A stretch of 64,000 nucleotides of DNA from an uncultured Elusimicrobiales bacterium (GTDB lineage: Bacteria > Elusimicrobiota > Elusimicrobia > Elusimicrobiales > Elusimicrobiaceae). Of this stretch, positions 1-64,000 are shown in pieces. Numbering within the stretch: the stretch's first letter is position 1; every line of letters begins with the position of its first letter. A program made the position numbers and the translations under genes. The stretch is from the NCBI GenBank assembly GCA_944324675.1, contig CALUXE010000004.1, forward strand, positions 62,001-126,000. The letters run 5' to 3'. The notes under the pieces are model-generated. The model was not told the origin of the DNA, made no database searches, and saw only the letters and a program-made list of their open reading frames with translations.

Positions 1-253
1 CATAATCGGCGGCAAGCTAAAGATGGAGATAGTGCCGAAATCGGACGGCAATATAAAGGTGCAGGTCTTTACCATAGACGGCTTGCTTGTCAAGACGATA
101 AAAGACGGTAATGTCCAAAACAATATAACGCAGGTAATCGAGTGGGACGGCCGAAACGGCGGCGGCAATATAGTCGCCAGCGGCGTCTATCTGCTGCGCG
201 TAGACGGCGCGGGGATAGACCGGAAGCTTAAGAAAATAGTGGTGGTGAAATAA
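1..253 (+). CDS. C-terminal end of a secreted protein with a FlgD-Ig / type IX-like sorting domain (5' truncated)
   Basis: The frame is open from base 2 and ends at a TAA at 251-253; the true start lies upstream of the window. An internal ATG at 23 is unlikely to be the start because the coding frame continues before it. The visible 80-odd residues form one beta-rich domain with the pattern of FlgD Ig-like and Por-type C-terminal domains: a hydrophobic strand with VQVFTIDG, a central IEWDGRNGGG turn, a SGVYLLRV strand, and a basic end KLKKIVVVK. In known type IX systems such a domain is the export and anchoring signal of surface proteins. The next gene, one base downstream, is a PorV-like barrel, which fits a cargo plus outer-membrane partner. 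The cargo domain itself is not visible. Confidence 0.7.
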   Translation, partial: IIGGKLKMEIVPKSDGNIKVQVFTIDGLLVKTIKDGNVQNNITQVIEWDGRNGGGNIVASGVYLLRVDGAGIDRKLKKIVVVK

Positions 254-254
254 T

Positions 255-1358
255 ATGAAAAATATAAAGAGATATTTGACTTCATTGGTTTTTACCGCCG
301 TTTTGGCGGCTTCCGCATACGCTCAGGACGCGGGCAGTACGGCCTTGCCTTTTCTTAAAATGGATATGGGCGCGCGCTATTACGGTATGGCGGGCGCGGC
401 CACGGCGTATGCCGACGATGTTACCGGTATGACGTTCTATAATCCGGCGGCTTTGGGTATGGTTGAATCGTTCCAGCTTGCGGGTACGGTATCGGAAGCG
501 CAGCTGGATATGAAATATCATTACGGCGGTCTGGCTTTCCCGGTAGGGTTTTTGAGCATATTCGGCAATAATCCTTTGAATATCGCCGTTTCGGGTTATA
601 TGTTTGACAAGGGAAATACGGACGATATTTACAGCAGATCCATCGGCGACGACTGGTCGTTCACGTTCAGTATCGGCGAACATATCGGTACGACGCCTTG
701 GGAAGTCTTTGGCTCTTCGGTGGACTTGGAGCATTACTTCGGCATAACGGGAAAGTATTTGCGTTCGGAACTGGCGAAACCTATTGAGGGCAATGTTTCG
801 GGCGACGCTTTCGCTTTCGACGCGGGCTATACGGCGGTATTGGATAAGCATTTCGGCGTAGGCGTAGCGCTTAAGAACTTGGGTACGGACATAAAGTATA
901 TAGAAGAATCCGACCCCCTTCCCGCGACATTGTCCGCGGGTATGTTCTTCGTGCCGGTGGACGTGGAAAATATTTATTGGGCCGTCAGCGGCGATTTTAT
1001 AGCTTACTTGAAAGAGAAAGAGAACAGAGTCCGCATCGGTACGGAAATGTATCTGTTCGACTTGTTGGCCGTACGCGGCGGCGTGAAGCTGATGGAGGAG
1101 ATAAGGGAAGAATGGAGCCTTGGTTTCGGCCTTAAGCTCTTTGGCTTCGAAATTGACGTGGGTACGATATTAAATCCGCAGCTTAACGACGATAAACTTT
1201 ATCAGGTGAGCTTGGCCTATAAATTCCCTGTTAAGAAGAAGGATTCTTACAGCGCCAAGGAAGGCAATCGCAACGATTATCAAGAGTATAAAAAGAAACA
1301 GGAAGAAAGCGCCTTTGAAAGAGCCCAGCGCAACTCCAACCCTTTGATATACCAATAA
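255..1358 (+). CDS. PorV/PorQ (UPF0164) family outer-membrane beta-barrel protein
   Basis: 367 residues with an N-terminal signal peptide (basic MKNIKR, hydrophobic core, likely cleavage after AYA at about residue 23). The mature start has the family signature: a glycine/alanine-rich MGARYYGMAGAATAYADDV segment followed by NPAALG, as in PorV/PorQ and UPF0164 proteins. The rest alternates short hydrophobic strands and loops, consistent with a FadL-like barrel of about 14 strands. A charged tail of about 35 residues (KKKQEE) follows the barrel. In type IX systems PorV carries cargo at the outer membrane. The upstream gene ends in a matching sorting-type domain one base away, so the two are probably co-transcribed. 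Whether a full type IX machinery exists in this organism cannot be seen here. Confidence 0.8.
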   Translation: MKNIKRYLTSLVFTAVLAASAYAQDAGSTALPFLKMDMGARYYGMAGAATAYADDVTGMTFYNPAALGMVESFQLAGTVSEAQLDMKYHYGGLAFPVGFLSIFGNNPLNIAVSGYMFDKGNTDDIYSRSIGDDWSFTFSIGEHIGTTPWEVFGSSVDLEHYFGITGKYLRSELAKPIEGNVSGDAFAFDAGYTAVLDKHFGVGVALKNLGTDIKYIEESDPLPATLSAGMFFVPVDVENIYWAVSGDFIAYLKEKENRVRIGTEMYLFDLLAVRGGVKLMEEIREEWSLGFGLKLFGFEIDVGTILNPQLNDDKLYQVSLAYKFPVKKKDSYSAKEGNRNDYQEYKKKQEESAFERAQRNSNPLIYQ

Positions 1359-1384
1359 TCGTTTGATAAAATATAAAAGCTTTA

Positions 1385-1411
1385 AATCCCTCGGGCAAAA
1401 CTCGGGGGATT
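1385..1411 (+). terminator. Rho-independent terminator after the PorV-like gene
   Basis: An 11-bp stem (AATCCCTCGGG with CTCGGGGGATT, two G-T pairs) encloses a CAAAA loop and is followed by TTTATT. It lies 27 bases after the stop codon. Confidence 0.8.
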
Positions 1412-1420
1412 TTATTGGAT

Positions 1421-1560
1421 ATGGAAAGCCCGTTTTTACTCCGAGGAGTATTTACCTTGTCTTTGCAAGGGCCTTCGAGAGCGATATAAATACGCCTGCG
1501 AAACCCAAGAGAGTTTATTTGGTTTTGCTAGTGAAATGATTGTTTAAATTAAAAGGCCAA
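1421..1560. other. Non-coding spacer with several small stem-loops
   Basis: Between the two terminators no ORF is convincing. Three possible small hairpins follow each other on the plus strand: TACTCC/GGAGTA with a tiny loop, CCTTG/CAAGG near 1454-1469, and AAACC/GGTTT near 1498-1524. They could be chance or a small structured RNA. No promoter was recognised. Confidence 0.3.
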
Positions 1561-1580
1561 GAAATAAGAACGGAAGAAAT

Positions 1581-1603
1581 AAAAAGCGCCGCGAAAGCGG
1601 CGC
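1581..1603 (-). terminator. Terminator of rnpB
   Basis: Read on the minus strand: perfect 7-bp GC stem GCGCCGC / GCGGCGC with a TTTC loop, followed by TTTTT. It begins one or two bases after the closing P1 helix of the RNase P RNA. Confidence 0.9.
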
Positions 1604-1604
1604 G

Positions 1605-1919
1605 CTGAACTATACCCCGGATTCTGTACGCTTGCGCGCGCAGACCATTTATCTATGCGGCCTACTCTGCCTTAACATACGGGCCGTATATCGGCATATT
1701 TGGCCTTGCTCCGAGCGGGGTTTACCTTGCCGCAGGCGTTGCCGTCTGCGCGGTAAGCTCTTGCCTTACCATTTCACCCTTACCCTTGCGGGCGGTATCT
1801 TTTCTGTTGCACTTTCCGTCGAACGGGGATATGGCCCCGCCCTCCCGCGCTTTCGCGCGGCGCTCTGCCCTGGGAGTCCGGAAGTTCCTCCGCTTTTACG
1901 CGGCGGTCTGCCGTTCAGT
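1605..1919 (-). ncRNA. rnpB: RNase P RNA (catalytic subunit, bacterial type A)
   Basis: Read on the minus strand, the ends pair as helix P1 (CTGAAC near 1918 with GTTCAG near 1605). The bacterial RNase P landmarks appear in order: a GAGGAACTTCCGGAC block near the 5' end (canonical GAGGAAAGUCCGGGC, here with changes), an ACAGAAAAGATACCGCC block, GGGTGAAATGGTAAGGCAAGAG, and ACAGAATCCGG near the 3' end. The P4 halves CCGGA and TCCGG remain complementary, a compensated change from the usual CCGGG/CCCGG. At about 315 nt it is at the short end for type A. It is bounded by its own promoter and a strong terminator. The RNA processes the 5' ends of precursor tRNAs with the RnpA protein. Open frames across this region are chance. 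Confidence 0.93.
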
Positions 1920-1927
1920 ACTTATAT

Positions 1928-1957
1928 TTTATAAATTATTTAGATCGAAAAGTTCAA
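1928..1957 (-). promoter_or_regulatory. Promoter of rnpB, inside the 3' end of the RNase H gene
   Basis: On the minus strand TTGAAC (1957-1952) and TATAAA (1933-1928) are separated by 18 bases. A start about 7 bases downstream (near 1921) coincides with the 5' end of rnpB. The -10 box overlaps the stop codon of the upstream RNase H gene. Confidence 0.65.
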
Positions 1958-2492
1958 GTTGTATCGGGCTTTTCTTGTCTTTCTTTCCGCTGGCTTCTTT
2001 CTTTTCGGGAGTTTTTTGCGTTTGCGTTCTCTCTTGTTGGGGAGAGGCGGAAAGCTGATGGTTTATCTGCGCTTGGGGCGAGTGAAGCCTTTTTAAGGCT
2101 TTATCCATCGTTTGATTACAGATAAGGTCGGGCTCTTTGTTTTGCTCGCGCGGTACGTGGCGTATATCTATGTTTTTAAAAGCCGAGCAGAGTTTTTTTA
2201 TTTCCGCCATCAAATCTTTTAGCTGCGGATTTTTTATTTTATATTCGCCCAGAAATTGTTTTACCAATAGCTGGGAATCCGCTCTTATGGTTAGTTCCGT
2301 TCCGCCAAGCGCCCGCGCTCTTTGCAATGCCAGTTTAAGGGCGTTAAATTCCGCCTGGTTATTGGTGCATTGGGGCCAAAACAAACCTTCCGCCTTAAGC
2401 AGGACGCCTTTTTTGTCTTTGATTACGCACGCGCTCGCCCCCGGGCCGGGATTGCCGCGGCTTCCGCCGTCTATATTGATGAATAATTGCAT
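1929..2492 (-). CDS. RNase HI-family ribonuclease with a C-terminal sliding-clamp-binding motif
   Basis: 187 residues. The N-terminal 130 residues are an RNase H fold of the short RNase HI-like type, predicted to cut RNA in RNA:DNA hybrids. Visible acidic residues are D8 in NIDGGSRGNPG, E48 in NNQAEFNAL, D72 in RADSQLL and D122 in NKEPDLICN, where the family usually has NxxAD. Residues 131-170 are a polar, low-complexity linker, and the protein ends with QLELF (178-182), a close match to the bacterial beta-clamp pentapeptide QL(S/D)LF. I infer tethering to the replication clamp. The gene lies directly upstream of rnpB, whose promoter sits in its last codons. A second, unrelated RNase H (rnhB) is at 50.8-51.5 kb. 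Confidence 0.88.
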   Translation of the reverse strand: MQLFINIDGGSRGNPGPGASACVIKDKKGVLLKAEGLFWPQCTNNQAEFNALKLALQRARALGGTELTIRADSQLLVKQFLGEYKIKNPQLKDLMAEIKKLCSAFKNIDIRHVPREQNKEPDLICNQTMDKALKRLHSPQAQINHQLSASPQQERTQTQKTPEKKEASGKKDKKSPIQLELFDLNNL

Positions 2493-2695
2493 ATATTAAA
2501 GTATATAAAGTTTAAAGGATCTTGTGCCGAAAGATATGGAAAAGGAAGAAAAATCCGCATATTTTTAAAGGATATCGTAGAAAAAACATTAATTTTCGAA
2601 ACGCCAATTTTTGGTTTAATAAAGGTATTTATCGAAAGGAGCTGTCATTGTTATTGGGTTGAGAAGAAACCTTACCGTTCTTTTAAGAAGGCAAT

Positions 2696-2724
2696 AAAAA
2701 ACCCGCTTGTTTAAGCGGGTTTTT
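2696..2724. terminator. Bidirectional terminator downstream of gdhA
   Basis: AAAACCCGCTT / AAGCGGGTTTT with a GTTT loop, flanked by A-run and T-run. It lies 20 bases past the gdhA stop codon on the minus strand. The short plus-strand open frame that overlaps it (2487-2714) has no family resemblance and is taken as chance. Confidence 0.85.
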
Positions 2725-2743
2725 GAATTTGTTTTTTTTGCTG

Positions 2744-4093
2744 TTATATTACGCCTTGCGCTATCATCGCGTCGGCCACTTTTTTAAAGCCGGCGACATT
2801 CGCGCCAAGCACATAATCGCCGGGTTTATTGTATATGGCGGCTTCGTTGACGCAGGCTGCATGTATATTCTGCATAATTTTTTTGAGCTGAATTTCCACT
2901 TCCTCGCGCGTCCACGATAAGCGAATAGTATTTTGCGTCATTTCGAGGCCCGAAACCGCGACGCCGCCCGCGTTCGTGGCCTTGCCGGGTGCGTACAAAA
3001 CGCCCGAATTTTGGAACAGGTCGACGGCTTCCGGCGTGCAGGGCATATTTGCGCCTTCGCATACTATTTTTACGCCGTTTTTGATCAAAGTTTTAGCGTC
3101 TTCAAGCTGCAGTTCGTTTTCGCAGGCTGTTGGGAAAGCCGCGTAGCAGGGTATAAACCACGATTTTTTACCCGCGTGGAATTCCGCCGTTTTAAATTTT
3201 TTGGCGTATTCTTTGATGCTGCCTCTTTTTACAAAAACCAAATCCTTCAAGAAGGCCAGTTTTTCCTCATTAAGGCCTTCTTTATCGTAGATGGCGCCGT
3301 CGTAGTCGTTGAAGCCGACCACTTTTCCGCCCATTTGGAGTATCTTCTCGGCGGTGTGTATGCCGACATTGCCCGTACCGGATATTATGCAGGTTTTGCC
3401 GCGTATGCCTTCGCTTTTGCATTTAAGCATTTCTTCCGCGAAGAACACCACGCCGTATCCCGTCGCTTCCGGCCTTATCAAACTGCCGCCGAAAGACGGG
3501 CCTTTGCCGGTAAATACTCCGACGAATTTATTGGTTATCTTCTTGTAATGGCCGAACATAAAACCGATTTCTCTTGCGCCTACGCCCAGGTCGCCGGCGG
3601 GGACGTCTGTCCTCTCGCCGATATGGCGGTATAATTCGTCCATAAACGCTTGGCAGAAGCGCATAACTTCGCCTTCGCTTTTGCCTCTCGGGTCGAAATC
3701 GGAACCGCCTTTGCCGCCGCCCAAAGGCAGGCCGGTGAGGCTGTTTTTAAAAGTTTGTTCAAAAGCCAAAAACTTGAGTGAACTTAAAGTAACGCTCTCG
3801 TGAAATCTTATTCCGCCCTTAAAGGGCCCTATCGCGCTGTTGAACTGTATGCGGAATCCGCGGTTGACGTGCGTAAGGCCTTTGTCGTCATTCCAAGGCA
3901 CTCTGAAATATATTACGCGTTCCGGTTCCACCAATCTGTCAAGTACGGCGTATTTGATGTATTTCGGTTCCGCGTCCAATATCGGTTCCAAGGAAGTAAG
4001 GACTTCTTTCGCCGCCTGATGAAATAATTTCTCGGCGGGGTCTTTCTTAATGATATTCTGCATAAGATTATGCAGATATTCTTTTGTTTGCAT
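2744..4093 (-). CDS. gdhA: Glutamate dehydrogenase (hexameric, GdhA type)
   Basis: 449 residues, the usual length of the small hexameric enzyme. It interconverts 2-oxoglutarate plus ammonia and glutamate in the cytoplasm, linking nitrogen assimilation with carbon metabolism. Seen: the substrate-binding segment PFKGGIRFH (about 91-99), the catalytic-lysine motif PLGGGKGGSDFDP with K128, the DVPAGDLGVGAREIG segment (about 163-177), and a Rossmann motif GTGNVG near 235. The sequence resembles the NADP-linked bacterial type, but cofactor preference is not proven. It is a single-gene unit: its own promoter lies 40-70 bases upstream and a strong terminator follows. The neighbouring TM2 gene is divergent. 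Confidence 0.96.
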   Translation of the reverse strand: MQTKEYLHNLMQNIIKKDPAEKLFHQAAKEVLTSLEPILDAEPKYIKYAVLDRLVEPERVIYFRVPWNDDKGLTHVNRGFRIQFNSAIGPFKGGIRFHESVTLSSLKFLAFEQTFKNSLTGLPLGGGKGGSDFDPRGKSEGEVMRFCQAFMDELYRHIGERTDVPAGDLGVGAREIGFMFGHYKKITNKFVGVFTGKGPSFGGSLIRPEATGYGVVFFAEEMLKCKSEGIRGKTCIISGTGNVGIHTAEKILQMGGKVVGFNDYDGAIYDKEGLNEEKLAFLKDLVFVKRGSIKEYAKKFKTAEFHAGKKSWFIPCYAAFPTACENELQLEDAKTLIKNGVKIVCEGANMPCTPEAVDLFQNSGVLYAPGKATNAGGVAVSGLEMTQNTIRLSWTREEVEIQLKKIMQNIHAACVNEAAIYNKPGDYVLGANVAGFKKVADAMIAQGVI

Positions 4094-4135
4094 TGTTTGG
4101 CTCCATTCGTGAAAGTGTTTGACTTCTTTATCTTG

Positions 4136-4165
4136 AGAATATCATTAAGCCGCTGTAAAAGTCAA
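4136..4165 (-). promoter_or_regulatory. Promoter of gdhA
   Basis: On the minus strand TTGACT (4165-4160) and TATTCT (4141-4136) are 18 bases apart, giving a leader of about 35 bases before the gdhA start at 4093. Confidence 0.6.
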
Positions 4166-4176
4166 CAATCTTATAC

Positions 4177-4182
4177 TATAAT
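4177..4182 (+). promoter_or_regulatory. -10 box for the TM2-domain gene
   Basis: A perfect TATAAT lies 20 bases before the start codon at 4203. No good -35 is visible 16-18 bases upstream; the region there overlaps the divergent gdhA promoter. The ribosome-binding site is the purine run AGGGGGGA. Confidence 0.45.
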
Positions 4183-4202
4183 ATAGAAATTAAGGGGGGA
4201 GT

Positions 4203-4451
4203 ATGCAGATAAAACATTATATTGAAGTTGACGGAGAAGTAAAAAGGATAAAGGATCGCATCGCAGCAGGCATCCTTGCCATTATGGGCGGTTGGTTTGG
4301 TCTTCACAAATTTTATAACGGCAGGATACTTGCCGGCATTATATATTTGTTGTTTTCCTGGACTATTATTCCGGCCATAGTTGGGTTTATAGAGGGAATA
4401 CTCTATTTGTTGATGACGGATCAGGAGTTTGACGCTAAATTTAACAGCTGA
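4203..4451 (+). CDS. TM2-domain small membrane protein
   Basis: 82 residues. A charged N-terminus of about 19 residues is followed by two hydrophobic segments (about 20-36 and 43-71). The TM2 signature is visible: GGWFGLHKFYNGR after the first segment, with the conserved G, H-K/R-FY-G pattern. TM2 proteins are inner-membrane proteins; their biochemical role in bacteria is generally unknown, so no function is proposed. The gene stands alone between the divergent gdhA and the convergent repressor gene, and a hairpin terminator follows it by about 85 bases. Confidence 0.85.
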   Translation: MQIKHYIEVDGEVKRIKDRIAAGILAIMGGWFGLHKFYNGRILAGIIYLLFSWTIIPAIVGFIEGILYLLMTDQEFDAKFNS

Positions 4452-4535
4452 AACTTCCGCGCGGGAAAAAAAGATTTTGCGGCGGTTTTTGCCATAAAAT
4501 AAATTCCCGCGCCGCGCTTTCAAAATGAAACATTT

Positions 4536-4563
4536 AGAAGGCCCCGTTTATTCGGGGCCTTCT
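4536..4563. terminator. Bidirectional hairpin between the TM2 and DtxR-type genes
   Basis: An 11-bp perfect stem AGAAGGCCCCG / CGGGGCCTTCT with a TTTATT loop. The T-runs are short on both sides, so termination may be moderate. It serves two converging genes. Confidence 0.7.
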
Positions 4564-4575
4564 ATATGATGAAAA

Positions 4576-4971
4576 CTATTTTTCCTGCGCTTTCTCTTTC
4601 GTGTGTTTTTTGACGAAATCCATTAGTTTAAGGAAAGTTTCCTTGCTGAGCACGTGTTCTATTTTGCAGGCGTCAATTTCGGCCGTGGCGGGGCGTACGC
4701 CGACGATATCTCTCAAAAATTCCGATATTATATAGTGCCTTTTCTTCACTTCCCGCGCTATGACTTGGCCCTCTTTGGTAAGCTTTACGCGTCCGTATTT
4801 TTCGTGTGTTATCAAGCCTCTTGCCTCGAGCGATTTTAAGGCCCCGCTTACACTGGGCGTCTTGACGTTCATCAGTATCTTGATGTCGGTAACGCGCGCG
4901 CCCTTCTCGCCGTCATAGGCGATGGATATGGCCTCAAGATAATCTTCCATACTGCTTGTTATGCCGTTCAT
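4576..4971 (-). CDS. DtxR/MntR-family metal-dependent transcriptional repressor
   Basis: 131 residues from the ATG at 4971. Residues 1-60 are the winged helix-turn-helix (SSMEDYLEAI, then the recognition region TPSVSGALKSLEARGLI). Residues 65-130 are the metal-binding dimerisation domain with the conserved RH (KKRHYIISEFL) and the ACKIEH motif. There is no C-terminal SH3/FeoA-like domain, which matches the short MntR type, so manganese or iron sensing is likely. I chose this start over an upstream in-frame ATG (5157) because homology begins here and because a DtxR-type operator lies 5 bases upstream. That operator implies autoregulation. No metal transporter is nearby, so its other targets must be elsewhere. 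Confidence 0.88.
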   Translation of the reverse strand: MNGITSSMEDYLEAISIAYDGEKGARVTDIKILMNVKTPSVSGALKSLEARGLITHEKYGRVKLTKEGQVIAREVKKRHYIISEFLRDIVGVRPATAEIDACKIEHVLSKETFLKLMDFVKKHTKEKAQEK

Positions 4972-4975
4972 AATA

Positions 4976-5006
4976 TTAGTTTGCCTAACTTTATGCCCGC
5001 TGTCAA
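4976..5006 (-). promoter_or_regulatory. Promoter with overlapping DtxR/MntR-type operator
   Basis: On the minus strand a consensus TTGACA (5006-5001) is followed 17 bases later by CAAACT (4983-4978). Overlying the -10 is AAGTTAGGCAAACTAA (4991-4976), an inverted repeat TTAG-N5-CTAA that closely resembles known MntR/DtxR boxes. Transcription would start at about 4971, i.e. at the first base of the repressor's ATG, and no Shine-Dalgarno precedes it. This suggests a leaderless, self-repressed transcript. Confidence 0.6.
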
Positions 5007-5018
5007 GAGTTTTTGCGT

Positions 5019-5047
5019 TTGGAGGGGGCGCTCGCATATTATATAAT
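5019..5047 (+). promoter_or_regulatory. Promoter of the ileS-lspA run
   Basis: TTGGAG (5019-5024), 17 bases, TATAAT (5042-5047), giving a leader of about 25 bases before the ileS ATG at 5078. It is divergent from and close to the DtxR-type promoter. Confidence 0.55.
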
Positions 5048-5077
5048 ATATATATCTGAAAACGCAGGATTGTAACA

Positions 5078-7894
5078 ATGAAAGATAACAAAAATAAATA
5101 TTCAGCTACGGTTTTACTTCCTAAAACTGATTTTCCGATGAGGGCGGGTCTCCCCAAGAAAGAACCCGTTCTCCTTAAGTTCTGGCAGGATATGGAACTC
5201 TACAAAAAGATGATGGCCAAAGCAAGCGGGAAAGAGAAGTTTATTTTGGCCGACGGCCCCCCGTACGCCAACGGGCGCATTCATATAGGCCATGCTTTCA
5301 ATAAGGTTTTGAAGGATATCGTGAATAAATCTCACTCCTTGATGGGGTATTACTCTCCCTATGTGCCGGGGTGGGATTGCCACGGTTTGCCGATAGAGCA
5401 GGCCCTTATCAAAGAAATGAAAATCGACAAGAAGGAGATAAAAGATATTCCCGCTTTCAGGAAGAAAGCGCGCGCTTTCGCGCAGAACTTCGTTAATATA
5501 CAAAGGGAAGGCTTTAAGAGGCTGGGCATTACCGGCGATTGGGATAATCCTTATCTTACGATGTCAAACGTATATGAAGGCCTTACCGTAGGGGCTTTCT
5601 TCGAGGCTTTGGAAAAGGGCTATGTCTACAAGGGAAAGAAGGCCATTTATTGGTGCCCCAACTGCGAAACGGCTTTAGCCGACGCGGAAACGGAATACCA
5701 CGATAAGACTTCAACCTCCATTTACCTGCGTTTTAAAATTAAGGAGTATAAGGACGGCCTTTTTGAGGGTTTGGATAAATCCAAAGCCATTTATTTGGCA
5801 GTTTGGACGACTACCCCCTGGACTATACCGGCCAATATGGCTGCGGCGGTAAACTTTGACGAAGATTACCGCGTGATGACTCTAAACGACGGCAGCTATA
5901 TAATAGCGGCCGACAAACTTGCCGACGCTTTCGCTTCGGAATGCGGCTTTGATTCAAAAGCCGCAGCAAAAGTAAAAGGGGAAGAATTGGTCGGCATACA
6001 ATACGAGCACCCGTTAAACGGAAAACTTAATCCGGTGATATATACGGATTTCGTTACGATGGACGCGGGTGTGGGTATCGTGCACATAGCGCCGGGCCAC
6101 GGAGAAGAAGACTTCCACGCCGGTCTTAAATGGGATATCCCCGCTTTCTGCCCCGTTAACGAGAAGGGCGTCTTTACCAAAGAGGCCGGCGAATTTGAGG
6201 GCCAAAGCATATTCAAGGCCAATCCCGTAATAATAGAGCGCTTGAGCGAGTTGGGCTCTTTGCTCAAGCAGGCCGACATAAGCCACAGTTATCCGCATTG
6301 CTGGAGATGTAAAAAACCGATAATTTTCCGCACTACGGAACAGTGGTTTTTGGGAGTAGATAAATTTGATTTAAGAAAACGCCTCGTGGAGCAAATAGAG
6401 CAAACCAAATGGTATCCCGCGATAGGCGAAAACAGGATAAAATCGATGGTGGAGCAGCGCCCCGACTGGTGTTTGAGCCGCCAGCGTTTCTGGGGCGTGC
6501 CGTTAATGGTATTCTATTGCAAGAAATGCGGGAAGGTGCAGATAAACCACGAGCTTTTTGAGCATATCAAAGCGCGCGCTATGAAGGAAGGCAGCGATTT
6601 CTGGTTTGAATGCGACGCCAAAGACATCTTGCCGCAGGGATACAAATGCGAATGCGGCGGCGAGGAGTTTGAAAAGGAAAAAGACATTTTGGACGTTTGG
6701 TTCGATTCGGGCGTATCGTGGGAAGAAGTTTTGCAGTACAGAGGCTTGGGCTTCCCCGCCGAAGTGTATTTGGAAGGATCCGACCAGCACAGAGGCTGGT
6801 TCCAAACTTCTCTTATAGCGGCTACGGTGTTGGAAGGCAAAGCCCCGTTTAAGAATGTAATCACGCACGGTATGATATTGGACCAGCAGGGCAAAGCCAT
6901 GCACAAATCCGCGGGCAACAGCGTGGAGCCGGAAGATATTACCGAAAAATTCGGCGCCGACATTTTAAGGCTTTGGGTAAGTTTTACCGATTATTCCGAA
7001 GACGTTAGATTGTCTTCGGAGATATTGGAAGGCCCGATAGATTCTTACCGCAAAATAAGGAACACGGTAAGATACGCTTTGGGCAATTTGTCGGATTATA
7101 TACCGCGGGAGCATAAAGTGGCGGGCCCCGATATGACTGAGCTGGACCAGTATATGCTCAAGCGCTTGGACGAACTTATAAAAGGCGTAAGAGAGGATTA
7201 CAAGAACTTCCGCTTCAGAAAAGCGGCCAGGGCGATAACGGATTTCTGTATTTTGGATTTGTCTTCTTTGATGTTGGACGCTTCCAAAGACAGACTTTAT
7301 ACGTTAGGCGCTTCTTCGCACGCCAGACGTTCTGCGCAGACTGCTTTGTTTGAAATACTGACGGCTCTGTTGAGGATTTTGGCGCCGATACTTTGCTTTA
7401 CCTGCGAAGAAGCGTGGCAGGAGATAAAGAAACTCCCGTGCGGAGCGGGTTTGGAAGAGAGCATATTTTTATCCGAAATGCCGCAAGGCGCGAGTTTTGT
7501 AGCCTCAAAAGAGGTTGAGGATAAGTGGAACCGTATCCGCGAGATAAGGGCCTCGGTACTCAAATCTTTGGAAGAAGCCAGGCAGCAAGGCCTTATAGGC
7601 GCGCCTTTGGAGGCGAAGATAATCTTCAACTCAAATGACGCTGAAACGAAGGCTTTCCTTAAGAGCACTTTACCGCTGTGGCCGGAAGTTGCGATAGTGT
7701 CGCAGGCGGAAATTTCCGAAGAAGAAGGTCAGGAAAAACTTGAAGTTAAGGTTGAACATGCCGAAGGCCAAAAATGTCCGCGCTGCTGGCAGTGGCGCAA
7801 AGACATCGGCCAGAACGGGAAGTATTCCGATCTGTGCGGACGCTGCGCGAAAGTGCTGGAAGAAGAAAAAATAAATGTCGATGTCGCGGCTTAA
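5078..7894 (+). CDS. ileS: Isoleucyl-tRNA synthetase
   Basis: 938 residues, the normal length of the bacterial (type 1) enzyme that charges tRNA-Ile. Class I landmarks: HIGH at 69-72 in NGRIHIGHAFNK, the WCPNCETALAD segment of the editing/insertion region (about 190), the characteristic DWCLSRQRFWG (about 465), and the second signature at about 605, which reads AMHKSAGN instead of the canonical KMSKS. A C-terminal zinc finger is present (CPRC ... CGRC, about 895-925). The start has a weak AGGA-type site. Its stop overlaps the start of lspA by 20 bases, so the two are translationally linked. The KMHKS-like variant keeps the second lysine but lacks the first. Confidence 0.97.
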   Translation: MKDNKNKYSATVLLPKTDFPMRAGLPKKEPVLLKFWQDMELYKKMMAKASGKEKFILADGPPYANGRIHIGHAFNKVLKDIVNKSHSLMGYYSPYVPGWDCHGLPIEQALIKEMKIDKKEIKDIPAFRKKARAFAQNFVNIQREGFKRLGITGDWDNPYLTMSNVYEGLTVGAFFEALEKGYVYKGKKAIYWCPNCETALADAETEYHDKTSTSIYLRFKIKEYKDGLFEGLDKSKAIYLAVWTTTPWTIPANMAAAVNFDEDYRVMTLNDGSYIIAADKLADAFASECGFDSKAAAKVKGEELVGIQYEHPLNGKLNPVIYTDFVTMDAGVGIVHIAPGHGEEDFHAGLKWDIPAFCPVNEKGVFTKEAGEFEGQSIFKANPVIIERLSELGSLLKQADISHSYPHCWRCKKPIIFRTTEQWFLGVDKFDLRKRLVEQIEQTKWYPAIGENRIKSMVEQRPDWCLSRQRFWGVPLMVFYCKKCGKVQINHELFEHIKARAMKEGSDFWFECDAKDILPQGYKCECGGEEFEKEKDILDVWFDSGVSWEEVLQYRGLGFPAEVYLEGSDQHRGWFQTSLIAATVLEGKAPFKNVITHGMILDQQGKAMHKSAGNSVEPEDITEKFGADILRLWVSFTDYSEDVRLSSEILEGPIDSYRKIRNTVRYALGNLSDYIPREHKVAGPDMTELDQYMLKRLDELIKGVREDYKNFRFRKAARAITDFCILDLSSLMLDASKDRLYTLGASSHARRSAQTALFEILTALLRILAPILCFTCEEAWQEIKKLPCGAGLEESIFLSEMPQGASFVASKEVEDKWNRIREIRASVLKSLEEARQQGLIGAPLEAKIIFNSNDAETKAFLKSTLPLWPEVAIVSQAEISEEEGQEKLEVKVEHAEGQKCPRCWQWRKDIGQNGKYSDLCGRCAKVLEEEKINVDVAA

Positions 7895-8366
7895 AAATTT
7901 CCTTACGCGAAATAAGAGCCTTTTTATAATAACGGCTCTTATTTTCGCGGCGGACAGGATAAGCAAGATATTGGCGCTTAAATATTTGACGGCGGTCGGA
8001 TCTATCGAGGTGGCACCCTTTTTCCGTCTTACTTATGTGGAAAATACGGGTGCGGCTTTTGGAAGTTTCAAAAACGGCAATTTGTATTTGGCGTTGATTT
8101 CCGTCGCCGTTTTGTTTATGATGTTTAAGTGGAAGGCGGAAGTGGAAAAGCTGGGGCGTTGTGCTTCTGTGGGGTTCATTTTTATAGTTGCTGGCGCGCT
8201 GGGTAATATGTACGACCGATTGGCTTTGGGCTTTGTGGTCGACTATTTTGATTTTATTGTATGGCCGGTATTTAACGTGGCTGATTCTTTTATATGTATA
8301 GGGGCGGTCCTGATAATGCTGGACATTTTTAAAGACTGGAGAAGGAAGAAATCGGAGGTTAAATGA
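7875..8366 (+). CDS. lspA: Lipoprotein signal peptidase (signal peptidase II)
   Basis: 163 residues with four predicted transmembrane segments, the family's usual size and topology. It removes signal peptides from diacylglyceryl-modified prolipoproteins in the inner membrane. The two catalytic aspartates are visible: one in GNMYDRL...VVDYFDF (about 115-127) and one in FNVADSFI (about 137). The VENTGAAFG motif (about 54-62) is also conserved. It begins inside the end of ileS, a common ileS-lspA arrangement, and its stop overlaps the start of the following gene, which fittingly encodes a lipoprotein. A second in-frame ATG at 7881 is a possible alternative start. Confidence 0.95.
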   Translation: MSMSRLKNFLTRNKSLFIITALIFAADRISKILALKYLTAVGSIEVAPFFRLTYVENTGAAFGSFKNGNLYLALISVAVLFMMFKWKAEVEKLGRCASVGFIFIVAGALGNMYDRLALGFVVDYFDFIVWPVFNVADSFICIGAVLIMLDIFKDWRRKKSEVK

Positions 8367-9322
8367 AAAAATATTTCTTATCTATGCTGGCTTTAAGTTT
8401 TATTCTTACCGGCTGCGGCAGCAATGACAGATTGTTCAAAAAAGGCGTAGCCTACGCCAAGGCGGGCAAGACGGAAGCGGCTCTAAACGCGTATAACAAA
8501 ATTTTGAAAGACGACCCCGATTATCTTTCGGCTTTGATAAACCGCGCGATACTTTTGGAAAAGCTGGGCGATTTCGACCGCGCCGAAGCCGATTATAAAC
8601 ACGCCGTTAAATTAAATCCCTACCACCCCAACGTACTTACCAATTTGGGTTCTTTTTATCTTAACCGCAATAATCCTTTGGACGCTTTAAGCAATTTCAA
8701 TATTGCCTTGGAAATAGATCCCAACAATGTATTGGCTTTGATAAACCGCGCGGCGGCCTACCAGGCGATAGGGTATAGACAACGCGCCTTGGAAGACTTG
8801 GAGGAAGCCTTGTTTATTGACCCGGAAAATCAAGTCGCGATAGTCAACAAAGCCATTTTGGATTACGATATGTTCCATTATGATGACGCCATTGAGGGAT
8901 ATACCCACGCTTTGTATAACGATCCAAAGAACGCGCAGAACTTTTACAGGCGCGGCAAAGCTTTTCAATATTCCGGCAGATACGGCAACGCTTTGGCGGA
9001 TTTCAATATGGCGGTAAGTTTGAAACCTTCCTATATACCGGCGCTTTTCGCTCGGGCGCAGCTGCAGTTTAAGAGCGGGGATTATCAGTCCGCTTTGGCT
9101 GATTTAAACAAAATAAAAACCATAGACAACAAATATGTCCCGGCGTACGAATTTACCGGCGACGTTATGGCGATAGAAGACCCCGTGACGGCGACATCCA
9201 ACTATATGGTGGCCAAGAGGCTTGACCCCAAGAATTATCGCCGCTATAACGCCAAGATAGCTTTAATGCGCACCAGTGCGGGGCGCAGAAAGGTAATAAC
9301 GAGAGCGGTGGACGACATCTAA
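8363..9322 (+). CDS. TPR-repeat lipoprotein
   Basis: 319 residues. A lipoprotein signal peptide ends in the lipobox LTGC (cysteine at about residue 18), so it should be membrane-anchored on the periplasmic side. From about residue 25 to 270 there are seven or more consecutive 34-residue TPR units, recognisable by repeats such as ALINRA-ILLEKLGDFDRAE, NPYHPNVLTNLGSFYL and DPKNAQNFYRRGKAFQYSG. TPR arrays bind proteins, so a scaffold role is likely; the partner is unknown. It overlaps the lspA stop by 4 bases (ATGA) and is followed 12 bases later by a P-type ATPase gene. Confidence 0.85.
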   Translation: MKKYFLSMLALSFILTGCGSNDRLFKKGVAYAKAGKTEAALNAYNKILKDDPDYLSALINRAILLEKLGDFDRAEADYKHAVKLNPYHPNVLTNLGSFYLNRNNPLDALSNFNIALEIDPNNVLALINRAAAYQAIGYRQRALEDLEEALFIDPENQVAIVNKAILDYDMFHYDDAIEGYTHALYNDPKNAQNFYRRGKAFQYSGRYGNALADFNMAVSLKPSYIPALFARAQLQFKSGDYQSALADLNKIKTIDNKYVPAYEFTGDVMAIEDPVTATSNYMVAKRLDPKNYRRYNAKIALMRTSAGRRKVITRAVDDI

Positions 9323-9334
9323 GAGGCCCGCGCG

Positions 9335-11251
9335 ATGCAAAAGAGGAAAATAATTCTTTTTGCGCCTTCGTCCTATTTGGTTCGGGGCTGGGTAAGCGTT
9401 TTTGCGGCGGCGCTGCTCTTTATGGCGTATATGGCGGATTTCTCCGATACGAGCAAATTCCTGATAATACTGCTGGCGTTTTTTTGGGGCGGGGAACTGT
9501 TCCTAAGGGGGGCGGTTCTCGAATTAAAACAATTTTATATAGGGTTCAACGCCTATGCCGTAGCGAGCGGGGGGGCTGTTTTTCTGTTTGCCGTTCTTAA
9601 CAACTTGCACGAGAAACCTTTTTTCCCGGTATCGGGCGCGGGCGCTTTGCTGCCCTTTATTTTCATCGCGGCCAATTTCATCAAATATTTCGAGCTTAAA
9701 CATATAGGCAACAGCAGGAAGTTTATAGAGAGTTTGGACGGCTTTATATCCAAATCGGTTTTTAAGGTTCAAGATAACGGCGAGACGAAAAAGATTTTCG
9801 TCTCCGAGGCCGAAATAGGCGATATATTGCTTATAAAGAACGGGGAGCGCGTCGCGCTTGACTGCAAGATAGTAAAAGGTTCTACGATAGTGGACGAGAA
9901 CTTGCTTACCGGCAACGTGACTTTGGCGGCCAAGCAAAGCGGAGACATCCTTTTCGCGGGCAGCGTCAATAAGGGCGCGGCCGTCCAAGCCGAGGCGCTA
10001 AGCCTAAAGAACAGTTCCAGAATAGCCCGCATTTTGGAAGAAGTAAAGAAAAGCGAAAACAGGAAGATGATTCTCCCCAGCCTCTTGGAGACCTACGCTT
10101 TGAACGTGTTTCTCTTCTTCTTGATATTGGCTCTGATACAATTCGGCGCGGGCGCGCTTTTGGAAAAAGAAAAGATTTTGTATTGGTTGTCGCTTTCTTT
10201 GTTTATAATCGCGTTAAGCGGGCCGGTAACATATATGGCGGCCGTCTTAATACCTGTGTGGTTCTGCGTACGCAACGGCAAGAAGAGCGGGATTTATATC
10301 CAGAATGTACCCGCCTTGGATATTTTGCGCGGGAGCGATATTATCTATATCGATAAGACCGGGACCTTGACGACCGGCCGTTTGGAAGTCGCGGGCGCAT
10401 GTCCGGCGCAGGGAGTATCGGAAGAGGACGTATTAAAAGCGGCGTATACGGCGCAAAGCGGGGCTGACAATATTTTTGCCTGCGCTTTAAAGGAATATGG
10501 GCGAAAGCATAAGTTTACCGCGCAGAAATTAAGTTCGGTGGAGCTGCACCCCAGTTTCGGTACGGTCGTGAAGGAAGGCGAGAATACGATAATAGCCGGG
10601 CGCAAATCGTGGCTGGAGGACAGAGGTATCGGCGGGCTTCCGTCTTCCGAAGAAGTGAAACGGACCGTCTTTTATGTCGCCCAAAACGGCAAGTATATCG
10701 GCGCGGTCTACTTTAAGGACAGGCTGAGAGCGAACGCCAAATCCACCGTCGGGTTTTTGAGGGGGCTGGGCAAAAAGATATGTTTGCTTTCGGGCGACAA
10801 CGAAGGCGCGGTAAGCGCGGCGGCCAAAGCCGCGGGGATAGAGGAATATTGCGCGGCGATGTATCCGCAGGATAAAGCGGCGAAGATTTCCGCTTCTGAG
10901 AATATGGGGGAAAAGACGGTAATGCTTGGCGACGGTTTTAACGACATATTGGCTTTATTGCAGGCGGGGGCCGGGGCGGCGTTCAGTTCTGCCAGCAATG
11001 TGTTTTCGAGTTGGGTGGATATTATAATTAAGGACAGGGATTTTTCGGCATTTAGGAAAGTGTTCGAGTTGGAGAGAAGTCGTCGGGAAGTCATAAAGCA
11101 AAATATATACATATCGGTTTTTTCGGGCGTATTTATATTTTGGCGGGTTTTTACGGAACGCGACATATTGTCGTGGCATGATTTGGTTTTGATTATGTTT
11201 TTGACGATATTTGTAATAACAGTTAATTCAGCGAGGATAAAACATGGATAG
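9335..11251 (+). CDS. P-type ATPase, P1B-like but lacking the metal-site motifs
   Basis: 638 residues. Core P-type ATPase parts are intact: the phosphorylation motif IDKTGTLTTG with aspartate near 340, and the hinge LGDGFNDILAL near 531. The actuator loop reads DENLLTGN near 187 instead of TGES, so the catalytic glutamate of the dephosphorylation motif is absent. The architecture (two N-terminal hydrophobic segments, actuator, two more segments, then the P/N domains and two final segments) is that of heavy-metal pumps. However, the CPC/SPC metal motif is replaced by ALSGP near 294, the usual HP dipeptide of the nucleotide domain reads NIF, and there is no N-terminal metal-binding domain. It may transport something else or have lost transport. 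It overlaps queF by 8 bases. Confidence 0.8.
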   Translation: MQKRKIILFAPSSYLVRGWVSVFAAALLFMAYMADFSDTSKFLIILLAFFWGGELFLRGAVLELKQFYIGFNAYAVASGGAVFLFAVLNNLHEKPFFPVSGAGALLPFIFIAANFIKYFELKHIGNSRKFIESLDGFISKSVFKVQDNGETKKIFVSEAEIGDILLIKNGERVALDCKIVKGSTIVDENLLTGNVTLAAKQSGDILFAGSVNKGAAVQAEALSLKNSSRIARILEEVKKSENRKMILPSLLETYALNVFLFFLILALIQFGAGALLEKEKILYWLSLSLFIIALSGPVTYMAAVLIPVWFCVRNGKKSGIYIQNVPALDILRGSDIIYIDKTGTLTTGRLEVAGACPAQGVSEEDVLKAAYTAQSGADNIFACALKEYGRKHKFTAQKLSSVELHPSFGTVVKEGENTIIAGRKSWLEDRGIGGLPSSEEVKRTVFYVAQNGKYIGAVYFKDRLRANAKSTVGFLRGLGKKICLLSGDNEGAVSAAAKAAGIEEYCAAMYPQDKAAKISASENMGEKTVMLGDGFNDILALLQAGAGAAFSSASNVFSSWVDIIIKDRDFSAFRKVFELERSRREVIKQNIYISVFSGVFIFWRVFTERDILSWHDLVLIMFLTIFVITVNSARIKHG

Positions 11252-11654
11252 AGATATAGATTTTGGATACACTAAAGACCACGCACGCAAAGGCGCTAAT
11301 ACCAAGCTCCCCGCGATACAATGCTGGGAAAACCAGTATAAGAGGGATTATTTGGTAAAGATAAGTCTGCCGGAATTTACCTCGGTATGCCCCAAGACGG
11401 GCCTTCCCGATTTCGGGGTTATAACTATAGAGTATATACCGGCCAAGCTGTGTTTGGAGCTTAAATCTCTGAAATATTATCTGCTTGAATACAGAGACAT
11501 GGGCATTTTTATGGAGAATATCGCAAACAAGATATTAGACGACGTTGTGAAGGCTTGCAAACCCAAAGCGGCTAGAATAACCGGCGAGTTTACGCCGCGC
11601 GGCGGGCTCAAGTCAGTGATAGTCGCCGAATACGGGAAATGGGCCGCCAAATGA
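11244..11654 (+). CDS. queF: NADPH-dependent 7-cyano-7-deazaguanine reductase (QueF, short YkvM type)
   Basis: 136 residues, matching the short unimodular QueF subfamily. It reduces preQ0 to preQ1 in the queuosine tRNA-modification pathway. Seen: the catalytic cysteine in FTSVCPKTGLPDFG (about 48-61), the aspartate in the same segment, and the NADPH-binding LELKSLKYYLLEYRD (about 74-88, family ESKSxK). T-fold proteins form a cyclic multimer with active sites between subunits. It starts inside the end of the P-type ATPase gene and its stop overlaps the next start (ATGA). No other queuosine genes and no preQ1 riboswitch are visible nearby. Confidence 0.95.
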   Translation: MDRDIDFGYTKDHARKGANTKLPAIQCWENQYKRDYLVKISLPEFTSVCPKTGLPDFGVITIEYIPAKLCLELKSLKYYLLEYRDMGIFMENIANKILDDVVKACKPKAARITGEFTPRGGLKSVIVAEYGKWAAK

Positions 11655-12388
11655 AATACAGGAATATAACTGCGCTTTTGCTGGGCGTTTTTGTCGCGGG
11701 GCTTTTGTGGGAATATTATTTAAAGCCGAAGTATCAGATAAAGAGCGGCGACGCGGAAGTTTTGTCGGCGATAGAGCGGGCGGATATAGCCGCTCTTAAC
11801 GAGGCGACCGCGGAGATAGAAGGAGAGGTGCTATTCAAAGACTACGGCGCGGGCGTGGAGTTTAAGGACGACATAATCAACAATTCTTCAGGTGAGGCGG
11901 AGGAATTTGATTTTCACAGTACGGCCAATCGTCAGCCCGACTTTTTTGAACAGGCCGCCCGTCCGCCCAAAAAAACCACGAAGATAATATTGGAAGATGA
12001 TTCCCCCGTTATGAACCCCGAAGATATAGCCTCGGAGCAGGGGGTCGCTCAGGCAGATTCGAGAGAACTTCCCAACAGGATTACGATGATAAGGGCGCCG
12101 GCGAGATTTTCTTTAATATCTTCAGCGGCGGATTATAAAAAGTACAAGGCCGAGAATAAGGGAGAATATCCTTCGGTCGACTTTAAGAAGGAACGGATAG
12201 TTTTCGTGGAATCGGACAGTATGCTTTCGAACGGCTTTTTTCAAGTGGCGGATTACGAGGATACGCCCGATAAGATAATAGTAAGATATCGGGTAAATAT
12301 ATTCGGAGCGGATAAACGCGACGGCCGCGCGCCGTATCTTATAATCCCTTCAGGCGAGAAGGAAGTATCAATTGAGCAGATAAAATAG
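11651..12388 (+). CDS. Membrane-anchored protein with a PrcB-like C-terminal domain
   Basis: 245 residues from the ATG at 11651, chosen because it overlaps the queF stop as ATGA; an earlier in-frame ATG at 11639 would lie inside queF. Residues 4-22 form a single hydrophobic anchor. An acidic, low-complexity region follows (about 35-140). The last 95 residues resemble the PrcB_C domain: a DYKKYK segment, YPSVDFKKERIVFVES, FFQVADYED, IIVRYRVN, then a final PYLIIPS strand. PrcB was named as a partner of a protease complex in spirochaetes, but the domain occurs in many proteins of unknown role. Expected location is the periplasm, attached to the inner membrane. Confidence 0.6.
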   Translation: MKYRNITALLLGVFVAGLLWEYYLKPKYQIKSGDAEVLSAIERADIAALNEATAEIEGEVLFKDYGAGVEFKDDIINNSSGEAEEFDFHSTANRQPDFFEQAARPPKKTTKIILEDDSPVMNPEDIASEQGVAQADSRELPNRITMIRAPARFSLISSAADYKKYKAENKGEYPSVDFKKERIVFVESDSMLSNGFFQVADYEDTPDKIIVRYRVNIFGADKRDGRAPYLIIPSGEKEVSIEQIK

Positions 12389-12465
12389 TTTATATTTTGG
12401 CGTTTGTTTTATTTGTATAGGCGAAAAAATTTTTGTTATAACAATTGGATTAAATGAAAAAAAGG

Positions 12466-12497
12466 AAATAACCCGCGTTTTTTACCGCGGGTTATTT
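12466..12497. terminator. Bidirectional terminator between the PrcB-like gene and guaC
   Basis: Twelve-bp perfect stem AAATAACCCGCG / CGCGGGTTATTT with a 7-8 base loop rich in T. It serves the plus-strand run starting at ileS and the minus-strand guaC. Confidence 0.85.
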
Positions 12498-12513
12498 ATA
12501 TTAGGGGCATTGA

Positions 12514-13617
12514 TTATTCCGCGCCGAAGATATTGTTTAGCTGACGGTTGACGCGGTAGAAAGTGGCGCATTTGGGCATATCTTTGATTCGTTTGGCGCC
12601 GATATATGTCATGGCGCTTCTTATACCGCCGAGTATGGCCAAGATGGTAGGTTCGATATTGCCGCGGAAAGGTATTTCTACGACTTTGCCTTCGCTGGCG
12701 CGGTAGTTTTTCATTCCGCCGTAGAATTTTTCCTGGGCGTAATCAGAGCTCATGCCGTAGAATTTTTTAAACAATTTTTCCTGTAAGATAGTGGATATTT
12801 CGCCGTTATCATCAGCGATAAGTTCATTGGTTTGATATAGTTTTTTTGAAAGCTCTCCGCCGCTTTCGTCGTGGCCAGCCAGCATTCCGCCCAGCATAAC
12901 GAAGTCCGCACCCGCGCAGAGGCTTTTACATACGTCGCCCGGTACGGTGCAGCCGCCGTCTGCGCAAATCATTCCGCCGACGCCGTGCGCTGCGTCGGCG
13001 CATTCTATTACGGTGGAAAATTGCGGCCTTCCCACGCCCGTCAGTTTGCGCGTTGTACATACCGATCCGGGCCCTATGCCGACTTTAACAATATCCACTC
13101 CGTTAAGGATAAGATCTTCGGTCATATCGCCCGTAACGACATTGCCCGCCATTATCAAAGCTTTGGGGAATTGTTTTCTTACTTTCTGCACATATTGGAT
13201 CAAATAGGGCGAATAGCCGTTTGCCACGTCTATGCAGATATTATTGACGAGTTTGGAAGCCATAACCGCGGCAAGTTTGTCATAATCGTTTTGTCCAACG
13301 CCGCTGCTGATGAAAATAAGGTCATTGTTTTTAAATTGCTTTTTGTTCTCTTTTAGGAAGGCTATAAGCTCTTTGGCGTCATAATGTTTGTGGAGAGCGC
13401 AGAAAAGGTTGTGTTTTTGCAGGGCTTTTGCCATCTCAAAGGTTCCGGTGGTGGCCATATTGGCGGCTACGATACCCGTGCCCTTTATGGAGGAAGGCGC
13501 CCATTTGAAATTATATTCTCTAATAATGTCGACTTGCGAGCGGGAGGCCAAAGTGGAACGCTTCGGCCTAAGCAAAACATCTTGATAATCCAATTGGATA
13601 TCGTCGTAAATTCTCAT
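12514..13617 (-). CDS. guaC: GMP reductase
   Basis: 367 residues, an IMPDH/GMPR-fold enzyme that deaminates GMP to IMP with NADPH. It lacks the CBS domains of IMP dehydrogenase and its N-terminus (IYDDIQLDYQDVLLRPKRSTL) is the GuaC type. The catalytic cysteine loop GIGPGSVCTTR is near 185-195, preceded by the GNVVTGDMTEDLI strand, and followed by CADGGCTVPGDVCKSL and FVMLGGMLAGHDES. I start at the ATG at 13617 because GGAG lies 8 bases upstream and homology begins at MRIYDD; an ATG 11 codons upstream (13650) is not supported. It converts guanine nucleotides back to the inosinate pool, complementing the purine nucleoside phosphorylase at 49.6 kb. Confidence 0.93.
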   Translation of the reverse strand: MRIYDDIQLDYQDVLLRPKRSTLASRSQVDIIREYNFKWAPSSIKGTGIVAANMATTGTFEMAKALQKHNLFCALHKHYDAKELIAFLKENKKQFKNNDLIFISSGVGQNDYDKLAAVMASKLVNNICIDVANGYSPYLIQYVQKVRKQFPKALIMAGNVVTGDMTEDLILNGVDIVKVGIGPGSVCTTRKLTGVGRPQFSTVIECADAAHGVGGMICADGGCTVPGDVCKSLCAGADFVMLGGMLAGHDESGGELSKKLYQTNELIADDNGEISTILQEKLFKKFYGMSSDYAQEKFYGGMKNYRASEGKVVEIPFRGNIEPTILAILGGIRSAMTYIGAKRIKDMPKCATFYRVNRQLNNIFGAE

Positions 13618-13697
13618 AAAATCTCCGTTAAATAAAGAAAGTGGGAACAATCAGCCCTTTGATATGATATAAAATTTTGGTTTCAAAACCTAAGCGA

Positions 13698-13725
13698 TTG
13701 AAAATAAAGCGTTTATGCTTATAAT
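13698..13725 (+). promoter_or_regulatory. Candidate promoter for the gene at 13792
   Basis: TTGAAA (13698-13703), 16 bases, TATAAT (13720-13725). The implied leader is about 60 bases. The gene's ribosome-binding site (CGGAGG) is well placed. Confidence 0.5.
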
Positions 13726-13791
13726 TTACAGGGGTATAGGTAGTGGACAGAAACGGCAAAATTCTATAAGATATACGAAACGGAGGATTAT

Positions 13792-14403
13792 ATGAAACAG
13801 ATTATAGTCTTATTGCTGGTTATAGGCGGGGGATACTATCTATATACTCACGGTCTGTCTGAGGTGATGAAGAAGGTCAACTTGAACCCCAAAGATCTTG
13901 TTGAGGAGGTGAAAGAGGCGACGGGCGGCACGCTTGGCGGAATATTAAAATCCAACGAATTGCCCGAAATAGCGCCGGAACGGACCGGAGGGCTTAAAAT
14001 GAACGCGGCGAATATGGGATTGGTGGAAACCACCGTTTTTAACACTTATGATACCGATGTCTGCTTTGCGTATACGGAGATGATTTACGAGTCGGGTTCG
14101 GCTTCCGCCCCGAATGTTATAAACAAATATCTGTCAATGTTTACCTTGCCTGAGGATAAAAATAAAATCCTTCCGTTGGTAACGAAGTATAGGGACAAAC
14201 AGACTCTAAAGATATTGGAAGATTTTTTAAAGAGGGGCGTGTTTCCTAGGAATATGCTTCTTAAAAAGATATCGGAATACCGAAATAAAGAGGCTTTAGA
14301 AGTTATAAAGAGCGTTGCGGATAATCCGTCATCGCCGGCGCGCAACGAAGCGCAGAGCATTTATTCCGAAATGATAGCGCAGCCGTGGTACAAGGGAGCG
14401 TAG
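13792..14403 (+). CDS. Unknown protein with an N-terminal membrane anchor and a helical C-terminal domain
   Basis: 203 residues, no family recognised. Residues 3-20 are a hydrophobic anchor or signal (QIIVLLLVIGGGYYLY) with no clear cleavage site. Residues 25-70 are lysine/glutamate-rich, and 100-200 look all-helical with short repeated units (e.g. KYRDKQTLKILEDFLKRG and EYRNKEALEVIKSVADN), suggestive of HEAT-like repeats. It has a strong ribosome-binding site (CGGAGG) and its own candidate promoter. The next gene, moxR, begins 100 bases later; co-transcription with the Bat operon is possible but not shown. Probably anchored to the inner membrane with its helical domain in the periplasm. Confidence 0.55.
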   Translation: MKQIIVLLLVIGGGYYLYTHGLSEVMKKVNLNPKDLVEEVKEATGGTLGGILKSNELPEIAPERTGGLKMNAANMGLVETTVFNTYDTDVCFAYTEMIYESGSASAPNVINKYLSMFTLPEDKNKILPLVTKYRDKQTLKILEDFLKRGVFPRNMLLKKISEYRNKEALEVIKSVADNPSSPARNEAQSIYSEMIAQPWYKGA

Positions 14404-14507
14404 CTTGGCGGCGGACGGGAACTGCCCGGACGATGGACGGTTCGCGTCGCACGGAATGGCGGCTTTAATAAATAATCCTAATCAAAGCTATAAGGGGGAT
14501 GTATAAG

Positions 14508-15491
14508 GTGAATATAAGCGAGATAAACAAGAAGGTTCAAGAGGAAAGTTTGTTTCTTCAGGATTTGCGGCAAGAAATATCTAAAGTAATAGTAGGGCAG
14601 GAAGAACTTATCGAGAAGATGCTCGTCGCCTTGATAGCGGACGGGCATATTTTGATAGAGGGCGTCCCGGGCTTGGCCAAGACCTTGACGGTAAAGACCC
14701 TGGCGCAAGCTTTAAGCGCCAGTTTTCAGCGTATACAATTTACGCCGGATTTATTGCCGGCCGATATTACGGGTACATTGATATTTAACCCCAAAGAGGG
14801 CACTTTTACCCCGCGGCAAGGCCCGATATTCGCCAACTTGGTATTGGCTGACGAAATAAACCGTTCTCCGGCCAAGGTGCAAAGCGCGCTTTTGGAGGCC
14901 ATGCAGGAGCGGCAGGTGACGATAGGTGCGGAAACATATAAATTGCCCGATCCGTTTATGGTATTGGCTACGCAGAACCCCGTAGAACAGGAAGGCACTT
15001 ATCCTCTGCCCGAGGCGCAGGTGGACAGGTTTATGCTCAAGCTGAAAGTAGATTATCCTAGCAAAGAGGAAGAGAAGATAATACTTGAGAGAATGAGTTT
15101 ATCGCACAAACCTCAGGTGAATTCAAGCGTGAAGGTGGAGCAAATACTCAAGGCGCGCGAAGCGGCCGATTCGATATACGTAGACGACAAGGTAAAGAAT
15201 TATATAGTGGATTTGGTTTTCGCGACGAGGCGTCCGCAGGAATACAAACTTGAGGATTTATCCTCTTACATAATGTACGGGGCGAGCCCGAGGGCGTCTA
15301 TATATTTGACGCAGGCGGTAAAAGCGTATGCGTTTTTGGACGGGCGCGGATATGTGACGCCCGAAGACGTAAAGGAAATGGGGCCCGATGTGCTTCGCCA
15401 CAGAATACTGCTAACTTACGAGGCGGAAGCGGAAAACGTAAGCACGGAAGACATAATAAAGAAAATTTTTGCGACGGTTGAAGTGCCATAA
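14508..15491 (+). CDS. moxR: MoxR-family AAA+ ATPase (first gene of the Bat operon)
   Basis: 327 residues from the GTG at 14508. An ATG at 14499 in the same frame is also possible, but AGGGGGA sits directly against it, whereas the same site is 8 bases before the GTG. Seen: Walker A GVPGLAKT (about residue 52), Walker B LVLADEINR with the MoxR-type NRSPAKVQSALLEAM (about 115-130), and the sensor TQNPVEQEGTYPLPEAQ (about 150-165) with arginine-rich C-terminal helices. MoxR ATPases act as chaperone-like remodelers that work with VWA-domain proteins. Here it leads an eight-gene run with DUF58 and BatA-E in which neighbours overlap or sit 2-6 bases apart. Confidence 0.95.
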   Translation: MNISEINKKVQEESLFLQDLRQEISKVIVGQEELIEKMLVALIADGHILIEGVPGLAKTLTVKTLAQALSASFQRIQFTPDLLPADITGTLIFNPKEGTFTPRQGPIFANLVLADEINRSPAKVQSALLEAMQERQVTIGAETYKLPDPFMVLATQNPVEQEGTYPLPEAQVDRFMLKLKVDYPSKEEEKIILERMSLSHKPQVNSSVKVEQILKAREAADSIYVDDKVKNYIVDLVFATRRPQEYKLEDLSSYIMYGASPRASIYLTQAVKAYAFLDGRGYVTPEDVKEMGPDVLRHRILLTYEAEAENVSTEDIIKKIFATVEVP

Positions 15492-16372
15492 TGCAGACCT
15501 CTGACATATTGAAACGTGTTCGCCGGATAGAAATAGAAACCGGCAAGTTGGTCAGTGAAACTTTCGCCGGCGAATACTTAAGCGTTTTCAAGGGGCAGGG
15601 TATAGAATTTGCGGAAGTCAGGCAATATATACCCGGCGACGATGTGCGTTCGATAGACTGGAACGTTTCGGCCAGGACGGGAGGGACTTTCGTCAAGAAA
15701 TTTAACGAAGAGCGCGAACTTAGCCTGATAATAGCGTGCGACGTATCGGGCTCGCAATACTTTGGGTCTACGGGTAAGTTTAAGAGCGACGTCGTGGCGG
15801 AATTGGGGGCGATATTCGCATTTTCCGCGATAAAGAACAACGACAAAGTTGGGCTTCTGCTTTTTTCCGATCAAATAGAGCTGTATATACCGCCCAAAAA
15901 GGGCAAACGTCATGTCCTTAGGATAATAAGGGAGCTTTTGGCGTTTAAACCCAAGAGCAAAGGCACTAATATATCCTTGTGTTTGGACAGTTTAAACCGA
16001 ATGATAAAGCGCAAGGGAATATTGTTGCTGCTATCCGATTTTTTTGCTTCAGACTACGAAAAATCTTTCAAATTGGCGGCTCGCAAATTTGATTTGATAC
16101 CGGTGGTGGTGCGCGACAGACTTGAGGACGAATTCCCGTCCTTGCCCGGTTTTATAGAGCTTGAGGCTTTGGAAAACGGGAGCAGGGCGATGGTGTATTT
16201 GTCTTCCAGGCAGGCTGGTTATATAACCGCGGACAAGCAGTATAAGAACGACGCCGCGCTGCGGCTGTTTTATCTTACGGGGTGCCAGTATATACAGGTT
16301 GAAGCGGAAGGCGACGTGATAGAACCGGTAATTAAGTTTTTCAAACAGCGCGCGAAGAAGTTGAGGAGATAA
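15491..16372 (+). CDS. DUF58-domain protein (VWA-like), Bat operon
   Basis: 293 residues, cytoplasmic by appearance with no signal peptide or clear membrane segment. The DUF58 signature is visible near 40-70: FAEVRQYIPGDDVRSIDWN followed by RTGGTFVKKF. It continues into a VWA-like fold with the metal-site-like DVSGSQYFG at about 90. DUF58 proteins regularly sit between MoxR and membrane VWA proteins. Its ATG overlaps the moxR stop by one base (TAATG), so translation is coupled. The expected role is to link the MoxR ATPase with the membrane Bat proteins, inferred from context only. Confidence 0.9.
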   Translation: MQTSDILKRVRRIEIETGKLVSETFAGEYLSVFKGQGIEFAEVRQYIPGDDVRSIDWNVSARTGGTFVKKFNEERELSLIIACDVSGSQYFGSTGKFKSDVVAELGAIFAFSAIKNNDKVGLLLFSDQIELYIPPKKGKRHVLRIIRELLAFKPKSKGTNISLCLDSLNRMIKRKGILLLLSDFFASDYEKSFKLAARKFDLIPVVVRDRLEDEFPSLPGFIELEALENGSRAMVYLSSRQAGYITADKQYKNDAALRLFYLTGCQYIQVEAEGDVIEPVIKFFKQRAKKLRR

Positions 16373-17433
16373 TGACGAAAATATTTAAGACGGCGGCAAT
16401 CATATTGTTAATGGGCGCGGTTCCTCTTTTGGCGCAGGATATTGGGGGCGAAGCCGTTAAGGGCGCGGAAATGGAAAACGAGGTCGCTTCCGTTTCGGAA
16501 ACGGCGGATAGGGACGGCGCTATTGAAGGCGAAATCGATGAGAAAGTCCTTGCCGAGGCGGGCGGGGAAACCTCGGAAGATATTCCCGAGGAGGAAGTGG
16601 AATTTACTTCTTTTCCCAAGGAGCTGTCGCTTGCGGGCGATTTCTCGGCTTATATCAGATTGCCGCAGCGCGCGGTTCTGGATAAAGATTCTTATAGCCA
16701 AAAAGATTTTGAGATACTTTCGGCCACACCCGACGAGAGCGGTCTTAACATAGAAATAAAGGCCGTTCCGTTTTCTTTGGGGGTGTCGACTTTTACTGCG
16801 CTTACTTTTACGGGAGAAGACGGGACGCGCTATGTCAGCAAAGCGGTGAACACGGAAGTCAAAGCGGTAGACACGGGAATAAAGGAAAAGAAGATGTTGG
16901 ACATTCGTTCGCCTTATCGTCCGTTTAACTATTGGAATATTTTTTGGCTGTTGGCGATAGCCGCGATTATTATCGGCGGGTATATGGCATACAGGCGCCG
17001 CCGCCCTTACGACAGGGCCGCGCTTTTAAAAGCGTTCGAGGAGGACAAAAGGCCGCTGGACATAATCGCTTTGGACAGGCTTGACCATCTTCTCGCGGGC
17101 AATTTGTGGAATGACGGAGAGTACAAAATTTTTTACGTTAATATGATAGATATACTGCGCGATTATTTGACTCTCAGGTTTAACATACAGGCGCATAATT
17201 ATACCAGCAGGGATTTGCTTAGAATACTGAAGAATACGCCCGAGTTTAAAGGCGACGTCAGGCAGCTTGACGATTTGCAACGTTCGGCCGACTATGTAAA
17301 ATTCGCGAAGATGGAGCCGACCCAAGCGCAGCGCGACTCAGATGTCAGCAATATGCGCAGCATAATAATAGATACCCGTCCGCCCCGTTTGGATAGCGAG
17401 GTTAAAGATGAACCCAAAGAGGTGGAGCTTTAA
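16372..17433 (+). CDS. Bat-operon membrane protein (DUF4381-like position)
   Basis: 353 residues. A signal peptide ends after LLAQ at about 23, followed by an acidic linker and a beta-rich periplasmic domain (about 80-165). A single transmembrane segment lies near 184-204 (YWNIFWLLAIAAIIIGGYMAY), then a positively charged RRRRP and a helical cytoplasmic domain of about 130 residues. This arrangement and its place between DUF58 and BatA fit the DUF4381-like component of Bat clusters, but the sequence match is general rather than decisive. It starts on the DUF58 stop (TAATG) and ends 2 bases before batA. Likely part of the same membrane complex. Confidence 0.7.
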   Translation: MTKIFKTAAIILLMGAVPLLAQDIGGEAVKGAEMENEVASVSETADRDGAIEGEIDEKVLAEAGGETSEDIPEEEVEFTSFPKELSLAGDFSAYIRLPQRAVLDKDSYSQKDFEILSATPDESGLNIEIKAVPFSLGVSTFTALTFTGEDGTRYVSKAVNTEVKAVDTGIKEKKMLDIRSPYRPFNYWNIFWLLAIAAIIIGGYMAYRRRRPYDRAALLKAFEEDKRPLDIIALDRLDHLLAGNLWNDGEYKIFYVNMIDILRDYLTLRFNIQAHNYTSRDLLRILKNTPEFKGDVRQLDDLQRSADYVKFAKMEPTQAQRDSDVSNMRSIIIDTRPPRLDSEVKDEPKEVEL

Positions 17434-17435
17434 TT

Positions 17436-18542
17436 ATGCGCAAGGATAATTTAATACCTATATTTTACAATGTGCTGGCCGCGCTTAGCGTAGCGGCGGC
17501 GCTGTTTTTGCTGGGGTTGATATTTATCGGGGGCGGCAGTTTGGGCAGTCCGTATTTTATGCTTTTGATGGCGGTGCTGCTTTGCGCGGGGATATCGGCT
17601 GTATTGCTGCGGAAATTCTTTGCGCCTGCGGTAAAGTATCCGTTGGGTAAAGGCGTAAAATTTGAAGATACCACATTGGTAAAATTAGCCAAATGGCTGC
17701 CTTTGGCTTTATGCATAACGGCGTTATTTTTGAGCGTATTGGCGTTAAGCCGTCCCCGCAAAGAGGGGAAGAATGTTCTTCCGCCCGCCAAAGGCGTGGA
17801 TATAATGCTGACCATAGACACTTCCGGGAGTATGGCGGCGCTGGATTTCAAACCCGACAGAATGGCCGCGGCGAAGAATACGGCGTCAGATTTCGTCGAC
17901 AAGAGGGCGACGGACCGTATCGGGGTGGTGGTATTTGCGGGTTCGGCGATGCTGCAGTGTCCGTTGACATTGGATTATTTTGCCGTTAAGGAGTATATAG
18001 ATTTAATCAATATTGATATGCTGGCCGACCAGCTTGGCACCGCGATAGGCGACGCCATAGCGGTATCTGCCAAGCATTTAAAAGACAGCATAGCCAAAAG
18101 CAAAACGATAATATTGCTTACCGACGGGGAAAACAATACGGGAATGGTTGACCCGATAGCGGCGGCCAAAGCGGCGGCGGCGTACGGCATAAAGATATAC
18201 ACGATTTCGATAGCCAGCGGCGAACCCGCCGATATGAAAGTGAACACTCAGAGTATATTCGGGCCGGTATCCACAACGACGCAGCTTCCACCGCCATCGC
18301 CCGAATCCGAGGCGACTTTGATGCAGATAGCGAAGGAAACCGGCGGCGACTTTTTCAGAGCCAAGAACAATGCGGAACTGCAGAATATATATACTCGCAT
18401 AAACGAATTGGAGAAGACGGAATTTGACTCTTCCCTGCAGCTTAACTATACGGATAATTACAAACCCGCTTTAATCACGGCTATCTTATTGTTGGTGGCG
18501 GCTTTTGTAGCGGATAAATTTATATTTATAAAGATACCTTGA
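17436..18542 (+). CDS. batA: VWA-domain membrane protein BatA
   Basis: 368 residues. Two N-terminal transmembrane segments (about 12-36 and 40-55) and a third near 84-106 precede a von Willebrand A domain. The metal-ion site is complete: DTSGS at about 128-132, a threonine in the GTAIGDA segment (about 200) and the LTDGENN aspartate (about 230). A final transmembrane segment closes the protein (about 345-362). This is the BatA layout. In Bacteroides fragilis Bat proteins were linked to aerotolerance; in other species to envelope stress. It is followed 4 bases later by the paralogue batB. Confidence 0.92.
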   Translation: MRKDNLIPIFYNVLAALSVAAALFLLGLIFIGGGSLGSPYFMLLMAVLLCAGISAVLLRKFFAPAVKYPLGKGVKFEDTTLVKLAKWLPLALCITALFLSVLALSRPRKEGKNVLPPAKGVDIMLTIDTSGSMAALDFKPDRMAAAKNTASDFVDKRATDRIGVVVFAGSAMLQCPLTLDYFAVKEYIDLINIDMLADQLGTAIGDAIAVSAKHLKDSIAKSKTIILLTDGENNTGMVDPIAAAKAAAAYGIKIYTISIASGEPADMKVNTQSIFGPVSTTTQLPPPSPESEATLMQIAKETGGDFFRAKNNAELQNIYTRINELEKTEFDSSLQLNYTDNYKPALITAILLLVAAFVADKFIFIKIP

Positions 18543-18546
18543 TAAT

Positions 18547-19548
18547 ATGGAACTGTTTAATAGTCCTTCAATATTTATTTATATGATATTCACGGCGGCG
18601 CTGTTGGGCGCGCTGTGGTATTTGGGCGCGGCGCGCGGCGAGAAGATAAAACGCGCGCTTTTCAGCGCGGAGAATTACGCCAAACTTGTGCCGCAGGAAC
18701 TTAAATTCCGCAGAAGGCTGAAAGATATACTGTTTTTGAGCGGCTTGTTTTTCTTTTTTCTCGCTTTGGCCGGGCCGCAATGGGGGCGCCAAAAAATAGA
18801 TGTGGAGGCCAGCTATTCGCAAGCGGTAATAGCGGTGGACGTATCGCTTTCCATGCTGGCCGAAGACGTAAAACCCAACAGAATGGACGGCGCAAAGACT
18901 ATGCTTTCGATGTTAATCGACAATTTAGCCAGGGAACGGGTCGGGATAGTGGCGTTTACGTCCAAGGCTTTTATGCAAAGCCCGGTTACCGGCGACGTCG
19001 GCGCGTTAAAGACTTTGGCGCAGGGTTTGAGCGTCAATATGCTTCCCATGCCCGGCACCGAACTGGCGCCCGCGGTTAATTTGGCGGCGAGAATGCTAGC
19101 CCCGTATCCCGGCAGCAAGGCTCTTGTTCTTGTAACCGACGGGGAAGACCATAATCCGAAAGATTTGCAGGCGGCCCTGAAGACGGCGCGCGACAATGAC
19201 ATAAAAATAATAGCCGTGGGGATAGGGAGCGTCGACGGGGAGCTTATCCCGATAAAGGAAAACGGGGTTAAAAGCTACAAAAAAGACAAAAACGGCAAGA
19301 CCGTCCTTACCAAATTAGATGAGAAGAGTTTGATAAATTTAGCCTCCTCCACCGGCGGTGCGTATATAAAATTTAACGGCGCTCAGCAGACGGCGGAAGA
19401 TATCTACCGCCAAATGCTGATGTTGGATAAAAGCTCCTCTTTGGTAAGCGGCGGCGTGCTTTATAAGAACAGGTATCAGATACCGCTTTTTATAGGTTTT
19501 GTATTGGTATCGAGCTCTATACTTATTGTTTTAAGAAAGGTAAAATAA
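18547..19548 (+). CDS. batB: VWA-domain membrane protein BatB
   Basis: 333 residues, paralogue of BatA with the same order: N-terminal transmembrane segments (about 8-24 and 58-74), the AGPQWGRQ segment typical of BatB, and a VWA domain. The metal site reads DVSLS (about 98-102), again matching DxSxS, with the later TDGEDH aspartate. A C-terminal transmembrane segment near 310-328 closes the protein. BatA and BatB presumably pair in the inner membrane with their VWA domains on the same side. The gene is 6 bases from batC. No damage is visible. Confidence 0.92.
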   Translation: MELFNSPSIFIYMIFTAALLGALWYLGAARGEKIKRALFSAENYAKLVPQELKFRRRLKDILFLSGLFFFFLALAGPQWGRQKIDVEASYSQAVIAVDVSLSMLAEDVKPNRMDGAKTMLSMLIDNLARERVGIVAFTSKAFMQSPVTGDVGALKTLAQGLSVNMLPMPGTELAPAVNLAARMLAPYPGSKALVLVTDGEDHNPKDLQAALKTARDNDIKIIAVGIGSVDGELIPIKENGVKSYKKDKNGKTVLTKLDEKSLINLASSTGGAYIKFNGAQQTAEDIYRQMLMLDKSSSLVSGGVLYKNRYQIPLFIGFVLVSSSILIVLRKVK

Positions 19549-19554
19549 AGGTGT

Positions 19555-20223
19555 ATGCGTAAATTGTTGGTTTTAATGTGTTTGCTGGCAGTATCGGCAG
19601 CCGCCAATGCGGGCGGCGGCGGCGATTTGCGCAAAGGCAACAAGGCCTACGACAAAGAGAAATACGGCGAGGCGTTTGAATATTACAATAAAGCGGTGGA
19701 AAACGGCGAGCCGGAGAAGGGTTTTTATAATTCCGGCGCGGCGCTTTACCGCCTGCAGGATTATGACGGCGCTTTACAGGCTTATGACGCGCTGAAAGAC
19801 AGTTCGGAATTTAAGCAGGACGCATATTACAATGCGGCCAACGCCTATTATAACCGTGGCGACAGTGAAGCGGCGGTGAAAAGTTTGAGGTCGGCTTTGC
19901 TTCTCAACAGGGAAGACAAAGAGGCCTTGCACAATTTGCAGTTTATTTTGCAGGAACAGCAAAATCAAAAGAACCGGCAGGACAAAAACGACAACCAAGG
20001 CGACAATAAACAACAGCAGGATAAACAGGATAATTCCGATAATCAGGACAAAAGCGGCAACAAGGAACAAGAAAAACAAAATCAAAGTGGGGAAAACGAT
20101 TCCGAACGTAAGTTGTCGCCTTCGGAGGCTGATAATATCCTTCAAATGAGCAAAGAACACGTAAATCAAGATAAGAGGAATATGGCCGCTGCGGGCGCGA
20201 GCGAAGTGGAGAAGGATTGGTAG
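19555..20223 (+). CDS. batC: TPR protein BatC
   Basis: 222 residues. A signal peptide (MRKLLVLMCLLAVSAAANA) is followed by two to three TPR units (about 25-135). After them comes a glutamine/asparagine/lysine/aspartate-rich low-complexity region (about 140-190), which is typical of BatC. A short conserved end (LSPSEADNILQMSKEHVNQ) follows, resembling the small motif seen at the end of other BatC proteins. Predicted periplasmic. It sits 6 bases after batB and 1 base before batD, in the canonical order. Confidence 0.88.
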   Translation: MRKLLVLMCLLAVSAAANAGGGGDLRKGNKAYDKEKYGEAFEYYNKAVENGEPEKGFYNSGAALYRLQDYDGALQAYDALKDSSEFKQDAYYNAANAYYNRGDSEAAVKSLRSALLLNREDKEALHNLQFILQEQQNQKNRQDKNDNQGDNKQQQDKQDNSDNQDKSGNKEQEKQNQSGENDSERKLSPSEADNILQMSKEHVNQDKRNMAAAGASEVEKDW

Positions 20224-20224
20224 C

Positions 20225-22018
20225 ATGCTAAAAAGATTTTTTATAATATGTGCTTTTCTTTTTGCGGCGATGGCGGGGTTCTGCCAGGTGGATATTGAGG
20301 TCTACGCCGATAAGACTAATATAGACCTCTCGGAGGAGATCCAGCTTACGATAACGGTAAAATCTTCTTCCACCGAGGTGGAAGTTTCGCAAATGCCGTC
20401 TTTGCCGAACTTTAATATATATTCTTCCGGCCAGAGCCGCAATATCAGCATGATAAACGGTAAAATAAACGCCACGCAGCAGTTCAACTATATATTGATA
20501 CCGCGCTTTGCGGGTAAATCGGAAATAGACGCTTTTACCGTAACGGTGGACGGCAAAAACTACCAAACAGAACCCATAACGGTGGAGGTATCCCGCACGC
20601 AAACGGGCAACGCCGAAGCCTCTTTAATGAAGAAGAACGATTCTTCCAAAAGCACGAAGGAAATCAAATTAAAGCCCAGCTCGCCCTCGTCAAAAGAAGA
20701 TAAACCGGCGTTCTTCATGACGGCTTCGGTAGATAAAGACACGGCCTATATAAACGAACAAATAAATCTTAAGGTGCGTTTTTACCAATCTCAAAGCACC
20801 ACCGGCAGCCCGATGTACGACAGGCCCAAGATGGAAGGCCTTGTTTTTGAGGAGTTGGGATCTAAACAGGAGTTTGAGGTAATCAACGGCAGGCAATATG
20901 TCTATACGCAATTTGATTTGGCGGTATTTGGAATATTGCCGGGCAAAGCGACTATAGGCCCCGCTACGGTAGAGTATAGGACGGTAGGCGATATATTTGA
21001 TCCGTTCTATTCTTTCTTTTCGGCTTCCAAAACGGACGTAAAGAAGGTAAGCAGCAATCCGATAGCCGTCAATATTTTGCCTTTGCCAAAGGAGGGGCGT
21101 CCGAAGTCGTTTTACAATGCGGTCGGACGCGATTTTGGCATAAAGGCCTCTTTGGATAATCAAACGCCGCAGGCCGGCGAGCCCATAACTCTCACGATAA
21201 CGGTAAAGGGCCAGGGCAATATGCGTGCGGTGGGGGATGTTCCCGTGCCTGATTTGGGCAAGAGTTTCAGGGTTTACGATACTACTTCTTCCTTTACCAG
21301 CAAGGCCGTGGATAATATATTGGGCGGAAGCAAAGTATATAAAACTGTGATAGTGCCCCGCGCCTCTGGCGTGTTTACGATACCTCCGATAGAATTTAGT
21401 TATTTTGACGTGAAGGACAAAACCTACAAGACGATAAAATCAAATGCCATTGACTTGGAAGTGAGCCCTTCGGCAAATACGTCCGCGGCGCCGCTGTCGT
21501 TTTCCAGCGCTTCGGCGCAGGGTGTCAACGGCGGGGTGGAGCAGATACTCCAAGATATAAGATACATAAAAGAGGGCGATATATCGCTTTTCAGCGGGCT
21601 GGCGAGCGGTTTTGGTTCTTTGGGGAAATGGCATTATTTGATATTGGTATTATTGGCGGCGGGTGGGATTATTTATGTTTTGTTAAACAGCGAGATACCG
21701 CTCTTTTCCAAAAAGAAAGCGTTCTTGACGGCGAAGAAAGCCTTGCAGAAAGCCAAGACGGTGGAGGAAGTATCGCAGATTTTAACAAAATATATAGAAA
21801 TGAAATTGGGCAAGCCGATAGGGATAAGGTCGATATCGGAATGTGCGAAACAGCTTAAATTGGGCAATGAGGCATCATATTCTTTGGAAACGCTTTGGCA
21901 GGAATTTGAGATGCTGAAATACGCTCCTTCCAGCTCGCTCAACAGTACCGTAGCCGCGGAAGAGGCCGCCGGCAAGACTTTGAGCGTGATACAAGAAATG
22001 GAAAAGGAGGTAAAATAA
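20225..22018 (+). CDS. batD: Oxygen-tolerance protein BatD
   Basis: 597 residues. A signal peptide ends near FCQV (residue 21). A large periplasmic region follows, with repeated immunoglobulin-like beta domains of the BatD type (about 22-420), e.g. TNIDLSEEIQLTITVKSSS and TPQAGEPITLTITVKGQG in two similar units. A single transmembrane segment lies near 465-486, and a helical cytoplasmic tail of about 110 residues follows. It is the usual partner of BatA/BatB, immediately downstream of batC and overlapping batE by one base. Its exact biochemical role is unknown in the family. Confidence 0.9.
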   Translation: MLKRFFIICAFLFAAMAGFCQVDIEVYADKTNIDLSEEIQLTITVKSSSTEVEVSQMPSLPNFNIYSSGQSRNISMINGKINATQQFNYILIPRFAGKSEIDAFTVTVDGKNYQTEPITVEVSRTQTGNAEASLMKKNDSSKSTKEIKLKPSSPSSKEDKPAFFMTASVDKDTAYINEQINLKVRFYQSQSTTGSPMYDRPKMEGLVFEELGSKQEFEVINGRQYVYTQFDLAVFGILPGKATIGPATVEYRTVGDIFDPFYSFFSASKTDVKKVSSNPIAVNILPLPKEGRPKSFYNAVGRDFGIKASLDNQTPQAGEPITLTITVKGQGNMRAVGDVPVPDLGKSFRVYDTTSSFTSKAVDNILGGSKVYKTVIVPRASGVFTIPPIEFSYFDVKDKTYKTIKSNAIDLEVSPSANTSAAPLSFSSASAQGVNGGVEQILQDIRYIKEGDISLFSGLASGFGSLGKWHYLILVLLAAGGIIYVLLNSEIPLFSKKKAFLTAKKALQKAKTVEEVSQILTKYIEMKLGKPIGIRSISECAKQLKLGNEASYSLETLWQEFEMLKYAPSSSLNSTVAAEEAAGKTLSVIQEMEKEVK

Positions 22019-22749
22019 TGCGCGGATTTATAATGGCGGCATTGTTACTGTTGGCGCTGCCGCTTTGCGCGGAAGATAATGTGCTGGTGCGGAGCGCGGC
22101 GGAAAAATATAACTCCGGCGATTATTTGGGCGCGGTAGAACTTTATCAGCAAGAGGCGGAGGCGGATCCCGGCAATCCATATGTTCTGTATAATTTGGCA
22201 AACAGCTATTTCAAATCGGGCGACGGCGACAAAGCGTTGGTATACTATTTCCGCGCTTTTAAGATATTGCCGCGCGACGCTGACATCAGGCATAATTTGG
22301 CTTTTGCTTTGCAGTCTACGGGGCAGAAACTTGTACCTGACGGCATACCGGATATGGCATTTAATTTATACCACTATTATTCTCTTGCGGAATTGAAGGG
22401 CTTATGCGCTTTGTTTGCGTGGCTGAGCGCGATATTGCTTATGATATACCTTTTTGGCGGCAAAAACGGCAAGGTTAAAGGTGCGGTTTTGATATGCGGT
22501 GGGATATTTGTTTTGTCGGGTATATGGCTTTTGGCGAGGTATCCGTCGGAGACACAAAGGGTGGCGGTGGTTACCGTACCGCGGGCGGAGCTTAGAAGCG
22601 GACCCGGCGATAATTTCCCCGTCAGCGTTACCGTTCCGCGGGCGCACCTGCTTTTGATAGAAGACGGCAAAGGCGAATGGGATAAGGTAAGTATAAAAGA
22701 CACCAATTCTTCGGGTTGGGTGTTGAATAAGTCGATAGAGGAGATTTGA
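22018..22749 (+). CDS. batE: BatE-like protein (TPR, two membrane segments, SH3 domain)
   Basis: 243 residues. A signal peptide ends after LCAE (about 18); two TPR units follow (about 25-95, e.g. NPYVLYNLANSYFKSGDGDKA in part). Two transmembrane segments lie near 130-146 and 155-172, and a bacterial SH3 domain closes the protein (about 182-240: VTVPRAELRSGPGDNFP and a GWVLNKSI end). The TPR-TM-TM-SH3 order is that of BatE. SH3 domains of this type often bind peptidoglycan, which would place the Bat complex at the cell wall. The next gene is the isomerase gmhA 3 bases away, so transcription probably continues beyond the Bat genes. Confidence 0.88.
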   Translation: MRGFIMAALLLLALPLCAEDNVLVRSAAEKYNSGDYLGAVELYQQEAEADPGNPYVLYNLANSYFKSGDGDKALVYYFRAFKILPRDADIRHNLAFALQSTGQKLVPDGIPDMAFNLYHYYSLAELKGLCALFAWLSAILLMIYLFGGKNGKVKGAVLICGGIFVLSGIWLLARYPSETQRVAVVTVPRAELRSGPGDNFPVSVTVPRAHLLLIEDGKGEWDKVSIKDTNSSGWVLNKSIEEI

Positions 22750-22752
22750 TTT

Positions 22753-23310
22753 ATGTTCACCAAGAACGAGAGTAACGAACTGATAGAAGTATTGAGATAC
22801 GTAGGCGACAACTTGGGCCCGCAGATAAACGAATTGGCGCTCAAGATAGTGGAAAGTTTCCGCAACGGCGGCAAAGTGATATTGATGGGCAACGGCGGAA
22901 GCGCGGGCGACGCCCAGCATATAGCGGCGGAGTTTGTGGGGCGCTATAAAAAAGAGAGGCGCTCTTATCCCGCTTTGGCTTTGAACACCAATACTTCTAC
23001 GATTACGGCGATAGGAAACGATTACGGCTATGACGTAACGTTTTCTCGTCAAGTTGAGGGCTTTGCCAAGAAGGAAGACATCGTGATAGGCATATCCACT
23101 TCCGGCAATAGCGAGAATGTACATAAAGCCTTGGAAATTGCGAAGCTAAAGGGCTGTTATACGGCGGCTTTTTTGGGCAAGGACGGCGGGACTATCAAGA
23201 ATGTCGTAGATTTGCCTATTATAGTAAAGAGCAATAATACTCCGCGCATACAGGAGTGCCATATTTTTATCGGGCACACTTTATGCGAATTGGTGGAGAA
23301 GGAATTATAA
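22753..23310 (+). CDS. gmhA: Sedoheptulose-7-phosphate (phosphoheptose) isomerase
   Basis: 185 residues, one SIS domain. The GmhA pattern is clear: GNGGSAGDAQHIAAEFVGRY (about 50-69), NTSTITAIGNDYGYD (about 84-98), and RQVEGF followed by GISTSGNSENVHKAL (about 115-130). The end has IQECHIFIGHTLCELVE. It makes D-glycero-manno-heptose 7-phosphate, the first step toward heptose for lipopolysaccharide or S-layer glycans. No other heptose genes are nearby; instead rpiB and pgi follow, so this is a block of sugar-phosphate isomerases appended to the Bat operon. Spacing is 3 bases on both sides. Confidence 0.93.
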   Translation: MFTKNESNELIEVLRYVGDNLGPQINELALKIVESFRNGGKVILMGNGGSAGDAQHIAAEFVGRYKKERRSYPALALNTNTSTITAIGNDYGYDVTFSRQVEGFAKKEDIVIGISTSGNSENVHKALEIAKLKGCYTAAFLGKDGGTIKNVVDLPIIVKSNNTPRIQECHIFIGHTLCELVEKEL

Positions 23311-23313
23311 ATT

Positions 23314-23778
23314 ATGGTAGTGGCTTTGGGTTGCGATCACGCTGGTTTTGAGATAAAAGATTTGGTGCTTGGAACTTTAAAGAGTTTGGGCTACGAGGTA
23401 TTGGACGAAGGCACATTTTCGTCGGAGAGTACTGACTATCCCGATTATGCGAGGAAGGTCGCTTTGGACATTGAGCAAGGCAAAGCGCAAAGAGGCATAC
23501 TTATTTGCGGCAGCGGGATAGGTATATGCATAGCGGCGAGCAAATTTAAGGGGATAAGGGCGTCTATCGCGCATGACGTATACAGTGCGGCGCAGGGCGT
23601 AGAGCACGACGATATGAATGTGTTATGCCTTGGCGCGCGGGTTTTGGGCGCGGGCGCCAAGGAGCTTGTGCCACAGTTGGTAAAGGCTTTTGTCGGGGCG
23701 CATTTTTGCAAAGGCGAGCAGCGCCACGAACGGCGTATCGGCAAGGTGCGGGCGTTTGAAACGGAAAATTTTAAATAA
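23314..23778 (+). CDS. rpiB: Ribose-5-phosphate isomerase B
   Basis: 154 residues, a full-length RpiB/LacAB-fold enzyme that interconverts ribose-5-phosphate and ribulose-5-phosphate in the pentose phosphate pathway. Seen: CDHAGFEIKD (about 7-16), the catalytic-cysteine loop GILICGSGIGICIAASKF (about 67-84), the histidine-bearing HDVYSA (about 92) and the HDDMNVLCLGARV segment (about 101-113). RpiB is unrelated to RpiA and is common in anaerobes. It lies 3 bases after gmhA and 21 bases before pgi. Confidence 0.96.
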   Translation: MVVALGCDHAGFEIKDLVLGTLKSLGYEVLDEGTFSSESTDYPDYARKVALDIEQGKAQRGILICGSGIGICIAASKFKGIRASIAHDVYSAAQGVEHDDMNVLCLGARVLGAGAKELVPQLVKAFVGAHFCKGEQRHERRIGKVRAFETENFK

Positions 23779-23799
23779 ATTATTTTAAAGAGGGAAAAT

Positions 23800-25449
23800 A
23801 TGAAAGTCAGTTACAATAAATCGGCTGAGGAAATAATAAATAAAGGTTTAGCTAAATTGGAAAGCGTGGATTTCACGGCGCGTTTATACAAGCACGACGC
23901 TTCTTTGTGGAAGAGCGAAGAAGCTCACACCAAGATAATAAACAATTCTCTCGGCTGGACGGAAGTTTACGATTGGACTTTGCAAAGACTTCCCGAAATA
24001 AAGAATTTCGCCGAAGAGGCAAAAAAGGAATTTGACCACGTCGTTTTAATGGGTATGGGCGGCAGCAGCTTGGCGCCGGAAGTGTTAAGGGTGATTTTCG
24101 GCAAGAGCGAGGGCTGGCCCGAACTTTTGGTGTTGGACAGCACCAACCCCGACTGGGTATCGTCCGTAAGAAGCAAAATTGATCCCGCAAAGACTTTATT
24201 TATATTTGCCAGCAAATCCGGCGGTACGGTTGAGCCTTCCTCGCAGTTTGCATATTTCTATGACGAGGTAAGCAAAGTAAAGCAGAACGCGGGCGATAAT
24301 TTCATCGCTATAACCGATCCCGGCACGGGTCTTGAAACCTTGGCGACGGAAAAGAAATTCAGAAAAATATTTATCAACAAATCCGACATCGGCGGCAGAT
24401 TTTCTGCCTTGTCGTTTTTTGGTATGGTTCCGGCGGCTTTAAGCGGTATTGACGTGGAGAAAATTTTGCTTTCAGCCAAACAAGCCGGCGAAGAATTTAA
24501 GAACGATAAGGCGAGCGCGGCCGTTAAGTTGGGCGCATTGATGGGCGGCGCTTACGCCGAGGGCAAGGATAAACTTACTTTGGTAATGCCTTCCTCGATA
24601 GAAGTATTCGGTTTGTGGGTGGAACAGCTTGTAGCGGAATCCACGGGCAAGGAAGATAAGGGCGTAGTGCCGGTGGCGGGCGAGAAGCTGCATAAAGGTT
24701 TTGATTATAAATCCGACAGGATATTTGCGGGCATATCGTGCGATTGCGCCTGCTCAAAGGCGATAGCGGAAGAAAAGGAAGCTCTTAAGCAATCCGCGCA
24801 TCCGTTCTTTGAAGCGGAAATGAAGGACAAATACGCCATAGGTTCAATGTTCCTGTTGTGGGAAGTGGCTACGGCGGCGTGCGGCGCGCTTATGGGTATT
24901 GATCCTTTTGATCAGCCCAATGTCCAGGCAGCCAAGACGATAGCCAAGAATTTGCTTAACGATTTGGCCGCGGGCAAAACTTCCGAGGAAACTTACCTGG
25001 ATATAATCGTATCGGACAATTTGAAAGGGAAAGTAAATTTGGCGACTTTGGGCGCGGACATAAAAAAGGTTTTAAGCGGCAACGATTATCTGGCGATACT
25101 GCCTTATGTGCACAACAGCAAGGCGGCGGACGAGCTTTTCTCCGCGATAAGAGACGGCTTTTTGACCGCCAGCAAGCACGCGGTATTGTTCGGATACGGG
25201 CCCAGATATTTACACTCCACCGGCCAGCTGCACAAAGGCGACGGCAATAACGGGGTGTTTCTGATAATCTCGGCCGACGCCGACAACGACGTGAAAATAC
25301 CCGGCGCGGCGTACGGTTTTAAGGATTTGGTAAACGCGCAGGCGTTGGGGGATTTCAAAGCGCTCGCGGAGAAGGGCAGAAGAGTGATAAAAGTACACGT
25401 AAGGAAGCCGGTTCTCGCGGGGCTGGAGAAGTTAAAAGAAGTGTTGTAA
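23800..25449 (+). CDS. pgi: Glucose-6-phosphate isomerase, of the type found fused to transaldolase
   Basis: 549 residues. Two SIS domains typical of phosphoglucose isomerase are visible: VVLMGMGGSSLAPEV (about 81-95) and the ASKSGGT...E loop (about 135-145), then GGRFSALSFFG (about 197-207) and a C-terminal HSTGQLHKGDG (about 470). The sequence style (e.g. SLGWTEVYDW, LDSTNPDW) is that of the isomerase half of bacterial Tal-Pgi fusion proteins rather than classic PGI; here the transaldolase half is absent and the protein starts cleanly at its own ATG. It converts glucose-6-phosphate and fructose-6-phosphate in glycolysis or gluconeogenesis. Confidence 0.93.
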   Translation: MKVSYNKSAEEIINKGLAKLESVDFTARLYKHDASLWKSEEAHTKIINNSLGWTEVYDWTLQRLPEIKNFAEEAKKEFDHVVLMGMGGSSLAPEVLRVIFGKSEGWPELLVLDSTNPDWVSSVRSKIDPAKTLFIFASKSGGTVEPSSQFAYFYDEVSKVKQNAGDNFIAITDPGTGLETLATEKKFRKIFINKSDIGGRFSALSFFGMVPAALSGIDVEKILLSAKQAGEEFKNDKASAAVKLGALMGGAYAEGKDKLTLVMPSSIEVFGLWVEQLVAESTGKEDKGVVPVAGEKLHKGFDYKSDRIFAGISCDCACSKAIAEEKEALKQSAHPFFEAEMKDKYAIGSMFLLWEVATAACGALMGIDPFDQPNVQAAKTIAKNLLNDLAAGKTSEETYLDIIVSDNLKGKVNLATLGADIKKVLSGNDYLAILPYVHNSKAADELFSAIRDGFLTASKHAVLFGYGPRYLHSTGQLHKGDGNNGVFLIISADADNDVKIPGAAYGFKDLVNAQALGDFKALAEKGRRVIKVHVRKPVLAGLEKLKEVL

Positions 25450-25459
25450 GGGGAGTAAG

Positions 25460-25888
25460 ATGGTAATGGCAAAGACGAAGAAGATAATAAAAGAGACTAT
25501 CGGCAAGGGCAAAACTCTTCTGAAAAAGAAAACGACAAGTATAAGCAAGAAGAGCTGTTCGAGCGATAAGTCTAAATCGACCAAAGCGGTAAAAGCGGCG
25601 GCCGAAGAAAAAGTAAAGACAAGCAAGGATATTTGCATAGATTATCCTATGAACAATGATACCGTATTTTGCGGTCATTATTGCTTTAGGCTTGGCAGTT
25701 TAAGAGATGTACCTTATATGCGCATATCAATAAACGGAGGCCCGTGGCAGGAGTGCAGAAGGGCCAACGGTTATTGGTGGTTCGACTGGTGGAATTTCCA
25801 GACGGGCAGTTTTACGGCGGAGGCTTGCTCCGAGATAGACGGCAAAACCGTAAAGACTGCAAAACGGAAATTCAAAGTTACTTTATAG
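25460..25888 (+). CDS. Unknown protein: lysine-rich N-terminus plus a compact beta-type domain
   Basis: 142 residues, no named family. Residues 1-58 are very rich in lysine, serine and threonine, predicted disordered, and possibly nucleic-acid- or envelope-binding. From about 60 a compact domain follows with an Ig-like or carbohydrate-binding appearance: DYPMNNDTVFCGHYCFRLG, MRISINGGPWQECR and a very aromatic GYWWFDWWNF. No signal peptide. An alternative start two codons downstream (25466) is equally possible; GGGGAG precedes both. It lies 10 bases after pgi. The miaB start follows its stop by 8 bases. Confidence 0.55.
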   Translation: MVMAKTKKIIKETIGKGKTLLKKKTTSISKKSCSSDKSKSTKAVKAAAEEKVKTSKDICIDYPMNNDTVFCGHYCFRLGSLRDVPYMRISINGGPWQECRRANGYWWFDWWNFQTGSFTAEACSEIDGKTVKTAKRKFKVTL

Positions 25889-25896
25889 GACATAAC

Positions 25897-27123
25897 TTGA
25901 AACTCGTATACATACAAACCTTTGGCTGCCAGATGAATACGGCCGACTCCGAAGAGATGATGCTGGCTCTGGCGGCCAGGGGTTGTTTTATTTGTGAAGA
26001 TTTGAATAAGGCCGATATAGTCCTTATAAACACATGCACTATAAGGGAGCATGCGGAGCATAAGGCATTATCTTTGCTGGGGCGGCTTCGCAAGTGGAAG
26101 GAAGGAAAAGCGGGGCGGATAATAATTTTCGCCGGATGTGCGGCCCAGCGTTTGGGCGCGGGCGTAAGGGGGAAATTCCCTCACGTGGATATAGTATGCG
26201 GCGCAAAGAGCATTGACGATTTTGACAAAATTTTAGATAAATCGGGGCTTTTCGGCTCGGATAAGAGTGCGGGCAAGTCGGCGGCTTTAAATTCCCCGAT
26301 AGCTTTGGTAAACATAATGCGGGGCTGCAGCTGTAAATGTTCTTACTGTATAGTGCCGTATGTGAGGGGGGAGGCGTTCTCTTTGGATTTTGACGCCGTA
26401 CTTAAAGAAATAGAAGGTAAACTTTCTTTAGGGGCAAAAGAAATAGTTTTGCTGGGCCAGACGGTAAACGCTTATAATTACAAGGGCAAGACCTTTGCCG
26501 ATTTGTTAAGAGCGGCATTAAAGCTGGAAGGCTTGGACAGGCTGCGCTATTTAAGCCCGCACCCTCTTTTTATAACGGAGGAAGTGGCGGAAATAATGGC
26601 CTCGGAGCCGAAGATGTCCAAGCATTTGCATTTGCCTGTGCAAAGCGGAAGCGACAAAGTATTAAAGGATATGAAGCGCGGATACGGGCGCAGCGAGTTC
26701 TTGGAAAAGATAGCTCTTTTAAGGCGCGGCGGCATTAACGTAACTACGGATATAATAGTAGGCTATCCGACCGAAACGGAGGAGGATTTCAAGCAGACCT
26801 TGAGCCTGGTAGACGAATGTAAATTCGGTGGGGCTTATTGTTTTAAATTTTCGCCAAGGTTTGGTACGCCGGCCTTTTCGCTTAAGGAACTGCCTAAAGA
26901 GGAAGTGGAAAAACGGCTTGATATTTTGTTAAATAAGGTAAAGGAAAACGCCAAAGCCGCCTATAAAGCGCAGGAAGGGCGGGCTGAACGGGTTCTTATG
27001 GAAGATACGCATAACGGGCGTACTTTAAGCAATTTTTGGGTTAAGACGGAAGCCTCGTATAAAGCGGGCGAAGTGGTAACCTTAACTATAAAAAAAGCGC
27101 AGGAAAGCATATTATTGGCGTAA
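25897..27123 (+). CDS. miaB: tRNA-2-methylthio-N6-dimethylallyladenosine synthase (MiaB)
   Basis: 408 residues from a TTG at 25897, chosen because AGGA lies 6 bases upstream and homology begins at KLVYIQTFGCQMN. An in-frame ATG at 25744 would run through the preceding gene and is rejected. Domains in order: MTTase N-terminal domain with cysteines C10 (FGCQMN), one near 45 (INTCTIRE) and one near 81 (FAGCAAQ) for the auxiliary cluster; a radical-SAM core with CSCKCSYC near 147; and a C-terminal TRAM domain (about 350-405). It adds the methylthio group to i6A37, made by MiaA. miaA follows 550 bases later, so both steps of ms2i6A37 are here. Confidence 0.92.
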   Translation: MKLVYIQTFGCQMNTADSEEMMLALAARGCFICEDLNKADIVLINTCTIREHAEHKALSLLGRLRKWKEGKAGRIIIFAGCAAQRLGAGVRGKFPHVDIVCGAKSIDDFDKILDKSGLFGSDKSAGKSAALNSPIALVNIMRGCSCKCSYCIVPYVRGEAFSLDFDAVLKEIEGKLSLGAKEIVLLGQTVNAYNYKGKTFADLLRAALKLEGLDRLRYLSPHPLFITEEVAEIMASEPKMSKHLHLPVQSGSDKVLKDMKRGYGRSEFLEKIALLRRGGINVTTDIIVGYPTETEEDFKQTLSLVDECKFGGAYCFKFSPRFGTPAFSLKELPKEEVEKRLDILLNKVKENAKAAYKAQEGRAERVLMEDTHNGRTLSNFWVKTEASYKAGEVVTLTIKKAQESILLA

Positions 27124-27132
27124 GGGGGCGCT

Positions 27133-27600
27133 ATGGCAGAAGAAAAGAAATTTGTGGAACGCAGGAAACACCAGAGGGTTCCCGTAATCAACAATATAGT
27201 GGAACCGATAGATTTGATATATACCGACGACGCTACTGGCGAGAAGGTGGAGGTCGCTGCGGTATTGGCGGATTTGTCTTCCAGCGGTATGAGGATAGTT
27301 TCGTTTTTAAAGGCGCCGGTATCGGGCGATATGCAAATAAGAATGCAGCTGCCGTTCATCGGGAAGTTTGAGGTTGAAGCCAAGACTAGCTGGATTAGGC
27401 AGAAAGGGCCCGTATATACCATAGGCATACAATTTATAAAGATAGCGCCCGCCGTGGCCGCCAAGATAGAAGCTATGGCAAACGATTATGCCGACTGCAA
27501 TACCAGAATATTGCTTAAGCTGCCCGAAGTCTGCGTGCCGAATTGCAAGTGCGCGCCCGTATGCAGCAAACTGCATAAGGATTTAACTTTGCACAAATAG
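27133..27600 (+). CDS. PilZ-domain protein with a C-terminal cysteine cluster
   Basis: 155 residues. The PilZ c-di-GMP-binding signature is intact: ERRKHQR near 8-14 supplies the RxxxR motif and DLSSSG near 48-53 the (D/N)xSxxG motif. The beta-barrel follows to about residue 110. It therefore probably binds cyclic di-GMP. The tail holds CVPNCKCAPVC (about 137-147), four closely spaced cysteines that could bind metal or an iron-sulphur cluster; this is not part of the usual PilZ domain. It lies 9 bases after miaB and is followed by a terminator-like hairpin before miaA. The effector target is unknown. Confidence 0.85.
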   Translation: MAEEKKFVERRKHQRVPVINNIVEPIDLIYTDDATGEKVEVAAVLADLSSSGMRIVSFLKAPVSGDMQIRMQLPFIGKFEVEAKTSWIRQKGPVYTIGIQFIKIAPAVAAKIEAMANDYADCNTRILLKLPEVCVPNCKCAPVCSKLHKDLTLHK

Positions 27601-27625
27601 CTTTTAAAGAGCGGAAACATATTTG

Positions 27626-27657
27626 CAAAACACCGTTTTTATAACGGTGTTTTGTTT
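27626..27657 (+). terminator. Terminator-like hairpin between the PilZ gene and miaA
   Basis: Twelve-bp perfect stem CAAAACACCGTT / AACGGTGTTTTG with a TTTAT loop, followed by TTTG. It begins 26 bases after the PilZ stop and ends about 15 bases before the miaA start, so it may act as an attenuator for miaA-hflX; no separate promoter was seen after it. Confidence 0.7.
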
Positions 27658-27672
27658 GATAAGGGAATATTT

Positions 27673-28623
27673 ATGAACAAAGAAAATCTGCCGATAATAA
27701 TAGCTGGCCCTACGGCCAGCGGTAAGACTGGCGCGGCTTTGGCGCTTGCGAAAATAAGCGGCGGGGAGATAATCTCGGTGGATTCGCGGCAGGTGTATAA
27801 ATTTATAAACGCGGGCACCGCCGCGCCTAAAGGCGAATGGCAGGGCGGATTTTATAAAGTTGACGGTATAAAATATCATTTGGTTGATTTTTTGGATTTA
27901 AACGAGGTTTTTGACGTCTCCCGTTTTTGTCGCGCCTCCGAAGATATTACGTCGGGCAGAACGGGGACGCAATTTATTTTCGCGGGCGGGACGGGAATGT
28001 ATATGCAAGGCTATTTTTCGGGTATGGACAAATTGCCCGAAGGGGCCCCCGCAATCAGGGCGGAACTTGCCGCCTTGGCTGAGGAAAAGGGGCGGGAATA
28101 TTTACATAAAATGCTGGCCTCTTTTGATGAGGCCAGCGCTTCGGCTATACCGGCAGGCAATATACACCGCGTGATAAGAGCGATAGAACTTTACAGGCTT
28201 ACGGGCAAACCCGCCTCCGTTTTGAGAACCGGCAAATATAAGGCAGAGTTCCCTAAAGAAAAAGTTTTGGCTTTTTATATGGATTGGGAGCGGGACGAGC
28301 TTGAAAAACGCATTATAAGCAGAACGCAGGCCATTTTTGAACCTATGGCAGAGGAAACGCAATCGGTTTTAAAGAAGGGATATAAGCGTGATTGCCCCGG
28401 TCTTAAGAGTTTAGGTTATCGGGAAGTATTGGAGTACATAGACGGCAAAATAGGAAAGCGGGAAGCTCTGGAGAAAATAATTATTCTTACCAGGCAATAC
28501 GCCAAACGCCAGCGCACCTGGTTTAGGCGCTATGACGATATTATAAGGATAAAATGTTCGTCGGATAAGAGCGAGGCGGATATCGCCAAAGAGATTTTAT
28601 TATGGAAAGAGCGGCGGTTGTAA
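27673..28623 (+). CDS. miaA: tRNA dimethylallyltransferase (MiaA)
   Basis: 316 residues. The ATG at 27673 is preceded by AAGGGA 7 bases upstream, better than the in-frame TTG at 27652, which lies within the hairpin region. Seen: the P-loop AGPTASGKT (about 12-20), SVDSRQVYKFINAGTA (about 36-51) and FAGGTGMYMQ (about 106). The end has TRQYAKRQRTWFRR, which binds the tRNA. It transfers a dimethylallyl group to A37 of tRNAs reading UNN codons; MiaB upstream then methylthiolates the product. Its end overlaps hflX by 22 bases, a miaA-hflX pairing also known from enterobacteria. Confidence 0.95.
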   Translation: MNKENLPIIIAGPTASGKTGAALALAKISGGEIISVDSRQVYKFINAGTAAPKGEWQGGFYKVDGIKYHLVDFLDLNEVFDVSRFCRASEDITSGRTGTQFIFAGGTGMYMQGYFSGMDKLPEGAPAIRAELAALAEEKGREYLHKMLASFDEASASAIPAGNIHRVIRAIELYRLTGKPASVLRTGKYKAEFPKEKVLAFYMDWERDELEKRIISRTQAIFEPMAEETQSVLKKGYKRDCPGLKSLGYREVLEYIDGKIGKREALEKIIILTRQYAKRQRTWFRRYDDIIRIKCSSDKSEADIAKEILLWKERRL

Positions 28624-29843
28624 GCGTAAGGTTAAAAAGCGATTTTGGCAAAGACAGCTCTGTCGCGGAGTTGATAAGGCTTTGCGACACCGCGGGCTGC
28701 GAAGTGGCGGAATGTTTTAACGTACGTATGGAAAATTATAATCCGGCTATGTATATCGGCAAGGGCAAGGCGGAGGAATTGGGGCTTTACGTGGCGGAGA
28801 ACGAAATAGACGCCGTAGTTTTCAACGAGGATATAACGCCCGCCCAGCAGAAGAATTTGGAGGAGGCGATCCCTTGTAAAATCATAGACAGGACCCGTCT
28901 TATATTGGATATATTTGCGGCCCGCGCCCGCACGAAAGAGGGGCGTTTGCAGGTGGAGCTGGCCCAGCTTAATTACCTGTTGCCGCGCCTAAGCGGGCGC
29001 GGCGCGGCTATGATGCAGCAAAAGGGCGGCATAGGCATGCGCGGGCCCGGCGAAAGGAAGTTGGAATATGACCGCCGTAAGATCCGCAAGAGAATAGCCA
29101 AACTGGAAGAAGATATCGCTGCCGTTCAGCGCGAGCGCGGCGTTAGGAGGTGTCAAAGGACGGCGGTACCCGTCCCACAGATAGCTTTGACGGGTTATAC
29201 CAATGCCGGAAAAAGCACTTTGCTTAACGCTCTTACAAAGAAAGAGGCTGCTTATGCCGACGATAAACTCTTTGCTACTTTGGACCCGACAAGCCGCAAA
29301 GTCCACTTCCCCAGTGGGATAAATATGGTATTTACCGATACCGTAGGTTTTATACAGAAGCTGCCGCATAGTTTGGTATCGGCGTTTCGGGCGACTTTGG
29401 AAGAAACGAAATTCGCCGATTTGGTGCTCCATGTTGCGGACGCTTCTTCCGAAGAAATTGAAGAACATTCCGCCACAGTGCTGAGCATTTTAAACGAAAT
29501 CAACCCCGAAGGGGGGGAAATATTGCGAGTTTTCAATAAATGCGACGCTCTGGGGCCGCTTAAATTGAACGCTTTGAAGAAGCGCTTTGAGGACGCGGTG
29601 TTTATATCGGCCAAGACAGGAGAGGGCTTTGACGAACTGTTTAAAAGGGTGGAGGAGATAATCGCCCGCAGATGGAAAAGACGCCTCTTAAAAATCCCTT
29701 ATGACAAAAACTATCTGATAAAAGAAATATATTCCCGCGGATTGGTGCTATCCCGCAGCGATACGCCCGACGGCACGGAGCTTTATTTTATGGCGACGGA
29801 AGGCAATTGGCAATCGGTAAAAAAGAAGCTACTTGTTGCCTAA
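28602..29843 (+). CDS. hflX: GTPase HflX (ribosome-associated)
   Basis: 413 residues. An N-terminal HflX domain (about 1-185) with GKGKAEEL and the glycine-rich linker GGIGMRGPGE is followed by a TRAFAC GTPase domain: G1 GYTNAGKST (about 197), G2/G3 region DPTSRK and DTVGFIQKLP (about 225-255), G4 NKCD (about 311). A short C-terminal domain follows. HflX binds the ribosome and helps split stalled 70S particles under stress. It overlaps miaA by 22 bases. Its last 15 bases overlap, tail to tail, the end of the minus-strand protease gene. Confidence 0.95.
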   Translation: MERAAVVSVRLKSDFGKDSSVAELIRLCDTAGCEVAECFNVRMENYNPAMYIGKGKAEELGLYVAENEIDAVVFNEDITPAQQKNLEEAIPCKIIDRTRLILDIFAARARTKEGRLQVELAQLNYLLPRLSGRGAAMMQQKGGIGMRGPGERKLEYDRRKIRKRIAKLEEDIAAVQRERGVRRCQRTAVPVPQIALTGYTNAGKSTLLNALTKKEAAYADDKLFATLDPTSRKVHFPSGINMVFTDTVGFIQKLPHSLVSAFRATLEETKFADLVLHVADASSEEIEEHSATVLSILNEINPEGGEILRVFNKCDALGPLKLNALKKRFEDAVFISAKTGEGFDELFKRVEEIIARRWKRRLLKIPYDKNYLIKEIYSRGLVLSRSDTPDGTELYFMATEGNWQSVKKKLLVA

Positions 29844-30794
29844 ATTTACGGTATCCAAAAGATTAAGCAATTCTTTCTGTCTGGCATTAAGGCCGCCCCA
29901 GTATTTGGGGTCGGCTTCTATATAGGCGAAGGCGCCGACATGCTCATGTATAAAATCGACGACCTCCCGGTCAAAGGCGCTTAAATAGACTATGCCTACG
30001 GGATCATACTTCTTTGTCTTTTGGTTGTATATTCCTACGGTTCCTATCGCCGATACTATCGCGGCCAGTTCGCCCGTATTGGTCATTACGCCCGAGCCTG
30101 ATATCCCTTTTATTATGCCGAAGTTTTCCGTAAAGAAAAGTTTTTGCAGGGGGGAGTAAACCAAAGAGTCTTTTGCGTCTAACACCTCCCGCTTTCCGTC
30201 CCATATCGAGATTACCGATATACCCCTGTCCAGTTTTTTGCCTTCTTTTTCCTCTACGATGAGCAAAGGCGGGATATTAGTTCCCTTCACCGCTTTGTAA
30301 TAGAGAGATTCGTTAGGAATTCTCTGGAGAAATTGATCTTCCGTAATCGCTCTTCTTATGGACATATCTTTGTAGACGAGTTTTGTTTCCGAAGGTTTAA
30401 AGTATAGCAAAGCCAAGTCGTAGGAGGAGGAACGTTTATCTAATTTGGCCTTTTTGTGTTTGAATATTTTTGGGGACTGCGGTGTATGGGTTACGGTCAT
30501 ATCGGCTTCGTAAGTGGGGCCGACGATAAGGCGCGCTTGAAAACTGCAATTGTCTCTGCAGGCGTTTTCCACGCAATGCGCGGCGGTAAGAAACCAATGT
30601 TCTTGCAGGCGCACCGCTTGGCATTTGTTGATGTTGCTTTCGCCGTGGCGGTTAAAATTTATCTCGTAGGTATTGCTGAAATCTTCGGCCTCGTTGTAGG
30701 AAGTTTCGTCGCTGACGGAAATAAAACTTACGCCCGCCGCCGCTTGGCGCGAAAGCAAGAGCAGAACGATAAAAAAGAGGGATATCCGTTTCAT
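29829..30794 (-). CDS. Secreted trypsin-like serine protease (paralogue 1)
   Basis: 321 residues. A signal peptide (MKRISLFFIVLLLLSRQAAA) is followed by a chymotrypsin-fold domain. The triad is complete: histidine in FLTAAHC (about 74), aspartate in SSYDLALLY (about 129), serine in GISGSGVM (about 230). The cysteine after the histidine and those in NACRDNC suggest disulphides in the oxidising periplasm or outside. There is no propeptide-like IVGG start, so activation is not trypsin-style. Its closest relative here is the next gene upstream; the two overlap by ATGA and share NTYEIN, KCQAVRL and the same spacing. Substrate unknown. A C-terminal 60-residue extension follows the catalytic domain. 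Confidence 0.87.
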   Translation of the reverse strand: MKRISLFFIVLLLLSRQAAAGVSFISVSDETSYNEAEDFSNTYEINFNRHGESNINKCQAVRLQEHWFLTAAHCVENACRDNCSFQARLIVGPTYEADMTVTHTPQSPKIFKHKKAKLDKRSSSYDLALLYFKPSETKLVYKDMSIRRAITEDQFLQRIPNESLYYKAVKGTNIPPLLIVEEKEGKKLDRGISVISIWDGKREVLDAKDSLVYSPLQKLFFTENFGIIKGISGSGVMTNTGELAAIVSAIGTVGIYNQKTKKYDPVGIVYLSAFDREVVDFIHEHVGAFAYIEADPKYWGGLNARQKELLNLLDTVNLGNK

Positions 30795-31732
30795 AATTCC
30801 ATATTCTCCATATTTTGGGTTAATGCCCGGTATTCGTCCGGTACTACGGCGAAGTAATTAAAATCGGCCTGTTTTACCTTCAAACCTGGAATATGGCTTT
30901 TTAAGAAGGATAATACCGAATTGTCAAAGGTTGAGAACATTGAAAAATCAATGTCTTTTATTTTCGTTCCGCCTTCAGTATTTAAAGTTCTGCGGGTATG
31001 CGCTATTGCCGAAACTACGGCCACCAGTTCGCCGCTGCTCGTTATTACGCCCGACCCCGATATCCCTTGCCTTATGCCGAAGTTGGAAGTATAGAGAAAA
31101 TTATGTTCCGGCGAGAAAAATATATAATCTTCCGAGCTTAAAATCTCTTTATTGTAATCCCATACGGAAGCTACGGCCAAAGCTCTGTTTAGCAATTTTG
31201 GGGTTTGTGTTTTTAAGGATAATATTACGGGAAAATTTATCCCTTCTATCGCCTGATTAAATTCGGCTTTTTGAGAAGCATTTAACTTTTTAAACAAGTC
31301 GTCTTTTGCTATAAGGCGCATATTTTTCTTGTCCTTAAATATGTAGGAAGTTTTTGCGGGGTTAAACCGTATCAGCGCTATATCGTAGGATACTTGATCT
31401 TCTTTTGATTTGCCGTGGAGATAAGCCGCTTTAGAAAGACCGTTGTGTGTGGTGGTCATTTCCATTTCATATTCGTCCGTATTGGCCAGTTTCGCTTTTA
31501 TCGTACATTCAGAATCGCATACCGGCAGCAGGCAATGCGCCGCGGTGATAAACCATTCCTTGTTAAGCCTTACGGCTTGGCATTTTGACTCCTGTTTGTC
31601 GCCAGGTTTATGGACGTTTATCTCGTATGTATTATTATATTGCCGCACATCCATATACTTCTGCGCGTGGGCTCTCTCGGCCGCGCAGAGAAATAGGAAT
31701 AAAGATAAAAAGGCGCTTGAGAATATTCTCAT
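30791..31732 (-). CDS. Secreted trypsin-like serine protease (paralogue 2)
   Basis: 313 residues from the ATG at 31732, chosen because it gives a compact signal peptide (MRIFSSAFLSLFLFLCAAERAHA); an in-frame ATG nine codons upstream (31759) cannot be excluded, and neither has a clear ribosome-binding site. The triad is complete: FITAAHC, SYDIALIRF and GISGSGVIT. It shares with its neighbour the NTYEIN start, KCQAVRLN, a cysteine pair after the histidine (VCDSEC), and the spacing of the triad. The two genes overlap by 4 bases and are translationally coupled, pointing to tandem duplication. Probably the first gene of a two-gene unit; the pentapeptide protein upstream is on the same strand. Confidence 0.87.
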   Translation of the reverse strand: MRIFSSAFLSLFLFLCAAERAHAQKYMDVRQYNNTYEINVHKPGDKQESKCQAVRLNKEWFITAAHCLLPVCDSECTIKAKLANTDEYEMEMTTTHNGLSKAAYLHGKSKEDQVSYDIALIRFNPAKTSYIFKDKKNMRLIAKDDLFKKLNASQKAEFNQAIEGINFPVILSLKTQTPKLLNRALAVASVWDYNKEILSSEDYIFFSPEHNFLYTSNFGIRQGISGSGVITSSGELVAVVSAIAHTRRTLNTEGGTKIKDIDFSMFSTFDNSVLSFLKSHIPGLKVKQADFNYFAVVPDEYRALTQNMENMEL

Positions 31733-31774
31733 AAAAATATGATAACAAAAAGAGTCCATTTTTAGAAGGGCGCT

Positions 31775-32389
31775 TTATTCGTCATAATTTACTATATTAA
31801 CGCCCAAAAGATAGGCTATGTCGGCCGCTTGGAACGGATTTATTTTGCAGCCGATAAGCTCTTTGTGGGAATTGGAAAGAGTTATTCCCGTTATTGTGCT
31901 GGAAGACATATCTATTCCTTTGAGCATAGTTTTAAAGAAATCCGCCCCTGAAAAATCCGCCTTATGAAAAACGATTTTTTTAAGAGAAACCTCACTTAAG
32001 AACGCTTCTTTAAAAGAGGTGTTTTCGGCCTTGCAGTTTTCCCAGGAAGACTCGGAAAAATTGGCGTAATCCAATAGGGCATCTGATATCACGCACTCTT
32101 TAAATACGCTCTTTGTAAAGTTTGCCCCGGTACCTTTGCAGTTTGTAAATTTGCTTTTTTTGAAATACGAATCCGTAAAAACGCAATTTGAAAAATCGCA
32201 CTCTTCAAATACGCAGTTTATGAAATTGGTTTTTGTAAAGCCGCATTCGGAGAATTTGCAACGAAGAAAACAGACTTCGTCAAATTCCAGCCTCGTCATA
32301 TCTTTGCCATGCAGTTCTTCTTCGGATAAGCTTATCCGCTTAATTATATATTCTTGTTCTTTCGCTTCTTTTATACATTCTTTCAGCAT
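31775..32389 (-). CDS. Pentapeptide-repeat protein, Qnr/McbG-like
   Basis: 204 residues with no signal peptide. From about residue 30 to 160 the chain is made of five-residue repeats with a central phenylalanine or leucine and frequent cysteine or asparagine (FINCVFEECDFSNCVF, SGADF and similar), which build a right-handed square helix resembling B-form DNA. The end, GCKINPFQAADIAYLLGV, resembles the C-terminal capping helix of Qnr proteins. Qnr and McbG protect DNA gyrase from inhibitors; most family members have no known role, so this is only a possibility. It lies 43 bases upstream of the protease pair on the same strand. Confidence 0.8.
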   Translation of the reverse strand: MLKECIKEAKEQEYIIKRISLSEEELHGKDMTRLEFDEVCFLRCKFSECGFTKTNFINCVFEECDFSNCVFTDSYFKKSKFTNCKGTGANFTKSVFKECVISDALLDYANFSESSWENCKAENTSFKEAFLSEVSLKKIVFHKADFSGADFFKTMLKGIDMSSSTITGITLSNSHKELIGCKINPFQAADIAYLLGVNIVNYDE

Positions 32390-32544
32390 AGAATTATTAT
32401 AGCCGATAAAACTCGGCCGGGCAAAGCCTAATTATTAGAGCGTGTTTAGGCTTTTTGTTGAGAATTTAAAATAGCCTCTTTCTTATCAGTAAATAAGAGA
32501 GATAATTTGGCAAATGGAATTTAAAGAGAATTAAAGAATAACGC

Positions 32545-32570
32545 AAAAAAGACACTTCTCGCGAAGTGCC
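32545..32570 (-). terminator. Terminator of the tRNA-Pro pair
   Basis: On the minus strand GGCACTTC / GAAGTGTC with a GCGA loop, followed by TTTTTT. It starts 8 bases after the CCA end of tRNA-Pro(CGG). Confidence 0.9.
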
Positions 32571-32577
32571 TGTCAAA

Positions 32578-32653
32578 TGGTCGGGGCGGCGGGATTTGAA
32601 CCCACGACCTCACGGTCCCGAACCGTGCGCGCTACCAGCTGCGCTACGCCCCG
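32578..32653 (-). tRNA. tRNA-Pro, anticodon CGG
   Basis: 76-nt cloverleaf on the minus strand with acceptor CGGGGCG / CGCCCCG, anticodon stem CACGG / CCGTG and loop TTCGGGA, T-arm TTCAAAT. CCA is encoded. The 5' C and the GTAGCGCAG D-arm are typical of bacterial proline tRNAs. Open frames across it are chance. Confidence 0.95.
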
Positions 32654-32681
32654 TTTATCGTCAATAGATGTTTTTTTAAAA

Positions 32682-32756
32682 TGGTCGGGGAGCCGAGAAT
32701 CGAACTCGGGACCTCTCGCACCCCAAGCGAGCGCTATACCACTAAGCCACTCCCCG
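32682..32756 (-). tRNA. tRNA-Pro, anticodon GGG
   Basis: 75-nt cloverleaf on the minus strand: acceptor CGGGGAG / CTCCCCG, discriminator A, encoded CCA, anticodon stem CTCGC / GCGAG with loop TTGGGGT, T-loop TTCGATT. The D-arm (GGCTTAGTGGTATAGC) has only three clear base pairs and lacks the usual bacterial GCGCAG. It lies 28 bases upstream of the other proline tRNA and they probably share a transcript. Confidence 0.93.
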
Positions 32757-32815
32757 ATTTTTAGTATTCCGCCGGCAAAAACGAGTGCTCCTTTTTGCCT
32801 TACTCTTACATTTTA

Positions 32816-33169
32816 TCATTCTTTGATGATTTGTGAAAGGGTTTCTTTTATTTCTTTTAAAAAATTTACGTCTTTAACCGTGTAGGAGTTTTTACTTTCC
32901 TTCGGCCGCGCGCCCAAAGCCATATACTTGCTAAGATGTTTTTTTGCTCCTTCCAGCGTCATTTTATGGCGCTGGGTAAGCTCTTTTATCTTTAATATGG
33001 TGTTTATATCGCTTTTTGTATAACGGCGATGTCGGCTTTCCTTACGGATCGGCCTTATTAAATTAAAAGTCTTTTCCCAATATCTTATGGTATATTCCGG
33101 AATCCCGCAAAGTTTGGATACTTCGCCTATGGTAAAATATTCCTTGTTTTGCAGTTCCTCGATATTCAT
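32816..33169 (-). CDS. MerR-family transcriptional regulator (short)
   Basis: 117 residues. The winged helix-turn-helix spans about 10-80: YFTIGEVSKLCGIPEYTIRYWE is the classic MerR start, then RPIRKESRHRRYTKSDI. A short coiled-coil helix (about 90-117) follows; there is no effector-binding domain or metal-binding cysteine set, so this is the small MerR type rather than a metal or drug sensor. It sits 3 bases after the HU-family gene; an ihfA-merR pairing is common in many bacteria, usually after pheT, which is not seen here. The target is unknown. Confidence 0.88.
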   Translation of the reverse strand: MNIEELQNKEYFTIGEVSKLCGIPEYTIRYWEKTFNLIRPIRKESRHRRYTKSDINTILKIKELTQRHKMTLEGAKKHLSKYMALGARPKESKNSYTVKDVNFLKEIKETLSQIIKE

Positions 33170-33172
33170 ATT

Positions 33173-33433
33173 TTACTTTAAGATATTCTCCGACGCTTTA
33201 AACCTTATGCGCGTCTTGGCGGGAACGGGTATTTCTTTCCCCGTTTTGGGATTTTTTAAACTTATGGGCCTGCTTTCCTTCGTTTTGAAAGTGCCAAAAT
33301 TGGATAAAACCACTTTATCGCCTTTTTTTAAAGCGTCTTTCATTATCTTGATGGTGTTTTCCACCGCCGCTTTGGCCTGTTTCTTATCGAAAAGATGTTT
33401 GGAGAGTTCCTGTATTATGTCTTCCTTATTCAT
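33173..33433 (-). CDS. HU/IHF-family DNA-binding protein
   Basis: 86 residues, slightly shorter than the usual 90. The HU/IHF fold is clear: helical MNKEDIIQELSKHL, the VVLSNFGTFKTKE strand-turn (about 42-55), the flexible arm RPISLKNPKTGKEIPVPA (about 55-72), where HU usually has GRNPxTG, and the final RIRFKASENIL. It bends and wraps DNA as a homodimer or with another subunit. A strong GGAGGAAA ribosome-binding site precedes the ATG. MerR follows 3 bases downstream. IHF versus HU cannot be decided from the sequence. Confidence 0.93.
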   Translation of the reverse strand: MNKEDIIQELSKHLFDKKQAKAAVENTIKIMKDALKKGDKVVLSNFGTFKTKESRPISLKNPKTGKEIPVPAKTRIRFKASENILK

Positions 33434-33463
33434 GTGAGTTTCCTCCCTGTATGTAAAATTTGT

Positions 33464-34450
33464 TTAAAAACCCAACGCGTGTATCAGTACCGACGGTTTT
33501 TCGCCTTTTATTACAATTTTCCAAATAGCCGTTATTACCGGACAATTGAGTTTGTTTTTATGTATTAAATCGTATACGCTTTGCACGGAGTTCGCGCCTT
33601 CCGCTATCGTACCCACCTGCTCTTTGGCTTGTTCCAAGGTTAAGCCTTGGCCCAGTTTTTCGCCTAGCCTTCTGTTCCTCGAGATGGCAGACATACCGGT
33701 CAGCACTGCGTCGCCCAACCCGCACAAGCCGTAAACCGCTTCCGTGGTGCAGCCTTGGCTTAACATTATGGCGTTAAGCTCCTGCATAGCTTGGGTAAGA
33801 AGGGCGGCTTTCGTATTGGCGCCGTCGCCTATGCCGTCAAGCAATCCGCAGCCTATCGCTACGACATTTTTTATCGCGCCGCCGTATTCCGCGCCGCGCC
33901 TGTCAAAAGAAGTTTCCAATATTACGGGCGGAGCGCTTAACTTTTCTTTAAGTTCGCTCATAAGTACGCCGTTATGGCCCGCCAGAATTATTTTTGTCGG
34001 GATATTTTTGGCTACTTCCAAGGCGAAGCTCGGTCCGCTGAAAGCAAAAACATAATCTTTAAGCTGGGGGAGTTCTTCCTCTATAATTTCGCACATCGTT
34101 TTGAAGGTTTTATTCTCCAGTCCTTTAGAGGCGCTTATTACCGGGATAACCCGCCCGTTTAAAATAGGTTTTATTTTGGCGCAGAAAGATCTTATTGCTT
34201 TCGACGATATTACAAATACCAGCATATCGGCGTCTTTTACGGCTTGTTCTTCGCTGCCGGTTAGTGTTATATTATCGTGAAATTTAAAATCGGGTATATG
34301 GGGGTGTCTTCCGCCGCTGTTTTTTATGTTCTCCAACAGTTTTGGGGAATATTCCCACACCGTTACCTTATAGCCGATATTGGCTATATGCTGGGCTATA
34401 ACGCTGCCCCATACGCCCGCGCCTAAAACCGTTATTTTATTTATTTGCAT
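33464..34450 (-). CDS. gpsA: Glycerol-3-phosphate dehydrogenase [NAD(P)+]
   Basis: 328 residues. It reduces dihydroxyacetone phosphate to sn-glycerol-3-phosphate for phospholipid synthesis. Seen: the Rossmann motif ITVLGAGVWGSVIAQHIA at the start, SASKGLE (about 108), FSGPSFALEV (about 137-146), and the GAIKNVVAIGCGLLDGIGDGANTKAALLTQ segment (catalytic lysine in GAIKN, about 189). I start at the ATG at 34450, where homology begins, rather than an ATG nine codons upstream. It begins 14 bases inside the end of plsY. PlsY and GpsA act in successive steps, so the operon is functional. Confidence 0.95.
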   Translation of the reverse strand: MQINKITVLGAGVWGSVIAQHIANIGYKVTVWEYSPKLLENIKNSGGRHPHIPDFKFHDNITLTGSEEQAVKDADMLVFVISSKAIRSFCAKIKPILNGRVIPVISASKGLENKTFKTMCEIIEEELPQLKDYVFAFSGPSFALEVAKNIPTKIILAGHNGVLMSELKEKLSAPPVILETSFDRRGAEYGGAIKNVVAIGCGLLDGIGDGANTKAALLTQAMQELNAIMLSQGCTTEAVYGLCGLGDAVLTGMSAISRNRRLGEKLGQGLTLEQAKEQVGTIAEGANSVQSVYDLIHKNKLNCPVITAIWKIVIKGEKPSVLIHALGF

Positions 34451-35051
34451 TTTTCTTGGCCCCGTCTTCAAAAGCAAGTTCGCTTTTGTTAAGCATACGC
34501 TTAATGTTGGGTATATGTTTGTAGATTACTATTATACCGACTACCGTGCATACTATGCTGTAGCCCAAGGGATAATCCCCTATAAAAAAGCTGGTAAGCG
34601 GCAGTACCACCGCCGCCAATATGGAACCGGGCGAGATTCTGCCCGTCTTCCATACTACTATGACGAAAGAGGCAAAGGCTATTGCCGTTGGTATCGGCAG
34701 CAAAGCGCCGAATACTCCTGCCGAAGTCGCCACGCCTTTGCCGCCGCGGAATTTAAGATATATCGTCCACATATGTCCGCATATCGCCACAAAACCGCAT
34801 ATTAAGGGGATGTATTCGGACGACGGGGCGAAATACTTCGCCATTTCAACCGCGAGCGCGCCTTTAAAAGCGTCGCATAAAAACGTACTTACTCCGGCCC
34901 ATTTCCCTACGGTCCTGTAAACGTTTGCCGCGCCCGGGTTGCCGGATCCGTAATTCCTGATGTCAATCCCTTTAAGTTTTTTTGTTATCAAATAACCGGA
35001 GGGTATGCCACCTATCAAATAGCTTGCAAGCAAGAGTATTAAATTCGTCAT
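34437..35051 (-). CDS. plsY: Glycerol-3-phosphate acyltransferase PlsY
   Basis: 204 residues with five predicted membrane segments. It transfers acyl groups from acyl-phosphate to glycerol-3-phosphate, the first acylation in bacterial phospholipid synthesis. Family motifs: GGIPSGYLITKKLKGIDIRN (about 13-32) with SGNPGAANVYRTVG (about 36-49), and GGKGVATSAGVF (about 102-113). AAGGAT precedes the ATG. Its product substrate is made by gpsA, which overlaps its end. No plsX is visible. Confidence 0.95.
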   Translation of the reverse strand: MTNLILLLASYLIGGIPSGYLITKKLKGIDIRNYGSGNPGAANVYRTVGKWAGVSTFLCDAFKGALAVEMAKYFAPSSEYIPLICGFVAICGHMWTIYLKFRGGKGVATSAGVFGALLPIPTAIAFASFVIVVWKTGRISPGSILAAVVLPLTSFFIGDYPLGYSIVCTVVGIIVIYKHIPNIKRMLNKSELAFEDGAKKNANK

Positions 35052-35226
35052 ATCCTTATTATATTAAATTTTACCTGCTTGCAATATCCTATTTGGACGT
35101 TTGTTTTTACCGCGGGAAATATTTGTCGATGCATGGGGCCTCTTTTTATGTGGAGGCGGACTATTTCGCAGGAAGGAAATAGCGGATTTTATTTGTTTGG
35201 AGGTTTTGTTCGAGTTTGCCAGATTT

Positions 35227-38200
35227 TTACTTTACTTTTAGTTTAAAACCCGCGCTGTGCGCCGTTATTTCCGGCATATACATGCTTTGCAGCTGGGCCG
35301 CGCCGGAAGTAAATGTCCCGCCGTCAGTCGGGCGCATTGTATATTTAAGTTCATAAGTCCCTTTGGGCAGGTTTTGCAGGTAGAAATTTGTTACATTGTC
35401 TTTTAACTCCTCATATCTGCTGAGCTGGCCGTCGTATTTCCACCCCGACAAAAGCGCGTCGGTTTCAAAAGCGGCGGGTTTAGGGTCGCTTAAGACCACA
35501 AAGTCGAAGGCAGATTCACTCTTGACGGTAAGGCGCGCTTCCACCTCGTCGCCTTGCCGAAGTTCGTCGCCTTCCTTTAGTTTGGAAGCCTTGCCCTCCC
35601 TTATCAGATAATAGTCTTTCTGAACCGTTATCAAACCGCCTTGAGAGGCTTGCGTCGGCGCAGAAGTCGTAAACAATGCGCTTATCGTGGCGTAATCGTC
35701 AAAGTCGGCGGTGGGTTTATCCATCGTAAGTACGGCTTTGTTTATCGCCGCTTTAAAGACGTCGGGCGTTATTTCGTCGCCGTATACGCTTATCGTCAAG
35801 GAAGAAGAATCCAAGTCATAAGGTTCCACGGTAATCTTTTTCGTCTTGCCGTTCCATTCGGTGGTAAATATCTTGGTTTGGTCGAGCACATTCCCTTTGA
35901 GCATTATGCCCATAAGCGCATAAACGGCTTTAGCGGCGCTTTGCGGGCTGCCCCAGGCTTGCGCTTTCTCATTGAAGATAAGCCACTTTACAAGGCCGTC
36001 AATTCTTGCGTCTTCTGGCGCGACTTCGTTTAAAGCCTGTATGGCGGCCGCGTGCAGGGTTATACCGTCTTCAAACCACTGCCAAGTGCGCTCTTCCATC
36101 GTCCAGGATATGCCCGTAACGTCTGAGGCGTTTGAAGTGTCAAACAATCTCTCTATTTGCAACTTCGCCTTATCCATGTCGCCCAAGCGTTTGTATACTG
36201 AGGCGGCATAAGCGTAAGAGAGCGGCGTTTGCAAAGGATTTTTCTCGAACTCGGCCATCGCTTTTGAAGCCAAGGCATAGCTTTTTGCGTTCCACTCTTT
36301 CGGGAAAGCCGTCAAAATGTAAGCGGTATATACTCCGATGTTTATGTCCTTGTCGGAATAATTCTTTACCAGGTAGTTTAAGGCTTTTTTGGCTGTTATT
36401 TCGTCTATTTTGACGCCGTGGGCGTAGGCTTGGGCGAAGTCGTTAAGGACGCTTAGCGTTATGAAAGTATTACTCATTGCTCCTTTTACCCAAGGGTAAC
36501 CGCCGTCCGCATTTTGGAATTTGGCCAAGTCTTGTTCCGCTTGCTGTTTTTGTTTTTCTACCAGTTTTGCGTCAAACAGGTCTATAACCGCCTGTTGCTG
36601 ATTGTACCCTTTTGAAAGTAAATACCACGGGCTTTGGGCGACATCATTTAAGAGTAATTCTTCATTTGCGCTCCAAGCGGGTGATACGCTGCTTCTTTGG
36701 GGCAGTTTTGCCGCGGCTTCCTTTAATTGCGGATAATCGTTATAAAGTTTGTTGAATATCGACAATGTAAAGTAAGCGTTTGCCGCGGCGGTAGCCGAAG
36801 TCCTGCTCGCTTTCGTGAGCAAAGGCATAGCGTTGAGTACCGGCATTAACAGTGAGGGGGAAATCGTGATGTGGGCCGCCTCTATTTTTGCGTCTTTGTC
36901 TAGTCCGCCCAAGAATAATTCATTGGAGCCTTTTTTCAATACGACCGTTTTGCTGGAACTTAACTGCTGTTCGCTTGGAAGTAGAGGAACGGTCTTTATT
37001 TCGCCGTCGCTTAAGGCTGCGTTCTTGGCCGAGGCCGAGAACATTACCTCACTGCCTTCCTGCGGGGCTTTAAAGCTCCAGGTAACTAAGTTTTGACCTT
37101 TTGCGCCTATCAATATGTGTTTGGTATCATATTCCAGCGTTTGACAGCTGGCAAGCTCCTTGGAGCAGCTGTGACTTACGGTTAAATTCACCTCGGCCGG
37201 CATAGCTTCGTTGGTGGTATTGCTTACCATAGCCTGAAGCTGTATTTCGTCGCCGTTTCTCAGGAAGCGGGGGGCCTCCAAGTTTATCATAAGGTCTTTT
37301 CTTGTGATAAAGTTGAAATCCGCCTTGCCCGTTTTTACGTCTTTGGTAAACGCCGCGGCAAGTACTTTCCATTCGCCCGCGCTTTGAGGCAATTTGAACG
37401 TAAATTCCGAAAATCCATTCTTCACGTTCAAGTCCGGCAGCCACAAGGCATTTGTCGCGAAGTCCGTTCTAAAACTTACGCTGTCGCTTCCTCCTTGGGC
37501 TTGCTCTGCCTCGGCTACTGTGTCCGCGCTGAAAGCGGCTTCCTCTGCGGATTTAAGGGCGCCGGCGCTTCGCATGGCAGTCATCGCCATTTTTGGCATG
37601 GCGGAATTATACATCAGCGGCATCGGGGCCGGCATTGAATAATCTAAGGACGAATTAAATCCGTTATAGGCGTTGTTTATATCCTTTGAGTAAGGCGGCA
37701 AAACGCTAAAGGAGTGTTCCCGGTAATAGTCCAAGGCTTTATTGTATACAGTTACCAATGCCCTGGCATTTACTTTGGCCTTGTTCTCGTCCAAAACCGT
37801 TAGGCTGATGGTCTTATTGCCGCCCGGCAGAGAAAACTCAGTACCGGAAAGTTCCAAACTGAGTTTGGCGTTTACGTAAGGCACTTTTATCCCCGCGCTG
37901 CCGGAATAGATATTATAATCGTATACGGAGAACCATCTTACCGTAAATCCGCCCTGATAGTCTTTGCTTATCGGCAGCTTTAATACGGCAGGCCCTTTCT
38001 GTGTTAAAGTCTTGGAGGAAACTAAGAAAGAGTCTTTATAAATTTCCACATATTTATTGCTCTGCGCTTTGGGCGAAGCTAAAAGTATATAAGCCGTTTC
38101 GCCCGGATAATAAGTGTCGTTTTCCGGCAGGATAGTATTGTCCGGTAGAGATATGGCGGGCTTATCGATATCGACTACCAAGAAAGGCAAGGTGTCGTTT

Positions 38201-40863
38201 TCCGATACATTGTCCTCACTGCCTTGAGGAGTAAATTCAATAATGTAAAAGCCTTCCTTTAACGGCGGAAGCATATATTGTATCGGATTGCCGTCTTTGA
38301 ATTCGACCTTGTCTATTTTTATGATTTCGCCTTTTTTAATTTGTTTTTCCAACTCGGTCGAGTATTTATCCCATTTTTCCGGGGCTTGCGCTTCAAACAG
38401 TCTTGCGGTCGCGCTTCCTTTCAGAGGCTCGCCGTTTATATTTGTCATTTTTACCGTTATAGGATTCTGCGTAGCGCTGCGCAGGAAGTTTTTGTTTAAT
38501 TCAATATCGAAGAATTTTTCTCTCGCGCTGGCTATGTATGATTTTTCGCTGTGTATCGTATTGCCAGCCTTATCGGTAACGTATACGTTTACGCTGTATC
38601 TAACCGGTATTGCCTGGTTTAAAGTTTTAATGTCGCCGGCCTGTTCGGGCGTAAAGGTTATTTTAAACTCGCCGTTTTTGTCGGTAGTGGTTTCGCCTTC
38701 CTTTATTATTTCGGTGGGGCTGAACGGTTTTGCGGCGCGCCAAAATATCGGGAAGTAATTTTCTTTGGTTACGGTGTAAGATACTTTAGCACCTGCCGTG
38801 TACAGGCCGTAATAATATACGGCGTTGCCCTTTACCTCGAAAGGAGTGCCGAATTTTACGGCCTCTTTATTGTCCAGCAAGTTGACCTCAAAGCTCGGCG
38901 TTTTAAAGGCCTCCACGCTGACATTGGCATAGGCGTAATCGTTTCCTATTCTCGCTTGAATATTATAATTGCCCAGCATGGCGTCTTTGGACAGCTGGTA
39001 AGTATATGAGGCTGATCCCATATCGTCGAGCTTCAAGGTCTTTTCTTCCAAGATATTGTAATTGGGGCCTCTTAAGGATATTTTCACGTTTTTGCCTTCC
39101 GCCAAAAGATAACCCGCGGTGCCCTTAAGTTCGGCCGCGGTTACTTGGACTTTAATTTCTTCGCCCGCTTTGTATATGGCCATACTGGTATTTAAAGCCA
39201 AATAATTTTTTTTGACTTGCGGCTTTTCAAACCATAAGCCATCCAATATCGCGTAATTGCCGTTTTTGCCGGCGAATATTGACAGAGGATTGTATCCTTT
39301 TATGTTTTTGTTTTGGGCAAAGGTTTTTAAACCGTCTTCGCCTGTATATGCCGCCTTGCCGGTATTTGGTTCAAGCTTAACGCCTTGTTTGGGCAAACCC
39401 GTTTTTGCGTCTAAGGCGTAAACATTGTAGAAATTGCCTAAACTGCTTTGCGCCGTAATATTTTTCGTTTTGGCGTAACTTGTGCTTGCAAGGGCTAAAT
39501 CGGTATAGTTAAGGAACAGAAAATCGGAAATATTGGCTTTCTTTTTGGATTTGTTGTAGGAATAGTCTTTATGTTCGCTAAGCGCTATTACGTAAAAGCC
39601 GGCGCTTTCTTTAGGCAGCATAATATTGCTGACATGATCGGCGTATTTTTTATCGTATGACACCGATATGCCAAGCGTCCTCAAGGGTTTGCCGGATATA
39701 AATTCGTTCAAAATGCTTTGTCTGATATAAGCTTTTTCTTTGCCGCTTATCAGGCTTTTTATTTTATCGGGATTGACTTTGAATATGTGGATGTAGAATT
39801 TCTCCAGATTTCTGCTATGGACCTGTAGCTTGTACTCTTGATTGGGCGCCGCGTTGGTTTTATTTTCTCCCAAATATAAGCGCGGGCTGGTAATTTCCTC
39901 TTTAAGGTTTCTGCAGGCGTCGGTAAGGACGTTCAGTTCCAAACTTGTGCAATAATCCAAGGTTTTTACCGCGTCTTCATACATTTCCAAATTGTTCAAG
40001 GCTTGTGCCGCTAAATAGGCGGCTTGGGCTTTGGGTAAAGTTTCCCTGGCCTGGAAGATATATTTCTTTACTCCGTAGGCGTCGGTATAGGTTTTCGTCA
40101 TTCCGGAAATATATTGCATCCAGTCGGCTTTTAAACTGATGGAATCCTCTGCGTCCGGCTGTAGCATTTCTACGCGTTTTAAGCGCCATAATTCGGCGGC
40201 GGCCGCTCGGCCTTTGCCTTTTATCTTATAAGCCTGCTCATAGATTTCTTCCGTGGGTTTGGTTTTATATTGCTCCCAAATGTTCAACATATAGTCAAAC
40301 AAAGTAGGATAGATTGCCGCCGGCGGAATATTGCCGTAAGAGTAATAAGGATTTACGATATATTCTTTGCTCTCATCATATGGCATATCGGCCAGCTTCT
40401 TGCGCATATCCCACATTTTGGAAAGGATTTCTTTCTTTTCGGCCTCTTTCTGCGCCGAAGTGAATTTTGTCGGGTCGGTATCGGTTTCCTGATTTTCCGG
40501 CGCCTCGTAGACATTGTTTTTAAGCAAAGCAAATTTTACAAGGTAATATCTCGCTTTCCACAGATTATCTGTAGGCACTTTATAGGAATATATTTGCCTA
40601 AGAGCGGTATCGTATTTGTTCTGGTAATTATAGGCTATGGCGGTCTTGAGTTCGGCCTCGTATTTAAGGGCCTTGTCCTTGGACTGCAAGAACGGCTTAT
40701 AAGCCTCGACCGCTTTGGAATACAAACGATCTTCAAAGTAGTTGTTGGCTGTTTCAATTCCATTCGTTTCTTCTTGGGCCTGCGCCCTTAAAGAAGGAGC
40801 CGCTGCGAAAACGGCCAAAACCGCCGCTATCAGGGCGGCAAAAAGAATTAGATGTTTTCTCAT
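35227..40863 (-). CDS. Alpha-2-macroglobulin family protein without thioester motif
   Basis: 1,878 residues, the largest gene here. The ATG at 40863 has GGGAG 6 bases upstream; an ATG ten codons earlier is less likely. A signal peptide (MRKHLILFAALIAAVLA..., cleavage near RAQA) lacks a lipobox, so the protein is periplasmic or secreted. It contains an N-terminal helical/TPR-like region (about 40-330), macroglobulin-type beta domains (about 330-1100), and a bait-like region followed by TDFATNALWLPDL (about 1135). Then come the A2M domain, a terpenoid-cyclase-like helical domain (about 1330-1650) and a C-terminal receptor-like domain. Where relatives with a thioester have GCxEQ, this reads LNAMPLLTKASRTSATA (about 1340). 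Trapping would thus be non-covalent, if it traps proteases. Confidence 0.88.
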   Translation of the reverse strand: MRKHLILFAALIAAVLAVFAAAPSLRAQAQEETNGIETANNYFEDRLYSKAVEAYKPFLQSKDKALKYEAELKTAIAYNYQNKYDTALRQIYSYKVPTDNLWKARYYLVKFALLKNNVYEAPENQETDTDPTKFTSAQKEAEKKEILSKMWDMRKKLADMPYDESKEYIVNPYYSYGNIPPAAIYPTLFDYMLNIWEQYKTKPTEEIYEQAYKIKGKGRAAAAELWRLKRVEMLQPDAEDSISLKADWMQYISGMTKTYTDAYGVKKYIFQARETLPKAQAAYLAAQALNNLEMYEDAVKTLDYCTSLELNVLTDACRNLKEEITSPRLYLGENKTNAAPNQEYKLQVHSRNLEKFYIHIFKVNPDKIKSLISGKEKAYIRQSILNEFISGKPLRTLGISVSYDKKYADHVSNIMLPKESAGFYVIALSEHKDYSYNKSKKKANISDFLFLNYTDLALASTSYAKTKNITAQSSLGNFYNVYALDAKTGLPKQGVKLEPNTGKAAYTGEDGLKTFAQNKNIKGYNPLSIFAGKNGNYAILDGLWFEKPQVKKNYLALNTSMAIYKAGEEIKVQVTAAELKGTAGYLLAEGKNVKISLRGPNYNILEEKTLKLDDMGSASYTYQLSKDAMLGNYNIQARIGNDYAYANVSVEAFKTPSFEVNLLDNKEAVKFGTPFEVKGNAVYYYGLYTAGAKVSYTVTKENYFPIFWRAAKPFSPTEIIKEGETTTDKNGEFKITFTPEQAGDIKTLNQAIPVRYSVNVYVTDKAGNTIHSEKSYIASAREKFFDIELNKNFLRSATQNPITVKMTNINGEPLKGSATARLFEAQAPEKWDKYSTELEKQIKKGEIIKIDKVEFKDGNPIQYMLPPLKEGFYIIEFTPQGSEDNVSENDTLPFLVVDIDKPAISLPDNTILPENDTYYPGETAYILLASPKAQSNKYVEIYKDSFLVSSKTLTQKGPAVLKLPISKDYQGGFTVRWFSVYDYNIYSGSAGIKVPYVNAKLSLELSGTEFSLPGGNKTISLTVLDENKAKVNARALVTVYNKALDYYREHSFSVLPPYSKDINNAYNGFNSSLDYSMPAPMPLMYNSAMPKMAMTAMRSAGALKSAEEAAFSADTVAEAEQAQGGSDSVSFRTDFATNALWLPDLNVKNGFSEFTFKLPQSAGEWKVLAAAFTKDVKTGKADFNFITRKDLMINLEAPRFLRNGDEIQLQAMVSNTTNEAMPAEVNLTVSHSCSKELASCQTLEYDTKHILIGAKGQNLVTWSFKAPQEGSEVMFSASAKNAALSDGEIKTVPLLPSEQQLSSSKTVVLKKGSNELFLGGLDKDAKIEAAHITISPSLLMPVLNAMPLLTKASRTSATAAANAYFTLSIFNKLYNDYPQLKEAAAKLPQRSSVSPAWSANEELLLNDVAQSPWYLLSKGYNQQQAVIDLFDAKLVEKQKQQAEQDLAKFQNADGGYPWVKGAMSNTFITLSVLNDFAQAYAHGVKIDEITAKKALNYLVKNYSDKDINIGVYTAYILTAFPKEWNAKSYALASKAMAEFEKNPLQTPLSYAYAASVYKRLGDMDKAKLQIERLFDTSNASDVTGISWTMEERTWQWFEDGITLHAAAIQALNEVAPEDARIDGLVKWLIFNEKAQAWGSPQSAAKAVYALMGIMLKGNVLDQTKIFTTEWNGKTKKITVEPYDLDSSSLTISVYGDEITPDVFKAAINKAVLTMDKPTADFDDYATISALFTTSAPTQASQGGLITVQKDYYLIREGKASKLKEGDELRQGDEVEARLTVKSESAFDFVVLSDPKPAAFETDALLSGWKYDGQLSRYEELKDNVTNFYLQNLPKGTYELKYTMRPTDGGTFTSGAAQLQSMYMPEITAHSAGFKLKVK

Positions 40864-40929
40864 TATATCTCCCATAATTTTAAACGCTGACAAAACACTT
40901 GCAAATTAAATACTTATCGTTTGCGCCTT

Positions 40930-42525
40930 TTACATATGTTCCGGCGCGCTTACGCCGATAAGTTCTAGCCCTTTGGCAATCCGTTCCTGCACCAACTGGC
41001 AGGTAAACAGACGCGAACGGGTTGTTTTTTCGTCCGCTTCGTCTATTACTCTGCTTGAGTCGTAAAACGCATGGAACAAGGAGGCCAGTTCAGTCAGATA
41101 AGAGGTAAGATGATGCGGGCTTAAATCTTTTACGCAAGTTTCCAAGGTCTTTTTAAACCACAGCATTTTGCTTAAGAGCGCTCTTTCCTGCTTGGATATG
41201 TTGCCGGGCTCGGTCATGGCGAGAGGCTCAAAGCCTTTCTCCTTGGCCGTATTGAATATGGAGCATATCCTCGCGTGTACGTATTGTACGTAAAACACCG
41301 GGTTTTCGTTGCTGCGTTTTTTTGCTATATTCAAATCGAAGTTGAGGTGTGCGTTCGGCGTTCTGCCCGCGAAGAAAAATCTGCACGCGTCGCGCCCGAC
41401 GTCTTGCGTCAAATCCCTTAAGGTAATGAAGGTGCCCGCTCTTTTGGACATTTTTACCTTCTCGCCGTTTTCTATCAGGTGTACCAGCTGATGTATTATC
41501 GCCTTAAAAGACTGCGGCTCCTTGCCCAAGGCTTTTACCGCCGCTTCCATTCGGGGTACGTAGCCGTGATGGTCCGCGCCCAAAATGTCTATCAGTTTGG
41601 TATAGCCTCTGTCGTATTTATTTTTGTGGTATGCTATATCGGCCAGGAAATAGGTGGGTCTGCCGTCGGCGCGAACCAAAACGCGGTCCTTATCGTCGTG
41701 GTCGGCGCTGGTGCCGAGCCATACGGCGCCGTCTTTTTCGTAGACTTTGTTTTGTTTTTTAAGCAAGTCCAAAATTTTGTCGAGCGCTTTCTCTTTATGC
41801 AGTTCGCTTTCTCTGAACCAGCGGGTAAATTCCACATCAAAAGCTTTCATGTCTTCCTGCTGGGTTTTGATTATTTCTTCCATCGCAAAGCGGCCGTATT
41901 CGTCTTCGGGCAGACCTTCAGGTATCCGTTTGGCCAGTTCTATAAGATATTCGCCGTGGTAGCCGTTTTCGGGGGGTTCCTTGCCCTGCGCTCTGGCTTT
42001 TAAAGATTCGCCCAGCAGCTGCGCCTGATTGCCGGCGTCGTTAATATAGTATTCCGCGTCACAGGCTATGCCTAAGGCGCGGTGTATTTTTACCAAACTG
42101 TCGCCTAGGCTCGCGCCGCGTCCGCTTGCCACATGAAGCGGCCCGGTCGGATTGGCCGAAACAAATTCTATAAGTATTTTTTCCTGGTTTTGAGTGCCGG
42201 CGGTTGCCCTGTCTTTAAGGCGTCTGTCGCGGGCGGCTTCCACCAGGAAAGTGTCGTCCAGTTTTATGTTGATAAATCCGGGCGCCAAAAAATCACACTG
42301 AGCCACTTCGTCTAGCTGCTCGATTACTTTTACCGCTTTCTTTGCTATATCCAAGGGGTTTTTTCTCAGCGTTTTGGCGCAGGCCATCGCCCAAACCAAA
42401 GAAATGTCGGCGTCTATATGGCTGGGCGGGGGGGCGAACTCCACTTGCGGCAGGACCTCAAACTCCGCGAAGTACGGATCTTTTGTTAATCTGTCTTGTA
42501 TTTTGTTTCTTAAATTGCTGAGCAT
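40930..42525 (-). CDS. argS: Arginyl-tRNA synthetase
   Basis: 531 residues, class I synthetase that charges tRNA-Arg. Signatures: FVSANPTGPLHVASGRGASLGD (about 117-138), carrying the HIGH-equivalent HVASGRG; KMSKRAGTFITLRDL (about 357-371), the KMSKS-equivalent; and the DALR anticodon-binding helix at the end (about 410-531). The N-terminal additional domain is somewhat short, so the protein is at the low end of the family length (about 550-580). Its start overlaps the end of rsfS by 16 bases. Co-transcribed downstream of the nadD-yqeK/rsfS group. Confidence 0.95.
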   Translation of the reverse strand: MLSNLRNKIQDRLTKDPYFAEFEVLPQVEFAPPPSHIDADISLVWAMACAKTLRKNPLDIAKKAVKVIEQLDEVAQCDFLAPGFINIKLDDTFLVEAARDRRLKDRATAGTQNQEKILIEFVSANPTGPLHVASGRGASLGDSLVKIHRALGIACDAEYYINDAGNQAQLLGESLKARAQGKEPPENGYHGEYLIELAKRIPEGLPEDEYGRFAMEEIIKTQQEDMKAFDVEFTRWFRESELHKEKALDKILDLLKKQNKVYEKDGAVWLGTSADHDDKDRVLVRADGRPTYFLADIAYHKNKYDRGYTKLIDILGADHHGYVPRMEAAVKALGKEPQSFKAIIHQLVHLIENGEKVKMSKRAGTFITLRDLTQDVGRDACRFFFAGRTPNAHLNFDLNIAKKRSNENPVFYVQYVHARICSIFNTAKEKGFEPLAMTEPGNISKQERALLSKMLWFKKTLETCVKDLSPHHLTSYLTELASLFHAFYDSSRVIDEADEKTTRSRLFTCQLVQERIAKGLELIGVSAPEHM

Positions 42526-43103
42526 GCTCTTTCCCTTTTACTTTCTTGATTTTTTAATGGTTTTTGCGGCGGGTTTTTTAGCCCCGCCCTCGCTTTTCTT
42601 GACAGCTTTTTTACGGTTTTTTTGTCGGTCTTTTTCGCGCCGGATTTATTCACCGTTTTCTTGGCGGCTTTTTTCAGTGCCGGTTTTACTGTCTTTTTGG
42701 CGGTTTTTGTAGGTGTTTTCTTGGCGGTGTTTCCTGAGGCCGTCTTTTTAGGCTTTTGCCATTTTACTTCCTTGCCGAAGCTGAAAATCTTGTCAAGGGC
42801 ATAGAAATCCCTGGCCGCCTGCGTCATAATGTGCATCATAAAAGCGCCGTAATCCGATACACGCCAAGTAGTGGTTTGGCCGCCGTCGCGGTTGGTTTTG
42901 TACAGGCCGTCTTTCTTCAGTTCGGTCCCGGCGTCCATATCCAAAGCGTCCAAATGCGGCGTAGACGTAGCCGTACCTATAACTATATAATCGCATAGGC
43001 TTGAAAGCCCACATAAATCGTATACTTTTACTTCTTCCGCTTTTTTATCGTCTATAAATCGGGCGGTTTTTATTACCAGTTCTTTGGCTTGTTTTTTATC
43101 CAT
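42510..43103 (-). CDS. rsfS: Ribosomal silencing factor RsfS with an H1-like lysine/alanine-rich tail
   Basis: 197 residues. Residues 1-115 are the RsfS/Iojap domain: KVYDLCGLSSLCDYIVIGTA, TWRVSDYGAFMMHIMTQAARDFYALDKIF. RsfS binds uL14 of the large ribosomal subunit and blocks subunit joining in starvation. Residues 116-197 are an unusual tail, strongly basic and repetitive (KKTPTKTAKKTVK, KKAAKKTVNKS and similar), resembling eukaryotic histone H1 tails; most RsfS proteins end near 110-120. The tail may contact RNA or DNA. Genes upstream (LytR_C, NadD-YqeK) are the classic neighbours of rsfS. Overlaps argS by 16 bases. Confidence 0.9.
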   Translation of the reverse strand: MDKKQAKELVIKTARFIDDKKAEEVKVYDLCGLSSLCDYIVIGTATSTPHLDALDMDAGTELKKDGLYKTNRDGGQTTTWRVSDYGAFMMHIMTQAARDFYALDKIFSFGKEVKWQKPKKTASGNTAKKTPTKTAKKTVKPALKKAAKKTVNKSGAKKTDKKTVKKLSRKARAGLKNPPQKPLKNQESKRERACSAI

Positions 43104-43160
43104 ACTCGCTTTCCTCTTAGTTTATAACACACACCATAGAGTTTATCATTTATTTGTCAT

Positions 43161-44066
43161 TTATTTATACCGTTTTGGCAATACAAAATCTTTACCTAAT
43201 ACTATTTTAACATCGGATATCGCGTTTTTGTCGCGATGCGTAAAAATTTCGTGGTCTTCCAGCCCCAGCTGATAGGCCGTTTGCTGTATATCCAAAAGGC
43301 GGGAGCTGTTATCCAAAATTTGGCTCCTTTCCAAAAGCTCGGGGTAATTGCCGTAGCTTATTACGTCTACGTTTAATATCCCGCTGTTATTTCTTTCTCT
43401 TAGAAATTTGGTGACTTCGCCCGCCAGTCCATTCTTGCCCGAAGCATTTAACACTTCCACTATCAACGGACCTTTCGCCGTTTGGTTGGGTTTAATGTCG
43501 GTTGTGATGCTTATGGCGGCTTCCTGCTGTTTGCGGCCTTTTATTATTTTGTCGACCAAGGGATTTTGCACGGCAAAGTCCGAAGGCTGCAAAGTTGAAA
43601 GTTCCGTACTGATTAAAATAAAATCGCCGAAGGATAAATCCGTCTTTCCCTCGCATTTCAGCTTTATATAAGCGTAAAGGTATTGGAATATTATATAGGG
43701 CTTTTTCTGCCAAGACTGCAGATTGTTTTTAAACTTTTCCCAAAATTCGATCCTTTTTTGTCCGCGGATGTCTATGATGATAACTTTGTCTTGTTCTATT
43801 TTCGCCTTTTGCAGTATTTCCTGTGCGCTTAACGCTTTTTTTGTGTTGGGCAAATTATTTACCACGGCTTTTTTAAATTTTGGATTGTATGCTATAAATA
43901 TCGGCGGAGAGGACAAAAGCAATAGTTTTACCGGATCTTCGCTCCTTTTTATCAAGGAAGGGACCGAGCTGTTGTATTGCGCCGCCGCGCCATATAGCAA
44001 GATGGCCAGCGCGCAGTATACTATCAGCCTTAACTTTAGTTGCTTTTTGAGATAATCCCGTTCCAT
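43161..44066 (-). CDS. LytR C-terminal (LytR_C) domain protein with an N-terminal membrane anchor
   Basis: 301 residues. One transmembrane segment lies near 13-30 (LIVYCALAILLYGAAAQ) after a basic start, leaving most of the protein outside the cytoplasm. The middle (about 40-195) has no clear family. The LytR_C domain is at about 205-300: VEVLNASGKNGLAGEVTKFLRE, DVISYGN, DVKIVLGKDF. It lacks the LCP catalytic domain of LytR-CpsA-Psr proteins, so it is not the wall-polymer transferase itself. It starts 31 bases inside the end of nadD-yqeK. LytR_C genes between nadD and rsfS are seen in several phyla; function unknown. Confidence 0.8.
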   Translation of the reverse strand: MERDYLKKQLKLRLIVYCALAILLYGAAAQYNSSVPSLIKRSEDPVKLLLLSSPPIFIAYNPKFKKAVVNNLPNTKKALSAQEILQKAKIEQDKVIIIDIRGQKRIEFWEKFKNNLQSWQKKPYIIFQYLYAYIKLKCEGKTDLSFGDFILISTELSTLQPSDFAVQNPLVDKIIKGRKQQEAAISITTDIKPNQTAKGPLIVEVLNASGKNGLAGEVTKFLRERNNSGILNVDVISYGNYPELLERSQILDNSSRLLDIQQTAYQLGLEDHEIFTHRDKNAISDVKIVLGKDFVLPKRYK

Positions 44067-45166
44067 AATTTAATACCCGCACCCGCAAGCCATTTATCGG
44101 TTTGTATAGTAAAAAGCAGTTTAACCCGCAAAGCCTCTTTGAGGCCCTCATCCAAAGATTTTTGCGCTTCCTGATAGACTTTCCTCGCTTCGGCGTATCT
44201 TCTGTCCTTGCTGGACATATCGGCAATAAACAATATTTTTTCTTCCAAGCTCATATTAAGGCGCCCCAAAGTATGGTATTTTATCGCGTTTAGCACTTCG
44301 GCCTTCTTGATTTTGAATATTTTCTTTGCCAAATCGGCGGAAACGTCGGCATGCAGCAAAGCGGGGCTGTATTTGATGATGTCTTTAAGCCCATCAACCT
44401 TAAGCCTGTTTTTAACGGCATACTCGGCCAGTTCCTGATTGCTCATGCATTTTGCCGAATCGTGCAATATCGCCGCCAGCGCCATATCCTCGGGTTTTGC
44501 ACCGTATATCTTGGCGAGTTCCACCGCGCCTTGCGCCACCATCTTTACGTGTAAATATCTGTTGGGGCGCAGATTATCCTGCAGCCATTTGTGTATTTTC
44601 AGGCCGTATAAGTTTTGTTCTTCTATCGCTTTGGCCGTTTGCGGCAATAGATTGTTGGGCAAAAGCCCGTTGCAAAGTATCGCTATTCTTATCTGCGTGG
44701 AGGAAACCAGCGGGAAAGTGCCTTCTAAAAGTATATAGTCGAAATCCTTTGTATTAAATTGTACGCCTTTGCGCTTGCCGGCGGCTATTATGGCATTGTC
44801 GAAAATATAGGGGCTGTTCTTCCAGTTATGCAAATCGTTTAGGCAGTCCGTGCCTACAAGCAGATAAACCTGCGCGTCGGGATAGAGTTCTTTTACCCGT
44901 TTTATCGTTTCCCAAGTATAGGTTACCCGTCCGTTTTTATTTTCGAAATCGTCGAAAATTATATTTTTGTCCAATCCGCCCAAAGCCTCGCGCGCCATCT
45001 TCGTCCTGAGCTTGAACGGCAGCGCGGGCGCCGCCTTGAACGGCGACTGATATGCCGTAAAGATATGCGTCTTATCGGGCCGTATCTGTTTGATCGCCGC
45101 TTTTAAAATCGCGTAATGCCCTTTGTGGACGGGGTCGAAACTGCCGCCGTATATAAGAATCTTCAT
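44036..45166 (-). CDS. nadD: Fusion of nicotinate-nucleotide adenylyltransferase (NadD) and YqeK HD phosphohydrolase
   Basis: 376 residues joining two enzymes normally encoded by adjacent genes. Residues 1-190 are NadD, which adenylylates nicotinate mononucleotide in NAD synthesis: GGSFDPVHKGHY (7-18), LLVGTDCLNDLHNWK (102-116), SSTQIR (155-160). Residues 195-376 are a YqeK-type HD domain: LHVKMVAQ with H206, AAILHDSAKC with H235-D236, HADVSA, then HTLGR and ADMSSKDRR. YqeK of Firmicutes hydrolyses diadenosine tetraphosphate symmetrically. The linker is short (about 190-200). No frameshift or stop separates the halves. The start overlaps the end of the FAD enzyme gene by 4 bases; LytR_C follows with a 31-base overlap. 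Confidence 0.92.
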   Translation of the reverse strand: MKILIYGGSFDPVHKGHYAILKAAIKQIRPDKTHIFTAYQSPFKAAPALPFKLRTKMAREALGGLDKNIIFDDFENKNGRVTYTWETIKRVKELYPDAQVYLLVGTDCLNDLHNWKNSPYIFDNAIIAAGKRKGVQFNTKDFDYILLEGTFPLVSSTQIRIAILCNGLLPNNLLPQTAKAIEEQNLYGLKIHKWLQDNLRPNRYLHVKMVAQGAVELAKIYGAKPEDMALAAILHDSAKCMSNQELAEYAVKNRLKVDGLKDIIKYSPALLHADVSADLAKKIFKIKKAEVLNAIKYHTLGRLNMSLEEKILFIADMSSKDRRYAEARKVYQEAQKSLDEGLKEALRVKLLFTIQTDKWLAGAGIKLWNGIISKSN

Positions 45167-46464
45167 TTGGATACCTTCGCTATCGTTTTGGCTAAGGCGG
45201 CGGCGTCAAGCAGGGATTTCTCCATAAATGAATACTCCCAAGCGCCGTACCTGCCAAGTAAGTATATATCTTGTTTAGCCAGATAATCAAGGATAATGCC
45301 CCTGGCTTGGGCGTATTGAGCGTCGTATATCGGGTAGCCGCAGCGGATATAATGCCATTTTTCCGTAATAATTTCGCTTTTTTCATTGATAAAGCCCAAA
45401 TCTTTCAGCGCCGAGAGGGCTTTTTGTTTAAGTTTTTTTAAATCGGCCTTGCCGTTTTGCTTTAGGGAAAATTCCACATAAAGGCTGAACGCGCCTTTAG
45501 GCGCTGCGTTCTTGGCAAAAGAGGATTGCACCCCCACTCTATAAAACGGATATTTATTCTCAGGGAAATAGAACCAATGGCCTTTCGGCGCTTTCCCTTT
45601 AAAGGCTATATTAAGTACGTAAAGGCTGTTGTGTTTAAGCTCCTTGAAAGCGTTTTTTATTTCGGCGGGAAGGCCTTTAAGCGCTTTGCCCAAAGCGGGC
45701 AGCGGCATTGTGCTTACGAGTTTGTCGTAGCTTACGGTTTTGCCGCCGGCCTTGAAAGTTTTATTTTTAAAATCTATGGCTGTTACGGGTGAGTTTAGAT
45801 TGATATTATCCACATTTTGCGCCAAGGCCGAACATATCGCGCCGCAGCCGCCGCTTTTGGGATAGTAAAAGGTGCTGTTGTAGCCCGTCTTTTTGTTCCT
45901 TTTGGTATAGGCGCCTTTGATAATATCCTCAAGCGTATAGGCGGGGATAAATTTGCCGCACCATTGGGGCGTTAGTTTTTCCAGGGGGAAGTTCCACAGT
46001 TTGGCGTTGTAGGGGAACATAAAATAATCGAATATCCCTTTGCCGTATAAAGCCAAAGCCCAGTCTTTGAAAGAATCTTTTTTATCCGATTGCGCGCCGT
46101 AAGCTTTTATCGCCTCGCTTACGCAATAGGAAATATCTTTTTTATACAAGCGAAAGAGATTGTTTTGGAACGGAAATTCCACTTTTCTGCTTTTGAAAAA
46201 GACGAAAGCGTTCCTCTTTATTTTCGTTTGGTTTTGTCCGAGCAGTTTGCGCGCCAAAGCTTTGCCGCTTCTGCTTGAAAGATGGAGCAAATGCCCGCTG
46301 TAATCAAAAGTGAAGCCTTTTTCTTGATAAGAGCCGCAGAGCCCGCCTATTTTGTCTTCGGCCTCATAGATTGAGGCTTCGGCTTTGGCGCGGTATTTTT
46401 TAAGGTGGTAAGCGCAGGCCAGGCCGCTGATGCCCGCCCCTATGATTTTTATTTTAAGAGGCAT
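45163..46464 (-). CDS. FAD-dependent oxidoreductase, UDP-galactopyranose-mutase/protoporphyrinogen-oxidase-like
   Basis: 433 residues. The dinucleotide-binding motif IIGAGISGLACAYHL (about 6-20) and IYEAEDKIGGLCGS (about 33-46) place it among NAD(P)-binding FAD oxidoreductases. The downstream region, FDYSGHLLHL (about 53-62) and FMFPYNAKLWNFPLEKL (about 146-162), resembles UGM-like and related amine-oxidase-fold enzymes found in polysaccharide clusters. Substrate is unknown; a sugar-nucleotide is suggested by the neighbouring MraY/WecA-like transferase and flippase. No membrane segment beyond the N-terminal Rossmann strand. It overlaps the transferase gene upstream by 11 bases and the NadD-YqeK gene downstream by 4 bases. 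Confidence 0.8.
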   Translation of the reverse strand: MPLKIKIIGAGISGLACAYHLKKYRAKAEASIYEAEDKIGGLCGSYQEKGFTFDYSGHLLHLSSRSGKALARKLLGQNQTKIKRNAFVFFKSRKVEFPFQNNLFRLYKKDISYCVSEAIKAYGAQSDKKDSFKDWALALYGKGIFDYFMFPYNAKLWNFPLEKLTPQWCGKFIPAYTLEDIIKGAYTKRNKKTGYNSTFYYPKSGGCGAICSALAQNVDNINLNSPVTAIDFKNKTFKAGGKTVSYDKLVSTMPLPALGKALKGLPAEIKNAFKELKHNSLYVLNIAFKGKAPKGHWFYFPENKYPFYRVGVQSSFAKNAAPKGAFSLYVEFSLKQNGKADLKKLKQKALSALKDLGFINEKSEIITEKWHYIRCGYPIYDAQYAQARGIILDYLAKQDIYLLGRYGAWEYSFMEKSLLDAAALAKTIAKVSK

Positions 46465-47479
46465 TTTTTATCCTCGCCAGAAATATTGCCGCGCCCGCAA
46501 GCAAAAGCGCCGCCGCCGCATATATAGTTAAAGATATTTGCGCTCCGCTTTTGGTTATATAGAGGGCGGCGGCGTCAAAAATCAAAGCGGCCGCGGCCGA
46601 TATTAAAAGCACCGCTCCGCCGCTTAGCCCGAGGCTTTTTAAACGAAGGGGAAAATGGTCGGGCGTAGCGTTTAAAGGGTTTATCCCTTTTGATATTCTT
46701 ATAAGGGAAACAAACGCGGTGTTAAATACCGGTACGGCCAGTATCAGGAGAGGCGCATAAACGGCAAGAGGATTACGGGCGGAGTAGCTTGTCCCCAAGG
46801 AAAGCGCGGCCAGCAAAAAGCCCAGCAAAGTGCTGCCGCTGTCGCCCAGGAAAGTTTTTAGGCGCTTAGAATGGTTGTACGGCCAAAACGCCGCCGCCGC
46901 GCCAAGCAAAGCGCAGGCCGAGAAATTGACGTAAATATATTCCGATGGCAGAGAAATTACCGCAAAAGCCAAAGCCGCCAATAAGGCTTGGCTTATCGCA
47001 AGGCCGTCCATAATGTCTATAAGATTAAAAGCGTTTGTCAGGCCGACTACCCAAAGTATCGTCAAAACATATCCTAGAGGTTGGGCGGTAAACTGCACCG
47101 ATATGCCGTAATATATAAGCGCGGCGGCGGCTAGGGCTTGTATTACAAGACGGATATACGGGCTCAGCCCCAGCGGTTTTTTGATGTCGTCTATCAAGCC
47201 GAGCAGATAAATTATCGCCCCGCCTATAAATATGCCTCTTAAATTGCGCAAAGTCCCGCTTGGAAAATCCGTGGCAAATCTTACAGCCGCCAAGGTGAAG
47301 AAAAACCCCCAAGCCAATGCCGTACCGCCCGCCGTGGATATTATGCCCTTATGCGTTTTTATCGCCGTAGGTTTATCCTTGAGATATTTGGCGGTAAGCT
47401 TCCTTAAAAACGGCAAAGAAAAAGCCGTTATCAAAGCGGCGCATATAAAAACTAAAAAATACGGCTTTAAAGTTTGCAT
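46454..47479 (-). CDS. MraY/WecA-family undecaprenyl-phosphate sugar-1-phosphate transferase
   Basis: 341 residues from the ATG at 47479, chosen because the first membrane helix starts there; a longer frame to 47608 would cross the divergent lipoprotein gene. Around ten transmembrane segments. Family landmarks: KTHKGIISTAGGTALAWG (about 41-58), the acidic LLGLIDDIKKPLG (about 90-102), NAFNLIDIMDGLA (about 145-157, metal-binding NxxNxxDxxDGLA), and FLGDSGSTLLGFLLA (about 210-224). It probably loads a HexNAc-1-phosphate onto a lipid carrier to begin a surface glycan, rather than peptidoglycan (true MraY has a different set). The start overlaps nothing but lies only 31 bases from the divergent lipoprotein start. 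Confidence 0.88.
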   Translation of the reverse strand: MQTLKPYFLVFICAALITAFSLPFLRKLTAKYLKDKPTAIKTHKGIISTAGGTALAWGFFFTLAAVRFATDFPSGTLRNLRGIFIGGAIIYLLGLIDDIKKPLGLSPYIRLVIQALAAAALIYYGISVQFTAQPLGYVLTILWVVGLTNAFNLIDIMDGLAISQALLAALAFAVISLPSEYIYVNFSACALLGAAAAFWPYNHSKRLKTFLGDSGSTLLGFLLAALSLGTSYSARNPLAVYAPLLILAVPVFNTAFVSLIRISKGINPLNATPDHFPLRLKSLGLSGGAVLLISAAAALIFDAAALYITKSGAQISLTIYAAAALLLAGAAIFLARIKNAS

Positions 47480-47510
47480 AATAATATAATATAAAATAAG
47501 GAACCAAAAT

Positions 47511-48137
47511 ATGAGCAAAATAAAATTTCTGGTTTTACCTTTTCTGTTTTTTCTTTGCGCGTGCGTGTCCAAGCCGGTATTGAACAAGGGCGAGGAACCC
47601 GTACGCACATATCCCGTTTTTCTTACGGGGTGGGAAACTTCCGCCGTTTTTAAGGCCGAATTTAAGGCGGGCGATTATCAAAATAACTTTCTGCTTATCA
47701 TAAACAAACGCAAATATGCCGACTTCCAAATAAAGTTGGTTGGGGATTATTCCTCCGTACTGTTAAACGCCGATTACGTTAAAGACAATTTCACCTATAA
47801 CTATGCGCTAAAAGAGTTTTTTAATAAAACCTCAAAAGCCGTTTTTGAGGATATTATAAGAATACTCCTGCTAAAACCATCGGGTTATCAGGGATATGCC
47901 GCTGAGGGGGAATCGGGCGTAATCGTTTTTAAAAGCGGATCTTTTCTTAACTCCTATTATTTTAAGCGGGGCTTAAGTTATCCTTACGCTATGAAGCAGA
48001 GCAAAGGCCGCTTAAACAAAACGGTGGAATTTAACGATTACAGAGTATTCGGCGATAGGCCGCTTCCTTACCAAGTGGTTTTTAAGGACCAAAAGGAACG
48101 CGCGGAAATTGTTCTTACTTTGCTAAGCGTCCAGTAA
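47511..48137 (+). CDS. Lipoprotein of unknown function
   Basis: 208 residues. A lipoprotein signal ends in FLCAC (cysteine at about 18), so it is probably anchored in a membrane facing the periplasm. The mature part is beta-rich with no recognised family; segments such as LLIINKRKYADFQIKLVGDYS and RVFGDRPLPYQVVFKDQ suggest a LolB- or DUF-type carrier fold, but this is a guess from strand pattern only. It is a lone plus-strand gene inside a minus-strand block, divergent from the WecA-like gene and convergent with the flippase. AAGGAA precedes the ATG. Confidence 0.7.
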   Translation: MSKIKFLVLPFLFFLCACVSKPVLNKGEEPVRTYPVFLTGWETSAVFKAEFKAGDYQNNFLLIINKRKYADFQIKLVGDYSSVLLNADYVKDNFTYNYALKEFFNKTSKAVFEDIIRILLLKPSGYQGYAAEGESGVIVFKSGSFLNSYYFKRGLSYPYAMKQSKGRLNKTVEFNDYRVFGDRPLPYQVVFKDQKERAEIVLTLLSVQ

Positions 48138-48189
48138 TTTAATGTTTGCGTTAGTATACGGACGTCTGCCGGAATCTAAGTTTTTGCGG

Positions 48190-49629
48190 TTAGTTTCGTA
48201 CGGGGATTTCTTTTCTGTTTTTGACTTTTAATATTATCAACAGCGCCAAAACTGGGTATACGCACAGGATGATAATCCTTAAAATCAGGGCTGGTATTTG
48301 CGGCATTTGCCCCGCGAACAGATTGCCCATAAGCACCAGCAAGGCGGCGCAGGCCATCAGGCTGAGTTTTTTGTAGTGATAATTGACGGGATAATTCCTC
48401 TGCAAAAATATAAACAGCGCCAAGGCCATGACTGCATAGCTTACGAATATCGCCCAGCCCGCGCCCACTATCCCGATAACCGGCACTAGGATTATATTGG
48501 TTATCACACTCGCCGCAGCGCCCGCCAAAGTGATGAACATCAGTACCTTTGTCTTTTTGGTAAGTACGGGCGCGACCATAAAATTGATGTAAAACCCATA
48601 AAATAAATAGCCCGCCAGCACAAGCGGAATTATGTTAAGGCCGGACCAATAACTTTCGTGTATCAGATTAAAACCGAGGAATTTTGTTTGTATTATCGTA
48701 GGGATAAGCAGTGCAAGCCCTAGAAACAGCCAGCTGGCCGCGGCGGCGAAATAGGTAAAAATCTCGGCGAACAGTTCCTTGCAGTCGGGTTTTGCCGAGG
48801 CCTGTATGAAAAACGGCCGCCAAGCTTGATCGAACATAGATACCGCCAACATCATAAATACGCCGATTTTGAAATTGGCTTGGTATATGCCAACTTCACT
48901 TAAACCCGCCAAATGCGACAGAAGCGGCTTATCTATCACGTTTACCATAATGCTCGCCATGCCAGCAGGTATAAACGGCCAGGAAAAGGCGAACATCGCC
49001 TTAAAGAGTTTTGTGTCAAAGGCAAGTTTGAAATCTTCCTTTATCACGGGCAGCAATAATATCAGCGAGGCCAAAGACGCCGCTATCCCCGCCATAAAAA
49101 TCCCGTCCACGCCCGTCTTGAAGCAGGCCAAAGCCAAAAGATTACCCGCCACATTCACCATTATGGAAACCGTCCTTATGATGACGAAATGCCAAGCTCT
49201 GTGTTCAAAGCGCAGTTTGGCGAAGGGGATAATATTTAAAGCGTCCAAGGCCAAAATAAAACAGCAGTATTTTATAAGGTAGGCGTTTTCCCGGCCTATG
49301 CCCAAAGCCGCCGCTATATAAGGGCTGAGCGCGTATATAAGCAGGGATAAAATTATGGAAGTTGCAAGTACGGCATTGAACGGGGTGGAAAAGATGTTTT
49401 TGTCTTTATGGTCCCGCGCGAAACGCAGATAAGCCTGGTCCATACCGTACTGATATACGATATTAAACAGCGCCATAAACGCGAATACCGTCGCTATTAC
49501 GCCGTATTGCGAAGTCGCCAAATAATAAGTATATACGGGTACCAAAAAAAAGTTAAAAAGCCGGGCGACTATGGTTGAGGTGCCATAGATTAAAGTTTCT
49601 TTGCCCAGCCTTTTAACTTTGTCTATCAT
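48190..49629 (-). CDS. Polysaccharide (lipid-linked oligosaccharide) flippase, MATE/Wzx-like
   Basis: 479 residues with about 12-14 hydrophobic segments spread over the whole length. The start, LGKETLIYGTSTIVARLFNFFLVPVYTYYL, is the classic beginning of the polysaccharide-biosynthesis flippase family. AFSWPFIPAGMASIMVNVIDKPLLSHL (about 205-231) is the second conserved block. It should move an undecaprenyl-linked glycan across the inner membrane. Its likely partners are the MraY/WecA-like initiator and the UGM-like enzyme just upstream on the map. Ends 13 bases after purine nucleoside phosphorylase on the same strand; functional linkage to that gene is unlikely. Confidence 0.85.
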   Translation of the reverse strand: MIDKVKRLGKETLIYGTSTIVARLFNFFLVPVYTYYLATSQYGVIATVFAFMALFNIVYQYGMDQAYLRFARDHKDKNIFSTPFNAVLATSIILSLLIYALSPYIAAALGIGRENAYLIKYCCFILALDALNIIPFAKLRFEHRAWHFVIIRTVSIMVNVAGNLLALACFKTGVDGIFMAGIAASLASLILLLPVIKEDFKLAFDTKLFKAMFAFSWPFIPAGMASIMVNVIDKPLLSHLAGLSEVGIYQANFKIGVFMMLAVSMFDQAWRPFFIQASAKPDCKELFAEIFTYFAAAASWLFLGLALLIPTIIQTKFLGFNLIHESYWSGLNIIPLVLAGYLFYGFYINFMVAPVLTKKTKVLMFITLAGAAASVITNIILVPVIGIVGAGWAIFVSYAVMALALFIFLQRNYPVNYHYKKLSLMACAALLVLMGNLFAGQMPQIPALILRIIILCVYPVLALLIILKVKNRKEIPVRN

Positions 49630-49641
49630 TTTTGCCGTTAA

Positions 49642-50463
49642 TTATATTTTTATAAGCAAATCCTGCAGTATCTTGGCGAATTTGCCTTCAATCTTTTTTG
49701 TTTCTTCCAAGGTTTCTTTATGGCTGAGCGGCGTTTTGGATATTCCGCTCGCTAGGTTTGTCACCCAGCTAAGCCCGCAGATTTTAAGCCCGAGCTGCCT
49801 TGCCGTAATGACTTCAGGCACCGTAGACATACCGACGACGTCCGCCCCCAGCTTTTTAAAAGCCTGTATTTCGGCCGGCGTTTCAAAATTGGGGCCCGTA
49901 ACCGCCAGATATACGCCGGGCAAAGCATTTATTTTATGTCTTTTGGCTATGGCGAGTGTTTTCTTGGAGATGTCTTTGTCGTAAGTGTCTGTCATATCGC
50001 AGAACATCGGGCCGAAGGCCGGGTCGTAATTGCCGATAAGAGGATTATTTGCCATAAGGTTGATATGGTCTTTTAGTACGCAGAGGCTGCCCGGTTTAAG
50101 TTTTGCGTTGATGGAGCCGACCGCCGCCGACACCAATAAAGTTTTTACGCCCAGCATCCATAAGGTGCGTATGGCGATGGCGATATCCTTCATCGGGTGG
50201 CCTTCGTAATAGTGGAAGCGCCCCTGCATTACGGCTATCTTCCTGCCTTTATATTCGCCGAAAATCAAATTGCCGCTGTGTCCCGCGACGGTGCTTCTTA
50301 AAAAACCGGGTATTTGGGAATAGGGAATAACTGTTTTCTTATCCAGCGGCGGTACGGAATTTGCCAGCCCGCTGCCCGTAATTAAAGCGATTTCGGGTTT
50401 GAAATTTTTGGTTTTTTTATTGATATATGCTGCGGCTTTCTTTACAGTTTGAAGTTGTGTCAT
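49642..50463 (-). CDS. Purine nucleoside phosphorylase (trimeric, PNP-I type)
   Basis: 273 residues. It splits inosine and guanosine to base plus ribose-1-phosphate. The family landmarks are LITGSGLANSV (about 28-38), VAGHSGNLIFGEYKGRKIAVMQGRFHYYEGH (about 58-88, phosphate- and purine-binding), ALPGVYLAVTGPNFETPAEI (about 180-199), VGMSTVPEVITARQLG (about 207-222), and WVTNLASG (about 229-236). The asparagine in that last motif favours 6-oxopurines. Fits with guaC as purine salvage. Ribosome-binding site GGAGAAAG is present upstream. The gene is 10 bases after yraN in the same orientation. Confidence 0.93.
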   Translation of the reverse strand: MTQLQTVKKAAAYINKKTKNFKPEIALITGSGLANSVPPLDKKTVIPYSQIPGFLRSTVAGHSGNLIFGEYKGRKIAVMQGRFHYYEGHPMKDIAIAIRTLWMLGVKTLLVSAAVGSINAKLKPGSLCVLKDHINLMANNPLIGNYDPAFGPMFCDMTDTYDKDISKKTLAIAKRHKINALPGVYLAVTGPNFETPAEIQAFKKLGADVVGMSTVPEVITARQLGLKICGLSWVTNLASGISKTPLSHKETLEETKKIEGKFAKILQDLLIKI

Positions 50464-50473
50464 GGCTTTCTCC

Positions 50474-50839
50474 TTATAAAAACAATCCGCTTGGCGTAAA
50501 AGCGTTTTTTATATGTTCGAGCCTGTCGCCCGTTATGGCTATTATATCAAACAAAAGCGCGTTGTAAGACGGATTTTCTTGCTTGATATAAGCTACGGCC
50601 GCCTTCGCTATTTTTTGCTGTTTGCTTTTTGTAACCGCGGCGACGGGCCCGCCGAAAGCTTCGGAGGAGCGCTGTTTTACCTCTACAAATATGAGAGTTC
50701 CGCCTTTTTGGGCTATGATATCCACTTCGCCCAAAGGGCAGAGATAATTCCTCTTTAAAATTTTATAGCCGTTGTCTTGAAGATATTTCGCGGCGCGGTC
50801 TTCGGCTTTGTCGCCCTGCCTGCGCAGAAAACTAAACAT
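50474..50839 (-). CDS. YraN family protein (UPF0102, endonuclease-like)
   Basis: 121 residues from the ATG at 50839, which has GGAGAAC upstream; an ATG 16 codons earlier is not supported. The family signature is clear: GDKAEDRAAKYLQDNGYKILKRNYLCPLGEVDIIAQKGGTLIFVEVKQRSS in several short blocks (about 9-60), including the E...D...EVK residues of a restriction-endonuclease-like fold. Its activity in the cell is uncertain; it is usually found next to rnhB, as here. The start overlaps the end of rnhB by 8 bases. Confidence 0.93.
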   Translation of the reverse strand: MFSFLRRQGDKAEDRAAKYLQDNGYKILKRNYLCPLGEVDIIAQKGGTLIFVEVKQRSSEAFGGPVAAVTKSKQQKIAKAAVAYIKQENPSYNALLFDIIAITGDRLEHIKNAFTPSGLFL

Positions 50840-51482
50840 TTTTGTTCTCCGCAAACAACCCGCCGTACATCGATAACAAAGGCTCAAAAGTCATTCTGTG
50901 CTGAGGGCAGGGACCGTATTCCTTGACGGAAGCTATATGGCTTTTTGTGCCGTAGCCTTTATGTCCGGAAAAATCGTAGAGGGGAAATTTTTCGTCCAAA
51001 ACATCCATAAATCTGTCGCGCGAGACTTTCGCTATTATGCTGGCCGCCGCCACGCAAAGGGATTTTGCGTCGCCCCCTATGATGCTTTTTTGTTGGTGGT
51101 GCACAAAAGGAATAAGCCGGTTGCCGTCTACAAGAACGAGGGCGTTTTCCTTTTCGAAAAAGGCCAGGGCGCGGCGCATGGCGATAAAAGTTGCCTGGAG
51201 AATATTGTGTTTGTCTATTTCCGCGGCTGAAGCGTAGCCCGTACGCCATAATATAGGCAGTGTGGTAAGTTCCTCAAAAATTTTCTCGCGTTTGGCAGGG
51301 GAAAGTTTTTTGCTGTCGTTTATTTTCGCCATTACAGGGTGGGAGTAAAGCTCCGGCGGTATATAGCACGCCGCCGCGGTAACGGGCCCGGCCAAAGGGC
51401 CGCGTCCGGCTTCGTCTACGCCGATTATTTTTGAGAATGGAAACTCTTGGGATATTTGAATGTCAAATTCGCTCAAACTCAT
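50832..51482 (-). CDS. rnhB: Ribonuclease HII
   Basis: 216 residues. It cuts at single ribonucleotides in DNA and at RNA:DNA hybrids. Seen: GVDEAGRGPLAGPVTAAAC (about 21-39, first metal-binding pair), the LVDGNRL aspartate (about 117-123), and AKVSRDRFMDVLD (about 150-162). The C-terminal stretch HKGYGTKSH matches the family. Full length, cytoplasmic. The yraN gene overlaps its end. Together with the clamp-motif RNase HI-like protein at 1.9 kb the organism has two RNase H types. Confidence 0.96.
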   Translation of the reverse strand: MSLSEFDIQISQEFPFSKIIGVDEAGRGPLAGPVTAAACYIPPELYSHPVMAKINDSKKLSPAKREKIFEELTTLPILWRTGYASAAEIDKHNILQATFIAMRRALAFFEKENALVLVDGNRLIPFVHHQQKSIIGGDAKSLCVAAASIIAKVSRDRFMDVLDEKFPLYDFSGHKGYGTKSHIASVKEYGPCPQHRMTFEPLLSMYGGLFAENKNV

Positions 51483-51682
51483 TAAATAATTCTACTAAAT
51501 AAAAGCGCCAGACAATAGCGGTATTAAAAGCGGAATTAGTCCGCCAAAAGAAAAGTAAAGAAAAATATTTGCTAAAAATGGCGTTATTATGGGGGCTTTA
51601 CTAGCGTAAGGGAATAATCTATTTTATTTATAGTATAATTAAAAAAGATTATGAAATTAATTTTGGCAATGGATTTAAATAA

Positions 51683-51841
51683 ATGGCGCCGCATTTACAA
51701 AATTATATGACAAACGAGAAAGGAAAATCGTCAAAACGAAAAAAGGATAACCTAATCCCGGCCTTTAAAGCGCTTTTGGCGAATTTAGATGAAGAGGAAT
51801 GGCAGATTGTTACCTTTGAGCTCTATGATGAGGGCGAATGA
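51683..51841 (+). CDS. Small hypothetical protein (52 residues)
   Basis: Short open frame in the non-coding stretch after rnhB. The product has a basic first half (NEKGKSSKRKKDN) and an acidic, helical second half (ALLANLDEEEWQIVTFELYD). No family recognised, no strong ribosome-binding site. A TATAAT (51634-51639) lies upstream without a good -35. Could be real or chance; an internal ATG at 51707 would give 44 residues. Confidence 0.3.
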   Translation: MAPHLQNYMTNEKGKSSKRKKDNLIPAFKALLANLDEEEWQIVTFELYDEGE

Positions 51842-51888
51842 TTTCGGGGTAAGGGCAGGAAGGCGGTTGTTTTAGACCGCATAAAGAG

Positions 51889-51965
51889 TTGGCTTTTGCG
51901 TTTTGTTTTTTTATTGACCGTCGCTGTTGTTCAAACGGAAAATATCTTCAAAACGCAAAAGCCAA
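51889..51965. repeat. Perfect 17-bp inverted repeat with 43-base spacer
   Basis: TTGGCTTTTGCGTTTTG (51889-51905) is exactly complementary to CAAAACGCAAAAGCCAA (51949-51965). The spacer is 43 bases. No T-run follows on either side as in a standard terminator, and it lies within the 215-base gap before the lipoprotein gene at 52056. It may be a structured RNA leader, a recombination relic or a binding site. Confidence 0.6.
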
Positions 51966-52055
51966 TCTTGTTGTAAAAGCGGAAAAGGAAGGAATCCTCT
52001 TGATTTTTTGCTTTATGTTATATTAGATATTAGAGTACTTCAGGAGGATAGAAAA

Positions 52056-52412
52056 ATGAAAAGGAACCTGGTCTTTATAAGTGTGCTTTTGGGATGTATG
52101 GTAATTGGTGTGGGCTGCGTTTCTTCTGGAGAGAAGAAAGCCGAAAAGCTTGCCGGCTTGACCTTGGATAATGAAGAAATTTATAAATGTTCGTCCGATT
52201 CCGATTGCGTGTCTGTATTGAGGGATTGTTGTCTATGCGACGGCAAGGTGGCGATAAATAAGAAATACGCCAAAGCGTTTAATCAATCCAAGAGCGAACG
52301 CTGCGCTTTTGTTCCCTGCACTTTACAGATGTGCTATGTGGATATAACTCCAAAGTGTGTTGAAGGCAAATGCGGAGGGGATTTAATTGAGCCGCCCGCT
52401 GTAATGCCTTAG
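52056..52412 (+). CDS. Cysteine-rich lipoprotein (paralogue of the protein at 52995)
   Basis: 118 residues from the ATG at 52056, which has AGGAGG 8 bases upstream; the frame is open further upstream (from 51927) but with no supporting site. A lipoprotein signal ends at GVGC (cysteine at about 22). The mature part holds ten further cysteines in a pattern C-x3-D-x-DCVSV...CC...NKKYAKAF...C...C...C...CVEGKC. The minus-strand gene at 52995-53486 shares this pattern. The cysteines probably form disulphides at the cell surface. No function known. A strong terminator follows by 40 bases. Confidence 0.75.
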   Translation: MKRNLVFISVLLGCMVIGVGCVSSGEKKAEKLAGLTLDNEEIYKCSSDSDCVSVLRDCCLCDGKVAINKKYAKAFNQSKSERCAFVPCTLQMCYVDITPKCVEGKCGGDLIEPPAVMP

Positions 52413-52452
52413 GGAGTATAAAAAGCATTTTGAATTGAAATAAAATAAAAAC

Positions 52453-52499
52453 TAACGCGGCTTTTAAGTATAAAAAAGGCCGCGTTATTTGTTTGTTTT
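52453..52499 (+). terminator. Terminator after the cysteine-rich lipoprotein gene
   Basis: Long stem TAACGCGG-CTTTT / AAAAAGG-CCGCGTTA (one bulge), loop AAGTATA, followed by TTTGTTTGTTTTT. Confidence 0.85.
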
Positions 52500-52759
52500 T
52501 TTGTCTTTTTGCTTTTCTTAATATTTTTATCGCTGATTTATTTTTCTGTTAGATAGGGGATATCTTTTTGCTTAATCCAAATTGACTTAAGGTGTTTTTG
52601 CCGCTTAAAGGGGGGAAAGCGGACAGTCCAAATTGGGGCAAATGAGAGTCGGGAAAAAGGCTTATGTAATAGGGCGTAGTTTTGCGCTCCGACTGATGGA
52701 AATATAAAAACTCTGGCTAAAAAAGACAGTAATATAGTAAAATATATAAAGATTTGAAA
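52500..52759. other. Non-coding stretch before tRNA-Arg
   Basis: No convincing ORF. It contains TCCAAATT at 52576 and 52627, the second within a GGACAGTCCAAATTGGGG block (52621-52638). Similar fragments recur near 60.3-60.6 kb. A weak tRNA promoter (TAAAAT near 52739) may lie at the end. Confidence 0.3.
52572..52644. repeat. Candidate fragment of a dispersed repeat (TCCAAATT-type)
   Basis: Two TCCAAATT words 51 bases apart, one flanked by GGACAG and GGGG. The same word and GGGGGACAG occur at 60297 and 60595. Such words resemble repeats associated with REP-type transposases in other genomes, but this is memory-based and no transposase is present. Confidence 0.25.
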
Positions 52760-52834
52760 GCGCCCATAGCTCAATGGATAGAGCACCAGCCTGCGGAGCT
52801 GGGGATACAAGTTCGATTCCTGTTGGGCGCACCA
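52760..52834 (+). tRNA. tRNA-Arg, anticodon GCG
   Basis: 75-nt cloverleaf: acceptor GCGCCCA / TGGGCGC, D-arm GCTCAATGGATAGAGC carrying the arginine identity base A20, anticodon stem CCAGC / GCTGG with loop CTGCGGA, discriminator A, encoded CCA. The T-stem ACAAG / CCTGT has one A-C mismatch. Most bacteria read CGU/CGC with an ACG anticodon edited to ICG; here the gene already has G34. Confidence 0.9.
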
Positions 52835-52841
52835 TTTGAAA

Positions 52842-52869
52842 GACTCTTCGAAAGCGAAGAGCCTTTTTT
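52842..52869 (+). terminator. Terminator of tRNA-Arg
   Basis: GACTCTTCG / CGAAGAGCC with an AAAG loop, followed by TTTTTT, 8 bases after the tRNA. Confidence 0.9.
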
Positions 52870-52939
52870 ATCTCAATATTCCTGCTTATAATTTCTCCGT
52901 CATAGATTTTTATGCCAATCCTTTCCAACTGTAAGCGTA

Positions 52940-52979
52940 AAAAACGCTTGCGCCTTTATGACCGAGCGCAAGCGTTTTT
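52940..52979. terminator. Terminator downstream of the cysteine-rich anchored protein
   Basis: Fourteen-bp perfect stem AAAAACGCTTGCGC / GCGCAAGCGTTTTT with a 12-base loop, lying 16 bases past the stop codon of the minus-strand gene at 52995. The A/T flanks make it usable in both directions. Confidence 0.9.
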
Positions 52980-52994
52980 CAGCTTAAAAGATTT

Positions 52995-53486
52995 TTACCC
53001 TTGAAATTCCGGCGTATTAAATATGCTTTGAAGGCATTTTCCGCTGACGCAGGCCGCCTTGGCACCGCCGAAATAGCTCCTGGGGCATTTTGATGCCTCG
53101 GGGCATTGTTCCGGTTCGCCCGAAACCCGCTTATATTCTTTTATCAATTCCTGCTCGTATTGTTTGTTTACGAAGTAGGGGGCATAGGCTTCTTTGCAGC
53201 AGCTGGGGAATACAGCTACGCAATCCTCGTCCGTTTCGCAGCCGGAGAATAAATCCTGAATGTCGCTCATGCTGTTGCTTTTTGCAGCGTCTTCTTCCGT
53301 ATCGTTAAGGCCCGATGTTGTTTGGGGGCCGTCACCTTCCCGCGGAAGGATGGTTTCTTCTACGATTACTTCTTCCGCCGATATTTCCTGAGGAAGATAC
53401 TCTTTGGGCCCGTTCATCGCTTTCCAGGATACCACTATTACGGCTAAAGCCGCCAAAATTATTATTATTGATTTTATATTTTTCAT
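52995..53486 (-). CDS. Cysteine-rich membrane-anchored protein (paralogue of the lipoprotein at 52056)
   Basis: 163 residues. A single hydrophobic segment (about 5-22, SIIIILAALAVIVVSW) without a lipobox suggests a signal anchor. An acidic linker (about 25-78) leads to a domain with eight cysteines: GCETDEDCVAV, FPSCC, NKQYEQEL, QCPEASKC, AACVSGKC. The order and spacing match the lipoprotein at 52056 (C-x3-D-x-DCV-x-V, CC, NK-x-Y, final CV-x-GKC), so the two share a domain but use different anchors. It is convergent with tRNA-Arg and 12 bases after xth on the same strand. Function unknown. Confidence 0.72.
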   Translation of the reverse strand: MKNIKSIIIILAALAVIVVSWKAMNGPKEYLPQEISAEEVIVEETILPREGDGPQTTSGLNDTEEDAAKSNSMSDIQDLFSGCETDEDCVAVFPSCCKEAYAPYFVNKQYEQELIKEYKRVSGEPEQCPEASKCPRSYFGGAKAACVSGKCLQSIFNTPEFQG

Positions 53487-53498
53487 TTATAACTCCTT

Positions 53499-54266
53499 TT
53501 ATATTTCTATGTCTATCCCCACAGGCGCATGGTCTGAGCCGGGCACATCACTTAGTATATAAGCATTTTTTATAAGTTTTGAGGCCTTCTCGTCAACCAT
53601 AAAATAATCCAGCCGCCAGCCTACGTTTCTGCTCCTGGCGGCGGTTTTATAGTCCCACCACGTGTACTGCTTACCTTGAATATTGAACATTCTGAAGGTA
53701 TCAACCAAGCCTTCGCTGAAGAATTTATCAAGCCAAGCGCGCTCCTGCGGGAGGAAGCCCGTAGTATTTTGATTTTCTTTGGGGTGTTCCAAATCAATTT
53801 CCTTATGAGCGGTATTGACGTCGCCGCAGGTTATTACGTATTTCCTTTTTGCAAGTTCTTTGCACATTTTTAAAAACGCCGCATAGAAGCGGAGTTTATA
53901 TTCCACCCTGTGTTCGCCTTGTCCGCCGTTGGGAAAGTAGACCGTTAGGAAATAGAATTTATCGTATTCCAAGCAAAGCAGTCTGCCTTCCGCGTCGAAC
54001 TCCTCGCTGTCCAAAGAGGTTGACACCGACAGCGGTTCTTCTTTGGTATAAACGCCCACGCCGCTGTATCCTTTGCGCTGAGGGGTGGAAAAGTAGGAGT
54101 AATACCCCGGGATATTTTTTAACCCGTCGGATAATTGTTCCGGCCAAGCTTTTGTTTCCTGCAGGCCGATTATATCGGGGTTGGTTTTTATCAACCAATC
54201 CTTAAAGCCCTTCTTTTCTACGGCTCTAAGTCCGTTGACGTTCCACGAAAGGAAAATTCTCTTCAT
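53499..54266 (-). CDS. xth: Exodeoxyribonuclease III / AP endonuclease
   Basis: 255 residues, an EEP-fold DNA-repair enzyme that cuts at abasic sites and removes 3'-blocking groups. Landmarks: SWNVNGLRA (about 7-15), IGLQETKAW (about 33-41, metal-binding glutamate), VTCGDVNTAHKEIDL (about 144-158), DYFMVDE (about 220) and GSDHAPVG (about 243-250, catalytic aspartate-histidine pair). Full length. It is divergent from metK across 34 bases that contain a TATAAT. The following gene on the same strand, the cysteine-rich anchored protein, is 12 bases away. Confidence 0.96.
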   Translation of the reverse strand: MKRIFLSWNVNGLRAVEKKGFKDWLIKTNPDIIGLQETKAWPEQLSDGLKNIPGYYSYFSTPQRKGYSGVGVYTKEEPLSVSTSLDSEEFDAEGRLLCLEYDKFYFLTVYFPNGGQGEHRVEYKLRFYAAFLKMCKELAKRKYVITCGDVNTAHKEIDLEHPKENQNTTGFLPQERAWLDKFFSEGLVDTFRMFNIQGKQYTWWDYKTAARSRNVGWRLDYFMVDEKASKLIKNAYILSDVPGSDHAPVGIDIEI

Positions 54267-54300
54267 AATTGATATAATATCATTTTAAGGACGGCAATAT

Positions 54301-55461
54301 ATGAGAAAAGGCAGATATTTTTTAACTTCCGAATCCGTTTCGGAAGGGCATCCCGATAAGGTGTGCGATCAGATTTCCGACGGAGTTCTCGATGCCATAT
54401 TGGCTAAAGATAAGACGGCTCGCGTCGCTTGCGAAACTTATATCACAAGGGGCTTGGTGGTAGTCGGCGGGGAAATTACGACTTCCACTTGGGTTGACGT
54501 CGATAAAATAGCGCGCGACACCATAAAGAATATCGGATATACCGACGCCAAATACGGATTTAATTACGAAACTTGTTCCGTAGTAAACGTTATAGGCAAG
54601 CAATCGCCCGATATCAGCCAAGGAGTGAATGTCGGCGGTGCGGGCGACCAGGGTTTTATGGTCGGCTATGCGTGCCGGGAAACGAAGGAATATATGCCGC
54701 TTCCGCTGCAGCTGGCGCACGAGATTTTGATTAAACTGGCCGATATGCGCAAGAGCGGAGCGCTCTCTTATGTGGGGCCGGACTCCAAGTCTCAGGTTAC
54801 CGTGGAATATAAGGACGGCGTCGCGCAGAGAATAGATACCGTAGTGCTTTCAACCCAGCACACGGAAGATATTTTAGATAAAACCGGCAAGAAGATTACC
54901 GAAGCGTCTAAAAAAGAATTGATAGAAAAAGTAATAAAACCCGTTATAGGCAAATGGGCGGACGGCAAAACAAAATATCTTATCAATCCTACCGGCAAGT
55001 TTGTTATAGGCGGGCCGCAGAGCGATACTGGAATGACGGGCCGCAAGATAATAGTCGATACCTACGGCGGTCGTACGGCGCACGGCGGCGGTGCATTCAG
55101 CGGTAAGGACCCTACAAAAGTGGATAGATCAGCGGCATATTTGGCCAGATATATAGCCAAGAATGTTGTAGCTTCAGGTTTGGCCGACGAATGTGAGGTG
55201 CAGATAGCCTACGCAATAGGCAAGGCCGAACCGGTGGGGTTTTATCTTGACACTTTGGGTACTGGTAAGGTTTCGGACGATAAACTCGGCGCGATATGCA
55301 GAAAACTTTTCAAAATGACTCCGCGCGCGATAATAGAGCAGTTTAAACTACAGCGGCCGATTTATCGGAAGACGGCCTCTTATGGACATTTCGGGCGGGA
55401 TATCTTCCCTTGGGAGAAAACCGACAAAGCCAAGGAAATCGCCGCCCTGGCCGGCAAATAA
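54301..55461 (+). CDS. metK: S-adenosylmethionine synthetase
   Basis: 386 residues. It makes S-adenosylmethionine from methionine and ATP. Landmarks: [18 protein letters not shown] in short blocks (about 11-28), [16 protein letters not shown] (about 116-131), [14 protein letters not shown] (about 238-251), [16 protein letters not shown] (about 261-276), and YGHFGR near the end. Full length, cytoplasmic. AAGGAC is the ribosome-binding site. The short leader holds no room for a SAM riboswitch. A strong terminator follows, so it is a single-gene unit. Confidence 0.97.
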
Positions 55462-55466
55462 AATTT

Positions 55467-55503
55467 AATTTCCCCGGTACTTAGCAGTATCGGGGAAATT
55501 TTT
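55467..55503 (+). terminator. Terminator of metK
   Basis: AATTTCCCCGGTAC / GTATCGGGGAAATT with a TTAGCA loop and a following TTTTT; the 14-bp stem has one G-T pair. Confidence 0.9.
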
Positions 55504-55520
55504 AAGCTTACGGGGGGATA

Positions 55521-57773
55521 ATGAAGTTTATTCGTATATCTATAAGGACAATACTGTATACAGTCTTGGCTGCCGCGCTCTTGCTTTTGGCGGCGGAGCT
55601 GGCTTTGCGGTATTTATTGCCTACGGAAGGAATGCAAAAGAAAGTGGTAGCTTTTATCTCGCAGAAGAGCAAAGGCGAGGTAAGCATAAAAAATATAGCC
55701 GCCGGCCTTACCGGTATACACTTGGATAATATATCGATAAAAGCACCGGGCGGCGAAGAGATACTTCAGGCCAAGAGCGTGCTTGTAAAAATATTGCCGT
55801 TTCAACTGTTAAAGGGCGATATAGATTTTAACGATATATCGATAGAGGGGCTTAATCTGAATGTAATAAGGGACAAAAACGGCGATTTTAATTTCGAGCC
55901 GTTTTTTCCCGCAGGTGGAGAAAAGGAAAACTCCAATGATGGTAATGAGGCTAAGGGAGATTCCTTTCTTAAAGATTTAAAGATAAAACATATTCAGCTT
56001 CGCGAGTCGGAAATTTCTTACTGCGATTTGGCCAAGAATATAAAGATATCTTTAAAGGAATTGTTTTTGGATATTGATAATTTCAGTTTTTACTCCCCGT
56101 TTAAATTGAGCGTAAATACTTTACTAGATTATCAGCAAAAATCATTCAAACTGGATAATTTGCCCTTGGGATTTACCGTTACATCCGCTTTAGCGGGGAT
56201 GAATTGGGATAACGCTTTTGCGCAAATTGATCAGCTTGTTTTGGAGCGGGGCGACAGCCTGTTGAAGATAAGCGGCTCCGTAACTGATTTTTTAAACCCC
56301 GATATACAGCTAAATACGCAAGCGAATAATTTTTCAAGTGAAGCGTTAAACGGTTTGTTTAACATACCGGCCTTCTATTTGGGCAAAGCCGAAGTGGACA
56401 TCAACGGGTCTTACAATTCAGATCTGAATAAAATACTTATAAACAGCTTTAACATAAGCGCTTTAAATTCCGCAATTAACGGCAAGGGCGGTATAATTTT
56501 GGGCGATAATCCCTCTTACAGCTTAGATTTAAAGATAGCCTTGGCATTGGGGGGATTTTCTAAAGCGATAAGCCTGCTGGGCGAGTACTTGCTGGACGGT
56601 TTTCTAAGCGCGTCTTTAAAGCTGGGGCAGGGAGAGGTCCGCGGACGGGTATCGGCAAAGAACGTCGGGTTTTTCTATGACGGGGCGGGAACGTTTAGCG
56701 AGGTTAACGCGGTAGCGGAAATAAAAACCTTAAAGAATATAACCCTCAATAATCTGAACGGCCGTCTAAACGGCAATGCATTCAAAACTGCTCTTACCTA
56801 TTTGGACAATGGCCAAAGCGCCGACGTTAATTTTAATTTGCAGACGGATAGACTCTTATTGGAAAAGCCGAAAAAAGTTTCCGCGGATTCTTCCGCCCCG
56901 GCCGAATACAATCCTGAAGCGGAGCCGGTATTGGACGATAGCTCCGCGAATTCTGCTCAAAGCGGGAAAGGTTGGTTTTTGCCGCCATTAAACATAAAAG
57001 GGACGGCAAAAGTAGCGGCTCTGGAATCGCCGTACTTCAATGCATATGACGTCAATTTTAGGGCGGACGTCCGCAATTTTACTCCGTCTTTGGCCGGGAT
57101 AAGCGGCCACTTGGCTTTGGATACGGATAGCGGAGTTATAAAAGATTTATACCGCCTTACAAACGCAAACGCTTTAACAAAGGTGCTGTTTGTGTCTTTG
57201 GGGGTGGTAAGCAAGCTGATAAACAGTTTGGACGTATTGTCGCTTCTCAATACTTTGGCGGCGGCTATTTTGCCGACAGACAAACAGGAACAGGCTTTGG
57301 ACGCTTCGCCCGATAAGATATCAGGGGCGCTTAATTACGAGAGTTTTGCCATGGACCTGGACTTTAACGACGGCATTAGCGATATTAAAAGAGGAGACTT
57401 CGTATCTTCTCTTATATCGTTTAATATGGCGGGCCAGATAAACTTTAACAGCAGGGGGATAGATATGACTGTAAACGCCGCGCCGGGCAGAATAAGCGAA
57501 AACGGTATAATGCCTCTTAAAATAAAAATCGGCGGCACCATCGACGATCCCAGCGGGAAGATGAGCATGTTGTCTAGCGCTACTAGTTTGGTCCGCCAGA
57601 CGATATTTAAAAATCCGGGCAGCAGGATAGTGAAGAAAAGCCTTAACGGGATATTGGGGATATTCGGTTTAAGTTCTAAAGGGGATAAAGGAAAACCCGC
57701 GGCCGAGGCAAACGGCGGTGATGAGTTTATTCCCATAGAAATACCGAGCTCGGAAAACGCGCCCGCGCAATAA
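55521..57773 (+). CDS. AsmA-family protein (membrane-anchored, lipid-transport-like)
   Basis: 750 residues. A single N-terminal transmembrane segment (about 10-31) is followed by a long beta-rich periplasmic region. The AsmA start is visible after it: KSKGEVSIKNIAAGLTGIHLDNISI (in part), ILPFQLLKGDIDFNDISIEGLNLNVIRDKNGDFNFEP. The middle repeats the strand pattern, and the C-terminal third includes DLNGRLN- and GGTIDDPSGK-type ends typical of AsmA/TamB relatives. Such proteins form a groove that may carry phospholipids to the outer membrane. It is a lone gene, with GGGGGGA upstream and a terminator directly after it. Confidence 0.85.
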   Translation: MKFIRISIRTILYTVLAAALLLLAAELALRYLLPTEGMQKKVVAFISQKSKGEVSIKNIAAGLTGIHLDNISIKAPGGEEILQAKSVLVKILPFQLLKGDIDFNDISIEGLNLNVIRDKNGDFNFEPFFPAGGEKENSNDGNEAKGDSFLKDLKIKHIQLRESEISYCDLAKNIKISLKELFLDIDNFSFYSPFKLSVNTLLDYQQKSFKLDNLPLGFTVTSALAGMNWDNAFAQIDQLVLERGDSLLKISGSVTDFLNPDIQLNTQANNFSSEALNGLFNIPAFYLGKAEVDINGSYNSDLNKILINSFNISALNSAINGKGGIILGDNPSYSLDLKIALALGGFSKAISLLGEYLLDGFLSASLKLGQGEVRGRVSAKNVGFFYDGAGTFSEVNAVAEIKTLKNITLNNLNGRLNGNAFKTALTYLDNGQSADVNFNLQTDRLLLEKPKKVSADSSAPAEYNPEAEPVLDDSSANSAQSGKGWFLPPLNIKGTAKVAALESPYFNAYDVNFRADVRNFTPSLAGISGHLALDTDSGVIKDLYRLTNANALTKVLFVSLGVVSKLINSLDVLSLLNTLAAAILPTDKQEQALDASPDKISGALNYESFAMDLDFNDGISDIKRGDFVSSLISFNMAGQINFNSRGIDMTVNAAPGRISENGIMPLKIKIGGTIDDPSGKMSMLSSATSLVRQTIFKNPGSRIVKKSLNGILGIFGLSSKGDKGKPAAEANGGDEFIPIEIPSSENAPAQ

Positions 57774-57797
57774 AGCCGCGGCTTTGCTCATTATAAA

Positions 57798-57823
57798 AAG
57801 CCCCGCTTTTTGAGCGGGGCTTT
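57798..57823. terminator. Bidirectional terminator between the AsmA-like and MFS genes
   Basis: AAAGCCCCGC / GCGGGGCTTT with a TTTTTGA loop and A/T-rich flanks; 5 bases from the MFS stop codon. Confidence 0.88.
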
Positions 57824-57827
57824 AAAT

Positions 57828-59066
57828 TTATCTGACCATAGGCTTTGTTATCGGCATTGCGCGTCTAGGCTTTAAACCGTCCTGTTCGTAGGTAACCCAT
57901 TTTTTGAGGCTTAAAAACGCCGCGCCGGCCACGCAGGCTATGGCAGCTATAACAAGCCAAGGCAGGGGCGGGTAGATTGGAGACAAATCCTGCATCATAA
58001 TGCCCGCAAGGAGTATTCCCGTCGATACGCCCGCCTGATTTGACAGAACATATAAACCAAGGAAACGCCCTCTCTTGTTGTCGGGCGCGATATTGGATAC
58101 TAAAGAATGGCCCGAGGGCAGCACCAACATTTCGCCCAAAGCGGCGAATACCATTCCTATAACTAGAGTGTGAAACCCCAGCGCAAATCCTACCGAGCCA
58201 TATCCTACGGCGTAAAGGAAGCAGCCAAAGGCCAAAGCGGCGCTAAGGCGCATCTTTGCTATTAATTTCGACGCTTGATACTGCAGCAAGACTACCGACA
58301 TTCCTTGAATGGAAAACAATAGCCCTACGGCGTTTTCCGTAAGATTAAGACAGTTTACCGCGTGAAGGGAAAGCCCGACCACCAACTGAGCCGAAACTAT
58401 GGAAATCAGGAAATTGTAGAAACATAATCTGGAAAGGTTTGCGTCTTTAAGCTCAGTGAACATTTTGATGAAATGGCTTTTTCGGCGCAAGGTTTTTTTG
58501 AGAGCGTCTTGTATGTAAAGTTTAAGGTAAAGCATAGCGGTAAAGAAGGTTATGGCGGTGAGGAGGAATCCTAAAGAATAGGATATGTTGGCCAAGAACC
58601 CGCCCATGGCGGGGCCCAAGGTCCAGCCCAAATTAATGCCTATTCTTATGTATCCGAAGGCTTTTACCCGTTCGGCGTTATTGGTGTTATCGGCTATCCA
58701 AGCGTTGGAGGCGGGGCGGAAAAAGGCGCCCAAAAAGCTGCCGGCGAAGTGGAAGGCGATAGTTACTATATAATGCGCATCGAAGAAAATGGAAGCGGCG
58801 ATGGCCAGCATCGACATCGACCTGAGAAACAGGGAAACGACCATAACTCTTTTCCTTCCGAAGTTATCGGACACTTCCCCGCTGATCGCGCTTGCGGCGG
58901 CGGTGGTAAACATAGCGGCCGCGAGCATAATGCCGATAATGCCCGGCGCCACGTGCTTTTGAGTGGTGAGGTATATGGTAAGAAAAGGTATGCTCAGGGC
59001 ATATCCGAAAGCGATAAGGCCGTTGGCTACGGCTATTATTATCAAACTTTTGGTTTTTTCCGTCAT
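57828..59066 (-). CDS. Major facilitator superfamily transporter
   Basis: 412 residues with 12 predicted membrane segments. The start is taken at the ATG at 59066, where the first helix begins; a longer frame to 59141 adds only unrelated residues. An MFS loop 2-3 signature is visible near 55-70 (GEVSDNFGRKRVMVVSLFLRS), and a second less conserved one appears in the C-terminal half. The pattern is drug/sugar-efflux-like, but no substrate can be named. It is divergent from the yggS gene 90 bases away. Confidence 0.88.
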   Translation of the reverse strand: MTEKTKSLIIIAVANGLIAFGYALSIPFLTIYLTTQKHVAPGIIGIMLAAAMFTTAAASAISGEVSDNFGRKRVMVVSLFLRSMSMLAIAASIFFDAHYIVTIAFHFAGSFLGAFFRPASNAWIADNTNNAERVKAFGYIRIGINLGWTLGPAMGGFLANISYSLGFLLTAITFFTAMLYLKLYIQDALKKTLRRKSHFIKMFTELKDANLSRLCFYNFLISIVSAQLVVGLSLHAVNCLNLTENAVGLLFSIQGMSVVLLQYQASKLIAKMRLSAALAFGCFLYAVGYGSVGFALGFHTLVIGMVFAALGEMLVLPSGHSLVSNIAPDNKRGRFLGLYVLSNQAGVSTGILLAGIMMQDLSPIYPPLPWLVIAAIACVAGAAFLSLKKWVTYEQDGLKPRRAMPITKPMVR

Positions 59067-59155
59067 ATTGATATTGTACAACTTTGTAGAGTAAAAAATT
59101 AAAATTTTGCGTATTTCACAAAATTTTGATAAAATAGTCAAGAGGTTGGTTCTAT

Positions 59156-59842
59156 ATGTGCCATAAATCCAGCTATTTTGACAATTATTGCCGCATTTTG
59201 GCGAATGCGCGCGCCATTGCCGAGAAGAACGGCTTTGCCGCGGAGCGGGTTAATGTCCTTGTGGTGACGAAATACGCTAGCGCCGAGCAAATAGCGCAGC
59301 TGTTAAGCTGCGGCGGAGTATCAATGATAGGGGAATCGCGTCTGCAGGACAGTTTGGAGAAGTGGCAGTCGCCGCTGCTTAGCGGATATAAAGTACAAAA
59401 ATTTTTTATAGGGCATTTGCAAACCAACAAAGCCGCCAAAGTGGTAGACAATTTTGATTTTATTTGTTCTTTGGATTCTTTGCGTTTGGCCCGTTGTATA
59501 GATAGAGAAGGCGGAAAATTGGGGCGTTGCGTCAATTGTTTGCTCCAACTTAAGCTGACGGATAGGGAAACGCAGGGCGGATTGGATTTGAAAGAGGCGG
59601 GCAAGTTTATAGAGCGGGTCCGCAAAGATTTTAAGTATATATCGCTTAGGGGTATAATGGCGATAGCGCCCGATACGGAAGATAAAGCCTTGCTGAGAGA
59701 ATGTTTTAGAAGTGCGGCCGAAGTTTTTAAGGACTATTTTACGCAAGAAGATTATCTTTCTTTGGGAATGAGCGGGGATTATGAAACGGCGGTGGCCGAA
59801 GGCGGCAATTTACCCAGAATAGGCAGCGCCGTATTTAAATAG
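59156..59842 (+). CDS. YggS-family pyridoxal-phosphate homeostasis protein
   Basis: 228 residues, an alanine-racemase-like TIM barrel that binds pyridoxal phosphate but has no known catalytic activity. Seen: the lysine that holds PLP in LVVTKYAS (about 38), the FIGHLQTNKA segment (about 81-90), and SLGMSGDYETAVAEGGNLPRIGSAVF in short blocks (about 201-226). It is thought to control the PLP pool. AGAGG lies upstream. yggU follows 20 bases later, a common yggS-yggU pairing. Confidence 0.93.
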   Translation: MCHKSSYFDNYCRILANARAIAEKNGFAAERVNVLVVTKYASAEQIAQLLSCGGVSMIGESRLQDSLEKWQSPLLSGYKVQKFFIGHLQTNKAAKVVDNFDFICSLDSLRLARCIDREGGKLGRCVNCLLQLKLTDRETQGGLDLKEAGKFIERVRKDFKYISLRGIMAIAPDTEDKALLRECFRSAAEVFKDYFTQEDYLSLGMSGDYETAVAEGGNLPRIGSAVFK

Positions 59843-59862
59843 ATTTGGTAAGGAGGAAGGGC

Positions 59863-60126
59863 ATGATAATAAAAGTGCGGGTGATTTCCACTACCGGAGA
59901 CAATGAAGTAGTCAGCAGGATAGGCAGCGTGCTTCGCGTAAAGGTTAAAACAAAAAAATTAGACAGCGAGGCCAATGATATTCTTAAGTATTTTATGGCG
60001 GATTTTTTCTCCGTAGACGAGGAAGACATAAACATAATCAAAGGCAATAAAGGCAAGGAAAAGACGGTAGAAGTGCGGGGAAAAAGCGAGGAAGCCTTAA
60101 AAAGGGTAATGGACGCCATCCCGTAA
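59863..60126 (+). CDS. YggU family protein (DUF167)
   Basis: 87 residues from the ATG at 59863, with AGGAGG 6 bases upstream; a slightly longer in-frame start (59845) lacks this spacing. The DUF167 pattern is visible: MIIKVRVISTTGDNEVVSRIGSVLRVKV in part (about 1-28), DSEANDILKYFMADFF (about 34-49), INIIKGNKGKEKTVEVRG (about 57-74). The biochemical role is unknown. Partner of yggS. A clear terminator follows 73 bases later. Confidence 0.88.
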   Translation: MIIKVRVISTTGDNEVVSRIGSVLRVKVKTKKLDSEANDILKYFMADFFSVDEEDINIIKGNKGKEKTVEVRGKSEEALKRVMDAIP

Positions 60127-60198
60127 TTTGTAATGAATTTAGAACGATAAATCCCTACGGAAAATTTAGAGGGTTGTTGCGGTGCAAATTGTCAAAAT

Positions 60199-60228
60199 GC
60201 CGCGTCGGCTTTGCCGGCGCGGCTTTTT
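60199..60228 (+). terminator. Terminator after yggU
   Basis: GCCGCGTCGGC / GCCGGCGCGGC with a TTT loop, followed by TTTTT. Confidence 0.93.
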
Positions 60229-60730
60229 GTGTTAGGAAAACAGAGCCGTCCTGCGGGGGGTATTATGGGCTCTAAAACGGCTTCTTAATTACAAAATCCA
60301 AATTAGTTTTGTTGGACTGGCTAATCCAAAGTTTTTTGACTGAGGGCACCCCAATCTGCGTTTTTGTCTGATTGCGGGTTTTTAATCCTCGGTTTGTTTT
60401 GATTGTAAAATCCAAAGCGGAGGGGCTTTTTTATAAAATTCCAGGACTTGGCAGGGATAATATTTATTAACCTGAAAACAGAGAATCCGCCTCTGCCCCT
60501 TGAGGGCTTTGTCTAACGAGGCGGGCGTTCCCAATGAAGGGCAAATATCAAAATTATCTTTAATTAAAACCGTATTCCCAGGTAAACTTTAAAACGGGGG
60601 ACAGCTTGACTGGAGGGCTTTTTTTTGATAGATTAACTTCATCAAGTCAGCCCGTAAGCGGTAGATGTATTTGTTTTTTGTTAAAGGTTAGTTTAAGCGG
60701 GTTGTTTAAAGTTAAAAACAGGAGAAAAGT
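60229..60730. other. Long non-coding stretch upstream of the cysteine-rich secreted protein
   Basis: About 500 bases with no convincing ORF on either strand. Near 60242-60282 AGAGCC can pair with GGCTCT (60268-60273), or the overlapping AGCCGT with ACGGCT (60277-60282), two mutually exclusive hairpins. Near 60617-60653 GGGCT...AGCCC encloses TTGAT/ATCAA. TCCAAA words occur at 60297, 60325 and 60411. Two T-runs follow G-rich words (GGAGGGGCTTTTTT at 60419 and GGAGGGCTTTTTTTT at 60612). The stretch may be a leader or degraded repeat sequence; I see no promoter I would trust. Confidence 0.3.
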
Positions 60731-61474
60731 ATGGCGAATAATAAAATAGCCGTGAAGGTTTTTTTGGGCTGTTTGTGTTGTTTTGTCCTTATTATGGGAT
60801 TGAACGCCGCGGATGGGACTTCCGGGAGCGGGAGTACGGGGAGTTCGGGTACGGCAAATTGCACCACCGTTGGGGAAACGCAGGAGAAATATACGGCTGA
60901 TAGCAATTGCGGATATAGTACGCAGACAAGGACATGCTGTTCAAATAAGTATTGGAGCGGTTGGGACGAGCCTTGCCCCGGCGCAGTCCAATTGGTAGCC
61001 GTGCGTAGTATGGAAAGTCTAACGCTTGAATGCGGCGGTTACTATGGCGCTTATGTGGATGGTGTATGTAAATGTACTGGTCTGCTTCCCAGTATAACGG
61101 TCCCCTATCCGAAGTGCCCGGCAAGCAATATTTGCGACGGCAAATCTGTCGGTTATAAGTGTTATGAGAGATATTCTCCCACGGCAGAAGAAGTGGCTAA
61201 AAGGGAATACGATGGAAGACAGGGAGGGATTTACTACCCCAAGGGGTATGGTTATATGGATGGACCAGGATGTTATTATAGAGATATCAATAATGATATG
61301 GGTTTCGCGGCGTGTGATATATGTAGCGGCACCGGTAGCGGCAGTACCGGCGGCGGCAGTGGCGCAAAAGGGCCTGGTAATTGGGTTCATCGGTGGATAA
61401 CAGGCGGTAGCTTTACCGTAAATGTCGTTACTTGTAAGGAGCAGACGAGTACCGGCGGCGGGAGCCAAATATAG
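60731..61474 (+). CDS. Cysteine-rich secreted protein of unknown family
   Basis: 247 residues. A signal peptide (about 1-26, ending LNAA; the core holds two cysteines in GCLCC but no clear lipobox) is followed by a glycine/serine/threonine-rich linker, then a domain with about 14 cysteines. CGYSTQTRTC followed by W-x2-W (about 60-78) resembles the thrombospondin type-1 style TRTC...W..W pattern. A second region has CDGKSVGYKCYERY and a tyrosine/glycine-rich GIYYPKGYGYMDGPGCYY. The end is again glycine/serine-rich. Probably a disulphide-stabilised surface or extracellular protein. AGGAG is 6 bases before the ATG. No neighbour helps with function. Confidence 0.6.
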   Translation: MANNKIAVKVFLGCLCCFVLIMGLNAADGTSGSGSTGSSGTANCTTVGETQEKYTADSNCGYSTQTRTCCSNKYWSGWDEPCPGAVQLVAVRSMESLTLECGGYYGAYVDGVCKCTGLLPSITVPYPKCPASNICDGKSVGYKCYERYSPTAEEVAKREYDGRQGGIYYPKGYGYMDGPGCYYRDINNDMGFAACDICSGTGSGSTGGGSGAKGPGNWVHRWITGGSFTVNVVTCKEQTSTGGGSQI

Positions 61475-61548
61475 TGAAGCTAAGGCAAATTATAAGGAGC
61501 GATAATTATTTGAGAAGGAAGTTGACGGAAATTTAAGAAGTTTTCCCT

Positions 61549-61573
61549 GAGGCGCTGATATAAACGGCGCCTC
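61549..61573 (+). terminator. First of two hairpins after the secreted protein
   Basis: GAGGCGC / GCGCCTC with an 11-base loop, followed by TTTAAAT. Confidence 0.65.
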
Positions 61574-61585
61574 TTTAAATAATCG

Positions 61586-61612
61586 CCCCGCCGCTCAAAC
61601 GGCGGGGTTTTT
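61586..61612. terminator. Second terminator hairpin after the secreted protein
   Basis: CCCCGCCG / CGGCGGGG with a CTCAAA loop, followed by TTTTT on the plus strand. It lies beyond smpB's end on the other strand; the 140 bases between hold nothing recognisable. Confidence 0.85.
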
Positions 61613-61750
61613 GTCGGGCAAAATTCAGCTTAGTCGGGACATTTCTAAATTATGGTTCGTAATTCCCTATAAAGGCGGAATGGGCGCGGGGCAGCTTTTC
61701 GGAGGAAAAGATAGGCTTATAGCGGAGTATAATATGGCGAAAGGAAAAAA

Positions 61751-62221
61751 TCAAAGTTTAAATTTATTTTTAAAACCGCGTTCCATTTCTCTGGATAGGT
61801 CCTTCTTCTTGAGAGTTTCGCGTTTATCGTATATTTTTTTGCCTTTGGCCAGCGCTATTTTAGCTTTGGCCCAACCGTTTTTAAGATATATTTCCAAGGG
61901 TACTATGGTTTGGCCTTTTATCTCGTTGGCGGCGGTAAGTTTGTTGATTTCTTTTCTGTGCAGGAGCAGTTTTCTTGTTCTTGTCGGGTCCAAAGAGGTA
62001 TGTGTGTTGAAAGCATAGGGTTTTATGTGCATATTAAACAAATAGGCTTCTCCTTTGTCCATTCTGACGAAAGCGGAATCTAAACTGCAGTCTTTAAGAC
62101 GCAGCGATTTTATTTCAGAACCGAACAGCGCCATACCCGCCTCAAACGTTTCCAAAATGAAATATTCGTGCAGCGCTTTTCTGTTTGTCGCTATGACCTC
62201 TATTCCCTTTTTCCTCGCCAT
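61751..62221 (-). CDS. smpB: SsrA (tmRNA)-binding protein SmpB
   Basis: 156 residues, the usual size. SmpB binds tmRNA and is essential for trans-translation that frees stalled ribosomes. Seen: ATNRKALHEYFILETFEAGMAL (in part), GSEIKSLR (about 34-41), DSAFVRM, the RTRKLLLHRKEINKL (about 81-95), and a lysine-rich C-terminal tail (KKIYDKRETLKKKDLSRE, about 128-145), which reaches into the mRNA channel. No tmRNA gene lies next to it in this window. A promoter was not clearly seen. Confidence 0.96.
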   Translation of the reverse strand: MARKKGIEVIATNRKALHEYFILETFEAGMALFGSEIKSLRLKDCSLDSAFVRMDKGEAYLFNMHIKPYAFNTHTSLDPTRTRKLLLHRKEINKLTAANEIKGQTIVPLEIYLKNGWAKAKIALAKGKKIYDKRETLKKKDLSREMERGFKNKFKL

Positions 62222-62273
62222 AAAAGTAATTTTAGCAAATTTGCCGAAGGAAAGATAAAAAGGAAATTTATTC

Positions 62274-62303
62274 TTGATTGTAAAAAAAGCCGTAATTTAA
62301 TAA
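62274..62303 (+). promoter_or_regulatory. Candidate promoter of tRNA-Leu
   Basis: TTGATT (62274-62279), 18 bases, TAATAA (62298-62303), about 13 bases before the tRNA. The region is very A/T-rich, so other -10 choices exist. Confidence 0.4.
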
Positions 62304-62316
62304 AATAATAAAAGAT

Positions 62317-62400
62317 GGGCGGGTGGCGGAATTGGCAGACGCGTACGGCTCAGGACCGTATGTCCGAAAGGACTTAAGGGTTCAAATCCCTTTCCGCCCA
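62317..62400 (+). tRNA. tRNA-Leu, anticodon CAG
   Basis: 84-nt cloverleaf: acceptor GGGCGGG / TCCGCCC (one G-T pair), discriminator A, anticodon stem TACGG / CCGTA with loop CTCAGGA. It has the long variable arm typical of leucine tRNAs (GTCCGAAAGGAC) and T-loop TTCAAAT. CCA is not encoded (TTGG follows), unlike the other tRNAs in the window, so it must be added enzymatically. Confidence 0.95.
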
Positions 62401-62461
62401 TTGGTTTTCTGATTAACTTCTTTGATATCCTTACATAATTCTATAGCAAACAGGACAAACG

Positions 62462-63093
62462 ATGAAGAAAAAGATATGGCTAAGTGTCTTTTTGACGCTG
62501 TTTTTGCCGCTTGCTTTGGCGGCGTATGATTATCCGTCGGATTTGGAGGGTTCAAACGCCCTTTTGGAAAGCAGGTATTCCGGCGTTCGGCCTTATATAA
62601 GGGCTGACGCGGGCCTTACTTATTCTTCTTTCGAGCTAGGCCCGGGCGAGGATTTGACGGGCTTCCAATTTATTGGCAATTTGGCTTTTGGCGCTGAATA
62701 TAAACGTTCCAGGCTGGAGTTCGCCTATCAACCCAGGGAGGCCGTTTCCGATGTGATATATATGCTTGCGGATACTTTCGCCAGCGTCAGCGGAGACGTG
62801 TTTATGGTCAATTGCTTTTACGATTTTTTCTACGCCAAGTACTTTGATTTGTACGTAGGAGCGGGCGGCGGCGTAGATAAATGGAATAGCGTCTCCCGCG
62901 CTACGCTGTCGGGCTCGGAGGAAGTAAAAGACGACGGCGCTCTTTTATAGGCGGGCTGTATTTGGGAATGAGTTTTAATATCCCTATGAGGTATATCCTT
63001 GCCAGTTTGGATATGGGCGTCGATTATTATTATGAAAGGCATTTTAGGACTAACAATTTCGTTCCCAAGATTGGATTAAGACTTGGTTTTTAA
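62462..63093 (+). pseudogene. Frameshifted outer-membrane beta-barrel protein gene
   Basis: Read as one frame, the protein stops after 162 residues at TAG (62948-62950). A one-base shift at the CTTTTA run (about 62941-62946) restores an open frame to TAA at 63091-63093. The rejoined product has about 211 residues. It has a signal peptide (MKKKIWLSVFLTLFLPLALAA), alternating hydrophobic strands, and ends in GLRLGF, i.e. with the terminal phenylalanine typical of outer-membrane barrels. This strongly supports that the second part belongs to the gene. The cause may be a true mutation, an assembly or sequencing error in the T-run, or programmed slippage. A terminator follows directly. Confidence 0.75.
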
Positions 63094-63096
63094 CCG

Positions 63097-63124
63097 AAAG
63101 CCCCGCCTCACGGCGGGGCTTTTT
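63097..63124 (+). terminator. Terminator after the barrel gene
   Basis: AAAGCCCCGCC / GGCGGGGCTTT with a TCAC loop, followed by TTA; 3 bases after the restored stop codon. Confidence 0.88.
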
Positions 63125-63254
63125 ACGGCGGCGCTTTAATAAACGGCCGCGGGCCTGTATGAGGGGGTTAAAATATAGTAAAATTAATTAAACGTGGAGC
63201 GCTACCCGGGAGCGGACAGTTTTTCTTGTCCCGAACGGGAAAACGGGTGTCTTG

Positions 63255-64000
63255 ATGCTGTTAAGAAAGAAAAAGGGAGCCAGACGTTTCGCCCCGATAC
63301 GCGGCAAGCGGGAAAAGGCCCTAAGAATAAAGAGAATGTTTTTCGCTTTGTCGGCGTGCGTGGTTGTATTGGCGTTTTTTTTCGCCTTGGGCAAGGCCGC
63401 GGATATGTTGTTTGACGCGAAGAGCCGTCCCCAATGGCTGCAATGGCATGTCAAAAAGGTAAATATAAGCGCGGAGGATGAAGCGCTTTCCGAAGAAATC
63501 CTAAAATATGTGACCTTTAAGCAAGGCGACGCCGTATCCTATTTGGATTGTTCCGCTTTGGAAGAAATGTTGCAAGACAATATGAAAGAATTAAAGAAAG
63601 TTTCCGTCTGGCGGAATTATTTTAACGGCGACTTGAATATAAAAATAAAGAAACATGAACCATTTGCCAGAATAAAAACGGAAAAAAACAATTATCTTGC
63701 TGCGGAGAACGGACTTATATTTAACGAAGAAAAATCGCCGCGCGACGATTCTCTTTTGGAAATAAAAACCCTGGGCGAAATAAAAGGTGAATTTTTGCCT
63801 AAAGAATTTGTAGAATTAGTAAAAGCGGTAAAGAACGAAACCGATTTGGCGGTGGAGGAATTTACCGTCGATTTGGGCCGGTCGTCTTTCGGTTTAAAGC
63901 TAGAAGGCGCGTCCGCCGATATGGGCGGGCTGAAAGGCGGCGCGGAAAAGATAAAAGTCCTGAAAAGGATTATTGCGGAATCTTCCCGCCGCGGTTTTAA
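63255..64000 (+). CDS. ftsQ: FtsQ/DivIB-like cell-division protein (3' truncated by the window end)
   Basis: The frame is open to the end of the window (248 codons). A basic cytoplasmic N-terminus (RKKKGARRF) is followed by one transmembrane segment (about 28-47, MFFALSACVVVLAFFFALGKA). Then comes a POTRA domain (about 65-140): VKKVNISAEDE, ILKYVTFKQGD, LKKVSVWRNYFNGDLNIKIKKHEPFARI. This order is that of FtsQ/DivIB, an essential divisome link to FtsB and FtsL. The ATG at 63255 has no strong ribosome-binding site; an in-frame TTG lies just before it. The gene might start an ftsQ-led unit (ftsA, ftsZ next), which lies outside the window. A different-frame short ORF at 63194 is taken as chance. 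Confidence 0.8.
   Translation, partial: MLLRKKKGARRFAPIRGKREKALRIKRMFFALSACVVVLAFFFALGKAADMLFDAKSRPQWLQWHVKKVNISAEDEALSEEILKYVTFKQGDAVSYLDCSALEEMLQDNMKELKKVSVWRNYFNGDLNIKIKKHEPFARIKTEKNNYLAAENGLIFNEEKSPRDDSLLEIKTLGEIKGEFLPKEFVELVKAVKNETDLAVEEFTVDLGRSSFGLKLEGASADMGGLKGGAEKIKVLKRIIAESSRRGF

What the first reader, a model, noticed from the sequence alone, without database searches (positions are those of the whole stretch)
52056..53486. Two cysteine-rich anchored paralogues flanking a tRNA gene
The lipoprotein at 52056 and the minus-strand protein at 52995 share a domain with C-x3-D-x-DCV-x-V, CC, NK-x-Y and a final CV-x-GKC, but one is lipid-anchored and the other has a membrane helix. tRNA-Arg, a frequent insertion site, lies between them. 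An undescribed surface-protein family is possible.
Basis: partly seen in the sequence, partly recalled or inferred. Interest (0 to 1): 0.5.

Follow-up and report, generated by a model that had tools for sequence, protein, structure and literature searches.

The report
Unnamed cysteine-rich envelope protein family
Two small cysteine-rich proteins beside a tRNA gene belong to an uncatalogued family of membrane-anchored bacterial proteins; their place beside the tRNA looks like coincidence, but how these bacteria bond so many cysteines is an open, testable puzzle.

Summary
Both genes are real and related. They share a cysteine-rich domain (profile E 4e-10) and are under purifying selection (dN/dS 0.085-0.164). 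The first motif is C-x2-D, not C-x3-D. They belong to a family without a Pfam, NCBIfam, PHROGs or PDB match at the thresholds tried, found in 80 of 340 genomes of the phylum (Elusimicrobiota), including 66 of sister genus g6. Four subgroups hold 10, 8, 8 and 6 cysteines (97 of 99 distinct domains even; 7 more, all 8) and keep characteristic chromosomal sites: before rpsJ or beside rnhB (A, with D), beside xth-metK (B), between secA and lnt (C). The pair is therefore old, not a local duplication. The tRNA-Arg is an insertion site in sister genome G001 (21.9-kb restriction-modification island), but neither gene is its cargo. Most likely: envelope-anchored, disulphide-stapled modules, perhaps assisting export. 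Puzzle: VKOR was found in 0 of 18 genomes of the genus and 0 of 61 of g6, DSBA over cut-off rarely. Surface exposure and function are untested.

The parts
52056..52412 (+). P0001, group A lipoprotein, 118 aa; signal peptide, predicted lipidated Cys21, cysteine-rich domain with 10 Cys
   Evidence: ribosome-binding site aggagg at 52042-52047 read directly; Cys21 invariant in A3; dN/dS 0.087 and 0.104 against G008 and G001
52188..52373 (+). cysteine-rich domain of P0001, residues 45-106 (C45, C51, C58, C59, C61, C83, C88, C93, C101, C106)
   Evidence: model pLDDT block means 79-95 over residues 41-110, strands 51-55, 64-68, 97-102, 105-110 and helix 69-83
52438..52502 (+). terminator-like inverted repeat followed by a T run, after P0001
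   Evidence: repeat I1, 79% complementary, 9-nt gap; not listed by the terminator scan
52760..52834 (+). tRNA-Arg (gcg)
   Evidence: ARAGORN
52844..52861 (+). terminator-like hairpin after the tRNA
52940..52979 (.). perfect 14-bp inverted repeat, 12 bases between its arms, terminator-like, between the tRNA and P0002
   Evidence: repeat I6; not listed by the terminator scan
52995..53486 (-). P0002, group B membrane-anchored protein, 163 aa, 8 Cys
   Evidence: begins 12 bases after the stop of the xth-type gene, same strand; dN/dS 0.085, 0.164 and 0.096 against G008, G001 and G017
53415..53477 (-). predicted N-terminal helix of P0002, residues 4-24; a lipobox-like cysteine lies at its end in 3 of 6 group B rows
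53034..53240 (-). cysteine-rich domain of P0002, residues 83-151
53499..54266 (-). xth-type exonuclease/endonuclease gene directly upstream of P0002, its conserved neighbour
   Evidence: PF03372; synteny
50832..51482 (-). rnhB (RNase HII), conserved neighbour of P0001 in G001, G008 and G010
   Evidence: PF01351; synteny

Best explanation
The two proteins are old paralogues of one undescribed family of small envelope proteins of Elusimicrobiaceae. Each has an N-terminal export signal that serves as an anchor (lipid on P0001, an uncleaved helix on P0002), a linker, and one compact domain predicted as two strands, a helix and two strands, held by several disulphides and standing outside the inner membrane. 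Shown by computation: homology, purifying selection, anchoring signals, even cysteine numbers, conserved chromosomal sites. Inferred: that the cysteines form disulphides, and that the domain is a rigid, protease-resistant binding module. My preferred role, at low confidence (about 0.25), is an accessory of the export and lipoprotein-maturation line, since one subgroup is encoded between secA and lnt. The site beside tRNA-Arg is a coincidence of two separate gene neighbourhoods.
For: Homology A-B E 4e-10, A-C 1.3e-7, B-C 1.2e-6. Same order of strands and helix in both models, though the P0002 model used an alignment whose other 28 rows are groups A and D. Cysteine counts: A 10 (53 of 54), B 8 (5 of 6, the sixth cut by a contig end), C 8 (24 of 24), D 6 (12 of 12), and 8 in each of 7 further group C proteins that the motif had missed; steps of two fit disulphides better than metal sites. 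dN/dS 0.085-0.164. Group C lies between secA and lnt-prfB in 28 of 28 loci that I took from the hits (66 genomes of g6 matched there): 21 seen by my motif script, 7 by placing the profile hit in the gap (families). Group B beside xth-metK in 6 of 6 loci, the window included (5 directly, 1 about 1.8 kb away). Group A before rpsJ in 25 of 28 loci, beside rnhB in the other 3. B and D are each one side of a well-supported branch (98/91, 98/90).
Against: No function was tested. In the window's genus VKOR was found in 0 of 18 genomes, DsbB in 0 of the 16 searched, DsbD_TM in 1 of 18, DSBA over cut-off in 2 of 18; in g6 VKOR in 0 of 61 and DSBA over cut-off in 1 of 61; DsbB was not searched in g6 and DsbD_TM in only 1 g6 genome. 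So no recognised route to disulphides in most of these genomes, while 16 of 16 genomes of the same order but another family have a DSBA match. The one DSBA-like ORF here carries CPYG, not CxxC. The secA-lnt link holds for group C only; in the window's genus secA runs straight into lnt in 9 of 11 loci read, the other 2 not reaching secA. Operon position does not prove joint function: group A sits among translation genes without any implied role there. Counts include many near relatives. Seven group C proteins have Asn where the motif has its first Asp.
Confidence: 0.6

Rival explanations
1. The cysteines bind metal (zinc, iron or copper) as thiolates: an envelope metal-buffering or sensing lipoprotein family.
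For: Disulphide-forming enzymes mostly not recognised; a CC-x-C cluster in group A.
Against: Even cysteine numbers that differ by two between subgroups; group D lacks the cluster but keeps the six-cysteine core; no histidine among the invariant columns of A3-A6.
Confidence: 0.15
2. Host- or protist-facing surface lipoproteins, for example protease-inhibitor-like knots that survive gut proteases; tandem arrays would reflect diversification.
For: Tandem arrays of two to four copies in many g6 loci; two of 28 record titles point to gut or droppings (L059, L066), a gut habitat being otherwise recalled; small disulphide-rich domain; a haemadin hit at E 0.002 in 1 of 14 members, cut-off not shown.
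Against: Cysteine framework strongly conserved and selection purifying; 13 of 14 members do not match haemadin at E 1; the sites are held across genomes.
Confidence: 0.2
3. Cargo of an integrative element at tRNA-Arg.
For: A 21.9-kb element with integrase, HipA with a helix-turn-helix partner, type I restriction-modification and GmrSD sits at this tRNA in G001, bounded by a 46-bp copy of the tRNA 3' half.
Against: Both orthologues lie outside that element; no second tRNA-end copy in the window (30-mer, up to 6 mismatches); no match for P0001 in plasmids or phages or for P0002 in plasmids, none for groups A, B and C in viral contigs; the genes keep their chromosomal neighbours.
Confidence: 0.03
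4. Convergent cysteine patterns rather than homology.
For: The pairwise score is reached by 106 of 5000 shuffles if C and D are held in place.
Against: Profile-profile E 4e-10 over 72 columns; same predicted order of elements, although the second model is not independent.
Confidence: 0.05

Closest known systems
WAP four-disulphide core (PF00095)
   Same: C-x2-D-x2-C followed by CC recalls the WAP signature (recalled from memory); weak hit E 0.21 in 1 of 11 members
   Different: 6 to 10 cysteines, a predicted central helix; only a chance-level profile match
Haemadin (PF09065) and late nodulin (PF07127)
   Same: small cysteine-rich secreted domains (recalled); weak hits E 0.002 in 1 of 14 members and E 0.093 in P0002
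   Different: 13 of 14 members do not match haemadin at E 1; nodulin 13.5 bits against a cut-off of 30.4
Bacterial lipoproteins in general
   Same: signal peptide and lipobox-like cysteine in groups A and D and in 3 of 6 group B rows
   Different: the domain has no described relative found here; P0002 and group C are anchored by a helix instead

Membership tests
WAP four-disulphide core (PF00095) | convincing profile match | tested here: not met
   best E 0.21 in 1 of 11 members of A2; none for P0001 or P0002 at E 10
WAP four-disulphide core (PF00095) | eight cysteines in four disulphides (recalled) | tested here: not met
   P0001 has 10; family ranges 6, 8, 10; pairing itself not testable here
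Late nodulin (PF07127) | profile match at the curated cut-off | tested here: not met
   13.5 bits against 30.4
Haemadin (PF09065) | profile match across members | tested here: inconclusive
   1 of 14 members at E 0.002, cut-off not shown in that table
Bacterial lipoprotein (P0001) | N-terminal hydrophobic signal with conserved cysteine | tested here: met
   Cys21 invariant in 60 of 60 rows, starts chosen by script; the -3 residue is Gly here, so the lipobox is not canonical; no cleavage test
Integrative-element cargo at tRNA-Arg | gene lies between two copies of the tRNA end | tested here: not met
   single copy in the window; in G001 both genes lie outside the element
The new family (groups A-D) | profile similarity between groups | tested here: met
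   A-B, A-C, B-C E 4e-10 to 1.2e-6; D was aligned with A in A3 but not tested on its own
The new family (groups A-D) | shared core of six cysteines | tested here: inconclusive
   six invariant cysteines in the A, B, D rows of A4 (C83, C89, C96, C128, C146, C151 of P0002); group C has Pro where the others have the first Cys of the CC pair

The most novel reading that the evidence does not exclude
The domain is a working part of an unrecognised thiol-disulphide system: an anchored cysteine carrier that supplies or stores oxidising equivalents for exported proteins in bacteria where VKOR was not found and DSBA only rarely, which would explain its fixed place between secA and lnt in one genus.
Probability: 0.06. 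Interest if true: 0.75.

Novelty: new variant of a known kind. Interest (0 to 1): 0.4.

Why it matters
It gives a name-ready, uncurated domain family carried by all 66 genomes of sister genus g6 that one search lists (no g6 genome is among the 20 unmatched rows shown; 240 unmatched rows are not shown). Its paired cysteines, in a genus where VKOR was found in 0 of 61 genomes and DSBA over its cut-off in 1 of 61, make a concrete test of how, or whether, these bacteria oxidise exported proteins. It also shows that neighbouring paralogues beside a tRNA can be old and unrelated to the mobile DNA that uses the tRNA.

Tried and rejected
Local duplication: rejected, B and D are each one side of a supported branch and subgroup sites differ. 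Element cargo: rejected (above). Fold match: Foldseek on the P0001 model gave 7 hits, best E 6.2; VIA-align gave none at Z 2 or more for either model, over 26 and 99 chains; this is a second look at few chains and does not prove a new fold. Disulphide map: not resolvable. The alignments place Cys128 and Cys134 of P0002 differently, and no model coordinates were in the script box. Relatives outside the phylum: none by tblastn for P0001 in plasmids and phages and for P0002 in plasmids; for four other members in plasmids, two searches found nothing and two found 2 records each at E 3-4, which I set aside; none in viral contigs. The one genome-contig scan uses two short patterns from group A, so distant relatives in other phyla remain untested. 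Of 5 matches outside the order (G180, G183, G206, G213, G303), 4 were fetched and read and G303 was not. Tree: few columns, long branches, 23 of 80 inner branches unresolved; A and C each need two label changes. In the genus-wide lnt search, 11 of 18 loci were read. Papers: Elusimicrobia with lipoprotein and cysteine-rich, 1 unrelated paper; Elusimicrobi with disulfide bond and DsbA, 0; Avelusimicrobium, 2; Elusimicrobiaceae with comparative genomics and gut, 14; oxidative folding terms, 87 holding two or more terms, 10 listed. Of all these I saw listings and starts of abstracts only, except one on clostridial disulphide enzymes (PMC12453122), seen as full abstract and outline.

Full report
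Observation. The window lies in contig 4 of a 1.4-Mb genome in 17 contigs (G000, 99.74% complete). The two ORFs, the tRNA-Arg and most motifs are as described, with one correction: the first motif is C-x2-D-x-D-C. Ribosome-binding sites precede both starts (read). Terminator-like repeats follow P0001 (52438-52502), the tRNA (52844-52861) and P0002 (52940-52979). The scan found 5 terminator-like sites against 2.6 expected in shuffles, and lists only the one after the tRNA among these three, so they are suggestive only. I read the three genes as three transcription units; P0002 begins 12 bases after the xth-type gene and is probably transcribed with it (inference).

Relatedness. BLASTP gives 25% identity over 77 aa, E 2e-4. 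With cysteines fixed, 7 of 5000 shuffles reach the real score; with C and D fixed, 106 of 5000; with nothing fixed, 0 of 5000. Group profiles settle it: A against B E 4e-10, A against C 1.3e-7, B against C 1.2e-6. AlphaFold models give the same order of elements, strand, strand, helix, strand, strand, in both domains. Block means are 79-95 over residues 41-110 of P0001 and 56-97 over residues 81-150 of P0002; overall means are 75.8 and 72.5. The P0002 model used rows of groups A and D for its alignment, so it is not independent.

Extent. A profile of 11 varied members finds 80 of 340 genomes of the phylum at E 0.01: 7 of 18 in the window's genus, 66 in sister genus g6, and 7 others. No g6 genome is among the 20 unmatched rows shown there, which run from the window's genus outward; 240 unmatched rows are not shown. 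A scan of the GTDB contigs found 28 loci, 22 with titles naming Elusimicrobi- or Avelusimicrobium taxa and 6 titled only uncultured bacterium. Single-contig genome G018 of the same family lacks it; by size I take that to be Elusimicrobium minutum, from memory only.

Subgroups and places (unless said). A: lipoproteins with CC-x-C-x-G. They lie before rpsJ in 25 of 28 loci (EF-G or EF-Tu seen upstream in 17 of these 25; the other 8 end at a contig edge) and beside rnhB in 3 of 28, often in tandem and with D in g6. B: beside xth-metK in the window and 5 other loci, one of them about 1.8 kb away. C: helix-anchored, between secA and lnt-prfB in 28 of 28 loci that I chose from the hits; 21 were seen by my motif script and 7 by placing the profile hit, and these 7 have Asn for the first Asp of the motif. 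In the window's genus secA is followed directly by lnt in 9 of 11 loci read; the other 2 do not reach secA. D: six cysteines, beside A in the arrays. B and D are each one side of a branch with support 98/91 and 98/90; A and C need two changes each.

Cysteines. 97 of 99 distinct domains picked by motif hold an even number; the exceptions are a sequence cut by a contig end (7) and a distant one (11). Seven further group C proteins outside that motif all hold 8. The rows are related, so the independent evidence is a handful of lineages: 10, 8, 8, 6, and distant ones with 8, 8, 10 and 11. That favours disulphides. Against it, in the window's genus VKOR was found in 0 of 18 genomes, DsbB in 0 of 16 searched, DsbD_TM in 1 of 18, DSBA in 5 of 18 at E 0.001 and 2 of 18 over the cut-off. 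In g6, VKOR was found in 0 of 61, DSBA in 8 of 61 at E 0.001 and 1 of 61 over the cut-off; DsbB was not searched in g6 and DsbD_TM in 1 g6 genome only (none). By contrast all 16 same-order genomes of another family have a DSBA match. Of the 14 control genomes, VKOR rang in 3, DsbB in 6, DsbD_TM in 10 and DSBA in 8. The own DSBA-like ORF carries CPYG where an oxidase would have CxxC (motif knowledge recalled). Unknown oxidases remain possible.

tRNA-Arg. In G001 the two orthologues stand 23.7 kb apart. Between them lies a stretch bounded by the tRNA (C2:126459-126544) and an exact 46-bp copy of its 3' half (C2:104550-104595), holding an integrase, HipA with a helix-turn-helix partner, HsdM, HsdS, HsdR and GmrSD. 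The tRNA lies in the opposite orientation there compared with the window. In G008 the contig ends 93 bases past the tRNA, and the P0002 orthologue lies on another contig beside 6.5 kb without a blastn match in the window. So the site takes up DNA in at least one sister, but neither gene is cargo.

Mechanism. Shown by computation: family, anchors, selection, sites, even cysteines. Inferred: disulphide-stapled envelope domain; binding or structural module; possible help to export or lipoprotein maturation from the secA-lnt position of group C. Function remains untested; my confidence of 0.6 covers the structural reading, about 0.25 the export role.

Noticed in passing
L044 and L045 (sister genome G001, C2:104550-126544): A 21.9-kb integrative element at tRNA-Arg with integrase, HipA and helix-turn-helix, type I restriction-modification and GmrSD, bounded by a 46-bp copy of the tRNA 3' half
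   Followed up: yes
L163 (sister genome G002, C16:51927-60489): A 24-base copy of the tRNA-Arg end (96%) about 8.5 kb past the tRNA, perhaps a second element at the same site
   Followed up: no
L057 6473-8895 and L044 5112-5582: Exported-looking ankyrin-repeat proteins between the P0001 orthologue and tRNA-Arg in G008, and a shorter one in G001; none seen at this place in the window
   Followed up: partly
window 51889-51965: Perfect 17-bp inverted repeat with 43 bases between its arms, upstream of P0001
   Followed up: no
L209 846-1787 (own genome, C4:24345-25286): Exported-looking DSBA-like ORF (22.2 bits against a cut-off of 25.6) with CPYG in place of CxxC
   Followed up: partly
L115-L122 and L171-L190; compare L191-L201: In sister genus g6 a family gene sits between secA and lnt; in the window's genus the two genes are contiguous where both are seen, and lnt has a longer N-terminal reading frame in several genomes
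   Followed up: partly
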